Shown piece after piece: positions 1 through 43,423 of a stretch of 43,423 nucleotides of DNA. The notes beneath the pieces were generated by a model that was not told the origin of the DNA, made no database searches, and saw only the letters and a program-made list of their open reading frames with translations. The DNA is from an uncultured Selenomonadaceae bacterium (GTDB lineage Bacteria > Bacillota > Negativicutes > Selenomonadales > Selenomonadaceae). A program made the translations under genes and the position numbers. The DNA lies in assembly GCA_905234175.1 (NCBI GenBank), contig CAJOGX010000017.1, forward strand, positions 1 to 43,423, in the 5' to 3' direction. Numbering within the stretch: position 1 is the stretch's first letter; the number at the start of each line of letters is the position of its first letter.

Positions 1-2
1 AC

Positions 3-540
3 AGCATTTATAACACGCTCGATAGCGTTTTGGTTAGCGTAGGCAGCGGCAACGACACGGTTACGAATACCGGCGCGAACGTGACGATTGACGCTGGCGA
101 CGAGCGCGATTACTTTTACAACAGCGGCAGTGGCACTTCGATTAACGCGGGCACCGGCTACGACACCGTTTCGAATATCGCCGCGAATGTCACGATTGAC
201 GGCGACGTTGGCTACGATTATGTTTATAACAACGGCACGAAGGTTGCGATTGTTGCGGGCGACGGCGCGGATTACGTGGCAAATACCGCCTCGACGGTGA
301 CGATTGACGCGGGCACCGGCGCGGATTATGTTTACAGTTCCGGCTCGAACGTCACGATAAGCGCAGGCGACGGCGCAGATACCGTCAGCATTTCCGGCGG
401 CTCGAAAGTTTCCGTCAACGCGGGCTCTGGCGGCGATTTGATTTATAACAGCGCCAGCAACAGCACTATCGTTGCCAATCGCGGCGACAACACGATTTAT
501 TCCGACAGCTACGACGATTTGATTGTTTACGTCGGCGATA
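3..540 (+). repeat. Imperfect tandem coding repeat, ~54-57 bp period
   Basis: About nine degenerate units of 18-19 codons follow one another inside the RTX gene. Each pairs an NVTI/VSV-type strand with an AG-x-G-x-D turn and DYVYN/DTVSN. Conserved DNA words such as acgattgacg and ggcgcggattatg recur at this period. The array starts outside the window. Confidence 0.75.
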
Positions 541-1415
541 TTGAGGACCTTCTCGTTTCCGGTAGCAACGTCGAAGTTGAGACCGACCACGGCTATCTGA
601 CGCTCGTCAACGCGAAAGGCTCAACGATTAACCTGCTCGATTCCGACGGCGATTTGACAACTTCCGTGGCTGGCGGCTCCTCGACGAATACCGACACCAC
701 GCCTTCCAGCGCCGTTTATATCGTTACCAACGTCAGCAACACGGTGGTTACCGGCACGGCGTACAACGACACGATTAACAGCAGCGGCTCCGGCGTCACG
801 ATTAACGCGCTGGCTGGCAACGATTCTATCGTGAACTCCGGCGCGAACGTCACGATTAATGCGGGCTCCGGCGACGATACCATTTACGGCGCAGATTCCA
901 CAACTTACATTCAGGCCGCGTCTTTGACCAGCGCCAGCGTTTCCGGCGACGACGTTGTTATTACGACTTCGGACGGCTCAGTTTTGGTTGTCGACGGCGC
1001 AGACTCCACGCTGAACATTAACGGCGTCGAAACTGTTATCAGCGAGGAAGATACAGGTCTGACTTATAACAGCGCGAAAACCGCCGTCACTATCGATTCG
1101 GACTACGCCGAAACTGTTTTCTCGGACTACGCTTCGACCGTGGCGACGATTAACGCCAGCGCGCTCACTACCGCCATTCAAATCGTCGGCAACTCCAAAG
1201 CCAACGTCATAACCGGCGGCTCCGGCGCGGATTTGGCAATGACACGCTCAACGGCGGCGCGGGTACCAACACGCTCAACGGCGGCAACGGCTCGGACGTT
1301 TTTGTTTACGAAGGCGGCAACGTTTACATCGCCGACTACACGACCAGCGACAGAATTTCCCTCGCCAGCGGCTCAATTTCCAGCGCGACCGTCAGCGGCA
1401 CCAACGCCATTCTGA
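3..1415 (+). CDS. RTX-type secreted protein, 5' part (left-truncated, frameshifted)
   Basis: The frame is open to the left edge, so the true start lies outside the window. The first ~180 residues are degenerate 18-19-residue units of the type N-x-G-x-NVTI-x-AG-x-G-x-DY, which would form a stacked beta-roll or beta-helix. A second module (~715-1230) ends in RTX-like GGSGAD. From about 1235 the frame turns into a Thr/Ala/Arg-rich shadow and stops at 1415, while glycine-rich GNDTLNGG repeats continue at once in the +2 frame. One base is therefore missing around the GATTTGG at 1230-1236, by mutation or sequencing error. RTX nonapeptides bind calcium after type I secretion to the cell exterior. 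No transporter gene adjoins. The RTX call is firm. The exact role (adhesin, S-layer-like or matrix protein) is unknown. Confidence 0.75.
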   Translation, partial: SIYNTLDSVLVSVGSGNDTVTNTGANVTIDAGDERDYFYNSGSGTSINAGTGYDTVSNIAANVTIDGDVGYDYVYNNGTKVAIVAGDGADYVANTASTVTIDAGTGADYVYSSGSNVTISAGDGADTVSISGGSKVSVNAGSGGDLIYNSASNSTIVANRGDNTIYSDSYDDLIVYVGDIEDLLVSGSNVEVETDHGYLTLVNAKGSTINLLDSDGDLTTSVAGGSSTNTDTTPSSAVYIVTNVSNTVVTGTAYNDTINSSGSGVTINALAGNDSIVNSGANVTINAGSGDDTIYGADSTTYIQAASLTSASVSGDDVVITTSDGSVLVVDGADSTLNINGVETVISEEDTGLTYNSAKTAVTIDSDYAETVFSDYASTVATINASALTTAIQIVGNSKANVITGGSGADLAMTRSTAARVPTRSTAATARTFLFTKAATFTSPTTRPATEFPSPAAQFPARPSAAPTPF

Positions 1416-2773
1416 CCGTCGGCAGCCACAAAGTCACTGTGGCGAGCGGCGCAGGCAAAACTTTGAACCTGATAAATTCCAGCGGCACTTCCTCAACGAC
1501 CGTCGTTAGCGCCAGTTCCAGTTCGACAACCACGACTTCCACCACTCTTATCGTAACGAATACTGACACCGCGACGATTACCGCCAGTTCCGCCGTGGTC
1601 ACGATTGACGCCAGCGCGAGGACGAAGGCCGTGCGCATTACCGCCAACAGCAAGGCGAATAAGATTCTTGGCGGCTCCGGCGTCGACACGATTTACGCGG
1701 GCAGCGGCAACGATTCAGTTTTGGGCAACGCCGGCGCGGATAAACTTTTCGGCGAGGCTGGCAACGACACGCTTTACGGCGGCGCGGGGAACGATACGCT
1801 AATCGGCGGCGCTGGCAATGATACTCTTACCGGCGGCGCTGGCGTTGACGTTTTTGTTTATTCCGCCGGAAACGACGTGATAACCGACTACGGCACCGGC
1901 AAGGATAAAATTTCCCTCGCAAGCGGCACGGTCTCCGGCGCTTCGCTCAGGAGTTCCGACATGGTTTTCAAAATCGGTTCCAGCACGCTCACGCTCAAGG
2001 ACGCCGAGGACGTTGAAATTACGCTCGGCAGCGCAATTTACTATAACAATCTGACTTACAACAGCTCGAAGACTGCGGCGACGCTCGGCAGCAGTTTCAG
2101 CGGCACGCTCAGTTCCAGCGACTACTCTACCAAAACCAAAACTATTGACGCCACGAAACTTACAAAGTCCACGCGAATTATCGGCAACAAGCAGGCGAAT
2201 ACGATTTCCGGCAGCGCGAAGGTCGACACGATTTACGGCGGCACAGGCAACGATTCGATTCTTGGTAACGCAGGCGCGGATAAACTTTTCGGCGACGCGG
2301 GCAACGATTCGCTTTACGGCGGAGCGGGCAATGACTCAATCGAGGGCGGAGCCGGTAACGATAAACTCTACGGCGAGGCTGGCGCTGACACGCTCTACGG
2401 CGGCGCTGGCAACGATACGCTCACTGGAGGCGCCGGCAAGGACGTTTTCGTTTTCGCGGGCGACGGCAAAGATGTCATCACTGACTACACCGCCAGTCAG
2501 GATAAAATCAAAATCACCAGCGGCGAAATTACTAAGACTGCGTACAGCGGCTCCAACGTCATTTTCACGATTGGTAGCGGCACGCTCACCGTCCAGAACG
2601 CCAGCGGCAGCAAGATTACTATAACTGACGCGAATAACAAAACTACCACGCAGACTTATACCAATTCTGTCAGCGGCTCCAACGGCTACTGGTTCACCGA
2701 AGGCAATTTCGACTGCTGCGAACTCGATTCAATCCTTGAGCCCAAATTCGCCGTCACCACGGCTGAAACTTGA
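1235..2773 (+). CDS. RTX-type secreted protein, 3' part in shifted frame
   Basis: This continues the upstream RTX gene after the frame change near 1230. If translated alone, the first plausible start is GTG 1439, but no ribosome binding site supports it. It holds two similar modules. Each has a linker with GNxKAN, four to seven GGAGND-type nonapeptides, then DVFVY, VITDY and a beta-rich cap. The last RTX block is at about 2225-2450. The C-terminus carries an aromatic/acidic stretch (GYWFTEGNFDCC, ELDSIL) and stops at TGA 2771-2773. The DNA after this stop still encodes AQDDKTLISYTDK in another frame before a TAA, which looks like a lost natural C-terminus. Types of secretion and calcium binding are inferred from the RTX family. 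This is probably one gene together with the preceding entry, possibly a pseudogene. Confidence 0.72.
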   Translation, partial: GNDTLNGGAGTNTLNGGNGSDVFVYEGGNVYIADYTTSDRISLASGSISSATVSGTNAILTVGSHKVTVASGAGKTLNLINSSGTSSTTVVSASSSSTTTTSTTLIVTNTDTATITASSAVVTIDASARTKAVRITANSKANKILGGSGVDTIYAGSGNDSVLGNAGADKLFGEAGNDTLYGGAGNDTLIGGAGNDTLTGGAGVDVFVYSAGNDVITDYGTGKDKISLASGTVSGASLRSSDMVFKIGSSTLTLKDAEDVEITLGSAIYYNNLTYNSSKTAATLGSSFSGTLSSSDYSTKTKTIDATKLTKSTRIIGNKQANTISGSAKVDTIYGGTGNDSILGNAGADKLFGDAGNDSLYGGAGNDSIEGGAGNDKLYGEAGADTLYGGAGNDTLTGGAGKDVFVFAGDGKDVITDYTASQDKIKITSGEITKTAYSGSNVIFTIGSGTLTVQNASGSKITITDANNKTTTQTYTNSVSGSNGYWFTEGNFDCCELDSILEPKFAVTTAET

Positions 2774-2867
2774 AACTCTCGCGCAGGACGATAAAACTCT
2801 GATAAGCTACACCGACAAATAAATTTCCCGCGCGAAAAATTTTTACATCGTCCCGCTTAACGGCGGG
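2671..2867 (+). repeat. Direct repeat copy 1: shared RTX gene 3' tail
   Basis: These 197 bases match 5853-6050 except for one indel (ACTTGA here, ACTTTGA there). The repeat covers the last ~34 shared codons, the stop region, the untranslated tail and the 5' arm and loop of the terminator. Identity ends sharply at both sides, and the upstream coding sequence is different. This suggests recent duplication or gene conversion of a secretion-signal cassette. Confidence 0.95.
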
Positions 2868-2878
2868 GCGCTTTTTTT
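2849..2878 (+). terminator. Intrinsic terminator after first RTX gene
   Basis: An 8-bp stem CGTCCCGC/GCGGGGCG (one T-G pair) with loop TTAACG is followed by C and seven T residues. It sits about 75 bases after the annotated stop and just before the promoter of the next gene. Confidence 0.9.
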
Positions 2879-2883
2879 ATTCC

Positions 2884-2912
2884 TTGACAAAAATGAAACG
2901 CGGTGGAATAAT
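2884..2912 (+). promoter_or_regulatory. Sigma-70-type promoter for RTX/lectin gene
   Basis: TTGACA (2884-2889), a 17-bp spacer and AATAAT (2907-2912) lie directly after the upstream terminator and about 50 bases before ATG 2962. Confidence 0.75.
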
Positions 2913-2961
2913 AAATTTATATAAGTTTGTGTTTTGTTTTTATTCTGAGGAGGAATGTTTT

Positions 2962-5900
2962 ATGGCGAAAGTTACCAAAAGCAAAATCCTTGAAGCCGCG
3001 CTGAAAAATTTCGACGCTATAGAAAACAAAATAGAAGCGGGCGTAAACAAGGCGGCGGGCAGCAAGGTCAACAGCACCGACGAATTTGATGAAACTACAA
3101 CTCTTAAGAACTGGAAGGCGCAGTTTAAAACTCCGTTGTTTGCCGGAGGAGAATTTACCATTCCTGAAGAAATTTACAAAAAGATAGCCCAGAAAATTTC
3201 CAATTTCGACGCAGTAAAAAATTCATTGTTCGACGAAAAACTTTCGCTCAACGGCGGAGAACTGATTCAGCAAATTGCCGGCAATATCAGTACAATTTTG
3301 CCTGGAGCTATCGAAAATGAAGCTGTCTCCGTCGAAGAAAATGGCGCAACCGTTAATTACGAAATTAATTTCTACTGGATAAATGTCGGCGTCATTGAAG
3401 TTTCTAAGGGAAACAGCAAGGCAACTCTTCAGCCCAAAAAAACCAGCAACTGGTATTTGGCACTGGCGAAGTACACCGCCGCTTTACACCAGCTTGGCGA
3501 TGACACGATAGCCTACGCTAAAAAACAGTTCCGCAAAGCGCTTATATCCGGCGCGAAAGATTATTGGAAGGCGCTTTTCGGCGGCGGCTCTGCCAGCGAA
3601 TGGACTAAGATTACGAAAAACACGGCGTTCAAAAAAATTTCCGCCGAGTACGCACGCACGACGATAAATAATTTTTTGACGAACATTAATGACAATCTCA
3701 CCAAAACGAATCTGAGCAAGTACGGAACACTGGCGGTTCTCTACAAAAATCTGGCGGAGGCTGTCGGCAACCGCAAGAGTGACGCTACGATTAAAGCGGC
3801 GGCGGAAAAATTCAGCGACGCGGCAAAATCAATTCTCGGCAAAAGCTTTATCACTCTGCCGGAGCCAGCCAGCGATTTTCATTACAGCGCGAATCTGAGC
3901 GAAGTCACAATTCCTTCCGGCGCCGGTAGCGTTATCAATTCCGACGACTATGAATCGAAAGTCAAAAAAATTTACGCCACGTCGTACAAGAAGAAAGTTA
4001 CGATAACCGGCAATAAAAATGCGAACGTGATTTACAGCGGCACCGGCTCGGACGTTTTGTACGGCGGCGCTGGGAACGACACGATTTACGGCGGGAGCGG
4101 CAGCGACTCAATTTACGGCGAGGCTGGCAAAGACAGACTTTTTGGCGACGCCGGAGCTGATACGCTCATTGGCGGCGCGGGCGATGACTTTCTGACGGGC
4201 GGCGCCGGTAAAGACATTTTCTACTACGCCAGCGGCGACGGTAACGATACAATTTTGGATTTTGTCAGCGGGCAGGATAAAATTAAACTCGGCGGCGGCG
4301 CGCCTGTTACCGGCTATTCCGTTAAAAACGGCGACGCTGTGCTCACGCTCGGCAATGGCAAAATCACGCTCAAGGGCGTCGGGCATAATGACATTAATAT
4401 CGTCAACGCCGATAACAGCACGCTTACTTTGGGAATTGCGGCGGGCTTGATTTATAACAACGATTCCAGCGCCGTCACGATTAATTCCAGCTACACCGGT
4501 CAAACTTATTCCGCCAGCTATTCTTCGCTCGTCACGCTCAACGCTTCAAGCCGGACTGACGCGATTGAACTTGTCGGCAACGCTAAAGCGAACAAAATTT
4601 ACGGCGGCTCCGGCGCAGATATTTTGAACGGCGCGACCGGCAAAGACACGCTCTGGGGTAATGCTGGCGACGATACGCTCATTGGCGGTGCGGGCAACGA
4701 TTGCTTAACAGGCGGCGACGGCGCGGACGTTTTCTACTACACGAAGGGCGACGGCTCTGATGTCATTGCAGATTTTTCCGCTGGCGATAAAATTTACATT
4801 GACGGCGCAACCTCGGTCAGCGGCTCGCTCAAAAATTCCGACGTAACTTTCAAGGTAGGAAGCGGCAGCATAAAGCTCACCGGCGCTAAGGATAAGGAAG
4901 TTACGATTGAGTACAGCAACGGTACCGCCGGAAAATATCTCAACGGCGCGCTGGTTTCTTTTACCAACGCTGTTAATATTCCTGTGGATGTCGTCACTTA
5001 CAACGGGCATTCATACAGAGTTTATTCTGATGTCAATACTTCGTGGGAAGACGCTAAAGCTTTCTGCGAAAATCTCGGCGGACATCTGGTGACAATTACC
5101 GACGCGAATGAACAGTTCCTCGTTGAAAATTTGCTCTTGAATTACGGCGTGAAAAATTGCTACTGGCTCGGCGGTTATAGAGATAATGACGACAGCTGGA
5201 AGTGGACAACCGGCGAAACTTGGAGCTACAATCACTGGGCAAACGGTGAGCCTAATAATTACAAAGGCTTAGAGGATACTGCAATGATTTATTACAAGCT
5301 CAATCCATTGGCGCCGTCAAAATTGGGTGATTGGAATGATGTTCGAGCTGATGGCGAATGTAATGGAGAAATATTTTTTGGCAAAAATAATTTTGGTTTG
5401 ATTTGTGAATGGGACACCACAAAAAATTCCACCAGTACCAAACTTATTCCCGCCAGCGCGTTTACCTACAACGGCAACAGCTATTACATTTATTCCGGCA
5501 TTACGAGCACCTGGGAAGAGTCCAGGGCGTATTGCGAATCACTCGGCGGGCATCTGGCAGTCATAAGCGACGACGCTGAAAATACCGCGCTGTTCAACTA
5601 TATGAAAATTTCCGGCTACAGCAACGCATATTTCGGTTTTTCCGACGCTGTTCAAGAGGGGGTCTGGCAGTGGGTGGATGGCACGCCGGTAACCTACACG
5701 AACTGGGCAAGCGGCGAACCAAACAGCGAGAGCCGCAATGAAGATTACGCGGAGTTTTACTATAAATTTACTAGCGGCAAATGGAATGACGGCAATTTTA
5801 AAAATGGTACGGTTAGCGATTCAAATGCATTTATCTGCGAATGGGAAGGCGGCAGCGGCTCCAACGGCTACTGGTTCACCGAAGGCAATTTCGACTGCTG

Positions 5901-5985
5901 CGAACTCGATTCAATCCTTGAGCCCAAATTCGCCGTCACCACGGCTGAAACTTTGAAACTCTCGCGCAGGACGATAAAACTCTGA
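2962..5985 (+). CDS. RTX protein with tandem C-type lectin domains
   Basis: This is predicted to be a 1007-residue exported protein. ATG 2962 is preceded by GAGGAGG at a good distance; the frame opens further up at 2884, but that lies inside the promoter. It has no N-terminal signal peptide, as expected for type I secretion. Residues 1-340 are mixed helix and strand without a domain I recognise. RTX nonapeptide blocks lie at about 351-430 and 542-591. Two C-type lectin-like domains follow at about 680-817 and 834-963. Both have paired Cys (FCENLGG/ICEW; YCESLGG/ICEW), a GEPN loop and WND, the calcium and mannose-type sugar ligands in animal lectins. The last residues repeat the tail of the upstream RTX gene but finish in a different frame (LKLSRRTIKL). 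It is probably a carbohydrate-binding surface adhesin; the ligand is inferred only. Confidence 0.85.
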   Translation: MAKVTKSKILEAALKNFDAIENKIEAGVNKAAGSKVNSTDEFDETTTLKNWKAQFKTPLFAGGEFTIPEEIYKKIAQKISNFDAVKNSLFDEKLSLNGGELIQQIAGNISTILPGAIENEAVSVEENGATVNYEINFYWINVGVIEVSKGNSKATLQPKKTSNWYLALAKYTAALHQLGDDTIAYAKKQFRKALISGAKDYWKALFGGGSASEWTKITKNTAFKKISAEYARTTINNFLTNINDNLTKTNLSKYGTLAVLYKNLAEAVGNRKSDATIKAAAEKFSDAAKSILGKSFITLPEPASDFHYSANLSEVTIPSGAGSVINSDDYESKVKKIYATSYKKKVTITGNKNANVIYSGTGSDVLYGGAGNDTIYGGSGSDSIYGEAGKDRLFGDAGADTLIGGAGDDFLTGGAGKDIFYYASGDGNDTILDFVSGQDKIKLGGGAPVTGYSVKNGDAVLTLGNGKITLKGVGHNDINIVNADNSTLTLGIAAGLIYNNDSSAVTINSSYTGQTYSASYSSLVTLNASSRTDAIELVGNAKANKIYGGSGADILNGATGKDTLWGNAGDDTLIGGAGNDCLTGGDGADVFYYTKGDGSDVIADFSAGDKIYIDGATSVSGSLKNSDVTFKVGSGSIKLTGAKDKEVTIEYSNGTAGKYLNGALVSFTNAVNIPVDVVTYNGHSYRVYSDVNTSWEDAKAFCENLGGHLVTITDANEQFLVENLLLNYGVKNCYWLGGYRDNDDSWKWTTGETWSYNHWANGEPNNYKGLEDTAMIYYKLNPLAPSKLGDWNDVRADGECNGEIFFGKNNFGLICEWDTTKNSTSTKLIPASAFTYNGNSYYIYSGITSTWEESRAYCESLGGHLAVISDDAENTALFNYMKISGYSNAYFGFSDAVQEGVWQWVDGTPVTYTNWASGEPNSESRNEDYAEFYYKFTSGKWNDGNFKNGTVSDSNAFICEWEGGSGSNGYWFTEGNFDCCELDSILEPKFAVTTAETLKLSRRTIKL

Positions 5986-6050
5986 TAAGCTACACCGACA
6001 AATAAATTTCCCGCGCGAAAAATTTTTACATCGTCCCGCTTAACGGCGGG
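5853..6050 (+). repeat. Direct repeat copy 2: shared RTX gene 3' tail
   Basis: This is the 198-base partner of 2671-2867, identical but for one extra T. That T changes the end of the protein: the upstream copy stops at TGA, while this copy reads on for nine more codons in a non-ancestral frame. Confidence 0.95.
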
Positions 6051-6060
6051 ACTTTTTTTT
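6033..6060 (+). terminator. Intrinsic terminator after RTX/lectin gene
   Basis: A 7-bp stem GTCCCGC/GCGGGAC with loop TTAACG is followed by eight T residues. The last two T overlap the -35 box of the next promoter. Confidence 0.9.
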
Positions 6061-6086
6061 GACAGCAGGAATTTTTTTGCTATAAT
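6059..6086 (+). promoter_or_regulatory. Consensus promoter for double-glycine leader genes
   Basis: TTGACA (6059-6064), a 16-bp spacer and TATAAT (6081-6086) match both hexamers perfectly. It lies about 60 bases ahead of ATG 6147 and directly after a terminator, so the peptide genes form a new transcription unit. Confidence 0.88.
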
Positions 6087-6146
6087 GCTTAATAAAATTG
6101 AAATCTAAGCGTATAAATTATAGAAAGTGATTTGGAGGTGGAGATT

Positions 6147-6518
6147 ATGGCAGAAGAAAAATCCGCGGACGACCTGCTCAACGACGACGAACTCGACCAG
6201 GTTTCGGGCGGCGGTTTTCGTCAAACTGAAGGAGACGCTAATTTTTTAGCTAAAATGTGAGTAGCACAATTTGGTGACCCCGATCTTCTTGGCGACATTA
6301 TTGGGGGTTGGGGCACATGGTCAAAAGAAGTTGATGGGGCTTGGGCAAAAGCAGGAGTTACATGTTGTACAGCACCTTTCAGTGGCGATAATAAATATTG
6401 GATTGGCGGCAAACAAGTTTCGCGCAAGGAAGCATTCGCTCACGTCCTCAGACAAAAGGGTTACAGCGAAGACGCAATCGCCAGTTATAATTTTGATCAA
6501 TGGAAAGGCGCTTTTTAA
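6147..6518 (+). pseudogene. Double-glycine leader peptide gene interrupted by in-frame TGA
   Basis: ATG 6147 follows a strong GGAGGTGGAG site and a consensus promoter. The first 22 codons form a typical secretion leader with many acidic residues and ELDQVSGG at the end; such leaders are cut after GG by C39-peptidase ABC exporters. TGA at 6258-6260 ends the product at 37 residues. The same frame continues without another stop for 85 more codons, with protein-like content (GDPDLLGDIIGGWGTW, VTCCTAPF, KYWIGGKQVSRKEAFAHVL) up to TAA 6516-6518. The intact ancestor was thus probably ~123 residues, and the TGA is a nonsense mutation, perhaps from a TGG Trp codon. The C-terminal part is not a family I recognise. 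A product truncated to 37 residues could still be made and cleaved. Confidence 0.7.
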
Positions 6519-6608
6519 ACGCTGTTTACTGTCGCAAACCTTAAAAGGTTCTTCGGCGCGCGTGCCGCAGGCTTTTCAAACATATAAAATATTGTAGAGG
6601 ATGATATT

Positions 6609-6950
6609 ATGACAGAAGAAAAATTTGCGGACGAAATGCTTGAAGACGGCGAACTCGACAACGTGGCTGGCGGTCTGAATTTAAGCCCCACGAATCCCGA
6701 GAACGCGCCCGAGCTCCTCAATTACGACGTGGCTGACGTCAGAAGTTTCAGCACACAGACTCCCAATAACCGGCTCCCTGGTGCGAGCCCACGTATAAAG
6801 TCCACAAGCGGAGTTCCCTCAGGCGAATTAAAGTTAGGCGAAATTATTCCATTGGAAAACCCAGATGAAAAATCGCTGCCATTGCCCATACCTGAAAAAT
6901 TTAAAAAACCAATCGACCCGATTGAAATTCTGAGCAGGATGTCAAAATAA
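6609..6950 (+). CDS. Double-glycine leader peptide, proline-rich
   Basis: This 113-residue protein starts at ATG 6609 behind AGAGG. Residues 1-22 match the leader of the preceding gene at 14 of 22 positions and end in ELDNVAGG, so cleavage after Gly22 by a C39-type exporter is expected. The mature part (91 residues) has no Cys, is rich in Pro, Ser and Asn and ends in lysine-rich IEILSRMSK. It looks unstructured rather than like a classical lanthipeptide or class II bacteriocin. No modification enzyme, immunity gene or exporter lies nearby. It is probably co-transcribed from 6059, as no terminator separates the two. The function is unknown. The leader assignment is confident. Confidence 0.75.
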   Translation: MTEEKFADEMLEDGELDNVAGGLNLSPTNPENAPELLNYDVADVRSFSTQTPNNRLPGASPRIKSTSGVPSGELKLGEIIPLENPDEKSLPLPIPEKFKKPIDPIEILSRMSK

Positions 6951-6967
6951 CCATTAACGCTTATTCG

Positions 6968-6996
6968 TTGACAAGCGCCGCCAGATTCGTTATGCT
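6968..6996 (+). promoter_or_regulatory. Promoter for comEC
   Basis: TTGACA (6968-6973), a 17-bp spacer and TATGCT (6991-6996) lie 30 bases ahead of ATG 7026. Confidence 0.75.
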
Positions 6997-7025
6997 TGCC
7001 TCAATCTGTCTGCGAGGCAACGCTA

Positions 7026-9326
7026 ATGAAAATAAAAATATCGAACGCATTATTGAATTGCCTGTTAGCCGCGCTGGCTGCGGGCATTCTTTTTTTTGAA
7101 AACTTTTCGCCGACGCTGAAAACCTTCGCGCTGGTCTGCGCGGCGGCGGCTCTCGCAGTTTTGCTTGCGACGTGGCGCAGGGAAAATTCCGTGGCGGTAA
7201 AATTAATCGCCGTGATAATTTTTTTCGCGCTGGGAGCGTTCAGGTTCTACGCGGCGGACAATCTGCCAGCCAATGACATTTCCAAATTTGAAGGGCAGAT
7301 AATCCGCGTGACTGGAACGATACGCGACGAGCCGCAGATTAAAACCATGGCGAACGAACTGACGCAACAACGCTTTGTTGTCGAAGTGGAACGCGCTGGG
7401 AAAAATCCTGCGAGCGGCGGCGTGGTCGTCACTTCCTACGGCGAGCCGCAACCTGCGCGAATCGGCGATAAAATTTCTGCCGAAGGGAAAATTAAATTCA
7501 TCACCGGCTACAAAAATCCTGGGCAGATTGACACGGCGACGCGCATGAAGTCCGACGGCATTACCGCGCGATTTTCTGCCGGTAAAGCTGGCGTGACGAT
7601 TGAGCCGGTCGAAGGAAATTTTTGGACGAAATTTCTAAGACTCGTGGCGGAAATTCGTCAGCATTACCGCGCGTCGATGGAAAAAATCATGTCGAACGAA
7701 GACGCGGCGGCGATTTTCGCAATGCTTTTCGGCGGCTACGCGGGACTGAACGCGGAACTCGTTGAAGACTTCGCAACGACGGGAATCGTGCACATACTTT
7801 CAGTTTCCGGCTCGCACATGAGCTTACTGGCGGCGGCGACGGCGGCTTTGTGCCTGCTGCTGAAGTTACCGCGCTGGGCGACGGTCGCGCTGGGTTTCTT
7901 CGTAATTTTCACGTACACGCTCCTGAGCGGAATGCTGCCGCAGGTCGTCCGCTCGGCGTGCATGGGAATGCTGGTATTTTTGGGGACGGCGCTGAAGAAA
8001 GAGTCGCTGGGCGCGCGAATGCTGGCGTTCACGGCGCTGGGAATGTTGCTCTGGTCGCCGCTGCTGATTTTCGACATAAGTTTCCAGCTGAGCTTTTCGT
8101 CGACGGCGGGGCTCATGTACCTCGCGAAAGATTTGCGGCGGAAAATGTTGCGGCTGCCGGACTGGTTCACGATGCCGGCGGCAATGACGCTCTCGGCTCA
8201 AATCGCAAGCCTGCCGGTCGTCGTCTGGTACTTCAACAGAATTTCGCTGAGCTCGGTGCTGGCAAATGTTTTCGTCATGCCGCTGCTGGAATTTGTAATC
8301 GTCGGCGGACTGCTGGGCGGACTAATCGCGCTGGTACTGCCGCCGCTGGGTAAAATATTTTTCGTGGCGGAGGCGCTGATATTCAGCACGGGCGCGGAAC
8401 TGAATCACCTGTTCGCGAAAATCCCGTTCAGCGCTGTGCAGGTGCCGACGCTGGGAATTGCGGCGGGCGCGATTTATTATCTGGCGCTGATATTCCGGCG
8501 CGCGGAAATTTTACTGCTGTTGGTTCTGGTTCTGGCGGTGAACTTTTTCAAAACCGGCGGCGAACTGGAAGTTAATTTCGTAGACGTTGGGCAGGGCGAC
8601 TGCGCGGTTGTTCTGACGCCGCACCGTAAGTGTCTGATTTTCGATACCGGCGGCGTTCGCGAAAAAACTTTTGACGTGGGCGGGCGCGTTGTCATTCCCT
8701 ACCTCTGGCACGAAAATGTTAGAGAGGTCGACACGATTTTTCTGAGCCACGTGCACGAAGACCACAGCGGCGGCGCCGGCTCAATCATAAGGAAAATGCC
8801 CGTCCGCGAAATTGTCACGGCTGGCGAGGGCAAGGCTGAATACGCGGCGGTTTTCGGTATCGCACAGGAGAAACTTGACAATCTGCGCGAAGGTCATACC
8901 GGCGAAATTTTTAAAATCGACGGCGTGGAAGTCAAAGTTCTCTACGCGCCGCTCGTCGGCACCGGCAACGAAATTTCCAACGTCTACCAGATTCGCTACG
9001 GCGGCGTCAGCTTTCTTATCACCGGCGATTTGGTTAAGGAGATTGAAGCGGATATGCTGCGCGCTGGGATTGACGTTTCCAGCACGGTTTTGAAGGTCGG
9101 TCACCATGGCTCGGCAACCAGTTCGAGCGAAGAATTTCTGCGCGCCGTTCAGCCGAAAGTTGCAGTGATTTGCGCTGGCTATGGCAACCAGTTCAATCAT
9201 CCACGGCCAGAAGTGCTTGAACATCTGGAAAAAGTTGGCGCGAAAATTTACCGCACGGATAAAGACGGGCTGATTAAGTTCAAAACCGACGGCAGGAAAT
9301 TAACCGTCAGCACTTTCAATGATTGA
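7026..9326 (+). CDS. comEC: ComEC/Rec2 family DNA uptake channel
   Basis: This 766-residue inner-membrane protein is predicted to carry transforming single-stranded DNA into the cytoplasm. ATG 7026 is chosen because GCGAGG stands 8 bases upstream; the frame can be opened 30 bases earlier, but that overlaps the promoter. The order is: N-terminal hydrophobic segments (about 5-70), a soluble OB-like domain (about 75-200), the multi-span competence domain (about 215-510, with the FATTGIVHILSVSGSHMS stretch typical of ComEC) and a C-terminal metallo-beta-lactamase domain (about 515-766). The last carries the metal motif LSHVHEDHSGG and VGHHGSATSS, so it is a full-length, apparently intact three-domain version. 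No comEA or other competence gene adjoins, although pilT and pilC lie 25 kb away in the same window. Confidence 0.93.
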   Translation: MKIKISNALLNCLLAALAAGILFFENFSPTLKTFALVCAAAALAVLLATWRRENSVAVKLIAVIIFFALGAFRFYAADNLPANDISKFEGQIIRVTGTIRDEPQIKTMANELTQQRFVVEVERAGKNPASGGVVVTSYGEPQPARIGDKISAEGKIKFITGYKNPGQIDTATRMKSDGITARFSAGKAGVTIEPVEGNFWTKFLRLVAEIRQHYRASMEKIMSNEDAAAIFAMLFGGYAGLNAELVEDFATTGIVHILSVSGSHMSLLAAATAALCLLLKLPRWATVALGFFVIFTYTLLSGMLPQVVRSACMGMLVFLGTALKKESLGARMLAFTALGMLLWSPLLIFDISFQLSFSSTAGLMYLAKDLRRKMLRLPDWFTMPAAMTLSAQIASLPVVVWYFNRISLSSVLANVFVMPLLEFVIVGGLLGGLIALVLPPLGKIFFVAEALIFSTGAELNHLFAKIPFSAVQVPTLGIAAGAIYYLALIFRRAEILLLLVLVLAVNFFKTGGELEVNFVDVGQGDCAVVLTPHRKCLIFDTGGVREKTFDVGGRVVIPYLWHENVREVDTIFLSHVHEDHSGGAGSIIRKMPVREIVTAGEGKAEYAAVFGIAQEKLDNLREGHTGEIFKIDGVEVKVLYAPLVGTGNEISNVYQIRYGGVSFLITGDLVKEIEADMLRAGIDVSSTVLKVGHHGSATSSSEEFLRAVQPKVAVICAGYGNQFNHPRPEVLEHLEKVGAKIYRTDKDGLIKFKTDGRKLTVSTFND

Positions 9327-9343
9327 AATTTCTATGCAAAAAA

Positions 9344-9372
9344 TTGACTTATACTCAGTTTTGTGCTAAAGT
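9344..9372 (+). promoter_or_regulatory. Possible weak promoter ahead of HNH gene
   Basis: TTGACT (9344-9349), a 17-bp spacer and TAAAGT (9367-9372) lie in the 145-base gap after comEC, about 100 bases before the start codon. The match is only partial. Confidence 0.35.
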
Positions 9373-9471
9373 TTTACTTGCAATCAGTTAAATCTGAAGC
9401 ACGTTGAATATAAGCCAAATGCATTTTAGCTAATTCTGCGTGTTTCGTCAAGCACAAAGGAGTTGGTTAAA

Positions 9472-10071
9472 ATGACTGAGACCGAGAAGAAAAATTTTGA
9501 GCGCTACAAGCTGGCGTATGCGGCGCTGATGGCGGTTTATCCATTCGGGCTGGAAGACCTCGACGGCGAAATCTGGAAATGGATTCGCGGCTATGAAGGC
9601 GACTACCAGGAATCGAACTACGGCAGGACGAAAAGTTTCCAGAAAGGAATAGTTAAAATTCTCAAACCGCGTATAAGTTCTCACGGTTATCTTCAAATTA
9701 CATTATTCCAAAATGCCACGCACAAAACCTATGATATTCATCGTCTCGTTGCAGAAATTTTTATACCCAATCCAAACAATCTTCCTCAAGTTGACCACAT
9801 TTTTGGAAATAGACTTGACAATTACGCTGGAAATTTAGAATGGGTAACTCCGCTTGAAAACACACGGCGCGCGTTTGAAATAGGACTCGGCAAATCTGGT
9901 GTAGAGCATCATCATTCAAAATTCACTAAAGATGATATTTCTTATATTCGCGAAAATTATATATCTTGGAACAGAGAATTTGGCATACAAGCTCTTGCTC
10001 GCAAATTTGAAGTAAATCCACCGACAATATTTAAAATCATTCACGGCAAAAGTTACAAAAACGTAAAGTAG
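9472..10071 (+). CDS. NUMOD4-HNH homing-type endonuclease
   Basis: This 199-residue protein starts at ATG 9472, 9 bases after AAAGGAG; the TTG at 9463 abuts that site and is unlikely. Residues ~30-60 form a NUMOD4 motif (GEIWKWIRGYEG, YQESNYGR). Residues ~100-150 form an HNH nuclease core with VDHIFGNRLDNYAGNLEWVT and LENTR, holding the expected His and Asn residues. The C-terminal ~45 residues resemble a small helix-turn-helix (IQALARKFEVNPPTIFKII) that could contact DNA. It is not inside an intron, so it is a free-standing homing or mobile endonuclease. The first ~180 bases use the GC-rich codons of the host. The rest is clearly AT-richer, which points to a mosaic or transferred gene. Confidence 0.85.
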   Translation: MTETEKKNFERYKLAYAALMAVYPFGLEDLDGEIWKWIRGYEGDYQESNYGRTKSFQKGIVKILKPRISSHGYLQITLFQNATHKTYDIHRLVAEIFIPNPNNLPQVDHIFGNRLDNYAGNLEWVTPLENTRRAFEIGLGKSGVEHHHSKFTKDDISYIRENYISWNREFGIQALARKFEVNPPTIFKIIHGKSYKNVK

Positions 10072-10083
10072 GCGGCGGGCGAT

Positions 10084-10112
10084 TTGTCAAGCAGCGGCTG
10101 AAGTTTTATAAT
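10084..10112 (+). promoter_or_regulatory. Promoter for phytase-PTS operon
   Basis: TTGTCA (10084-10089), a 17-bp spacer and a perfect TATAAT (10107-10112) end just before the GGAGGAG ribosome binding site at 10118. Confidence 0.75.
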
Positions 10113-10133
10113 GCGGCGGAGGAGTTGATTAAC

Positions 10134-11000
10134 TTGAAAAAAATTTTAGCGCTGCTGGCATTTGTCGCGCTGGCGCTGGCGTGCTTTTTACCGCGCGCGA
10201 ACGCCGAAGGAATCTGGCGGCTGGACGCTTCCAACGCGAACGAACTGCCGCGCAACTTCCGGCTGATACCGAACGAAAATATTTCAGCGAGCGGACAGCC
10301 TTCGTTTGACGGCCTGAAAGTGCTGGCTGAAAATCTGCGCGAAAATTTTACTGGCGAAATTTACATTCTGGATTTGCGCGAGGAGTCGCACGGCTTTTTC
10401 AACGGCTCCCCGACGAGTTACTACACCGAAAAAAATCTGGCGAACTTTTTCCGTGGCGCCGACGAGGTTGAGGGAATTGAAGTCGAACTGCTGAGCGATA
10501 TGATTAATCAGCGCGTCAACCTGCTCCCGCTGGGGAATTTCGACAAGGCGCATTATCAGCCGATTGGTCTTTTCGTGAACAGAATTTCTACGGAGCGGCA
10601 GGCGGCGGAAAGTCTCGGCCTGCGCTACGAAAGATTCACCGCGACCGACATGCTTTTCCCTGCGCCGGACGTGGTGGATAAATTTATCAGCTTCCTGTTC
10701 ACCGTCGATAAAAATGCGTGGCTACACTTCCACTGCCAGGCTGGCAACGGCCGCACGACAACTTTTCTGGTGATGTACGAAATTCTGACTCATCCCGATA
10801 AATCGCTTGAGGAAATTTGCGAGCGGCAGAAAAATCTCGGCGGCTCAGATTTGCTGGCGTACCGGCAGGGCGACCCGCACGATTATTATATTGAGGCGCA
10901 CAACTTTCGCGCGGAAAAAATCCGGCAGTTTTACCGCTACGCGCACGAATATCTTGAGCAGATGACGTGGAGCGAATTTTATCAGAAGGAGCTAAACTGA
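10134..11000 (+). CDS. Protein-tyrosine-phosphatase-like phytase (inositol polyphosphate phosphatase)
   Basis: This 288-residue exported enzyme is predicted to remove phosphates from myo-inositol hexakisphosphate in the periplasm. TTG 10134 stands 9 bases after GGAGGAG and gives a clean signal peptide (MKKILALLAFVALALACF, probable cut after ANA); TTG 10125 is too close to the site. The cysteine phosphatase P-loop is complete at HCQAGNGRTT, with nucleophile Cys201 and Arg207, and TDMLFP upstream may supply the general acid. The start of the mature protein (WRLDASNANELPRNFRLI, then SASGQPS) matches PTP-like phytases known from Selenomonas ruminantium. The gene abuts a PTS permease without a gap and shares its promoter. 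Activity on other inositol phosphates or phosphoproteins cannot be excluded. Confidence 0.85.
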   Translation: MKKILALLAFVALALACFLPRANAEGIWRLDASNANELPRNFRLIPNENISASGQPSFDGLKVLAENLRENFTGEIYILDLREESHGFFNGSPTSYYTEKNLANFFRGADEVEGIEVELLSDMINQRVNLLPLGNFDKAHYQPIGLFVNRISTERQAAESLGLRYERFTATDMLFPAPDVVDKFISFLFTVDKNAWLHFHCQAGNGRTTTFLVMYEILTHPDKSLEEICERQKNLGGSDLLAYRQGDPHDYYIEAHNFRAEKIRQFYRYAHEYLEQMTWSEFYQKELN

Positions 11001-12323
11001 TTGACGAACGAAGAAATTGCCGCGAAAATTATTGAGAATCTTGGCGGCGCTGAAAATATTTTAAGTGCGGCGAACTGCATGACGCGGCTGCGCGCTCAGC
11101 TGGCTGACAAAAGTAAAGTTGCGGGCGACGCGCTGAAAAAAATCGAGGGCGTCAGCGGAATTTACGACGCGGGCGCTGAATTTCAAATCATTCTCGGGCC
11201 AGGCAGGGCGACGAACGTTACCAACGCCGTCAACGAAATTCTGAGCAGGCGGCCGAGGATTGGCGACGCTAAGGCAGTTCACGACGAAATCCGCGCGAAA
11301 AATGCGACGCCGACGAAACTTTTCCTGAAAAAAATCGCTGGGATATTCACGCCGCTGATACCTGGCTTTATCGCGTGCGGCCTGATAACGGGAATCCTCG
11401 GCGTGTCGGTAAAAATCTCGCCGGAGTTCGCGCAGGAGCAGACGTTCAAACTGTTGGCGGTTTTCGGCAACGCGGTATTCTGGGGAATGAATTTATTTGT
11501 GGGCGTCAACGCGGCGAAAGTTTTCGGAGGGACGCCAATTTTAGGCGGCGTGCTGGCGGCGATTATGACGCACCCAAGCTTGACGGATGCGGGCTTGGTA
11601 CCTGGGCGCGGCGGCGTAATTTCGGTCGTGCTGGTAGCGGCGCTCGGCGCGTGGGTTGAAAAAATTCTGCACCGCGTCATTCCGGAAATGTTCGACCTGT
11701 TCATAACGCCGCTGGCAACGGTTTTAATTTCGGGCGCGGCTGCGATATTCGTACTTCAGCCGCTCGGCGGAGCGATTTCGGAGACGATAGGCGCGGCGGC
11801 GACGGGCGCAATAGCTTCGGGCGGCGCGGCGGTTGGCGCGATACTGGCGGGGTTCTGGCTGCCAATGGTTATGTTCGGCGTTCACCAGGCGCTGACGCCA
11901 ATCCACGTGGATTTAATTTCGCAGTACGGCGTAACGATTCTGCTGCCGATTCTGGCGATGGCGGGCGCGGGGCAGGTTGGCGCGTCGATAGCCGTTTACT
12001 TCAAGACGAAAAACAAATTCCTGAAAAAAACTGTGGCGTCGGCGCTGCCCGTCGGAATCATGGGAATTGGCGAGCCGCTGATTTACGGCGTGACGTTCCC
12101 GCTGGGCAAACCGTTTATCGGCGCGTGCATAGGCGGAGCGTTCGGCGGCGCGGTACAGGCGTCGTTCATGGTCGGCGCGGCGACGCTGGGAATTTCCGGC
12201 CTTCCGCTGGCGGCCACGACAAATAACATTCCAGTTTATTTGCTGGGCGTCGTGGTAGCGTACGTGGCGGGCTTCGCGGCGACGTGGATTTTAGGATTTG
12301 ATGACCCGCCAGATGAAAATTGA
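11001..12323 (+). CDS. PTS system EIIBC component, glucose-superfamily (MurP-like)
   Basis: This 440-residue sugar permease starts at TTG 11001, directly after the phytase stop, with GAAGGAG 9 bases upstream. Residues 1-90 are an EIIB domain with the phosphorylated Cys in NCMTRLR, followed by the GVSGIYDAGAEFQIILGPG segment. About 105-435 is the EIIC membrane domain, with a conserved GIGEPLIYGVTFPL loop. There is no EIIA domain, so phosphate must come from a separate EIIA (crr-type). The NCMTRLR signature and overall layout resemble N-acetylmuramic acid transporters (MurP). Sucrose or beta-glucoside relatives are possible, and no murQ-like etherase adjoins. A 6-bp hairpin terminator follows at 12361. 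Confidence 0.82.
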   Translation: MTNEEIAAKIIENLGGAENILSAANCMTRLRAQLADKSKVAGDALKKIEGVSGIYDAGAEFQIILGPGRATNVTNAVNEILSRRPRIGDAKAVHDEIRAKNATPTKLFLKKIAGIFTPLIPGFIACGLITGILGVSVKISPEFAQEQTFKLLAVFGNAVFWGMNLFVGVNAAKVFGGTPILGGVLAAIMTHPSLTDAGLVPGRGGVISVVLVAALGAWVEKILHRVIPEMFDLFITPLATVLISGAAAIFVLQPLGGAISETIGAAATGAIASGGAAVGAILAGFWLPMVMFGVHQALTPIHVDLISQYGVTILLPILAMAGAGQVGASIAVYFKTKNKFLKKTVASALPVGIMGIGEPLIYGVTFPLGKPFIGACIGGAFGGAVQASFMVGAATLGISGLPLAATTNNIPVYLLGVVVAYVAGFAATWILGFDDPPDEN

Positions 12324-12328
12324 AAAAG

Positions 12329-12357
12329 TTTACGTTTAAAAAAATTTGTGATATAAT
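12329..12357 (+). promoter_or_regulatory. Promoter for aro operon
   Basis: TTTACG (12329-12334), a 17-bp spacer and TATAAT (12352-12357). The expected start of transcription (~12364) falls in the 5' arm of the following hairpin. Confidence 0.6.
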
Positions 12358-12360
12358 TTT

Positions 12361-12389
12361 AGCCGCAAAAATTTCAGCGGCTATTTTTT
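12361..12389 (+). terminator. Hairpin plus T-run between PTS gene and aroC
   Basis: A perfect 6-bp stem AGCCGC/GCGGCT with a 10-base A/T-rich loop is followed by ATTTTTTT. It most likely ends the phytase-PTS transcript. Because it lies downstream of the aro -10 box, it could also dampen aroC expression. Confidence 0.75.
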
Positions 12390-12402
12390 TGGGAGGAATT
12401 TG

Positions 12403-13494
12403 ATGAGCGGCGTAAGATTTATGGACGGCGGCGAGAGTCACGGCGCGCGGCTGGTTGGTATTCTGGAAGGCTTGCCCGCCGGTCTGAAGGTTGACAGCGA
12501 ATTTGTGAACGCTGAACTTGCGCGACGGCAGGGCGGCTACGGGCGCGGAGGGCGCATGAAAATTGAGTCCGACAAAGTTATTTTCAGTTCCGGCGTCAGG
12601 TTCGGCGAAACGCTCGGCAGTCCGATAACGCTGATTGTCGAAAATAAGGACTGGGCGAACTGGCGCGAGAAAATGAGCGCGGAAGGTCAGCCCGTCGGTG
12701 AAAAAGTTACAAACGCGCGGCCTGGTCACGCTGATTTGACGGGCGCGGCGAAATATGCGCGTAGCGACGTTCGGGATATTCTGGAGCGTTCGAGTGCGCG
12801 CGAAACTGCAATGCGCGTAGCGGCGGGCGCCGTCTGCAAAATTTTCCTGCGCGAATGCGGGATTGAAATTTCCAGCGAAGTTCTGAGTGTGGGCGGAGCG
12901 GTCGGCGAGGCGGAAATTAAAAACGTTATCGACCTCGCCAAATCTGACGGCGATACCGTCGGCGGGATTTTTGAAGTCGAAATTCGCGGCGTGCCCGCTG
13001 GCCTCGGCAGTCACATTCAGTGGGATAAAAAAATTGACGCGAAATTTGCGGCGGCGCTCATGTCGATTCAGGCGATTAAGGCGGTCGAAATTGGCGAAGG
13101 CTTTTACAACGCCATGAAGTTCGGCAGCGAAGTCCACGACGAAATTTTTATTGACGGCGCCGGAAAAATTTACCGCGAAACCAATCGCGCGGGCGGTATC
13201 GAAGGCGGCATGACCAACGGCGAGCCCGTGATTCTCAGCGCGGCGATGAAGCCGATTCCTACGCTCATGAAGCCGCTCCGCACCGTTGACATTGAGACGA
13301 AAAAGCCCGCCACTGCCAGCAGGGAACGCAGCGATACCTGCGCGATTTGGGCGGCGGCGGTCGTCGGCGAGGCTATGGCGGCTATCGTCACGGCGGACGC
13401 GATTGTTGAAAAATTCGGCGGCGACGCGCTCTGTGATACTCTCACGAATTTGCAAAGCTACCGCGCGCGCCTCAAGAAAGAGTTCGGCTTATGA
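12403..13494 (+). CDS. aroC: Chorismate synthase
   Basis: This 363-residue cytoplasmic enzyme is predicted to convert 5-enolpyruvylshikimate-3-phosphate to chorismate, using reduced FMN. ATG 12403 follows GGGAGG at 6 bases. Family signatures are present: GESHGARLVGILEGLP near the N-terminus, RRQGGYGRGGRM, GHADLTGAAKY, ARETAMRVAAGAV and, near 240-260, NRAGGIEGGMTNGEPV. The length is normal for the bacterial enzyme. It is the first gene of a three-gene shikimate operon. Its stop overlaps the start of aroK by four bases (ATGA). Confidence 0.96.
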   Translation: MSGVRFMDGGESHGARLVGILEGLPAGLKVDSEFVNAELARRQGGYGRGGRMKIESDKVIFSSGVRFGETLGSPITLIVENKDWANWREKMSAEGQPVGEKVTNARPGHADLTGAAKYARSDVRDILERSSARETAMRVAAGAVCKIFLRECGIEISSEVLSVGGAVGEAEIKNVIDLAKSDGDTVGGIFEVEIRGVPAGLGSHIQWDKKIDAKFAAALMSIQAIKAVEIGEGFYNAMKFGSEVHDEIFIDGAGKIYRETNRAGGIEGGMTNGEPVILSAAMKPIPTLMKPLRTVDIETKKPATASRERSDTCAIWAAAVVGEAMAAIVTADAIVEKFGGDALCDTLTNLQSYRARLKKEFGL

Positions 13495-14009
13495 AAGAAA
13501 ACGTTGTGCTGATTGGATTCATGGGCGTCGGCAAAACAAGTCTGGGGAAATTGCTGGCGGCGAAACTTGGGCGGCCGTTCGTTGACCTTGACGAAAAAAT
13601 TGAGCACGATGCCGCTATGAAAATCCCAGAAATTTTTGCGCGCTACGGCGAAAGATTTTTCCGCGAAATGGAGAAAAAAGCCGTCCGCGAAGTTTGCGCG
13701 CGCCGGAATATCGTTATCGCAACCGGCGGCGGCACCGTTAAGGACGCCGAAAATCTGCGCTTGCTGAAAAATTCCGGCGTCATTATCTGTCTGACTACCG
13801 AGCCCGAAGAAATTTTCCGGCGAACCGAAAGGCGCGGCGAACGCCCAGTCCTCGACGCCAGAAGGGAAGACCGCCTTGACGCTATCAGAAAACTTCTGAC
13901 GGAGCGGCAGGAATTTTACTCGCAGGCGGATTTTCAGATTGATACGACGAGCTGGTCGCCGCTGCAGATTGTCAACGAAATTTGCGACTACCTGAAACGA
14001 GGGAACTAA
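13491..14009 (+). CDS. aroK: Shikimate kinase
   Basis: This 172-residue kinase is predicted to phosphorylate shikimate at the 3-hydroxyl with ATP. It has a P-loop at residues ~8-17 (GFMGVGKTSLG), the shikimate-binding DLDEKIE and FFREME segments, GGGTVKDAENLRLL in the middle and RRGERPVLDA as the lid. It starts inside the aroC stop (ATGA overlap), consistent with coupled translation, and is one base from aroB. The length is typical. Confidence 0.95.
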   Translation: MKENVVLIGFMGVGKTSLGKLLAAKLGRPFVDLDEKIEHDAAMKIPEIFARYGERFFREMEKKAVREVCARRNIVIATGGGTVKDAENLRLLKNSGVIICLTTEPEEIFRRTERRGERPVLDARREDRLDAIRKLLTERQEFYSQADFQIDTTSWSPLQIVNEICDYLKRGN

Positions 14010-14010
14010 C

Positions 14011-15066
14011 ATGAAAGTCAGAGTTGAGCTCGGCGCGAACAGCTACGAAATTTCAATCGGCGAAAATATTTTTGACGCCGCCGCTGATTTTATTGCGGCG
14101 AAAAATTTTACCAAAGTTTTGCTCGTGACGGACGAAAATGTTGGCGCGCTTTACGCCGATAAAATTGCCGGTTTCGACGTGGTAAAAATTCCGGCGGGCG
14201 AGACTTCTAAAAATCTGCGCGAAGCTGAAAATTTATACACCCGCGCGATTGAATCACGGCTCGACAGGAAATCCGCGATTGTCGCGCTGGGCGGCGGCGT
14301 CGTTGGAGATCTGGCGGGGTTCGTTGCGGCAACGTACCTTCGCGGGATAAATTTCGTGCAGGTGCCGACAACTTTGCTCGCGCAGGTTGATTCAAGCGTT
14401 GGCGGTAAAACTGCCGTCAATCACAAGCTCGGCAAAAATCTTATCGGCGCATTTTATCAGCCGCGCGCGGTTTTTATCGACATCGCCACGCTGAAAACTC
14501 TGCCGGAACGCGAACTCAAGGCCGGTCTCGCCGAAGTTGTCAAGTACGGCGTTATCAGCGACGAAAATTTTTTTAGCTTCCTTGAAGAAAACGTCGATAA
14601 AATTTTGAGCCGCAATGCCGAAGTTATGGCGCAAATCGTACGGCGCTCCTGCGAAATTAAGGCGGAAGTTGTCAGCCTTGACGAAAAGGAAAACGGTCTG
14701 CGCAGGATTTTGAACTTCGGGCACACAATCGCTCACGCCGTCGAAGAGGAAACCGGCTACGAAAAATACAATCACGGCGAGGCGGTTGCGATTGGAATGC
14801 TCGGCGCGGCGTTTATCAGCGAAAAAATTGGCGCCGTCAGTCACGCAGCAGTTGAGCGGCTGGAAAATCTTATCGCGCGGCTCTGCCTGCAAAGTTACTG
14901 CGAAGGCGTCAGCGTTGACAAACTTTACGCGGCACTCTTTCGCGATAAAAAAACTGTCGGCGGGAAAATCAACTGGGTCGTGATGAAAAAAATTGGCGCG
15001 GTCGAAGTTACGAGCGACGTGCCGGAAAATATCGTGAGGGAGGCGCTGAAAAAAATCGCGCGCTGA
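14011..15066 (+). CDS. aroB: 3-dehydroquinate synthase
   Basis: This 351-residue enzyme is predicted to cyclise DAHP to 3-dehydroquinate, with NAD and a divalent metal. The NAD-binding GGGVVGDLAGFVAATYLRG and the downstream QVPTTLLAQVDSSVGGKTAVN are fully conserved. Metal ligands occur in the GLAEVVKYG helix, in FGHTIAHAVE and in NHGEAVAIGM. It starts one base after the aroK stop, so aroC, aroK and aroB cover three shikimate-pathway steps in one transcript. Confidence 0.96.
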   Translation: MKVRVELGANSYEISIGENIFDAAADFIAAKNFTKVLLVTDENVGALYADKIAGFDVVKIPAGETSKNLREAENLYTRAIESRLDRKSAIVALGGGVVGDLAGFVAATYLRGINFVQVPTTLLAQVDSSVGGKTAVNHKLGKNLIGAFYQPRAVFIDIATLKTLPERELKAGLAEVVKYGVISDENFFSFLEENVDKILSRNAEVMAQIVRRSCEIKAEVVSLDEKENGLRRILNFGHTIAHAVEEETGYEKYNHGEAVAIGMLGAAFISEKIGAVSHAAVERLENLIARLCLQSYCEGVSVDKLYAALFRDKKTVGGKINWVVMKKIGAVEVTSDVPENIVREALKKIAR

Positions 15067-15087
15067 AATTCAGGGAGGAGAATCGTT

Positions 15088-15936
15088 TTGGCTACGGTAG
15101 CTATCGAAGATGATTTTGATTTAAAAAAAATTGCAGACAGCGGTCAATGTTTTCGCCCGAAGGAAATTGAGCCTGGCGTGTTCAGATTTATCACGCTGAA
15201 TAACGTTGTTGATATAAAAAAGGTCGAGGAAGGCTATTACGACGTGAGCTGCGGCGTCGGCGAATGGGAAAGCATTTGGATAAATTATTTCGACCTGCGC
15301 GAAAAGTATGCGCCCGTTCGCGAAGAATTTGCAAATTTCGCCGTTGGCAAGCCGTACGAAGAATTTCTGACGAACGCGCTGGAGTTCAGCCGGGGCATTA
15401 GAATTTTGCGGCAGGATCCTTTCGAGACGCTGATTAGTTTCATTATCAGCCAGCGAAAAAATATTCCTGCGATTCGGAGCGCCGTCGAGCAGATTTGCGA
15501 AAAGTTCGGCAAAGCTATTCACACGCACAACGAGGAAGTCAAGGCTTTTCCGAAAGTCGACGAGCTCAGTGAGGCGTCCGCTTACGATTTGTCGAAGATG
15601 TCGCTGGGTTACCGCAGTGCTTACGTTTGGGACGCGCTGACGAAAATTCGCAACATGGACGTTTCGCTGGAAGATTTGTACAACGAAGAGGACAACGAGA
15701 CGCTGCTCGAAACGCTCAAGAAAATCAACGGCGTCGGCGATAAAGTTTCAGCGTGCGTGGCGCTGTATGCGTACCACCGGCTGGATTGCGTGCCCGTCGA
15801 CGTGTGGATTATGCGCGCGATTCTCGAAGATTTTGCCGGCGAAAATGTTTTTGCCGCGCTCAAGGAAAATGCGGGGCTCCTGCAGCAGTACGTTTTTTAC
15901 TACAAGCGCAACGGGCGGAAGGTACAGACGGTATGA
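15088..15936 (+). CDS. OGG1-type 8-oxoguanine DNA glycosylase/AP lyase
   Basis: This 282-residue repair enzyme is predicted to remove 8-oxoguanine from DNA. TTG 15088 stands 7 bases after GGGAGGAG. The N-terminal GQCFR motif is the OGG1/AlkA-type N-domain. QDPFETLISFIISQRKNI begins the HhH-GPD domain, whose hairpin KINGVGDKVSACVALY gives catalytic Lys219, with VPVDVW giving Asp238. Lys plus Asp marks a bifunctional lyase, unlike AlkA, which has no such Lys. It follows aroB after 21 bases and overlaps the next gene by four (ATGA), so it probably extends the aro transcript. Confidence 0.88.
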   Translation: MATVAIEDDFDLKKIADSGQCFRPKEIEPGVFRFITLNNVVDIKKVEEGYYDVSCGVGEWESIWINYFDLREKYAPVREEFANFAVGKPYEEFLTNALEFSRGIRILRQDPFETLISFIISQRKNIPAIRSAVEQICEKFGKAIHTHNEEVKAFPKVDELSEASAYDLSKMSLGYRSAYVWDALTKIRNMDVSLEDLYNEEDNETLLETLKKINGVGDKVSACVALYAYHRLDCVPVDVWIMRAILEDFAGENVFAALKENAGLLQQYVFYYKRNGRKVQTV

Positions 15937-16997
15937 AGCTGAAAATTTTGGCGGCGGCGATTTTACTGCTGAGCCTGATAAATTTCTCGCGGGTCGAAGC
16001 GTCGAAGCCGGAAGCCGAAGGGCTGGAATTTTTGATGTACAACGAAAACGGCGTCATGGCTTTCGCGGTAATTGCGGCGCACGAAAATTACCTGCTGCAT
16101 CCCGTGCTGGCGCGAAACCAGATTCAGGGGCGCTCGACCGTCCTGCAGATCAGCAAAAACTTCGACGACATAGCCGCGATTAACGCCAGCTATTTCATGC
16201 CCAGCGGCAGTCTGATTGGCGTGACGAAAATCGACGGCGAAATTGTCGGCAGGGACGATTATTACCGCTCGGCGATTGGAATTGCGGAGGACGGCTCCAC
16301 GGTTTTCGGACGCGTCCGCTACGAAGGGAAAATTATTCTGAACGGCGCCGAATACGAAATTGACGAGGTGAACTGGGCGCGCACGGAAAATTCCATGATT
16401 CTTTACAACCGCTACTGGGGCGCGTCGACCGGCACGAATGACTACGGCGTTGAAGTTCTGGTGAGCGACGGCGTGATTCAGGAAATTTTCTGGGGCAGCG
16501 GCAATACTGCAATTCCTTCCGGCAGCTACGTGATAAGCGCGCACGGTGAAGCTCAGAATTTTTTCGCGGACGCGCAGGTCGGCGACGCAATTACGATTGA
16601 GCAGAAGATTTTAAGCGACGACGCAGATTTCAGCGAAATTCCGAACGTGATTGGCGCGGGGCCGAGGCTGGTTAAGGACGGCAAAGTTTACGTGACGGCG
16701 GCGGAAGAAAAATTTCCCAACGACATTCGCAGAGGCAGGGCACCGCGTTCGGCTGTCGGCGTGACGGTTTACGGCGATTATATTTTCGCGGTTGTCGACG
16801 GGCGGCAGGCTCACAGTCGCGGCTGTACGCTTGAGGAATGGGCGAACATTCTGGTGAAACATTTCGGCGCCTATAACGCGATAAATCTGGACGGCGGCGG
16901 TTCGACGGAGCTGACCGTCAGGGACAGCCTTGTTAATAAGCCGAGCGACGGACGCGAAAGGCAGATTGCAAGCGCGCTGGTGATTTTGCCGAAATAA
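15933..16997 (+). CDS. Exported phosphodiester glycosidase (NAGPA/DUF2233) family protein
   Basis: This 354-residue protein starts at ATG 15933, overlapping the glycosylase stop; the reading frame is open upstream, but that part is a shadow. An N-terminal signal (KLKILAAAILLLSLINF) precedes the NAGPA fold. The core shows AAINASYF, GAGPRLVKDGK, RAPRSAVGV and NLDGGGSTEL, the conserved blocks of the family, which in characterised members cleaves GlcNAc or similar sugars from phosphodiesters. It is likely to act in the periplasm on cell-wall or surface polysaccharide. The substrate is unknown. The stop at 16997 meets the end of the opposing rimM transcript. Confidence 0.85.
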   Translation: MKLKILAAAILLLSLINFSRVEASKPEAEGLEFLMYNENGVMAFAVIAAHENYLLHPVLARNQIQGRSTVLQISKNFDDIAAINASYFMPSGSLIGVTKIDGEIVGRDDYYRSAIGIAEDGSTVFGRVRYEGKIILNGAEYEIDEVNWARTENSMILYNRYWGASTGTNDYGVEVLVSDGVIQEIFWGSGNTAIPSGSYVISAHGEAQNFFADAQVGDAITIEQKILSDDADFSEIPNVIGAGPRLVKDGKVYVTAAEEKFPNDIRRGRAPRSAVGVTVYGDYIFAVVDGRQAHSRGCTLEEWANILVKHFGAYNAINLDGGGSTELTVRDSLVNKPSDGRERQIASALVILPK

Positions 16998-17024
16998 AAA
17001 AGAGCCCGCCGGAATTTGACGAGC
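16996..17024 (-). terminator. Terminator of ylqD-rimM transcript
   Basis: On the minus strand, GCTCGTC/GGCGGGC (7 bp, two G-T pairs) with a 7-base loop is followed by TCTTTTTTATTT. It lies 10 bases after the rimM stop and touches the stop of the opposing gene. Confidence 0.7.
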
Positions 17025-17033
17025 GTTTAAATT

Positions 17034-17543
17034 TTAAATTTCTTCGAGCGCTGAGGAATCGACGAGAATTTTTTTATTCTGCACGTCGATTTTTTTTATG
17101 ACGGATTTGAGCGCGGGAATGAGAATTTCAGCCGCGCCGACAACCTGCAGAACGTCATTGCTGCCGGTTTTGAAAACGCTGGCGACGGTGCCGAGCCTGG
17201 CGTTATCGTCAAAAACTTCGCAGCCGATGAGGTCGAACGTGTAAAATTCGTCGTCGTCTTCGAGCGGGGCGGCTTCGGCGCGGGGAACAGTCAAAAGTTT
17301 ATTCGTGAGTGCGCGGGCAGCTTCGCGGGTATCGACGCCGTGGAGTCTGACGAAAATTTCTCCGCCGATATGCTGAACGCCGTCGACCTGAAAAACTTTT
17401 CCGCCGACGGTAACTTCGCGCAGATTGTCGAAGCGCCCTTCAAAATCCGTGAGCGGGATAATTTTCAGCGAGCCGTCGAGTCCGCGCGTTTTACCGAGCC
17501 GCCCGATAATTATTTCAGCTTCTGATTGCAATGATTTTGTCAT
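17034..17543 (-). CDS. rimM: 16S rRNA processing protein RimM
   Basis: This 169-residue ribosome maturation factor is predicted to bind S19 in the 30S head. The N-terminal RimM barrel has IGRLGKTRGLDGSLKIIPLTDF, RFDNLREV and HGVDTREAARALTNKLL. A PRC-barrel follows, with YTFDLIGCEVFD, LGTVASVFKTGSNDVLQV and ILIPALKSVIKKIDV. Its start lies 29 bases inside the end of ylqD, so translation is probably coupled. In many Firmicutes trmD follows rimM; here a terminator follows instead. Confidence 0.95.
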   Translation of the reverse strand: MTKSLQSEAEIIIGRLGKTRGLDGSLKIIPLTDFEGRFDNLREVTVGGKVFQVDGVQHIGGEIFVRLHGVDTREAARALTNKLLTVPRAEAAPLEDDDEFYTFDLIGCEVFDDNARLGTVASVFKTGSNDVLQVVGAAEILIPALKSVIKKIDVQNKKILVDSSALEEI

Positions 17544-17910
17544 CTTCGATAAGAATTTCGACGTTCATGATTTCGCGCATGTTGTCGCCGACTTTGAGTT
17601 CAACCTGGCGTTCGAGCGTGCCCTGCGTGATTTCGGCGCCGATAGCGAGTTTCTCAACGGCATCTTTGCGGGCGTTCGCCTCGGCCTGACGCTGGCGGCG
17701 CTGGTTAATTTCGTTGCCGAAAAACTGATTGATTCTGTCGACGTGCTGCGGATTGTTATTGAGTTCGCGCTGGCGGTCGAGGTCAATCTGTTTAATTTCG
17801 AGATCCATCTGCTCAGCAGTCCGCGTGAAGTCGTTGATAAGGCGCTCCTTGAGTTTTTCGGTGAGTTTCGCCTTAATCGTCACGGGAACTTTAATCGAAA
17901 TGCTATCCAT
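17515..17910 (-). CDS. ylqD: YlqD family protein
   Basis: This 131-residue protein starts at ATG 17910 behind GGAGG; an upstream in-frame extension runs into the promoter. Residues 1-55 (SISIKVPVTIKAKLTEKLKE) and the C-terminal ~45 residues are predicted strand. Between them lies a Gln/Arg-rich helix likely to form a coiled coil (RQRELNNNPQHVDRINQFF). The family is small and uncharacterised. It is usually encoded between the rpsP/khpA and rimM genes, as its position directly before rimM shows here. Function unknown. Confidence 0.85.
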   Translation of the reverse strand: MDSISIKVPVTIKAKLTEKLKERLINDFTRTAEQMDLEIKQIDLDRQRELNNNPQHVDRINQFFGNEINQRRQRQAEANARKDAVEKLAIGAEITQGTLERQVELKVGDNMREIMNVEILIEDDKIIAIRS

Positions 17911-17956
17911 AATTGTTTGCCTCCAAAAAAATTTGTCAGGGAAAATCCCGCCGCGT

Positions 17957-17985
17957 ATCATACCAGAAATTTTCAAATTCGGCAA
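17957..17985 (-). promoter_or_regulatory. Promoter for ylqD-rimM
   Basis: Read on the minus strand: TTGCCG (17985-17980), a 17-bp spacer, then TATGAT (17962-17957), about 47 bases ahead of ATG 17910. Confidence 0.6.
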
Positions 17986-17995
17986 GGCAAAACTA

Positions 17996-18024
17996 TTGAT
18001 TTTTATTTTAGAGTCTGCTATACT
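17996..18024 (+). promoter_or_regulatory. Promoter for YbjN-domain gene
   Basis: TTGATT (17996-18001), a 17-bp spacer and TATACT (18019-18024), 35 bases before ATG 18059. It is divergent from the ylqD promoter. Confidence 0.65.
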
Positions 18025-18058
18025 TTCTGACAGTCAACTTGAAGGGAGGAAATTTTTT

Positions 18059-18559
18059 ATGCCTGTGTTAATGGAAGACGCTGTCGCCGCTGTCCGCAAT
18101 ATGCTGGAAGAGCGCGACGTGCATTACAGTGTGGATAATGTTCGCGATTTGTTTTATGTTTTTTCAGTTGGATTCAATCTTTCTCATACAAAATTGAGCA
18201 GTGCCAATGTCAAAATTTCCGTTATCCCCTCGAAAAAAAATCCCGAACTTTGCAACCGAATTATAAGTTACGCCACAATCGGAATCAAGGCGGACGAAGA
18301 TTGCCTGCAGGAGATGGCGGAATTTCTTCACCGCGCCAATTACGGACTGGCTTTCGGAAACTTCGAGCTGGACTTTGACGACGGCGAAATTCGCTACAAA
18401 ATGGCGCTGAACTGCGTGGACGCGATGCCTGGCGCTGACGCGGTTGAAGATATGCTCTACCTCCCGCTGTCGATGTTCGAGCGCTACGGCGACGGAATTT
18501 TGACGGTTGCAATGGGGCTTGCCGAACCCGAGGAAGCTATTCAAAAAATTGAAGAATAA
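18059..18559 (+). CDS. YbjN domain-containing protein
   Basis: This 166-residue cytoplasmic protein starts at ATG 18059 behind GAAGGGAGGA. The layout (VDNVRDLFYVF, then paired strands, KADEDCLQEMAEFLHRANYG, GNFELDFDDGEIRYK) fits the YbjN fold, a class related to type III secretion chaperones and often called a sensory-transduction regulator. The biochemical role is unknown. It is a single-gene unit with its own promoter and a TTCG-loop terminator. Confidence 0.75.
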   Translation: MPVLMEDAVAAVRNMLEERDVHYSVDNVRDLFYVFSVGFNLSHTKLSSANVKISVIPSKKNPELCNRIISYATIGIKADEDCLQEMAEFLHRANYGLAFGNFELDFDDGEIRYKMALNCVDAMPGADAVEDMLYLPLSMFERYGDGILTVAMGLAEPEEAIQKIEE

Positions 18560-18586
18560 ATAATTCTGCGCGATAAAATTTTCATC

Positions 18587-18608
18587 AGCTCTTCGGAGCT
18601 TTTTTTTT
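18587..18608 (+). terminator. Intrinsic terminator with TTCG tetraloop
   Basis: The stem AGCTC/GAGCT is capped by TTCG and followed by eight T. It lies between the YbjN gene and the SIMPL gene, 18 bases before the latter's ATG. Confidence 0.9.
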
Positions 18609-18626
18609 GCGAAAGGAGAATTTTTC

Positions 18627-19331
18627 ATGAAACTGATTTTAATTCTGGCGGCGGTTTTAGCGTTCGCGTTCGGCGGGACGGCTGAGGCGGCGGAACAGAA
18701 TTTGCCAACAATTTCGGTTAGCGGCGAAGGCGTCGTTGAAGCTGCGCCCGACCGCGCGACAATTTCTCTGGGAATAGTCAACCGCGATAAAAATGCGTCG
18801 AAAGTTCAAAGCGACAACGCGCGAATCGCCGCCGACATCATTCAGGCGTTAAGCAACCTCGGAATCGAGCGCAGGAACATTCGTACGGGCAACTACAGTT
18901 TCCACCAGGTTTACCGTACGGACGGCAGCCGGCGCGTTCAGGACGGCTACGAGGCGAATAACACCGTGACAGTTATAGTCGAGGATTTGAGCCTTGTCGG
19001 GAAAATTATTGACGCGGCTCTGGCTAACGGCGCCAACAACGTCGATTCGCTGAATTTCGGCATTCGCAACAAAACCGGTCTCGTGAACGACGCGATTCGC
19101 CTTGCGGTACGTGACGCCCGCGCGAAGGCTGAAGTTGTCGCCGCTGAACTCGGTAAAAAAATCGTCGGCGTTCGCAGTATCTCCGTCAATTCCGGAAATA
19201 TTTCCGTGCCGCGCATGAGTAAAATGATGGCGATGAATGACGCCGCCGCCGAAAGTTTTGAAACGCCGATTGAATCTGGAACTTTGAGCTGCAACGCCAG
19301 CGTCCACGTCGAATTTGAAATGAGCAGATGA
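18627..19331 (+). CDS. SIMPL (DUF541) domain periplasmic protein
   Basis: This 234-residue protein starts at ATG 18627 behind AAAGGAG. A signal peptide (KLILILAAVLAFAFGGTAEA) precedes the SIMPL domain, which begins with ISVSGEGVVEAAPDRATISLGI, a family hallmark, and continues with NVTVIVEDLSLVGKIIDAAL-like and ARAKAEVVAAELGKKIVGV blocks. Family members are linked to outer-membrane or oxidative-stress phenotypes, but no reaction is known. Its stop overlaps the acyltransferase start (ATGA), so the two are co-translated. Confidence 0.85.
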   Translation: MKLILILAAVLAFAFGGTAEAAEQNLPTISVSGEGVVEAAPDRATISLGIVNRDKNASKVQSDNARIAADIIQALSNLGIERRNIRTGNYSFHQVYRTDGSRRVQDGYEANNTVTVIVEDLSLVGKIIDAALANGANNVDSLNFGIRNKTGLVNDAIRLAVRDARAKAEVVAAELGKKIVGVRSISVNSGNISVPRMSKMMAMNDAAAESFETPIESGTLSCNASVHVEFEMSR

Positions 19332-20422
19332 AAAAGCCGTACCTGGCGTCAATCGAATACATGCGCGGCGTCTCAATGCTAGGCGTCGTAGCGATACACA
19401 TTGGCGCGCTGTACCTGACGAACCCCACGCCGAATTTACACCTGGTAGCACTTTTGGAAATCGCGTCGCGCTTCAGCGTCCCGATTTTCTTTTTTATTTC
19501 GGCGTTCGGATTATTCTACAAAATAAATCTGGCGGAGCCGTTCGAGTACGGAAAATTTCTGCGGCGGCGGTTCAGGGCAGTACTGCTGCCGTATCTGCTC
19601 TGGTCGGCGCTGTACATTTTGCACGACAACTGGTTTTACGGCTACGGAACGCCGTCAGCGGACTACGTGGCAGAACTTTTATTTTTCGGGCTGGCGAAGT
19701 ATCAGCTATACTTCCTGGTTATACTGATTTGGTTTTATCTGCTTATGCCGCTGTGGATTTTTCTGGTGAAGGAAATGACGCCGAGGCGGCTGGCGCTGAT
19801 ATTTTTCGCGCAGGTAGCGTTCAACTATTTTTCGAGCTACAGCGCGGAACTGTTGACGCTGACGCAGACGCTGCCGGAAGAGTCGCTGCTTAGAAAATTT
19901 TTGGTGTGGCGGCTGAATTACTGGGTAGCGCATTACGTGTTCATATTTTTGCTGGGCGGAATTTTGGCGGTACGGTCGGAGGAATTTTTCGCGTGGCTGG
20001 CGGCGAATAGAAAAATCGTCAGCGCAACTTTCGCGGTCACGTTGACGATTCATCTGGGATACTTTTACTATTTAGTTTACGCGAAAAACTTCAGCGCGCT
20101 GGCGGCGGTAAACACTGCGCACCAGCTTTCGCCGACAGGAATTTTGTACACGGTGAGCGCGTCGATATTTCTGTTCATGCTGTTCGAGTGCGTGCCGCTG
20201 AATGAAAAAGTTCGCGCAGGACTGAGCGTACTGGGAAAAAATTCTTTCTTCGTGTATCTGTTCCACCCGCTGGCGCTGACGTATCTGTCATTACTGGGAG
20301 TTATACTGAACGCAGTGAACGCGCTAATTTTGTACGTGCTGACCGTCGCAATTTCGCTGGCGGTGAGTTTAGCTATTAAAGCAGCGCCTCAATATCTTTC
20401 GCGATGTCGGCAGGGTCAGTAG
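19328..20422 (+). CDS. Acyltransferase 3 family membrane protein
   Basis: This 364-residue integral inner-membrane protein has about ten hydrophobic segments. The N-terminus [22 protein letters not shown] contains the R and conserved His of the acyltransferase 3 (OafA/YrhL) family. The first cytoplasmic loop has [17 protein letters not shown], where an R-x10-like arginine element is expected. Such enzymes O-acetylate surface polysaccharide or peptidoglycan; the acceptor is unknown. The 3' end overlaps the convergent peroxidase gene by 47 bases. Confidence 0.85.
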
Positions 20423-20921
20423 TGGGCTCGAAGCGCTTTACAACGTTGCCTTCGCGGTCGACGAGGAATTTCGTGAAGTTCCATTTAATTCCGTCGCCTT
20501 CGAGGTATTCGGGGAAGTTGGCTTTGAGCGCCGCCTCAAGTTTCGCCGCGATTGGGTGATTCGGGTCGAAGCCTTCAAACTTTTTCTGCGCGGTGAGGTA
20601 CTTGAAAAGCGGCTGAGCAGTTTCGCCGCGAACGTCACCTTTTTCAAAAATCTGGAACTTGACGCCGTAGTTGAGCTTGCAGAAACTTTGCGCCTCTTCG
20701 CCAGTGCCAGGCTCCTGCTCCGCGAACTGGTTGCACGGGAAGCCGAGAATTTCCAGACCGCGATCCTTATAAGCGTCGTAGAGTTTCTGAAGTCCCTCGA
20801 ACTGCGGCGTGAACCCGCATTTGCTGGCGGTGTTGACAATCAGCAGAACTTTGCCCTTGTAGTCGCCGAGATTTTTTTCAGCGCCCTTGCTCGTCTTTAC
20901 CGTGAAATCGTAAATGCCCAT
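20376..20921 (-). CDS. Glutathione peroxidase family (thiol peroxidase)
   Basis: This 181-residue peroxidase is predicted to reduce hydroperoxides with thiol electrons. The catalytic tetrad is present: Cys35 ([11 protein letters not shown]), Gln in FPCNQF, and Trp-Asn in KWNFTKF. The residue is Cys, not selenocysteine. Bacterial Cys-type enzymes of this family usually take electrons from thioredoxin-like partners. Here glutaredoxin-like proteins and a TrxB-like reductase sit in the same operon, so a local electron chain is plausible. Last gene of the minus-strand redox operon. Confidence 0.93.
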
Positions 20922-20936
20922 TGTGAAAATTCCTCC

Positions 20937-21167
20937 TTAGCCTGCAATCAGCGCGTCGAGTTTAGCCTTGTCGAAACCGAGCACGAAATTTTTGCCGTCG
21001 ATAGTCGTGACGGGAACCGCGGTATCGCCGCTGATTTTTTCGCATTCCTCTGCGTATTCGTCGTTTTCCTCGATGTTGCGGACTTCAAATTCGACGCCCT
21101 TCGACGCGAGATATTTTTTAGTTTTCTCGCACCAGGGACAGGTAGTGATTGAGTAGACCTTGACCAT
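20937..21167 (-). CDS. Glutaredoxin-like protein (CPWC), copy 1
   Basis: This 76-residue redoxin has a CPWC active site at Cys10-Cys13 and a cis-Pro in TAVPVTTIDGKNFVLGFD. The size and motif fit NrdH/Grx-type small redoxins. It is likely to be reduced either by glutathione or directly by the TrxB-like enzyme encoded two genes upstream. It is 15 bases from the peroxidase gene. Confidence 0.88.
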   Translation of the reverse strand: MVKVYSITTCPWCEKTKKYLASKGVEFEVRNIEENDEYAEECEKISGDTAVPVTTIDGKNFVLGFDKAKLDALIAG

Positions 21168-21179
21168 TTTAAAACCTCC

Positions 21180-21413
21180 CTAAATTCCGAGCAGTTTGTC
21201 GATTTGCTCTTTGTCGAAATCCAGCACGTAAGTTTTGTCGTCAGCGGTGACAACGGGAACGGCGCCGTCCATGCCGGTGAGCTTTATGCACGCATAACGG
21301 GCGGCGGCGTCTTTTTCAACGTCGAACGCCGTAAAGTTGACGCCCCTTGACGCCAGATACTTTTTGACTTTTTCGCACCACGGGCAGCTTTGAATTGTGT
21401 AAACCTTGACCAT
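21180..21413 (-). CDS. Glutaredoxin-like protein (CPWC), copy 2
   Basis: This 77-residue paralogue of the neighbouring redoxin shares MVKVY, CPWCEK, KKYLAS-x-GV and AVPVVT-type cis-Pro segments. It differs in the middle helix (AAARYACIKLTG), which carries an extra Cys. The tandem pair suggests a duplication followed by specialisation for different electron acceptors. Confidence 0.88.
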   Translation of the reverse strand: MVKVYTIQSCPWCEKVKKYLASRGVNFTAFDVEKDAAARYACIKLTGMDGAVPVVTADDKTYVLDFDKEQIDKLLGI

Positions 21414-21416
21414 TTT

Positions 21417-22355
21417 TTAGACAACTTCTTTCAGCCTGGCGAGATATTTTTCAGCGAGGAGCGCGGCGGTAGTGCCGTCGGAGGCGGCGGTAGTGAGCTG
21501 ACGAATTTCCTTTTCGCGAACGTCGCCCGCCGCGAATACGCCTTCAATTTCGGTTTTGCAGTCTTCGCCGGCGATAATCCTGCCGCTGGGCGAAAGTTTC
21601 AGTTCGTCCTTGAACAGCGCGGTATTGGGCTCGACGCCGATGTTTACGAAAATCCCGTCGACGGCGAGCGTTTTCATTTCGCCTGACTTTTTGTCTAAAA
21701 TGTCGACGCTCTCAAGTTTTTTATCGCCGTGCAGGGCTTTAATTTCGGTCTGCAGCATAATTTCGATTTTGGGATTTTGACGAATGCGGCGCTGAGAAAC
21801 TTCGTCCGCGCGGAACTCACTGCGGTGAATGACGTAAACTTTTTTGCCGTACTTGGTGAGGAAACTCGCCGCGTCAACCGCCGCATTGCCGCCGCCCATG
21901 ACCGCGATAATTTTATCCTGGTACATGAAGCCATCGCAAAATTCGCAGTAGTGGACGCCACGGCTGGCGAACTTTCTTTCTTCGGGCAGAGGAAGTTTCC
22001 GGCGGTTCATGCCGCTGGCGATAATCACCGCGTCGGCCTCGTAAATTTTTTCCTCAGTCTCGACGATTTTAGGATTTTCGCGCAGGCTGACCTTAACGAT
22101 ACTGTCGAACTCGTCGACGACCGCGCCGAAATTCTCCGCCTGTTTCTGGAGCGTGCCAATCAAATCGCTGCCCTTGACGCTGATAAAGCCAGGGAAATTT
22201 TCAATGTCGGTCGCGTTGGCAATCTGCCCGCCGACAATCCCGTTTTCCAAAACCAGCACGTCGAGATTCATTCTGCCCGCGTAGAGCGCCGCCGTCAGAC
22301 CAGCCATGCCCGCGCCGATAATCACAACGTCCTTGTGAACTTTCTGCTTAGCCAT
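21417..22355 (-). CDS. trxB: Thioredoxin-reductase-like FAD disulfide reductase
   Basis: This 312-residue flavoprotein is predicted to move electrons from NAD(P)H to redoxins. The FAD site GAGMAGLTAALYAGR is at residues ~14-28. The redox-active CEFC lies in HYCEFCDG, where most TrxB enzymes have CATC or CAVC. The nucleotide site is GGGNAAVDAASFL, and the C-terminal FAD block is GVFAAGDVREKEIRQLTTAASDG. Its place directly before two glutaredoxins and a peroxidase supports a dedicated reductase role. It may be a second TrxB-like enzyme rather than the housekeeping one. Confidence 0.9.
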   Translation of the reverse strand: MAKQKVHKDVVIIGAGMAGLTAALYAGRMNLDVLVLENGIVGGQIANATDIENFPGFISVKGSDLIGTLQKQAENFGAVVDEFDSIVKVSLRENPKIVETEEKIYEADAVIIASGMNRRKLPLPEERKFASRGVHYCEFCDGFMYQDKIIAVMGGGNAAVDAASFLTKYGKKVYVIHRSEFRADEVSQRRIRQNPKIEIMLQTEIKALHGDKKLESVDILDKKSGEMKTLAVDGIFVNIGVEPNTALFKDELKLSPSGRIIAGEDCKTEIEGVFAAGDVREKEIRQLTTAASDGTTAALLAEKYLARLKEVV

Positions 22356-22907
22356 TTAAATCGCCTCAACAATGCGCTGCGCCTGCGCCTTCGCCTTAGC
22401 AATAACGTCTTCCTTGACTTCGGGCGTGGAGACGCCAGGCACGTACATCATTCCGCAGGTGTAAATTGGAGCCGCGCAAGTCATGCTGCAGAGAATCGCG
22501 AAACGCTCAAGGAAGTAAGCAAATTCCGGCGGCTCGTGCTGAAATTCGCCGTCCTTTTTGTAGAGAGCTTCGGGCGCGCCAATCGTCGTGGAAACGATTA
22601 ACTTTTTGCCGGAAAGCGCCTTGCCCTTCGAGCCGTAAGCCCAGCTGTGCAGGAAAATTTTGTCGATGTATAGTTTCAGCAGCCCAGGCACCGAATACCA
22701 GTGGAACGGGAACTGGAAAACTATCACGTCAGCTTTTTCGAGCGCTGCCTGCTCCGCCGCTACGTCAAACTGATAGTCGGGGTAAAGTTCGTCCAGCCTG
22801 CGAATTTCCGCGTCGGGAAGTTTCTTTGCCAGCTCGTCCAGAATCGCGCGGTTCGCCGTCGAAATTTTTAAATCGGGGTGACCTGAAATTACCAGTACTT
22901 TTTTCAA
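22356..22907 (-). CDS. NAD(P)H quinone oxidoreductase, flavodoxin fold
   Basis: This 183-residue protein is predicted to bind FMN or FAD and carry out two-electron reduction of quinones or other electrophiles. The flavin loop SGHPDLKISTANRAI is at residues 8-22. FPFHWYSVPGLLKLYIDKIF is the family signature (KefF/MdaB/NQO1 type), and STTIGAPEALY follows. It ends one base before trxB. This family is often induced together with thiol-stress genes. Confidence 0.88.
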   Translation of the reverse strand: MKKVLVISGHPDLKISTANRAILDELAKKLPDAEIRRLDELYPDYQFDVAAEQAALEKADVIVFQFPFHWYSVPGLLKLYIDKIFLHSWAYGSKGKALSGKKLIVSTTIGAPEALYKKDGEFQHEPPEFAYFLERFAILCSMTCAAPIYTCGMMYVPGVSTPEVKEDVIAKAKAQAQRIVEAI

Positions 22908-22917
22908 AGAAATCGCC

Positions 22918-23235
22918 TCACTTCAAAAATTGTTCAATCGCCTTATTCAGATTCTCAATGGCGTCGCTGTCGCCAGTCTTAATCGCGTCGACGATACAGT
23001 GCTCCATGTGATCCTTCAAAATAATCCGGCTGACAGCCTTAACAGCGGCGTCGACGGCGGAAAGCTGAATCAGTACTTCGCTACAGTCGCGCCCGTCCTC
23101 AACCATGCGCCTGACAGCCTCCATGTGCCCGATAAGCCGCGCCATGCGATTCAGAACCGCCTTGGTCTGCGTGTGAGTGTGCACGTGTCTGATAACAGTG
23201 CCGTCTTCCAAAATGTGTTCATGCTCGTCAATCAT
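22918..23235 (-). CDS. CsoR/FrmR-family metal- or thiol-sensing repressor
   Basis: This 105-residue all-helical DNA-binding repressor carries Cys51 (GRDCSEVLIQLSAV), His76 and Cys80 (KDHMEHC), the Cys-His-Cys set used for Cu(I) in CsoR. The N-terminus is His-rich (five His in the first 21 residues), which could add a nickel/cobalt site as in InrS/RcnR relatives. No copper exporter or chaperone gene is nearby, so the regulated set is probably this redox operon itself. It overlaps the upstream gene by four bases. Confidence 0.9.
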   Translation of the reverse strand: MIDEHEHILEDGTVIRHVHTHTQTKAVLNRMARLIGHMEAVRRMVEDGRDCSEVLIQLSAVDAAVKAVSRIILKDHMEHCIVDAIKTGDSDAIENLNKAIEQFLK

Positions 23236-24101
23236 ACTGCGCTCCGATAATTCATCGCGTCGCGGTACGCCAGAACTGCGTCAACCGCCTTGAAACTCGG
23301 CACGAAAGGTTTAAGTTTGACGCCGCCTTCTGAAAAATCTTCCGGCAAATCTTTATACTCGTCCGAGCGCGAAAAATGCGTCCACTCGTCCTGCACCGCG
23401 CGAATAGCGATAATAAATTTGTCGATAATATCCAGCGGGCTGTTGGAATTTTTATCGTCCTGCGCGAGAGAATTTCCAGCGCGGAGATTTGTATTCGTAG
23501 TCTCGGAAATTTCGCTGGTAACTTCCTGAAAGTCAGCGGAAATTTCTTCGTTCGCGCTCACGGAAATTTCTGCGTCTGCGCTAATATCTGGCGACTCGAC
23601 TGCGGGAACTTCTGCGCTGAAATCTGCGCCGGAAAAATTCATATCAACGCCGCCGCCAGCTCCGCCGTTTTGAAGGCTGGAAAGTTCAGCGGAAGTCTCA
23701 GCGGAAATTTTCGCCATCGCCTGCATAACCGCCTGACGCGCTTCCTGCTTCGTCTTAGCGGACTTGAGCGCGGCCTTGAGTTCCTCGCGGGCGTCTTCGG
23801 CGTACTTCGCTTTCTTGTAAGTTTTCGGGTCGTTTTCGCGCAGGAAAATCATTTCGGCTTCAGAAAGTTTCCTGCCGCTGAGAAGTTTCCGCTTAATACT
23901 GGCGAGCCGCGCCTTATCGACAGCGCTGACAGATTTTTTCTTCGCCGCCGAAATCTGGTCGTACATAGTCGCGCGGCTGAAACTCAGCGTGCCGTTCGCC
24001 GTGACGATTCGCTGACCGGTCTTGATTTTGTAATTCGCCGCGAACGCCAGATTTTTCTGCCTGATAAAACTTCCAATCTTGCCAACCCTTGCAAAATCCA
24101 T
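23232..24101 (-). CDS. Uncharacterised helical protein leading the redox operon
   Basis: This 289-residue protein has no domain I recognise. ATG 24101 is preferred because GGAGG lies 8 bases ahead; GTG 24110 overlaps that site. The N-terminal ~150 residues are charged and helical, with SGRKLSEAEMIFLRENDP and an Ala/Lys-rich stretch. A Glu/Ser/Asp-rich linker (about 150-215) follows. A C-terminal ~70-residue segment with PLDIIDKFIIAIRAVQDEW closes it. There is no signal peptide or membrane span. It is the promoter-proximal gene and overlaps the repressor gene start (ATGA), so it is translated with the repressor. Confidence 0.8.
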   Translation of the reverse strand: MDFARVGKIGSFIRQKNLAFAANYKIKTGQRIVTANGTLSFSRATMYDQISAAKKKSVSAVDKARLASIKRKLLSGRKLSEAEMIFLRENDPKTYKKAKYAEDAREELKAALKSAKTKQEARQAVMQAMAKISAETSAELSSLQNGGAGGGVDMNFSGADFSAEVPAVESPDISADAEISVSANEEISADFQEVTSEISETTNTNLRAGNSLAQDDKNSNSPLDIIDKFIIAIRAVQDEWTHFSRSDEYKDLPEDFSEGGVKLKPFVPSFKAVDAVLAYRDAMNYRSAV

Positions 24102-24127
24102 TTCAGTCACCTCCGTGTTCCGCGCAA

Positions 24128-24156
24128 ATTTTACAATAAATTCGGCGCCCGCGCAA
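24128..24156 (-). promoter_or_regulatory. Promoter for redox operon
   Basis: On the minus strand: TTGCGC (24156-24151), a 17-bp spacer containing GGCGCC, then TAAAAT (24133-24128), about 27 bases before ATG 24101. Confidence 0.55.
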
Positions 24157-24168
24157 GTTTTTTGACGG

Positions 24169-24197
24169 TTGAAATTCTCATTCGCCTTTGCTAAAAT
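24169..24197 (+). promoter_or_regulatory. Promoter for cheR
   Basis: TTGAAA (24169-24174), a 17-bp spacer and TAAAAT (24192-24197), 32 bases before ATG 24230. Divergent from the redox operon promoter. Confidence 0.6.
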
Positions 24198-24229
24198 GAT
24201 ACAGATTAAATTTTTTGGGAGGGATTTTT

Positions 24230-25024
24230 ATGGACGATAAAGATTGGGAACTTTTTAAGAAGAAGCTGAACGACCGCACGGGAATTGACCTGCAGCTGTA
24301 CAAGGAGCCGCAAATGCGCCGCCGCATTGGCAACCTCGTCACGCGCGCCGAAATGAACTCTTACGTTGCGTACTTCGACAGCGTCGCCAAAGACAAGGAC
24401 AAATTCGCCGAGTTCATCGAGTACCTCACGATTAACGTCTCGGAATTTTTCCGCAACCCCGACAAATTCGACGTGGTTGAAAAAGAAATTATTCCGTACC
24501 TTTTGAAGCGCTCGCCGAAACTCAACATCTGGAGCGCCGGCTGCTCGATTGGCGCCGAACCCTACACGCTGTCAATCATCATGAAGGAACTCACGCCGAA
24601 CGTCCGCCACAGGATTCTGGCAAGCGACCTCGACATTGACATTCTCGCCAAGGCGAAAAAGGGCGTGTACACCGACGCCGAAATTAAGGCAATGCGCCCC
24701 GACCGCAAGCAGAAATATTTTGAGCAGACCAGCGACGGCAAATTCGCAGTCAAGCCCGAAATTAAATCCGTCGTCGAGTTCAAGCGCCACAACCTGCTCA
24801 AGGATAAATTTGAAACCGGCTTTGATTTAATCTTGTGCCGCAACGTCGTCATTTATTTCACCGAAGAGGCGAAGGATCAGCTCTACACGAACTTTTTCAA
24901 TTCGCTCAAGCCTGGCGGGATTCTGTTCGTCGGCGCCACCGAGGCAATTTTGAACTACCGCAAAATGGGCTACACCAGCTACAAGCCGTTTTTCTACCAG
25001 AAGCCCGAAGATTACAAGCAGTAA
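24230..25024 (+). CDS. cheR: Chemotaxis methyltransferase CheR
   Basis: This 264-residue enzyme is predicted to methylate glutamates of chemoreceptors with S-adenosylmethionine. ATG 24230 follows GGGAGGG. The N-terminal helical domain (residues ~1-75, with YKEPQMRRRIGNLV) precedes the SAM-binding domain, with NVSEFFRNPDKFD, WSAGCSIGAEPYTLS, LASDLDIDILAKAKKG, LILCRNVVIYF and LKPGGILFVGATEAI. The family-typical order is complete. No other chemotaxis gene adjoins, so it is a solitary copy with its own promoter and terminator. Confidence 0.94.
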   Translation: MDDKDWELFKKKLNDRTGIDLQLYKEPQMRRRIGNLVTRAEMNSYVAYFDSVAKDKDKFAEFIEYLTINVSEFFRNPDKFDVVEKEIIPYLLKRSPKLNIWSAGCSIGAEPYTLSIIMKELTPNVRHRILASDLDIDILAKAKKGVYTDAEIKAMRPDRKQKYFEQTSDGKFAVKPEIKSVVEFKRHNLLKDKFETGFDLILCRNVVIYFTEEAKDQLYTNFFNSLKPGGILFVGATEAILNYRKMGYTSYKPFFYQKPEDYKQ

Positions 25025-25033
25025 AAAATTCCC

Positions 25034-25066
25034 AACCTCCAATCGCAGTTGCGGTCGGGGGTTTTT
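25034..25066 (+). terminator. Terminator after cheR
   Basis: AACCTCC pairs with GGGGGTT (one T-G pair) around an inner CGCA/TGCG helix, followed by TTTTTAG. It lies 10 bases after the cheR stop. Confidence 0.75.
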
Positions 25067-25069
25067 AGC

Positions 25070-25098
25070 TTGACAAATTCGCGCGGCGATAGTAATAT
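25070..25098 (+). promoter_or_regulatory. Strong promoter of the riboswitch RNA
   Basis: TTGACA (25070-25075), a 17-bp spacer and TAATAT (25093-25098). Transcription should start near 25105, just before the riboswitch. Confidence 0.8.
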
Positions 25099-25120
25099 TG
25101 CAACGTTGAAAACTGAATAT

Positions 25121-25286
25121 TGATTGGGTCAAGTGCCGAAAGGCTTGATAGAGAATCCGGTCGAAGTCCGGAACGGTCACGCCACCGTAGCGGGGAGCGA
25201 CTCTGCAGAAGTTATGTCACTGGGAAACTGGGAAGGCGCAGGGGAGCTTAGATCCGAAGTCGGGAGAACTGCTTGATTGACAATCA
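25121..25286 (+). ncRNA. Cobalamin riboswitch with no downstream gene
   Basis: The closing helix is visible as TGATTG (25121-25126) with CAATCA (25281-25286), plus TCAAG with CTTGA just inside. Conserved cobalamin-aptamer landmarks occur in order: GAGAATCCGGT, AGTCCGGAACGGTC, GCCACCGTA, CGGGGAG, GTCACTGGG, CTGGGAAGGCG and the B12-box segment AAGTCGGGAGAACTGC. Family knowledge says this RNA binds adenosyl- or related cobalamins and turns off transport or biosynthesis genes. Here two terminators follow, and the next gene is glutamine synthetase with its own promoter. The predicted transcript is about 260-300 nt and carries no convincing reading frame. It may act as a B12-dependent small RNA or be a remnant of a lost gene. 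The stretch 25025-25552 holds only these elements. Confidence 0.93.
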
Positions 25287-25341
25287 CCGCTAGACCTGCG
25301 AGCGACAGGGAGGGGATTGCGAGCTTTTACTATGCTCGGAG

Positions 25342-25363
25342 TCCGGCGCTGACCGGATTTTTT
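25342..25363 (+). terminator. Terminator 1 of riboswitch transcript
   Basis: TCCGG/CCGGA with loop CGCTGA is followed by six T. A nearby CGAGC/GCTCG helix (about 25319-25338) could belong to the switching platform. Confidence 0.85.
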
Positions 25364-25374
25364 AGTTGTGCCTT

Positions 25375-25404
25375 CCCGAAGTGCCGCCGCGTTTCGGGTT
25401 TTTT
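25375..25404 (+). terminator. Terminator 2 downstream of riboswitch
   Basis: CCCGAA/TTCGGG with a 12-base loop is followed by six T. A weaker GC-rich hairpin with eight or more T follows at about 25439-25469. Confidence 0.8.
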
Positions 25405-25493
25405 AATTTGATACATTGCTCATACATAAAAAGTTAAGGGCGGCGCAATTTTTGGCGTCGTTTTTTTTATTCTGTATACCTGCGCGGAAACTA

Positions 25494-25522
25494 TCGACAG
25501 CCGCGCCAAATTCTGGTAAATT
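25494..25522 (+). promoter_or_regulatory. Probable promoter for glutamine synthetase
   Basis: TCGACA (25494-25499), a 17-bp spacer and TAAATT (25517-25522), 31 bases before ATG 25553 and after all riboswitch terminators. Confidence 0.55.
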
Positions 25523-25552
25523 AGCGCTGAAATTTTTTAAGGAGCTGATTTT

Positions 25553-27436
25553 ATGGCGGAACTGCTGTACACAATCAAGGCGAACACTCCTAAGGAAGAA
25601 ATTATCCGGCAACTGCGCGACCACCCCGAAATTAAATTTGTCTCGCTGATTGGGATTGACCTTGCGGGCAACGATACCGATGAAAAAATTCCGGTGCGCA
25701 TTTTCATAAAAGACATCGACGATTTTTACGCGGGGCGCGCGGTGCAGACGGACGGCTCAAGCGTCGTGCTGCCTGGTATCGCCACGCTCAACAACGCCAA
25801 AGTTGATATGCCGGTTGACCCGTCGGTAAACTGGTTCGTCGACTACAATTTTGAGAACTACGACCCGTCGACCAATCGCCCCGTTGGAACTTTGCGCATT
25901 CCGAGCTTTCTGATTCACGAGGGCAAGCGCGTCGACTCCCGCGCGATTCTCACGGACACGCTGATTAACGTCAAGAAAGAGCTGGTTGACCTTCTGCACC
26001 TGCACCACGAAATTGACGGGCTGGAAGTCAATGGCAAGGACGTTATCGATATTTCGTTCACGGCGGCGACGGAGCTGGAATTTTGGGTAAAGACGCCGCT
26101 TGAAGAAGCAATCGTCGAGGAAATGAGCGCGTCGCAGGTTATGCAGGAACAGTACTGGCAGCGGACGCATGGCGCGGTTCGGTGCGCGCTGGAGCAGAGT
26201 CTGATTGAGCTGGACAAGTACGGGCTGAAAGTGGAAATGGGGCACAAGGAAGTTGGCGGGCTCAAGGCGCAGATTGACGAGTCGGGGCACTTAACGCACG
26301 TCTGCGAACAGCTGGAAATTGACTGGCGGTTCGATGAGGCGGTACAGGCGGCGGACAACGAAATAATTGTGCGGACGGTCGTCAAGGAAATTTTCCGCGC
26401 GAACGGGCTGGAAGTCAACTTCAAGGCGAAGCCGATGATTGGGCTGGCGGGCAACGGCGAACACACGCACATTGGAATTGCGGCGGTCACTGCAGAGGGC
26501 AGGGTGTACAATCTTTTCGCCGCGCAAAATCCCGCGAAGGATTACATGAGCGCGATTGGCTACGGCGCGCTGATGGGTCTGCTGAAAAATTACGAAGTCA
26601 TTAACCCGTTTGTCAGCTCCACGAACGATTCGCTCAACCGTCTCAAGCCTGGCTTTGAAGCGCCGGTTTGCATTGTGACTTCGCTGGGGCACACGCCGGA
26701 AATTCCCAGCCGCAACCGCACGATTCTCGTCAGCCTGATTCGCGACCTTGAAAATCCAATGGCGACGCGTTTTGAACTTCGCGCGTGCAATCCGTATTCC
26801 AACATTTACCTTGTGCTGGCGGCGTCTTACTCGGCGATTCTCGACGGGATTAAAATGGCGGCGACTCGTACGACGGCGGAACTTCTGGCGGAAATCAGCA
26901 AGGACGCCGGAGCCGACGGTTTCTACCTTGAAAAAGACCGCGCCTACCGCAGCGAGGAAGACGTTTACGAGGCGTTCGACGACGCTGAGCGCAACCGGCT
27001 TTTCGGTACGCCGCCCGCCACTGTCTGGGAAAATATGGAGGCGTTCACGAAGTTCCCCGATAAGACGAAAATTATTTCGAGCGGCGGCGCTTTGAATGAC
27101 CGGCTGATTAAATCTTTCCGCGACGGCGCGCTCCTGCGCTGGAAGATTGAACTGATTTCGCGTATCATTCCCGAAATGCGCGAGATTGTCCGCCGCGCTA
27201 AGCAGATTAAATCCGACTTCGTGACCGACCAGGACGCCTACAGCTGGAACAAAATTTTCATGATTCGCGCGCAGCTGGCGAAAGATTCTATCGACGAAAA
27301 ATCCATGTTCACGCGGCTGACGAACGCGCTCAATTCCGGCGACTACGATACCGCCTCGAAACTGCAGGTTGAAATTTATAACAAAGTCGAGGAACTCAAG
27401 GCGCTGTACGACGCCTACGAGAAAAATATCATCTGA
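25553..27436 (+). CDS. glnA: Glutamine synthetase, long clostridial-type
   Basis: This 627-residue enzyme is predicted to make glutamine from glutamate, ammonia and ATP. ATG 25553 follows AAGGAG. The beta-grasp domain spans ~1-125 (EIKFVSLIGIDLAGNDTDEKIPV, DGSSVVLPGIA). The catalytic domain shows ELEFWVKT, the glutamate/metal-binding VEMGHKEVGG, LAGNGEHTHIGIA and PSRNRTILVSLI. A helical C-terminal extension of ~150 residues makes it longer than the ~445-residue GSI-alpha type; long forms of this type are known in Clostridia and Negativicutes. It lacks the N-terminal features of GSIII (GlnN). Single-gene unit; subtype assignment is less certain than the family. Confidence 0.85.
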   Translation: MAELLYTIKANTPKEEIIRQLRDHPEIKFVSLIGIDLAGNDTDEKIPVRIFIKDIDDFYAGRAVQTDGSSVVLPGIATLNNAKVDMPVDPSVNWFVDYNFENYDPSTNRPVGTLRIPSFLIHEGKRVDSRAILTDTLINVKKELVDLLHLHHEIDGLEVNGKDVIDISFTAATELEFWVKTPLEEAIVEEMSASQVMQEQYWQRTHGAVRCALEQSLIELDKYGLKVEMGHKEVGGLKAQIDESGHLTHVCEQLEIDWRFDEAVQAADNEIIVRTVVKEIFRANGLEVNFKAKPMIGLAGNGEHTHIGIAAVTAEGRVYNLFAAQNPAKDYMSAIGYGALMGLLKNYEVINPFVSSTNDSLNRLKPGFEAPVCIVTSLGHTPEIPSRNRTILVSLIRDLENPMATRFELRACNPYSNIYLVLAASYSAILDGIKMAATRTTAELLAEISKDAGADGFYLEKDRAYRSEEDVYEAFDDAERNRLFGTPPATVWENMEAFTKFPDKTKIISSGGALNDRLIKSFRDGALLRWKIELISRIIPEMREIVRRAKQIKSDFVTDQDAYSWNKIFMIRAQLAKDSIDEKSMFTRLTNALNSGDYDTASKLQVEIYNKVEELKALYDAYEKNII

Positions 27437-27451
27437 GCTGAAAATTTTCCG

Positions 27452-27489
27452 CGCCGCTGTAGTGTGTTTGACATTGCGGCGGCGTTTTT
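27452..27489 (+). terminator. Possible terminator after glutamine synthetase
   Basis: CGCCGC (27452-27457) pairs with GCGGCG (27476-27481) around an 18-base loop, followed by GCGTTTTTC. The loop contains the -35 box of the glyQ promoter, so the element overlaps it. Confidence 0.45.
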
Positions 27490-27496
27490 CTATAAT
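27468..27496 (+). promoter_or_regulatory. Perfect consensus promoter for glyQS
   Basis: TTGACA (27468-27473), 17 bp, TATAAT (27491-27496): a full match to both hexamers at optimal spacing. No T-box leader is visible between it and the start codon at 27532. Confidence 0.88.
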
Positions 27497-27531
27497 TATC
27501 GGGTATTTTTTCACAGCGCAGAGGAGGTCGA

Positions 27532-28431
27532 TTGACTGAAATGCAATATCAGGAATTAATTTTGGCGTTGCAGAAATTTTGGGCAGAAAAAGGCTGCATA
27601 ATCGCGGAGCCGTACGACGTGGAAAAGGGCGCCGGCACGATGAATCCGTTTACATTTTTGCGGGTGCTGGGGCCGGAGCCGTGGAACGTGGCGTACATAG
27701 AGCCTTCGCGCAGGCCGGCGGACGGGCGTTACGGCGACAATCCGAACCGCCTGTACCAGCACCACCAGCTTCAGCTGATAATGAAACCTTCGCCGGACGA
27801 CATTCAGGAACTTTATCTGGAAAGTTTGGCGGCGATTGGGCTGGAGGCGAAAAAGCACGACATTCGTTTCGTCGAAGATAACTGGGAGTCGCCGACGCTT
27901 GGCGCGTGGGGGCTCGGCTGGGAAGTCTGGCTGGACGGAATGGAAATCACGCAGTTTACGTATTTTCAGCAGGTCGGCAGTCAGGATATAAAACCGACGG
28001 CGGTCGAGATAACTTACGGGCTGGAGCGGCTGGCGATGTACATTCAGGGCGTCGAAAATGTTTACGACGTGGAATGGGGCGCGGGCGTGACGTACGGCGA
28101 TGTTTTTCACCAGAACGAATTTGAGCAGTCGAGTTACGCGTTTGACGTTTCGGACGAAAATCTTTTGTTCGACCTGTTCGAGAAGTACGAAGCGGAGGCG
28201 GTGCGCGTTATCAAACTGGGCTTCGTTCATCCGGCGTACGACTACGTTTTGAAATGTTCGCACACGTTCAACCTTTTGGACGCGCGTGGAGCTATCAGCG
28301 TGAGTGAGCGGACGGCGTTTATCGGGCGCGTGCGGAAACTGGCGCGGCTTTGCGCGGAGGAATATCTTAAGCAGCGCGAGAAACTCGGTTACCCGCTGCT
28401 GAAAAAATCTGCGGAGGTGAGCGCGCAATGA
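27532..28431 (+). CDS. glyQ: Glycyl-tRNA synthetase alpha subunit
   Basis: This 299-residue catalytic subunit of the alpha2-beta2 enzyme is predicted to charge tRNA-Gly. TTG 27532 lies 4 bases after GAGGAGG; ATG 27541 (13 bases after) is the alternative. Conserved blocks include [25 protein letters not shown]-type N-terminus, [53 protein letters not shown] and [13 protein letters not shown]. The stop overlaps glyS by four bases. Confidence 0.95.
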
Positions 28432-30488
28432 CACGAACGTTACTTTTGGAAATCGGCACGGAGGAAATTCCGGCGCACGCAATGCCGTCGATTTTGGCGC
28501 AGCTGAAGGAACTGGCCGGAAAATTTTTGGCGGAGGCGAGAATTTCAGCGGGCGAAATTTCAGTGCTGGGGACGCCGCGCAGGCTGGCGGTTTTGGTTAA
28601 AGACGTGGCGGAAAGTCAGGCGGACGTTGAGGAAGAGCGGCGCGGACCTTCGGTAAAAATTGCGTTCGACGCGGCGGGGAAACCTTCAAAAGCGGCGGTT
28701 GGATTTGCGCGCGGGCAGAAAGTTGCGCCGGAAAGTTTAATCCAGCGCGACGGCTACGTTTACGCGGTGATTCACGAAGCCGGTAAGCCGACCGCTGAAC
28801 TGCTCAGGGAAATTTTGCCGAAAATTATCTGCGCGCTGAGTTTTCCTAACAACATGCGCTGGGGCAGCCTCGACTTCAAATTCATTCGCCCGATTCGCTG
28901 GATTGTGGCGCTGTTCGGAACTGAAATTATTCCTTTCGAGGTTGCCAACGTCAAGAGCGGAAAAATTTCGCGCGGGCACAGGGTTTTGAGCGCTGGCGAA
29001 TTTGAAATTGACGCGGCGGAAAATTACGTGGCGGCGTGCGAGAAAAATTTTGTTATCGTCGACCAGAACGAGCGGCGTGAAAAAATTGTCGCGCAGATTG
29101 AGGCGGTTGCGAAGGAGCGCGGCGGCGTTGCGGAAATTTCGGAAGACCTGCTGGAAGAAGTTTTGTACCTCGTGGAATATCCGACGGCGCTTTCTGGAGA
29201 TTTCGAGACAAAATATTTGAAACTGCCGCCGGAAGCCGTGATAACGCCAATGCGCGACCACCAGCGGTATTTTCCGGTTAAGACGGCGGACGGGAAACTC
29301 CTGCCGATTTTTATCACGGTACGCAACGGCGGGCGGGATTTTCTGGAAATTGTTCAGCACGGAAATGAAAGAGTTTTGAAGGCGCGGCTTGAGGACGCAC
29401 AGTTTTTCTTCAACGAAGACCGCCGGAAAAATCTTGACGAGCACCGTGAGAAACTCAAGACCGTCGTGTTTCAGGAAGGGCTCGGCTCGGTGTACGAGAA
29501 AACTGAGCGCCTTATGAAACTCGCTGAAAAAATTTGCGACTTGCTGGGCGCGAAAGTTACCGACGCCGACAGGAAAAATGCGATTCGCGCGGCGGAAATT
29601 TCCAAGGCGGATTTGGTCACGGGAATGGTCACCGAGTTCACGGAACTTCAGGGCGTCATGGGGCGCGAGTACGCAAAACTTGACGGCGAGACTCCCGAAG
29701 TTGCGGCGGCGATTGACGAACAGTACATGCCGCGCTTTGCCGGTGACGCTCAGCCGAAAACTGCCGCCGGAAGAATTTTGAGCCTGGCTGACAAAATCGA
29801 TAACCTTGTAGCAACGTTCAGCCGTGGATTAGTTCCAACTGGCTCGCAGGATCCGTTCGCACTTAGGCGGCAGGCTCTGGGTATCGTCAACATGCTCGTC
29901 GAGGCGAACTGGTCGCTGAAAATTTCCGAGATTGTCGAACTGGCGATGGATTTGCTGAAAGTCACGGACGAAGTCGGGCGCGAAAAAATGCAGGCGGAAG
30001 TTGCGGAATTTATGCGGCTGCGCGTGAAAAATGTGCTGGCGAACTCCGCGCGCTACGACGTGATTGACGCGGTTATCGGCAACGTCGACGACCTTTACGC
30101 GGTGAATTTGAAGGCGGCGGCGCTTGAACAGTTCCTCGGCACGCCCGACGCCGTGAAAAATATTCAGTCGTTCGTGCGCGTTTCAAACCTCGCGAAAAAA
30201 GCTGACAGCGCGGAAATTGACGAAAGTTTGGTTAAGCTCGAAGCTGAACAGAAACTTTATCGCGCGTTCGAGGCGGTGAACGTCGTCGCCAGCGAACTCG
30301 TTGACAAGAAAGATTTCAACGGCGCTCTCGACGCTCTGAAGAAACTTTCCGCGCCAATCGATTCGTATTTCGATTCGGTCATGGTTATGGACGAAAATTT
30401 AGATATTCGCAGGAACCGGCTGGCGCTTTTAAAATCGCTTGACAATCTGCTGGCGAAAATTGCGGATTTCAGCAAGCTCGTCGTGTAA
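28428..30488 (+). CDS. glyS: Glycyl-tRNA synthetase beta subunit
   Basis: This 686-residue subunit begins with [19 protein letters not shown], the family's opening motif, followed by [43 protein letters not shown] and [10 protein letters not shown]. An HD-like region lies in the middle. A C-terminal anticodon-binding helical domain of DALR type follows (about 560-680, [15 protein letters not shown]). The length is normal. It overlaps glyQ (ATGA), which secures equal subunit amounts by coupled translation. Confidence 0.95.
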
Positions 30489-30566
30489 AATTTTTGCAGG
30501 AACTTTAGCGGCGGCGTCGAATTGCAAATAGAGTGAATGCGGGAAATTTTGAAAAGGAAGATATAC

Positions 30567-32252
30567 ATGGATACAAAAGCGACTCCGTATATCGGAGAAA
30601 ACTCTCCACTTAACAGAATCACGACGTACTTCAACGCGTTGCAAAGTTCGGCTGAAGAATATCTTTTTGTTATAGATTTGGAAACCGAAATGGCTTTGCT
30701 GTCGGATAATTTCATCAGGGATTTCAATTTTTCCTCGAACGTAGTTGACGATTTCGACAATCTGGTTGAACCGTTTATCCACTACGAAGACCGCGAAATT
30801 TTTGAAGACGCGCTGAACTCGATTCGCTCGGCGAACGCGGCTGAAACGATTGAATGCGAATTTCGGCTGCTGAACAAAGACGGCGAGCACGGCTGGGTGC
30901 GGCTGAGCATGGCGGTCGGAATGGGCGAAACTGAGCGGCCGGAATTTTTGTCGGGCGTTATCGCGCGGCTGGACATTCCCGTTAAGGCGGACAACATCAC
31001 GGGGCTTTTAAAGCGCAATGTTTTTTATTCCGCACTGCAACAGGAACTGGAATCCGACCCGCGCGCGCGCGGCGCCGTTGTTGTGATTGGGCTTGATAAT
31101 TTCCACGTCATCACTGAAACTTACGGGCACAGATTCGGCGACACGGCGCTCAGGCAAATCGCGCAGAACATTACCAACGTCCTGCCGCCCGACATCAAGC
31201 TCTACAAACTCGACGGCTACATGTTCGGAATGTTCATGCCCTACGCAATGCCGGAGGAAGTTGAAATTATTTTCTCAAGCGTTCAGCTTTGTATGCGCGA
31301 AATTCGCAACGTTGACGACACGATTTATTGTACGGCGTCCGCCGGCGCGACTTTTTATCCCGACGACGCGAAGGACGTTATAACTTTGACGCGGTACGCT
31401 GAAGTTGCGCTGGAGCTTGCACGCAAGAGAGGCCGCGACCAGATTTGCTTTTTCGAGAAGGAAGAGTACGACCGCTGGCGCTACGATATTGGAATGCAGA
31501 ATCTCATGCAAAATTCCATTGCGCGCGGCTGCGAAGATTTCTTCCTGTGCTTTCAGCCGCAGGTTGACGCGAGGGACGGCAGTCTGATTGGCGCGGAAGC
31601 TCTCCTGCGCTGGTACGACCAGGACGGCAGTATCGTTGCGCCGATGCAGTTTATCCCAATGCTCGAAAAGTCGCGAATGATTATTCCCGTCGGGCACTGG
31701 ATTATTGAAAACGCGATTATCACGGCGAAAAAATTTCAGGAGTTCATGCCAAATTTCCAAATGAGCGTGAACATTTCGCTTTACCAGCTGGAAGAGAGAA
31801 TGTTTTATCCATTCGTCGAAGATTGCGTAAGGCGCCACGCGATTGACCCGACTACGCTGACTTTCGAGCTCACGGAAAGCCACAGCGTTTACGATTGGGA
31901 TTTCGTCAACAAGCAGTTCGGCGAGTTCCACGACCTCGGAATTAAAATCGCAATGGACGATTTCGGCACCGGATATTCCACGATTGGCTTTCTGAAAAAT
32001 TTCAACTGCGATTTAATCAAGATTGACCGCATGTTCGTCGAAAATATTCTCAAGAGCGAATACGACCGCAAGCTGATTAAGCATATGATTATGCTTTGTC
32101 ACGCTGTCGGAATGGAAGTCTGCGTCGAGGGGATTGAGCAGGAAGGTGAATATCTGTACCTGCGCGACGAATGCGGCGCCGACCAGATTCAGGGATTTTT
32201 CTTCGGCTATCCAGAAACTGAAGATGTTTTTATGGAGCGGTTCAAAAAGTAG
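30567..32252 (+). CDS. PAS-GGDEF(degenerate)-EAL cyclic-di-GMP phosphodiesterase
   Basis: This 561-residue protein starts at ATG 30567 behind AAAGGAAG. Residues ~15-130 resemble a PAS sensor (VIDLETEMALLSDNFI, then GEHGWVRLSMAVG). Residues ~145-300 are a GGDEF fold whose signature is LDGYMFG instead of GGDEF, so cyclase activity is unlikely. Residues ~310-558 are an EAL domain with all key motifs: EALLRW, SVNIS, ELTES, DDFGTGYS, LIKIDR, CVEGIE and QGFFFGYP. It is therefore predicted to degrade c-di-GMP, with the GGDEF-like part perhaps binding GTP as a regulator. No membrane segment is seen. Confidence 0.9.
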   Translation: MDTKATPYIGENSPLNRITTYFNALQSSAEEYLFVIDLETEMALLSDNFIRDFNFSSNVVDDFDNLVEPFIHYEDREIFEDALNSIRSANAAETIECEFRLLNKDGEHGWVRLSMAVGMGETERPEFLSGVIARLDIPVKADNITGLLKRNVFYSALQQELESDPRARGAVVVIGLDNFHVITETYGHRFGDTALRQIAQNITNVLPPDIKLYKLDGYMFGMFMPYAMPEEVEIIFSSVQLCMREIRNVDDTIYCTASAGATFYPDDAKDVITLTRYAEVALELARKRGRDQICFFEKEEYDRWRYDIGMQNLMQNSIARGCEDFFLCFQPQVDARDGSLIGAEALLRWYDQDGSIVAPMQFIPMLEKSRMIIPVGHWIIENAIITAKKFQEFMPNFQMSVNISLYQLEERMFYPFVEDCVRRHAIDPTTLTFELTESHSVYDWDFVNKQFGEFHDLGIKIAMDDFGTGYSTIGFLKNFNCDLIKIDRMFVENILKSEYDRKLIKHMIMLCHAVGMEVCVEGIEQEGEYLYLRDECGADQIQGFFFGYPETEDVFMERFKK

Positions 32253-32281
32253 TTGACAAATTTTTTCCGGCGTGTTAATAT
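32253..32281 (+). promoter_or_regulatory. Promoter for tRNA-Gln(CUG)
   Basis: TTGACA (32253-32258), a 17-bp spacer and TAATAT (32276-32281), 18 bases before the tRNA. It begins right after the EAL gene's stop. Confidence 0.8.
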
Positions 32282-32298
32282 TACTGGCGTTGAAACAA

Positions 32299-32374
32299 AG
32301 GGGTATCGCCAAGTTGGTAAGGCACCAGACTCTGAATCTGGCATTCGTTGGTTCGAGTCCAGCTACCCCTGCCA
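32299..32374 (+). tRNA. tRNA-Gln (anticodon CUG)
   Basis: The acceptor stem AGGGGTA/TACCCCT pairs fully. The anticodon stem CCAGA/TCTGG encloses loop CTCTGAA, the T-loop is GTTCGAGTC, and CCA is encoded at 32372-32374. It reads CAG codons. Stand-alone tRNA with its own promoter and terminator. Confidence 0.95.
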
Positions 32375-32410
32375 CTTTGAAATTATTTTTACAGATATAG
32401 ATTCGCAGAA

Positions 32411-32442
32411 TGCCGACAGTCGAAAGATTGTTGGCAATTTTT
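32411..32442 (+). terminator. Terminator after tRNA-Gln, in front of pilT
   Basis: An 8-bp stem TGCCGACA/TGTTGGCA (one G-T) is followed by ATTTTTG. It ends only 6 bases before the AAGGAG site of pilT, so pilT expression depends on read-through or on an unseen promoter. Confidence 0.75.
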
Positions 32443-32461
32443 GCGTTAAGGAGACTTGCAT

Positions 32462-33436
32462 TTGAAACTTAACGAAATTTTGGTGGAGGCGGTAGAGCGC
32501 GGCGCGTCAGATATTCACCTGACGACGGGGCAGCAAATATTTCTACGCGTGGCTGGCGAATTTTCAAAAATCAGCGCGCCGCTCAGCTCACTAGAAGTGG
32601 AAAAAATTCTGGCGGAGTTGGTACCGCCGCGCCTCGTCGACGAACTCAATTCAAAGCTGGCGGTGGATTTCTCGCACGTCGATGAAAATCTTTCGCGCAG
32701 GTTCCGCGTCAACGTCTACTTCCAGCGCAAAGTTCCCGCCGTCGCCATAAGGCTTATTGCTGAAAAAATTCCGTCGCTCGAAGAAATTGGCGCACCGAAA
32801 GTCCTCAGAAATTTTCTCACGGCGCTGCAGGGATTAATTTTAGTAACGGGACGCACCGGCTCCGGCAAGTCTACGACAATCGCGGCGTTCCTCAACGAAC
32901 TGTGTAAAGTTCGCCCGTGCCACCTGCTGACGCTCGAAGATCCAATCGAATTTGAGTACGAGGCAAAAAAATCTTTCGTCAGCCAGCGCGAACTCGGACA
33001 GGATTTTTTGAACTTCGCGGACGCGGTACGGACAGCCCTGCGCGAAATGCCGGACGTCCTGCTAATCGGCGAAATTCGCGACGCGGAAACAATGCACGCG
33101 GCACTTGAAGCGTCGGCGGCGGGCGTTTTAGTTTTGGCGACGCTCCACACAAAATCTGCGGCGGAAACGGCAATGCGCGTCGAAACGATGTTCCCGCTGG
33201 TTCAGCGCGACGCGATTCGGGATTTGTTCGCGGACGAGTTCACGGCGATAATTTCTCAGCAGCTGGTAAAAGTCGGCGGCGTACGAAAATGCGCGGCGGA
33301 AGTTCTGGTTGCAAATCCGGCGGCGCGCTCGCTGATTCGGCAGGGAAAATACGTACAGCTTCCAACGGTGATTATGAGCAACGCGGCGCTCGGAATGCAG
33401 ACAATGGACGCGGCGCTAAAGAGGCTGGGGCTATGA
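32462..33436 (+). CDS. pilT: PilT-family type IV pilus retraction ATPase
   Basis: This 324-residue hexameric ATPase is predicted to power pilus retraction. TTG 32462 is chosen because AAGGAG lies 8 bases upstream; TTG 32456 is too close. The N-terminal RGASDIHLTTG and FRVNVYFQR segments match PilT. The core shows Walker A GRTGSGKSTT, the Asp box TLEDPIEF, the Walker B region LREMPDVLLIGEIRDAETM and the His box LATLHTKSAAET. It overlaps pilC by four bases. The major pilin and other assembly genes are not in the window, so the pair may serve pili encoded elsewhere or DNA uptake together with ComEC. Confidence 0.9.
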   Translation: MKLNEILVEAVERGASDIHLTTGQQIFLRVAGEFSKISAPLSSLEVEKILAELVPPRLVDELNSKLAVDFSHVDENLSRRFRVNVYFQRKVPAVAIRLIAEKIPSLEEIGAPKVLRNFLTALQGLILVTGRTGSGKSTTIAAFLNELCKVRPCHLLTLEDPIEFEYEAKKSFVSQRELGQDFLNFADAVRTALREMPDVLLIGEIRDAETMHAALEASAAGVLVLATLHTKSAAETAMRVETMFPLVQRDAIRDLFADEFTAIISQQLVKVGGVRKCAAEVLVANPAARSLIRQGKYVQLPTVIMSNAALGMQTMDAALKRLGL

Positions 33437-34635
33437 CGAAATTCAGGTACAGGGGCTACGACGAAAATTCTGTCGCGCAGGATGGGACTTTGGAGGCGGA
33501 AAATTACGCGGAGGCGTTCGCGGTTTTGCAGTATCAGGGCGTGAAGGTCGTGAGTCTTGCGCCGGAGCGCGTAAGTCTGGTAAAATTATTCGAGGAATAT
33601 CGAATGCGCTGGGAACTGGGCGAGCGCTGGGTTTCGGTATTTTTCCGCGAACTGAGCGTAATGCTGGGCGTGATGACTTTGCACGAATCGCTTTTGACCT
33701 TGACGCGGGCGGCGGAAGGGCACATTTCGGAAAAAATTTTAAAGGAAGTCGTGGCAATCGTAGAGACTGGCGAACCTTTCAGCGCGGCGCTGCGGCGGCA
33801 CGAAATAATTTTCGGCAGTGAGGCGATACAGTCGGTGGAAGTCGGCGAAGCGAGCGGGCGAGTACAGGAAGTCACGGCGCGGCTGGCTGGACAGCTTGAG
33901 CGGAACTACGCGACGAGCCGGAAAGTTCGCGGGGCGATGTACTATCCGCTGGTCGTGCTAATCGCGGCGCTCGTGGCGGCGGTCGTCATGATAAACGTGA
34001 CGCTGCCGGTCTTCGAGTCGTTCTATTCGGAGCAGGGCGGCGACCTGCCGCTAATTACGCTGATTCTGCTGCACGGCGGGCGGTTTTTATCGGCGCATTT
34101 ATTTTTAATTTCGGCGCTGATTCTGGCGATTATAATTTTAGCGGCGGTTGTATATCGGGAATCTGAGCCGGTGCGATTTTTCTGCGACAGATTAAAATTA
34201 CGCGTGAAAGTCCTGCGCGAAATTGAGCTGCGGAATTTATTCAGTCGGCTGGGATTTTTGCTGGAAAGCGGCGTGACGCTGGACGATGCGTTGAAACTTA
34301 GCGCGGCGTCGAGCGGAAATTTACAAATGGGAAAGCTGCTGGCGAAAATTCAGGCGTCGATAGAGGCGGGCGAAAAGTTTGGCGCGACGCTCAAGCGCGT
34401 GCTGAAAGATTTGTCGCCGCTGTACCTGGGGCTGATTGTCACGGGCGAATCGAGCGGTAATATCGTGGAAATGCTGCGGCAGTGCGAGGCGATGGCGGAT
34501 TTTGAAATTGAAGAAACGCTGAGGGCGCTTCCGGCGAAGGCTGAAGTTTACGGGACGCTGGCGGCGGGCGCAATCGTCGGCGCGCTGGTTTTCTCGATAG
34601 TCCTGCCGATTTTGAACATGACGAATTTATTTTGA
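33433..34635 (+). CDS. pilC: Type IV pilus inner-membrane platform protein PilC (T2SF family)
   Basis: This 400-residue membrane protein starts at ATG 33433, inside the pilT stop; the upstream open frame is a shadow. After a short soluble N-terminus (FRYRGYDENSVAQDGTLEAE) come two T2SF domains. The first has FFRELSVMLGVMTLHESLL and MYYPLVVLIAAL; the second has LFSRLGFLLESGVTLDDALKL and LSPLYLGLIVTGESSGNIVEML. Three main hydrophobic segments are seen near 175-200, 220-245 and 370-400. It would connect the ATPase to the pilus base. Confidence 0.9.
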   Translation: MTKFRYRGYDENSVAQDGTLEAENYAEAFAVLQYQGVKVVSLAPERVSLVKLFEEYRMRWELGERWVSVFFRELSVMLGVMTLHESLLTLTRAAEGHISEKILKEVVAIVETGEPFSAALRRHEIIFGSEAIQSVEVGEASGRVQEVTARLAGQLERNYATSRKVRGAMYYPLVVLIAALVAAVVMINVTLPVFESFYSEQGGDLPLITLILLHGGRFLSAHLFLISALILAIIILAAVVYRESEPVRFFCDRLKLRVKVLREIELRNLFSRLGFLLESGVTLDDALKLSAASSGNLQMGKLLAKIQASIEAGEKFGATLKRVLKDLSPLYLGLIVTGESSGNIVEMLRQCEAMADFEIEETLRALPAKAEVYGTLAAGAIVGALVFSIVLPILNMTNLF

Positions 34636-34650
34636 CGGAGGCTGGGGAAA

Positions 34651-35487
34651 ATGAAATTCAAATCTATCGCGAAAATTTTTCTGGCAACGGTGACGGTTTC
34701 GCTGTTAGCGCTGGGCTGTGGCAGCGACGATTCGCAGTCACAATCGCCGGTAAAAAAAGTCGGTATGCTGACGCTGTTGAATGCGGACGAAAGTACGGTC
34801 GACAAAATTTTCATATCGCCGGCGCAGAAAACGACATACTACAACAATCTGACTTCAATGGAAATGGGTCTGACTTCGGGGCAGGTTGACGAAGTTCGTA
34901 CGTATCAGAGCGTGGCGAATTACATTGCGGGGAAAATTTCTGGGGTCGGCGTGAGAAATTCACAGCAGGGCGCGGATATTCTCGATTCGTTCTGCCTGGC
35001 GGTCAAGGAAAATAATCTTGAGCTGCTGGGCAAGATAAACGCGGCGATTGAGGCCATGCAGAAGGACGGCACGCTGGAAAAACTTACGCAGGAATACATA
35101 ACGAACCTGAAGCCTGGCGAGGAACCGCCGTCGGTTGACGTTGAGGACGTTCCAAGCAAGCAGACGATAAAAGTTGCGGTGACGGGCGATTTGCCGCCGC
35201 TGGATTTGATTCGCGCGGACGGAACTCCGGCGGGTTTTAACACGGCGGTAATGGAGGAAATTGGCAGGCGGCTCGATGTAAACGTGGAGTTCGTGGTAAT
35301 CGAAAGTGGAGCGCGCGCGGCGGCTTTATCGAGCGGGCAGGTCGATATAATTTTCTGGGCGATTCAACCAGCGAAAGGAAGTCCGCTGCCGCAGGACGCT
35401 GACAAACCGGCGGGAATAGCTTTATCGGAGGCGTACTATAAAGATTTGCCGGTAGATTTGTACAGCACTTTCTCGGCAATGCAATGA
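34651..35487 (+). CDS. Lipoprotein with two partial solute-binding (SBP_bac_3-like) lobes
   Basis: This 278-residue exported protein starts at ATG 34651 behind GGAGG. The N-terminal signal ends in LLALGC, a near-consensus lipobox. Residues ~35-160 look like the C-terminal half of an amino-acid-type binding protein (VDEVRTYQSVANYIAG, EAMQKDGTLEKLTQEYI). Residues ~170-278 look like the start of another (KVAVTGDLPPLDLIRADGTPAGFNTAVMEEIGRRL), ending after SGQVDIIFWA and YYKDLPVDLYS. Such an order suggests a truncated or rearranged tandem protein. It overlaps ftsE by four bases. No permease partner is nearby, so it may be a sensor or envelope protein rather than a transporter part. Confidence 0.7.
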   Translation: MKFKSIAKIFLATVTVSLLALGCGSDDSQSQSPVKKVGMLTLLNADESTVDKIFISPAQKTTYYNNLTSMEMGLTSGQVDEVRTYQSVANYIAGKISGVGVRNSQQGADILDSFCLAVKENNLELLGKINAAIEAMQKDGTLEKLTQEYITNLKPGEEPPSVDVEDVPSKQTIKVAVTGDLPPLDLIRADGTPAGFNTAVMEEIGRRLDVNVEFVVIESGARAAALSSGQVDIIFWAIQPAKGSPLPQDADKPAGIALSEAYYKDLPVDLYSTFSAMQ

Positions 35488-36170
35488 TTCATTTAAAAAA
35501 CGTAACGAAAATTTACAAACAGAACGGCGTAGTTGCGCTGGACGACGTGACGCTGGACGTGGAGCCTGGCGAATTTGTATTTATCGTGGGGACTTCGGGC
35601 TCAGGGAAATCGACGCTGATGAAACTTTTAATGCACGAGGAAACGGCGACGGCTGGCGAAATTTTTGTAGACGGGCGTGACGTGATACGGCTTTCGCGAA
35701 AGGAAGTGCCGTACCTTCGGCGGAGTCTCGGCGTAATTTTTCAGGATTATCGGCTGTTGGAGGATAAAACGGTTTACGAAAACGTAGCGTTCGCAATGCA
35801 GGTAATCGAGGCGCCGCAGAAAATCATGCAGCGGAGCGTAAACGCCGTGCTTGAAATCGTGGGGCTGCGCGATAAATCCAAAAGTTTTCCGGCGCAGCTT
35901 TCGGGCGGCGAACAGCAAAGAGTTGCGATAGCGCGGGCGATTGTCAACGACCCGAAACTTGTGATAGCGGACGAGCCGACGGGAAATCTTGACCCTGCCA
36001 CGAGCTGGGACATTATCGATATTTTTCAGCGGATAAACGCGGCGGGCACGACGATTGTCATGGCGACTCACGACCGAGATATTGTCAACCGGCTCAAAAA
36101 ACGCGTCGTTGAAATCGAAGGCGGGAAAATTATTCGCGACCAGATTCGCGGGCGCTACAGCGGCAGGTAG
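35484..36170 (+). CDS. ftsE: Cell division ATP-binding protein FtsE
   Basis: This 228-residue ABC ATPase shows Walker [15 protein letters not shown], a Q-loop at FQDYRLL, the signature [14 protein letters not shown], Walker [14 protein letters not shown] and the H-loop [16 protein letters not shown] and [11 protein letters not shown] fit FtsE. It pairs with FtsX, encoded 13 bases downstream, to control septal peptidoglycan hydrolases at the inner membrane. It starts inside the stop of the lipoprotein gene. Confidence 0.94.
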
Positions 36171-36183
36171 GGAGGCGGCACGG

Positions 36184-37071
36184 GTGAAACTTCAGACGGC
36201 GGAATATTATTTTCGGGAAGTTTGCGTGTCGATGGTGCGCAAGCGCTGGATGACTTTCGCGTCAATCGGAACGGTTGCGGTATCGCTTTTCGTGCTGGGC
36301 GTATTTTTAATTCTGGTGCTGAACATGTCACGGCTGGCGGCGTCGCTGGAAAGTCGGGTGCAGGTTGCAGTTTACCTTGACGACGCATTGACGCCAGAAA
36401 ATCGCGCGGAAGTTGAGCGAATGGCGCGGGCGATGAAAAACGTGACGGCGGTGGAGTACGTGCCGAAGGAGCGGGCGCTGGAAATTTTACAGGCGCGGCT
36501 CGGCGAACAGCGGAAAATTTTGGACGCGCTGGGCGAAACCAATCCGCTGCCGAATTATTTTCTGGTGACGGTAAATTCTGCGCAGGAAGTGCGGAAAACT
36601 GCGACGGCGCTTGCGGATTTGTACGGCGTGGAGGAAGTGAACTACGGGCAGGACGTGGTAGACAACCTGTTCGACCTGACGCGGCTGCTGAGAATTTTCG
36701 GCGTGGCACTGCTGGCGATTCTGGCGCTGGCGACAATTTTCATAATTTCCAACACGATACGGCTGACGGTTTTCGCGAGGCGCAGGGAAATTGCGATAAT
36801 GAAGTACGTGGGCGCAACTGACTGGTTCATACGCTGGCCGTTCATTTTGGAAGGCGTCGCGCTGGGATTAATCGGCGGCGGGATAAGCGCGGTCGTGCTG
36901 CGGAGTTTTTATTCAGCGGTCACGGCGAAAGTTTCGAGCGCGCTGGTATTTTTCCCGCTGGTCGAGCAGTATCCGTTCATGAATTACCTGACGCTGGCGC
37001 TGATTTTTTCGGGCGTGGCGATAGGAATTTTGGGCAGTACAGTTTCGCTGAAAAAGTTTCTGGAGGTTTGA
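36184..37071 (+). CDS. ftsX: Cell division protein FtsX
   Basis: This 295-residue membrane protein starts at GTG 36184, 8 bases after GGAGG; the frame is open further up inside ftsE but without a site. The order is a cytoplasmic N-terminus (REVCVSMVRKRWMTFASI), a first span near 25-48, a ~110-residue periplasmic domain (VQVAVYLDDALTPENRAEV, VEYVPKERALEIL), then three more spans with FIISNTIRLTVFARRREIAIMKYVGAT, the typical FtsX block. The EnvC-like hydrolase it should activate is the next gene. Confidence 0.94.
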   Translation: MKLQTAEYYFREVCVSMVRKRWMTFASIGTVAVSLFVLGVFLILVLNMSRLAASLESRVQVAVYLDDALTPENRAEVERMARAMKNVTAVEYVPKERALEILQARLGEQRKILDALGETNPLPNYFLVTVNSAQEVRKTATALADLYGVEEVNYGQDVVDNLFDLTRLLRIFGVALLAILALATIFIISNTIRLTVFARRREIAIMKYVGATDWFIRWPFILEGVALGLIGGGISAVVLRSFYSAVTAKVSSALVFFPLVEQYPFMNYLTLALIFSGVAIGILGSTVSLKKFLEV

Positions 37072-37074
37072 GCC

Positions 37075-38358
37075 GTGCGGAAAATTTTAACGCTGGCGCT
37101 GGTTTTGGCGGCGGGCACTTTAGCGAGCGCGGCGACTTCGATTCAGGAGCTGGAAAATCGGCAGGCGCAGTACGAGCAGGCGGCGGAAGTCGCGCGGCAG
37201 AAATCGGAATGGATACTCGGAAAAATAAATTCGGTCTCCGACACTAAACGTAAGCTCGACGAAGAAGCCGCCGCCGCCACCGCTGACTACGAACAGAAAA
37301 AATCCGCCCTTGACGAAACTGTTAAGCGCATTGAGCTCAACGAAGTCAAGTTGCTGGAAAATCAGCGCGACTACCAGAAAAAGCACAACAGGTTTGCGCA
37401 GCGCGTTCGGGATATTTATATCAACGGGCGAATTTCGTACCTCGAAGTTATGTTCGGCGCGCAGGATTTTGGCGACTTCATTACGCGCATGGATTTGCTG
37501 AAACGGATTCTCGCGCAGGACTCGGCGCTGATAACCGAAGTTCAGCGGCAGCAGGCGGAAATTGAAGCGCTGGCGGTGCAGCTGGAGGCGGACAGGAAAA
37601 TTCAGGCGGAGCAGGCGCGGTTCGCTGAAAAGGCAAAGGAGTTCCGGCTGAAAAAAGTCGCCGAGCAGCAGGAATTGATTGACCGCATGGAAAACGACAG
37701 GGAAGTTTACAACCGGCGGTATGACGAAATGGCGGCAGCGTCTAAGGAAGTGGCGCGGCTGATTCATGAGAGCAAACTCAAAGCGGCGGCAGAGGCGGCG
37801 GCTCGCGAACAGGCAGCGGCTGAGCGTGCGGCACGGGCTGAGCGCGAAAGAATTGCCCGCGAAAAACGCTTAGCGCAGGAACGCGCCCTTCGTGAGAAAC
37901 AGCGCTTTGAACGTGAGCAGGAACGCGCTGAAAGAAAATCCGGCGGCGACGTTGAAATTTTCGCGCCCGAAGGCACCGGCGAGATGATTTATCCGCTAAC
38001 CGGCGCGGTAACTTCTGAATACGGCTGGCGGACGCACCCGATTTTCGGCGGCTCAAAATTCCACAGCGGGATTGACATTGCCGGCGAGGCTGGCGCTCCA
38101 ATTAAGGCGGCGCGCGGCGGAGTCGTGACGCATTCCGGCTGGATTGACGGCTACGGCAACACCGTCATGATTGACCACGGCGGCGGCCTGGTGACTTTGT
38201 ACGGGCACAATCAGAGCGTGGCCGTCAGCGTCGGGCAGAAAGTTAAGCAGGGGCAGGTTGTCGCCTACTGCGGTTCGACGGGAAATTCTACCGGCCCGCA
38301 CTGCCATTTTGAGGTTAGACTGAACGGCGAGCCCGTCAGCCCCTACGATTATTTGTAA
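37075..38358 (+). CDS. EnvC-like murein hydrolase (coiled coil plus M23 peptidase)
   Basis: This 427-residue exported protein starts at GTG 37075 behind GGAGG. A signal peptide (KILTLALVLAAGTLASA) is followed by a long coiled coil (about 22-300), Glu/Arg/Ala-rich near its end. A LytM/M23 domain (about 305-427) follows. Metal ligands are complete: H-x3-D in FHSGIDIAGEAG and H-x-H in HCHFEVRL. Unlike E. coli EnvC, which is a catalytically dead activator, this protein should cut peptide cross-links itself, like PcsB-type or active M23 partners of FtsEX. It directly follows ftsEX, so the complex is encoded as one block. Confidence 0.9.
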   Translation: MRKILTLALVLAAGTLASAATSIQELENRQAQYEQAAEVARQKSEWILGKINSVSDTKRKLDEEAAAATADYEQKKSALDETVKRIELNEVKLLENQRDYQKKHNRFAQRVRDIYINGRISYLEVMFGAQDFGDFITRMDLLKRILAQDSALITEVQRQQAEIEALAVQLEADRKIQAEQARFAEKAKEFRLKKVAEQQELIDRMENDREVYNRRYDEMAAASKEVARLIHESKLKAAAEAAAREQAAAERAARAERERIAREKRLAQERALREKQRFEREQERAERKSGGDVEIFAPEGTGEMIYPLTGAVTSEYGWRTHPIFGGSKFHSGIDIAGEAGAPIKAARGGVVTHSGWIDGYGNTVMIDHGGGLVTLYGHNQSVAVSVGQKVKQGQVVAYCGSTGNSTGPHCHFEVRLNGEPVSPYDYL

Positions 38359-38370
38359 AGGATTGATTTA

Positions 38371-40746
38371 ATGATTACAGATTTTTTTAGCGTGCTGGAA
38401 TTTGACAAGATTCGGGCGAAGCTTGAGGCTTGCGCGACGAGCGTTTTCGGTAAGGAACTCGCCGCCGGTATCGAGCCGTCCGACGATATTGAAACTGTCC
38501 GCGAAAGTTTGGCGCTGACGACGGAGGCCGTTCGTATTTTCGCAGTGAGCGCGCCGCCCTTCGGTGGAGTTCGTGACATTCGCGAAACGCTCAGGAAAAT
38601 CGCGCTGGGAAGTTCCGCCGGTGCCGGTGAGCTTGCTGACGTTCTGTCGACGATGTTTGCAATGCGCGCCGTCAAGAAATTTTTCAAGGAAAACGCTATC
38701 GATACGCCGAAGCTGAAATTTCGCGCGGGGCAGATTGAAATTCTCGGCAACCTTGAAAACCAGCTGAGCAGTGCGCTCGACGACCACGGCAACGTTAAGG
38801 ATACCGCCAGCGTCGAACTGCAGAAAATCCGCCGTGAACTCCGCCTCGCTCAAAACCGCGTCAAGACTGAAATTCTGTCGATACTCCACGACCCCGCGAA
38901 ACAGAAATTTTTTCAGGACGCGATAATTACAATGCGCGGCGACCGCTACGTTATCCCCGTCAAGCTGGAATACAAATCGCAGTTCCCTGGGCTCGTGCAC
39001 GACCAGTCCGCAACCGGCGCCACGCTGTTCATTGAGCCAATGGCGATAGTCAATCTGAACAATGACATTCGCCAGCTCGAAGCGGAGGAAAAAAACGAAG
39101 TCGCGCGGATTTTGCGCGTGCTGTGCGAAGCCGTTGCGAAACACTCAAAGGAATTGTCGCTGAACGTCGAAATTCTGGCGGAGTTCGATTTAATTTTTGC
39201 GAAGGCGAAATTCGCGCAGCAGCTGAACGCGACCGAGCCAATCCTCGCGCAGTTCACCGACCTGAAAGCCACGCGCCACCCGCTGATAAATCCAAAAACC
39301 GTCGTGCCAATCGACATACGAATCGGCGACGAATTTTCAATCCTGCTGGTCACGGGGCCGAATACCGGCGGCAAAACCGTCACGCTCAAAACGCTGGGGC
39401 TTTTAGTTTTAATGGCTCAATCGGGAATGTACATACCGGCGGGCTTCGGCTCAAGGCTGGCGGTCTACACGAACATTTTCGCGGACATCGGCGACGAGCA
39501 GTCGATTGAACAAAGCCTGTCAACTTTTTCCGCGCACATGACGAAAATCGTCGACATTTTAAAACTCGTGCAACCAACGGATTTGGTGCTGATTGACGAA
39601 ATTGGCGCGGGCACTGATCCAGACGAAGGCGCAGCGCTCGCTCAGGCAATTCTCGGACGCCTGCTGAAAATCCAGTGCGCAACGATAGCAACCACGCACT
39701 ATTCTGAGCTGAAAACTTTCGCGTATTCGACCGTCGGGATTGAAAATGCCTGCGTCGAGTTCAACGTCGAGACGCTCATGCCGACTTACAAACTGCTTAT
39801 CGGACTGCCTGGCGCCAGCAACGCTTTTGAAATCAGCAAGCGGCTCGGTCTGCACATGAGTCTGATTCGCCGCGCGAAAAAGTTCATGAAGGCTGAGCAC
39901 GCCAACTTTGAAAAAATTCTAGCCGACCTCGAAGAAAAGCGGCTGATTTACGAAAAACGCAACGCCGAAATTCAAAAAAGTCAGGCTGCCATTGCCAAAC
40001 GCGAAAAGGAAATTACCGCCATGCGCGACGAAATCGCTAAGACGAAGAGCGACGCGATTAAAAAGGCGCGCGAAAAATCCGCCGAAATGGTTAAGGAGAC
40101 GCGCCGCGAGGCTGAGGAAATTATTTCCGCGCTCAAGGAACAGTTCGACGATATGGGCGTTAAAAAGCGCCAGCAGGCTATTCAGGCTGCCCGTGACAAA
40201 ATCCGCGCCGCCGAATTTGCCAACGCGCCTGGCTTAATCGTCGACCAGAATATTGGCAACCGAATCAACAAAAAATTCCTGCTCGTCGGCGACACGATTT
40301 ACATCAAGACGCTCGACCAGAAGGCGACGGTACTTTCAATCGACAGGGACGGCAACGAACTCACTGTGCAGGCTGGCGCGCTCAAAATGACGGTCAAAAC
40401 TTCCGACTGCAGATTTGTCAGCCACGCCGCCGAAGAGCCCGCCACGGCGCCTGTGGTCAGCGAGAATCGCAGCACGACGGCTATCATGCAGAAAGTTTCC
40501 AGCGTCACGCGCAGCATTGACATTCGCGGCATGATGGTTGACGAAGCCGAGCAGGTTTGCGGGAAATTCCTCGACGACGCGCAGTTAGCTGGACTCCGGC
40601 AGGTGCTGATAATTCACGGCAAGGGCACTGGCGCGCTGAGGCAGGGAGTTCACGAATTTTTACGCTACCACCACTCCGTTGCGAAATTCCAACTGGCGGA
40701 CATCGACGAAGGCGGCGCGGGCGCTACGCTCGTAATTCTGAAGTAG
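38371..40746 (+). CDS. mutS2: Endonuclease MutS2
   Basis: This 791-residue MutS-family protein lacks the mismatch-binding N-terminal domains. It contains a helical clamp/core region, an ATPase with Walker A GPNTGGKTVTLKT, Walker B DLVLIDEIGAGTDPDEGAALAQA and THYSELKTFAYS. A coiled coil follows at about 510-620, then a KOW-like strand region. The C-terminal Smr nuclease domain (about 715-791) has DIRGMMVDEA and LIIHGKGTGALR. MutS2 acts on branched DNA and, in Firmicutes, on collided ribosomes. It is 12 bases after the EnvC-like gene. Confidence 0.95.
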   Translation: MITDFFSVLEFDKIRAKLEACATSVFGKELAAGIEPSDDIETVRESLALTTEAVRIFAVSAPPFGGVRDIRETLRKIALGSSAGAGELADVLSTMFAMRAVKKFFKENAIDTPKLKFRAGQIEILGNLENQLSSALDDHGNVKDTASVELQKIRRELRLAQNRVKTEILSILHDPAKQKFFQDAIITMRGDRYVIPVKLEYKSQFPGLVHDQSATGATLFIEPMAIVNLNNDIRQLEAEEKNEVARILRVLCEAVAKHSKELSLNVEILAEFDLIFAKAKFAQQLNATEPILAQFTDLKATRHPLINPKTVVPIDIRIGDEFSILLVTGPNTGGKTVTLKTLGLLVLMAQSGMYIPAGFGSRLAVYTNIFADIGDEQSIEQSLSTFSAHMTKIVDILKLVQPTDLVLIDEIGAGTDPDEGAALAQAILGRLLKIQCATIATTHYSELKTFAYSTVGIENACVEFNVETLMPTYKLLIGLPGASNAFEISKRLGLHMSLIRRAKKFMKAEHANFEKILADLEEKRLIYEKRNAEIQKSQAAIAKREKEITAMRDEIAKTKSDAIKKAREKSAEMVKETRREAEEIISALKEQFDDMGVKKRQQAIQAARDKIRAAEFANAPGLIVDQNIGNRINKKFLLVGDTIYIKTLDQKATVLSIDRDGNELTVQAGALKMTVKTSDCRFVSHAAEEPATAPVVSENRSTTAIMQKVSSVTRSIDIRGMMVDEAEQVCGKFLDDAQLAGLRQVLIIHGKGTGALRQGVHEFLRYHHSVAKFQLADIDEGGAGATLVILK

Positions 40747-40756
40747 GGTGCTGATT

Positions 40757-41974
40757 ATGGAAAACGTGGACATCACGGGCAGGACTAAAAATTGGATTCG
40801 TTTTGGACTTATAATCCCGCTGGCGATTGCGGCGGGGCTTGGTTACGGCGCGTTCGAGCAGCGCTACCACGAGGAGAATCTGCAGATAAAAAATGCGCGC
40901 GTCGAAGGCACAATGCTGGCGGTTCGCACGCTGGTTGACGGCAAAGTCAGCGAAGTTATTTTCGAGGACGGCGCGGAAGTTCGGGCGGGCGATGTTATCG
41001 CGCGGCTGGAAGTCAGCGTGACGGAGGAAGCGATACGCCAGCTGGAAAATACCGTCAAACTCGCGAAACAAAATCTGGAAGATTTAAAGCTGGGGCAAAT
41101 CGTCAAAGTGCCGGTAAAAACCGTGCGGACAATACAGACGGCGCCGCAAACGATAGAGTACGGGGCTGGACGGAGCTCGTCGGAAGTTGCGAGCCTGCTG
41201 GAACGAGCGAACCGCATGGACGAACTTTATGAAATGGGCGCGGTCAGCCGAGTGCAAAGGGACGCGGCGCGGGCAGCTTACGAAAGGGCGCTGGCGGAGT
41301 CTTACACGCCGCCGCCGACGTATATCGAGCCGGAATCAATCGTTGTGGAGGAAATCGAGTACGTCGACCAGTGGCAACCGACGCCGCCGGAAGCCTTGCA
41401 GAACGCGGAAAACGCCATAAAGCAGGCGGAACTTTCGCTGAACGTCGCACTTCAGGAAGCCCAGGAAAACGAAATCATTGCGCCAATCAGCGGCACGATT
41501 TTTTACGTCACGGAAATGGACGGCGATTTGACTGCCGGTAACGCCGTCGCGCGGATTGGTGACGGCAAGGAACTCTGGCTGAGCGCAGAAGTCGACGAGA
41601 AAACTTTCAACCGCGTCAAGCTGGGAAATCTCGTCAGCTACGTTATCGCCGGTCGGAACTTGTCCGGCACCGTCACTGAAAAAATTGCGCCAGCGCCTGA
41701 GGAACCTGAGCCCGAACCTGAAGTTCCCGCTGAAACTGAAACAACGGCTGAGGAAATTCCCGCAGCTGAAACTGAAAATCCTGCCGAGGCTGAAACTGAA
41801 CCAGTCGCGCAGGACGCTGAAACTCCTGCTGAAAATCCAAACGCTGAGGGCACTGACGACCGTTCCAACGCGCCGGACAGCGATAAGTACATTGTGCGAT
41901 TTTCGTTGCCGGTTGACAGAGACTTCGAGTGCAGGCCGAACGACACCACGACGGTTACCGTGCGGATTTTCTAA
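40757..41974 (+). CDS. HlyD-family membrane fusion protein with acidic insert
   Basis: This 405-residue periplasmic adaptor starts at ATG 40757 after AGGGTG; GTG 40748 is the weaker option. A single membrane span (about 15-35, WIRFGLIIPLAIAAGLGYGA) anchors it. A lipoyl half-motif (VRTLVDGKVSEVIFEDGAEVR), a coiled-coil hairpin (about 95-235) and the second half-motif (EIIAPISGTIFYVTEMDGD) follow. The beta-barrel domain is split by a Pro/Glu/Ala/Thr-rich stretch at about 312-375 before YIVRFSLPVDRDFECRPNDT. Adaptors of this family join ABC, MFS or RND pumps. The partner is not in the window, so efflux and type I secretion are both possible. Confidence 0.85.
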   Translation: MENVDITGRTKNWIRFGLIIPLAIAAGLGYGAFEQRYHEENLQIKNARVEGTMLAVRTLVDGKVSEVIFEDGAEVRAGDVIARLEVSVTEEAIRQLENTVKLAKQNLEDLKLGQIVKVPVKTVRTIQTAPQTIEYGAGRSSSEVASLLERANRMDELYEMGAVSRVQRDAARAAYERALAESYTPPPTYIEPESIVVEEIEYVDQWQPTPPEALQNAENAIKQAELSLNVALQEAQENEIIAPISGTIFYVTEMDGDLTAGNAVARIGDGKELWLSAEVDEKTFNRVKLGNLVSYVIAGRNLSGTVTEKIAPAPEEPEPEPEVPAETETTAEEIPAAETENPAEAETEPVAQDAETPAENPNAEGTDDRSNAPDSDKYIVRFSLPVDRDFECRPNDTTTVTVRIF

Positions 41975-41993
41975 GCGCGCAGAAATAAAAAAA

Positions 41994-42027
41994 GGCGGCG
42001 GGCTGAATGCTCACCGCTGATTTTTTT
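41994..42027 (+). terminator. Terminator after hlyD-like gene
   Basis: A 10-bp stem with a single C-A mismatch (GGCGGCGGGC with GCTCACCGCT, loop TGAAT) is followed by seven T. A run of A on the left makes it usable on the minus strand too, as a second stop for the tRNA operon. Confidence 0.8.
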
Positions 42028-42032
42028 GCACT

Positions 42033-42057
42033 AAAAAAGCCCGACTGGCTGTCGAGC
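42033..42057 (-). terminator. Terminator of the rRNA/tRNA operon
   Basis: On the minus strand GCTCGAC/GTCGGGC (one T-G) with loop AGCCA is followed by six T. It lies 16 bases after the last tRNA. Confidence 0.85.
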
Positions 42058-42072
42058 TGAAAATTTCATTCG

Positions 42073-42159
42073 TGGTGCGGTTGATGAGACTTGAACTCAT
42101 ACGCCCAAACGAGCACTACCCCCTCAAAGTAGCGTGTCTGCCAATTCCACCACAACCGC
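42073..42159 (-). tRNA. tRNA-Leu (anticodon GAG), copy 2
   Basis: Long variable arm, anticodon loop TTGAGGG, acceptor GCGGTTG/CAACCGC, and encoded CCA. It is nearly identical to the neighbouring tRNA-Leu, with paired changes in three helices. Confidence 0.93.
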
Positions 42160-42162
42160 GCG

Positions 42163-42249
42163 TGGTGCGGTCAGTGAGACTTGAACTCACACCCCCAAAC
42201 GAGGACTACCCCCTCAAAGTAGCGTGTCTGCCAATTCCACCATGACCGC
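42163..42249 (-). tRNA. tRNA-Leu (anticodon GAG), copy 1
   Basis: Acceptor GCGGTCA/TGACCGC, loop TTGAGGG, long variable arm with CCTC/GGGG, and encoded CCA. Only three bases separate it from the next copy. Confidence 0.93.
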
Positions 42250-42265
42250 GTGTGTAATTTTCAAA

Positions 42266-42351
42266 TGGTGCGGTAGAGAGGACTTGAACCTCCACGGGGT
42301 TGCCCCCACTAGCGCCTGAAGCTAGCGCGTCTGCCATTCCGCCACTACCGC
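42266..42351 (-). tRNA. tRNA-Leu (anticodon CAG)
   Basis: Acceptor GCGGTAG/CTACCGC, anticodon stem CTAGC/GCTAG with loop TTCAGGC, variable arm GGGGGCAACCCC, and encoded CCA. Confidence 0.93.
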
Positions 42352-42369
42352 GCGGATTATCAAAGTTAG

Positions 42370-42455
42370 TGCCGAGGACCGGGATCGAACCGGTACGGAG
42401 GTCACCCTCCGAGGGATTTTAAGTCCCTTGCGTCTGCCAGTTCCGCCACCCCGGC
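42370..42455 (-). tRNA. tRNA-Leu (anticodon UAA)
   Basis: Acceptor GCCGGGG/CCTCGGC, anticodon stem AGGGA/TCCCT with loop CTTAAAA, and a variable arm with GGAGGGTGACCTCC. CCA is not encoded. Confidence 0.93.
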
Positions 42456-42484
42456 GTTTAAGCTGATAAGCTAAAAGCGGGTGT

Positions 42485-42511
42485 GTAAATCCGACGAGTA
42501 GGAGGATTTAC
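42485..42511 (-). repeat. Inverted repeat between tRNA-Leu(UAA) and tRNA-Gly
   Basis: A perfect 8-bp inverted repeat GTAAATCC/GGATTTAC surrounds 11 bases in an ~80-base spacer, the longest gap in the tRNA array. There is no T-run, so it may be an RNA-processing hairpin rather than a terminator. Confidence 0.6.
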
Positions 42512-42538
42512 TTAATCGAACTCGTGTAAAATTGCCGA

Positions 42539-42610
<72 letters not shown>

Positions 42611-42613
42611 CTC

Positions 42614-42689
42614 TGGAGCTGGCTATAGGACTTGAACCTACAACCTGCTGATTACAAATCAGCTGCTCTGCCAATTGAGCTAAGCCAGC
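42614..42689 (-). tRNA. tRNA-Thr (anticodon UGU)
   Basis: Acceptor GCTGGCT/AGCCAGC, anticodon stem CTGAT/ATCAG region with loop TTTGTAA, T-loop GGTTCAAGTCC, and encoded CCA. Confidence 0.93.
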
Positions 42690-42706
42690 CTGTATAAGAA
42701 AAATAA

Positions 42707-42779
42707 TGCCTCAGCGCGGAATCGAACCACGGACACGGGGATTTTCAGTCCCCTGCTCTACCAACTGAGCTACCGAGGC
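42707..42779 (-). tRNA. tRNA-Phe (anticodon GAA)
   Basis: Acceptor GCCTCGG/CTGAGGC, anticodon stem GGGGA/TCCCC with loop CTGAAAA, and T-loop GGTTCGATTCC. CCA is not encoded. Confidence 0.93.
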
Positions 42780-42784
42780 ATAAG

Positions 42785-42858
42785 CGACCCGAAGGGGACT
42801 TGAACCCCTGACCTCCGCCGTGACAGGGCGGCATTCTAACCAACTAAACTACCGGGCC
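42785..42858 (-). tRNA. tRNA-Asp (anticodon GUC)
   Basis: Acceptor GGCCCGG/TCGGGTC, anticodon stem CCGCC/GGCGG with loop CTGTCAC, T-loop GGTTCAAGTCC, and discriminator G. CCA is not encoded. Confidence 0.93.
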
Positions 42859-42867
42859 GAATTATTT

Positions 42868-42943
42868 TGGTGGACGATGACAGGCTCGAACTGCCGACCT
42901 CCTCGGTGTAAACGAGATGCTCTCCCAGCTGAGCTAATCGTCC
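42868..42943 (-). tRNA. tRNA-Val (anticodon UAC)
   Basis: Acceptor GGACGAT/ATCGTCC, anticodon stem TCTCG/CGAGG with loop TTTACAC, T-loop AGTTCGAGCCT, and encoded CCA. Confidence 0.92.
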
Positions 42944-42947
42944 GAAA

Positions 42948-43023
<76 letters not shown>

Positions 43024-43041
43024 ATGTTATTTTTTCAAAGA

Positions 43042-43117
43042 TGGTGATCCACCCGGGACTTGAACCCGGGACCCTCTGATTAAAAGTCAGATGCTCTACC
43101 GACTGAGCTAGTGAATC
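43042..43117 (-). tRNA. tRNA-Lys (anticodon UUU)
   Basis: Acceptor GATTCAC/GTGGATC, anticodon stem TCTGA/TCAGA with loop CTTTTAA, and encoded CCA. With the neighbour, both lysine codons have a dedicated tRNA. Confidence 0.93.
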
Positions 43118-43123
43118 ACTTAA

Positions 43124-43196
43124 CTGGGGTAGCTGGACTCGAACCAACGATGCGGGAGTCAAAGTCCCGTGCCTTAACCGACTTGGCTATACCCCA
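43124..43196 (-). tRNA. tRNA-Gln (anticodon UUG)
   Basis: Acceptor TGGGGTA/TACCCCA, anticodon stem CGGGA/TCCCG with loop CTTTGAC, and T-loop GGTTCGAGTCC. CCA is not encoded. It complements the CUG tRNA-Gln at 32299. Confidence 0.93.
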
Positions 43197-43233
43197 ATCG
43201 CATCGGGATTCCAGCTCACAAATTTTACAAAAA

Positions 43234-43309
43234 TGGCTCCCCGGACTGGACTCGAACCAGTGACTCCCTGATTAACAGTCAGGTGCTCTACCGACTGAGC
43301 TACCGAGGA
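43234..43309 (-). tRNA. tRNA-Asn (anticodon GUU)
   Basis: Acceptor TCCTCGG/CCGGGGA, anticodon stem CCTGA/TCAGG with loop CTGTTAA, and encoded CCA. First tRNA after the 5S gene. Confidence 0.93.
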
Positions 43310-43316
43310 ACATTTT

Positions 43317-43423
43317 GACCGGCGAATACCTAATCTTCCAAGCCGTCGCCAGCTCAGTACCTTCGGCGTTTGAGTGCTTAACTTCTGTGTTCGGTATGGG
43401 AACAGGTGGTTCCACTCAGCCAT
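43317..43423 (-). rRNA. rrf: 5S rRNA, partial (5' end cut by window edge)
   Basis: Minus-strand sequence contains the conserved 5S blocks GAGTGGAACCACC, CCCATACCGAACACAGAAGTTAAGC and the GCCGAAGGTACTGAGCTGGCGACGGC loop. About ten 5' bases lie beyond the edge. With the tRNAs behind it, it marks the end of an rRNA operon coming from the right. Confidence 0.92.

What the first reader, a model, noticed from the sequence alone, without database searches (positions are those of the whole stretch)
25070..25404. Stand-alone cobalamin riboswitch: a possible B12-controlled small RNA
A complete cobalamin aptamer (25121-25286) has its own strong promoter (25070-25098). Two good intrinsic terminators follow (25342-25363, 25375-25404), and no reading frame lies between. 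The next gene is glutamine synthetase, which has its own promoter candidate (25494-25522). Cobalamin riboswitches normally precede B12 transport or synthesis genes. The known exceptions, EutX in Enterococcus and Rli55 in Listeria, use a B12 riboswitch to control a small RNA that captures an ANTAR regulator. Here either a similar trans-acting RNA exists, possibly linked to nitrogen metabolism, or a B12 gene was lost.
Basis: partly seen in the sequence, partly recalled or inferred. Interest (0 to 1): 0.78.

Follow-up and report, generated by a model that had tools for sequence, protein, structure and literature searches.

The report
Vitamin B12-gated small RNA
A vitamin B12 sensor that no longer sits in front of a gene appears instead to gate a small RNA, and that RNA carries a long, co-evolving match to a distant gene for the cobalt-inserting step of vitamin B12 synthesis in rumen bacteria.

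Summary
In detail: a full cobalamin aptamer (81 bits) with a promoter-like site and terminators, and no gene after it. Past the two listed terminators lies a near-invariant motif, CATTGCTCATACAT (25414-25427), then a third terminator. In the genus (Quinella) 50 of 52 copies not before nikB that reach far enough carry it (48 genomes); none of 18 nikB-class leaders does. It also follows aptamers in Anaerovibrio, Schwartzia and Megamonas records. Its complement lies, sense strand, in the leader of unlinked cbiK (cobaltochelatase) in 40 of 45 assessable sRNA-bearing genomes and 2 of 7 with no sRNA detected, and in 28 of 50 cobI/cbiL leaders; in 0 of 30 glutamine synthetase and 0 of 18 nikB leaders. 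In the window genome, 25416-25443 pairs with the cbiK leader over 26 bp, including the strand that folds onto the Shine-Dalgarno; this extended pairing changes by lineage on both sides. Best reading: a B12-gated trans-acting sRNA that frees cbiK translation when B12 is scarce. No ANTAR protein passed the cut-off in 49 genus genomes. Ligand binding, expression and direction of control are untested.

The parts
25070..25098 (+). promoter-like site TTGACA-17-TAATAT of the sRNA gene
   Evidence: 10 of 12 consensus matches; TTGACA-like boxes at a similar place in many relatives printed (output was cut)
25114..25290 (+). cobalamin riboswitch aptamer (RF00174)
   Evidence: 81 bits, model 1-189 of 189
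25293..25318 (+). conserved element after the aptamer (GACCTGCGAGCGACAGGGAGGGGATT), P13-like hairpin; shared by stand-alone and nikB-class copies
   Evidence: DNA similarity to most relatives ends about here; 'P13' is recalled nomenclature
25319..25363 (+). hairpin GCGAGC..GCTCGG and first terminator (GTCCGG..CCGGATTTTTT); presumed B12-controlled terminator
   Evidence: a terminator-like hairpin between aptamer and seed in 46 of 50 relatives' and own loci against 27% of shuffles. B12 control itself not shown
25375..25404 (+). second terminator-like hairpin CCCGAAGTG..CGTTTCGGG-T6
25414..25427 (+). antisense seed CATTGCTCATACAT, nearly invariant; mostly unpaired when the last 71 nt are folded alone, partly paired in folds of longer stretches
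   Evidence: complement in cbiK/cobI leaders
25432..25443 (+). pairing extension AGTTAAGGGCGG, complementary to the anti-Shine-Dalgarno strand of the genome's own cbiK leader (CCGCCCTTAACT); overlaps the final terminator stem
   Evidence: 26 bp within window 25416-25443, -43.2 kcal/mol
25436..25468 (+). final terminator of the sRNA
25553..27436 (+). glutamine synthetase (PF00120), the next gene; not part of the system
   Evidence: no complementary site in 30 glutamine synthetase leaders

Best explanation
Window 25070-25468 is a small-RNA gene under a cobalamin riboswitch. With B12 bound, transcription would stop at the terminator(s) right after the aptamer and only a short aptamer RNA forms (inferred). 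When B12 is scarce, transcription reads on through an antisense seed to the third terminator, giving an RNA of about 360 nt (inferred). [quoted passage not shown] Freeing the ribosome site should raise cobalt insertion and B12 synthesis (inferred). The same seed also matches cobI/cbiL leaders in many relatives, including two Anaerovibrio records, and overlaps the start codon of the B12-dependent methylmalonyl-CoA mutase, where it would repress (tentative). In effect it is a B12 riboswitch split into a sensor RNA and a distant target leader.
For: Motif: after 50 of 52 non-nikB copies with enough sequence (48 genomes), absent from the leaders of 18 nikB-class copies. Unbiased leader survey: score>=9 in 42 of 52 cbiK and 28 of 50 cobI leaders, against 0 of 30 glutamine synthetase, 0 of 18 nikB and 0 of 56 upstream mutA leaders; 100 shuffled seeds gave a mean of 0.8 (max 13) of 52 cbiK leaders; in the opposite orientation 0 of 52 and 0 of 50. 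Co-occurrence: cbiK site in 40 of 45 sRNA-bearing and 2 of 7 assessable genomes with no sRNA detected (Fisher p=0.0017). Co-evolution: extension-to-leader pairing stronger in cognate (-18.5) than non-cognate pairs (-13.2 kcal/mol), beyond all 20,000 random re-pairings of 39 genomes. Folding of 39 leaders: probability that the Shine-Dalgarno is free 0.23 alone, 0.55 with the paired strand blocked, 0.50 with that strand shuffled; window species 0.00 to 0.67. Spread: a riboswitch lies 91-422 nt upstream, same strand, of 42 of 45 Selenomonad-type motif loci and of 0 of 12 motif hits in unrelated taxa. A terminator-like hairpin lies between aptamer and seed in 46 of 50 loci, 27% in shuffles. Gene identities.
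Against: No expression or ligand data. The B12-off direction is inferred from cis copies before nikB and cbiK; the antiterminator pairing I looked for was not significant (3 of 57 loci at 5%). Five sRNA-bearing genomes (G008, G033, G061, G064, G069) have a cbiK leader without the site, and two genomes without a detected sRNA (G026, 59% complete; G075, 92%) have it. Four divergent genomes (G007, G027, G031, G070) show neither extension pairing nor Shine-Dalgarno sequestration, and in G006, G032 and G067 blocking changes little. cobI leaders show no sequestration beyond shuffles and no cognate extension (p=0.32); the window genome's own cobI site is only 10 nt with two G-U pairs. The mutA start match occurs in sRNA-less genomes too, so it may be codon conservation. 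The seed is partly paired in the folds of longer stretches, and the extension lies in the terminator stem. A terminator after the seed was found in only 26 of 50 loci (13 by a stricter scan). Genomes are related, so the p-values overstate independence; several are incomplete.
Confidence: 0.83

Rival explanations
1. Rli55/EutX-type RNA: the B12-controlled transcript carries ANTAR dual hairpins and titrates an ANTAR antiterminator.
For: Same outline: promoter-like site, aptamer, terminator, non-coding tail.
Against: ANTAR over cut-off in 0 of 49 genus genomes while 28 of 31 other-family class genomes have one; the conserved tail element is a linear motif complementary to leaders. No ANTAR RNA model was run.
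Confidence: 0.02
2. The motif is a DNA operator for a B12-responsive transcription factor, present near cbiK/cobI promoters and, reversed, at the sRNA end.
For: The motif sits close to likely promoters in cbiK leaders.
Against: Orientation is sense in the leaders (42 of 52 cbiK, 0 of 52 reversed) and antisense in the sRNA; the match extends further in lineage-specific, mutually compensating ways, and the extension is the anti-Shine-Dalgarno strand; in the sRNA it lies between terminators, not at a promoter.
Confidence: 0.06
3. Base-pairing sRNA, but with the opposite sign: the full RNA is made when B12 is plentiful (ON switch) and represses cbiK/cobI.
For: Direction of the switch is not shown; antiterminator not identified.
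Against: Pairing covers the strand that hides the Shine-Dalgarno, which predicts activation; terminators lie between aptamer and seed in 46 of 50, and cis copies precede nikB and cbiK, genes that B12 normally represses (established knowledge).
Confidence: 0.08
4. Relic riboswitch whose B12 gene was lost; the RNA has no function.
For: No gene follows; neighbours differ between genomes.
Against: Aptamer and 14-nt seed are conserved in 48 genus genomes and in several other named genera without a constant downstream gene, which a relic would not be.
Confidence: 0.01

Closest known systems
AspocR, B12-riboswitch-controlled antisense RNA of Listeria monocytogenes
   Same: A B12 riboswitch controls a non-coding RNA thought to act by base pairing; truncated RNA with B12, full RNA without (PMC8079631 and PMC9943018, passages read).
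   Different: AspocR is a 1,400-nt antisense to its neighbour pocR and represses. Here the RNA is about 360 nt (inferred), targets unlinked leaders with a short seed plus extension, and is predicted to activate.
Rli55 (Listeria) and EutX (Enterococcus)
   Same: Stand-alone B12 riboswitch feeding a non-coding RNA, terminated early with B12 (Rli55: PMC8079631 passages; EutX recalled and seen in a search listing only).
   Different: They titrate the ANTAR protein EutV. No ANTAR domain over cut-off in 49 genus genomes, and the tail is an antisense seed.
SreA/SreB, SAM riboswitches of Listeria
   Different: SreA is a cis-regulator whose terminated product also acts in trans and represses prfA; here the read-through product is the proposed actor and no cis gene is left.
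RyhB/DsrA-type activating sRNAs (recalled, no call)
   Same: Pairing with a leader strand that hides the Shine-Dalgarno frees translation.
   Different: Those sRNAs are controlled by transcription factors, not by a riboswitch at their own 5' end.

Membership tests
Cobalamin riboswitch (RF00174) | match to the covariance model above gathering score | tested here: met
   81.0 bits against 31.5, full length
Cobalamin riboswitch (RF00174) | binds adenosylcobalamin or a related corrinoid | not testable with these tools
   needs in-line probing or a binding assay
Cobalamin riboswitch (RF00174) | controls a B12 gene in cis | tested here: not met
   no B12 gene directly downstream in the window; cis copies elsewhere: nikB (C35, L166) and, in G003, cbiK (L158)
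Rli55/EutX ANTAR-capturing RNA | ANTAR antiterminator protein in the genome | tested here: not met
   0 of 49 genus genomes over cut-off; 4 partial sub-cut-off matches; window genome 81.7% complete
Rli55/EutX ANTAR-capturing RNA | dual hairpins with ANTAR hexaloops | tested here: inconclusive
   none recognised by eye in the folded tail; no ANTAR RNA model was run; the loop rule is recalled
AspocR-type antisense RNA | transcribed opposite to its target gene | tested here: not met
   the cbiK site is on another contig (C1 against C17)
Trans-acting base-pairing sRNA | conserved seed complementary to mRNA leaders, co-varying with targets | tested here: met
Trans-acting base-pairing sRNA | seed accessible in the folded RNA | tested here: inconclusive
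   mostly unpaired in the last 71 nt folded alone, partly paired in longer folds
Trans-acting base-pairing sRNA | expressed and regulates target in vivo | not testable with these tools
   no transcriptome held

The most novel reading that the evidence does not exclude
A family-wide regulatory RNA in which a B12 riboswitch has become the 5' gate of a dedicated trans-acting sRNA that runs a B12 regulon: it opens the leaders of B12-synthesis mRNAs (cbiK, cobI/cbiL), for cbiK by displacing an anti-Shine-Dalgarno strand, and closes the start codons of B12-dependent functions (methylmalonyl-CoA mutase; in A. lipolyticus and strain JC8 the ethanolamine permease), a vitamin-sparing response comparable to the iron-sparing response of RyhB.
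Probability: 0.4. Interest if true: 0.92.

Novelty: new variant of a known kind. Interest (0 to 1): 0.85.

Why it matters
Riboswitches are treated as cis elements; the few trans cases I know are protein titration, an antisense to a neighbour, or a by-product of a cis switch. Here comparative evidence gives sensor, RNA, target site and a structural mechanism together, with natural compensatory changes between two unlinked loci. It makes testable how cells extend one metabolite sensor to several operons without a transcription factor. Quinella and Anaerovibrio are rumen bacteria, and (from general knowledge) propionate made through B12-dependent methylmalonyl-CoA mutase matters for feed efficiency and methane, so B12 control there has practical weight. 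Riboswitch surveys that set aside copies with no downstream gene may be discarding such RNAs.

Tried and rejected
ANTAR capture (rejected for this genus). Nitrogen link through glutamine synthetase (0 of 30 leaders carry the site; contexts vary). Lost B12 gene (the conserved tail argues against). Antiterminator made by the conserved post-aptamer element pairing with the first terminator: energies barely better than shuffles (3 of 57 loci at 5%), so not claimed. cobI by the anti-Shine-Dalgarno mechanism: not supported, so for cobI only the seed match is claimed. mutA start codon: match in 55 of 57 but also in sRNA-less genomes, so tentative. Terminator scans: a first strict one found 24 of 50 before and 13 of 50 after the seed; a relaxed one 46 and 26; shuffles of the relaxed one before the seed 27%. 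A full-length RNAduplex of sRNA against leader over-pairs and was not used for statistics. The tool's own ANTAR control genomes never rang; other class members served as positive control.

Full report
WHAT IS THERE. The window holds a complete cobalamin aptamer at 25114-25290, + strand, 81 bits over the full model, preceded by TTGACA-17-TAATAT at 25070-25098 and followed by three terminator-like hairpins at 25338-25361, 25375-25398 and 25436-25465. No gene lies between the aptamer and glutamine synthetase at 25553. The upstream gene is a CheR methyltransferase.

WHOSE GENOME. The window lies in an 82%-complete draft genome of 1.99 Mb in which one other cobalamin riboswitch was found, on contig C35, before a nickel/cobalt-type ABC permease (Opp2B over its cut-off). 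The genus is named through a relative: contig G029:C42 has the same length (145,590) as JADEZQ010000003.1, Quinella sp. 2Q5, and G062:C21 the same (248,367) as a Selenomonadaceae sheep-rumen record. The window genome itself is unnamed.

TWO CLASSES OF RIBOSWITCH. A search of 60 genus genomes with the window element found matches in 52. Of 80 fetched stretches 74 hold a match, one of them the own genome's second copy; with the window that makes 75 rows. Eighteen precede nikB. Of the other 57, five end at a contig edge within 4 nt. Of the 52 left, 50 (48 genomes) share a motif, GCTCATAC within CATTGCTCATACAT or a close variant, 80-396 nt after the end of the matched region. The two without it are G003:C44, a cis riboswitch directly before cbiK, and G060:C54, a weak 59-nt match. 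DNA similarity between the classes runs through the aptamer and a conserved element to about window 25318. One GCTCATAC in a nikB-class row (G036:C123) lies inside the nikB coding start, not in the leader. G081 carries the RNA too: its copy was missed by the DNA search but found by motif (L252) and has a riboswitch 212 nt upstream (L397), making 49 sRNA-bearing genomes.

OTHER RECORDS. An exact scan of 84,980 species genomes for an 18-nt form gave 57 stretches, all of which were scanned for RNA families. Forty-five come from records labelled Selenomonadales, Selenomonadaceae, Veillonellaceae, Quinella, Anaerovibrio, Schwartzia or Megamonas; many of these are the Quinella loci above. A cobalamin riboswitch lies 91-422 nt upstream on the same strand in 42 of 45 (in L443 cut by the contig end). 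The other three: L441, where the motif lies beyond the riboswitch found; L405, a contig end (G010:C82); L447, the cbiK target site of G010. Of the 12 hits in unrelated taxa none has one. Carriers whose records are titled as strains include A. lipolyticus DSM 3074 (L435), A. slackiae (L400) and Anaerovibrio sp. JC8 and RM50 (L436, L440).

TARGETS. In the own genome the only exact 11-nt match to the complement outside the sRNA lies 43 nt before the GTG of a CbiK protein (PF06180, 246 bits), and a one-mismatch match covers the start codon of the methylmalonyl-CoA mutase small subunit. In 60 genus genomes a both-strand search for TGTATGRGCAATG gave 60 matches. Fifteen lie outside the sRNAs: 6 in cbiK leaders and 4 in cobI/cbiL leaders, all sense; 3 at mutA starts (two are the same own gene at two contig ends); 2, L253 and L259, look like chance. 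The backwards control gave 1. A survey by protein followed. cbiK leaders: score>=9 (pairs minus half per G-U) in 42 of 52; cobI leaders 28 of 50; glutamine synthetase 0 of 30; nikB 0 of 18; mutA upstream of its start 0 of 56; 100 shuffled seeds on cbiK leaders: mean 0.8, maximum 13 of 52. In the reverse orientation 0 of 52 cbiK and 0 of 50 cobI leaders reach 9. Per genome, the cbiK site (run of at least 12) is present in 40 of 45 sRNA-bearing genomes and 2 of 7 with no sRNA detected; 8 of 60 are not assessable (Fisher p=0.0017). The exceptions are G008, G033, G061, G064, G069 (whose seed flank is altered) and G026, G075. Of the seven, G009 has aptamer fragments at contig ends, so its sRNA status is open.

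MECHANISM. In the window genome sRNA 25416-25443 pairs with the cbiK leader in two blocks of 13 bp separated by two unpaired bases on each side, -43.2 kcal/mol. The second block, AGTTAAGGGCGG, binds CCGCCCTTAACT, the strand that folds onto the Shine-Dalgarno in the lone leader. In 39 genomes with both parts the extension differs by lineage and the leader with it: GCTGAGGA occurs in 20 of 39 sRNAs and in 13 of these faces TCCTCAGC or TCCTCGGC; GCCGAGGAA faces TTCCTCGGC in G020, CAAATTGCCGG faces CCGGCAATTTG in G060, AGTTAAGGGCGG faces CCGCCCTTAACT in the window genome. Mean cognate energy is -18.5 against -13.2 kcal/mol, and none of 20,000 random re-pairings reached it (kinship makes this too generous). 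Mean probability that the Shine-Dalgarno is free rises from 0.23 to 0.55 when the bound strand is blocked; shuffling that strand gives 0.50. G007, G027, G031 and G070 show no such effect, and G006, G032 and G067 little. For cobI the same tests are negative.

OTHER POSSIBLE TARGETS. In eight non-Quinella genomes the pattern ATGTATGAGCR gave 38 matches, 9 of them in sRNA copies (two in the Schwartzia genome, L454 and L462, the first with its own riboswitch), against 6 for the backwards control; most others lie in coding sequence. Those in leaders or at starts include cobI/cbiL in A. slackiae and An883 (16-nt match), the start codon of an ethanolamine permease in A. lipolyticus and JC8 (TIGR00908 over cut-off), the leader of a B12-binding radical SAM protein in An883 (TIGR03960), a LysR-type gene in the L396 genome and a site 156 nt before mutA in the Megamonas record. 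These are leads, not results.

SWITCH DIRECTION. A terminator-like hairpin lies between aptamer and seed in 46 of 50 loci, against 27% of shuffles (41 of 50 against 12% for hairpins of -9 kcal/mol or better); a stricter first scan found 24 of 50. That, and cis copies before nikB and cbiK, make an OFF switch the likely gate, but the antiterminator was not identified and ligand response is unknown.

COMPARISON WITH PRINT. Eight searches of the open library and passages of two papers (a third, held none of the terms) showed no riboswitch-gated trans-acting sRNA of this kind in the listings and passages seen. Closest are AspocR, Rli55/EutX and SreA. Most subscription papers and bioRxiv are not held, so absence from print is not shown.

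JUDGEMENT. Observation confirmed and extended; interpretation partly right. Shown: aptamer, conserved seed, complementary and co-evolving leader sites, Shine-Dalgarno sequestration by folding. Inferred: expression, ligand response, direction, activation.

Noticed in passing
G000 contig C35:1067-1245 (L001/L166): Second cobalamin riboswitch of the genome, directly before a nickel/cobalt-type ABC transporter permease (Opp2B): the canonical cis copy.
   Followed up: partly
L158 (G003:C44): A relative with no sRNA detected has a cis cobalamin riboswitch directly before cbiK, a plausible ancestor of the trans arrangement; Anaerovibrio records L422, L398 and L426 have the sRNA and, about 2 kb on, a second cobalamin riboswitch before cbiK.
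   Followed up: partly
L103, L111, L260, L261 and others: Short repeats (AATGCGTAATGCGCAATGCG-like, GGGACTAGGGACTAG-like) are inserted in the variable part of the sRNA and in cbiK leaders, leaving the functional segments intact.
   Followed up: no
L433 and L454 (Schwartzia record): Two riboswitch-plus-motif copies in one genome; in L433 the RNA also carries two motif copies in tandem, the first degenerate (GCATGTTCATACATTCC).
   Followed up: partly
L475 (A. lipolyticus), L451 (JC8): Ethanolamine permease start codon lies in an 11-nt match to the seed complement, a possible repressed target in a B12-dependent pathway.
   Followed up: partly
G000:C2:40148-40158 (L175): Flavodoxin-like gene (by eye) whose start codon region matches the seed complement at 10 of 11 positions.
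   Followed up: no
window 25553-27436: Glutamine synthetase of 627 aa with scores below NCBIfam cut-offs for types I and III; an unusual long form.
   Followed up: no
window 42073-43423: Dense array of 13 tRNA genes on the minus strand next to a 5S rRNA at the window end.
   Followed up: no
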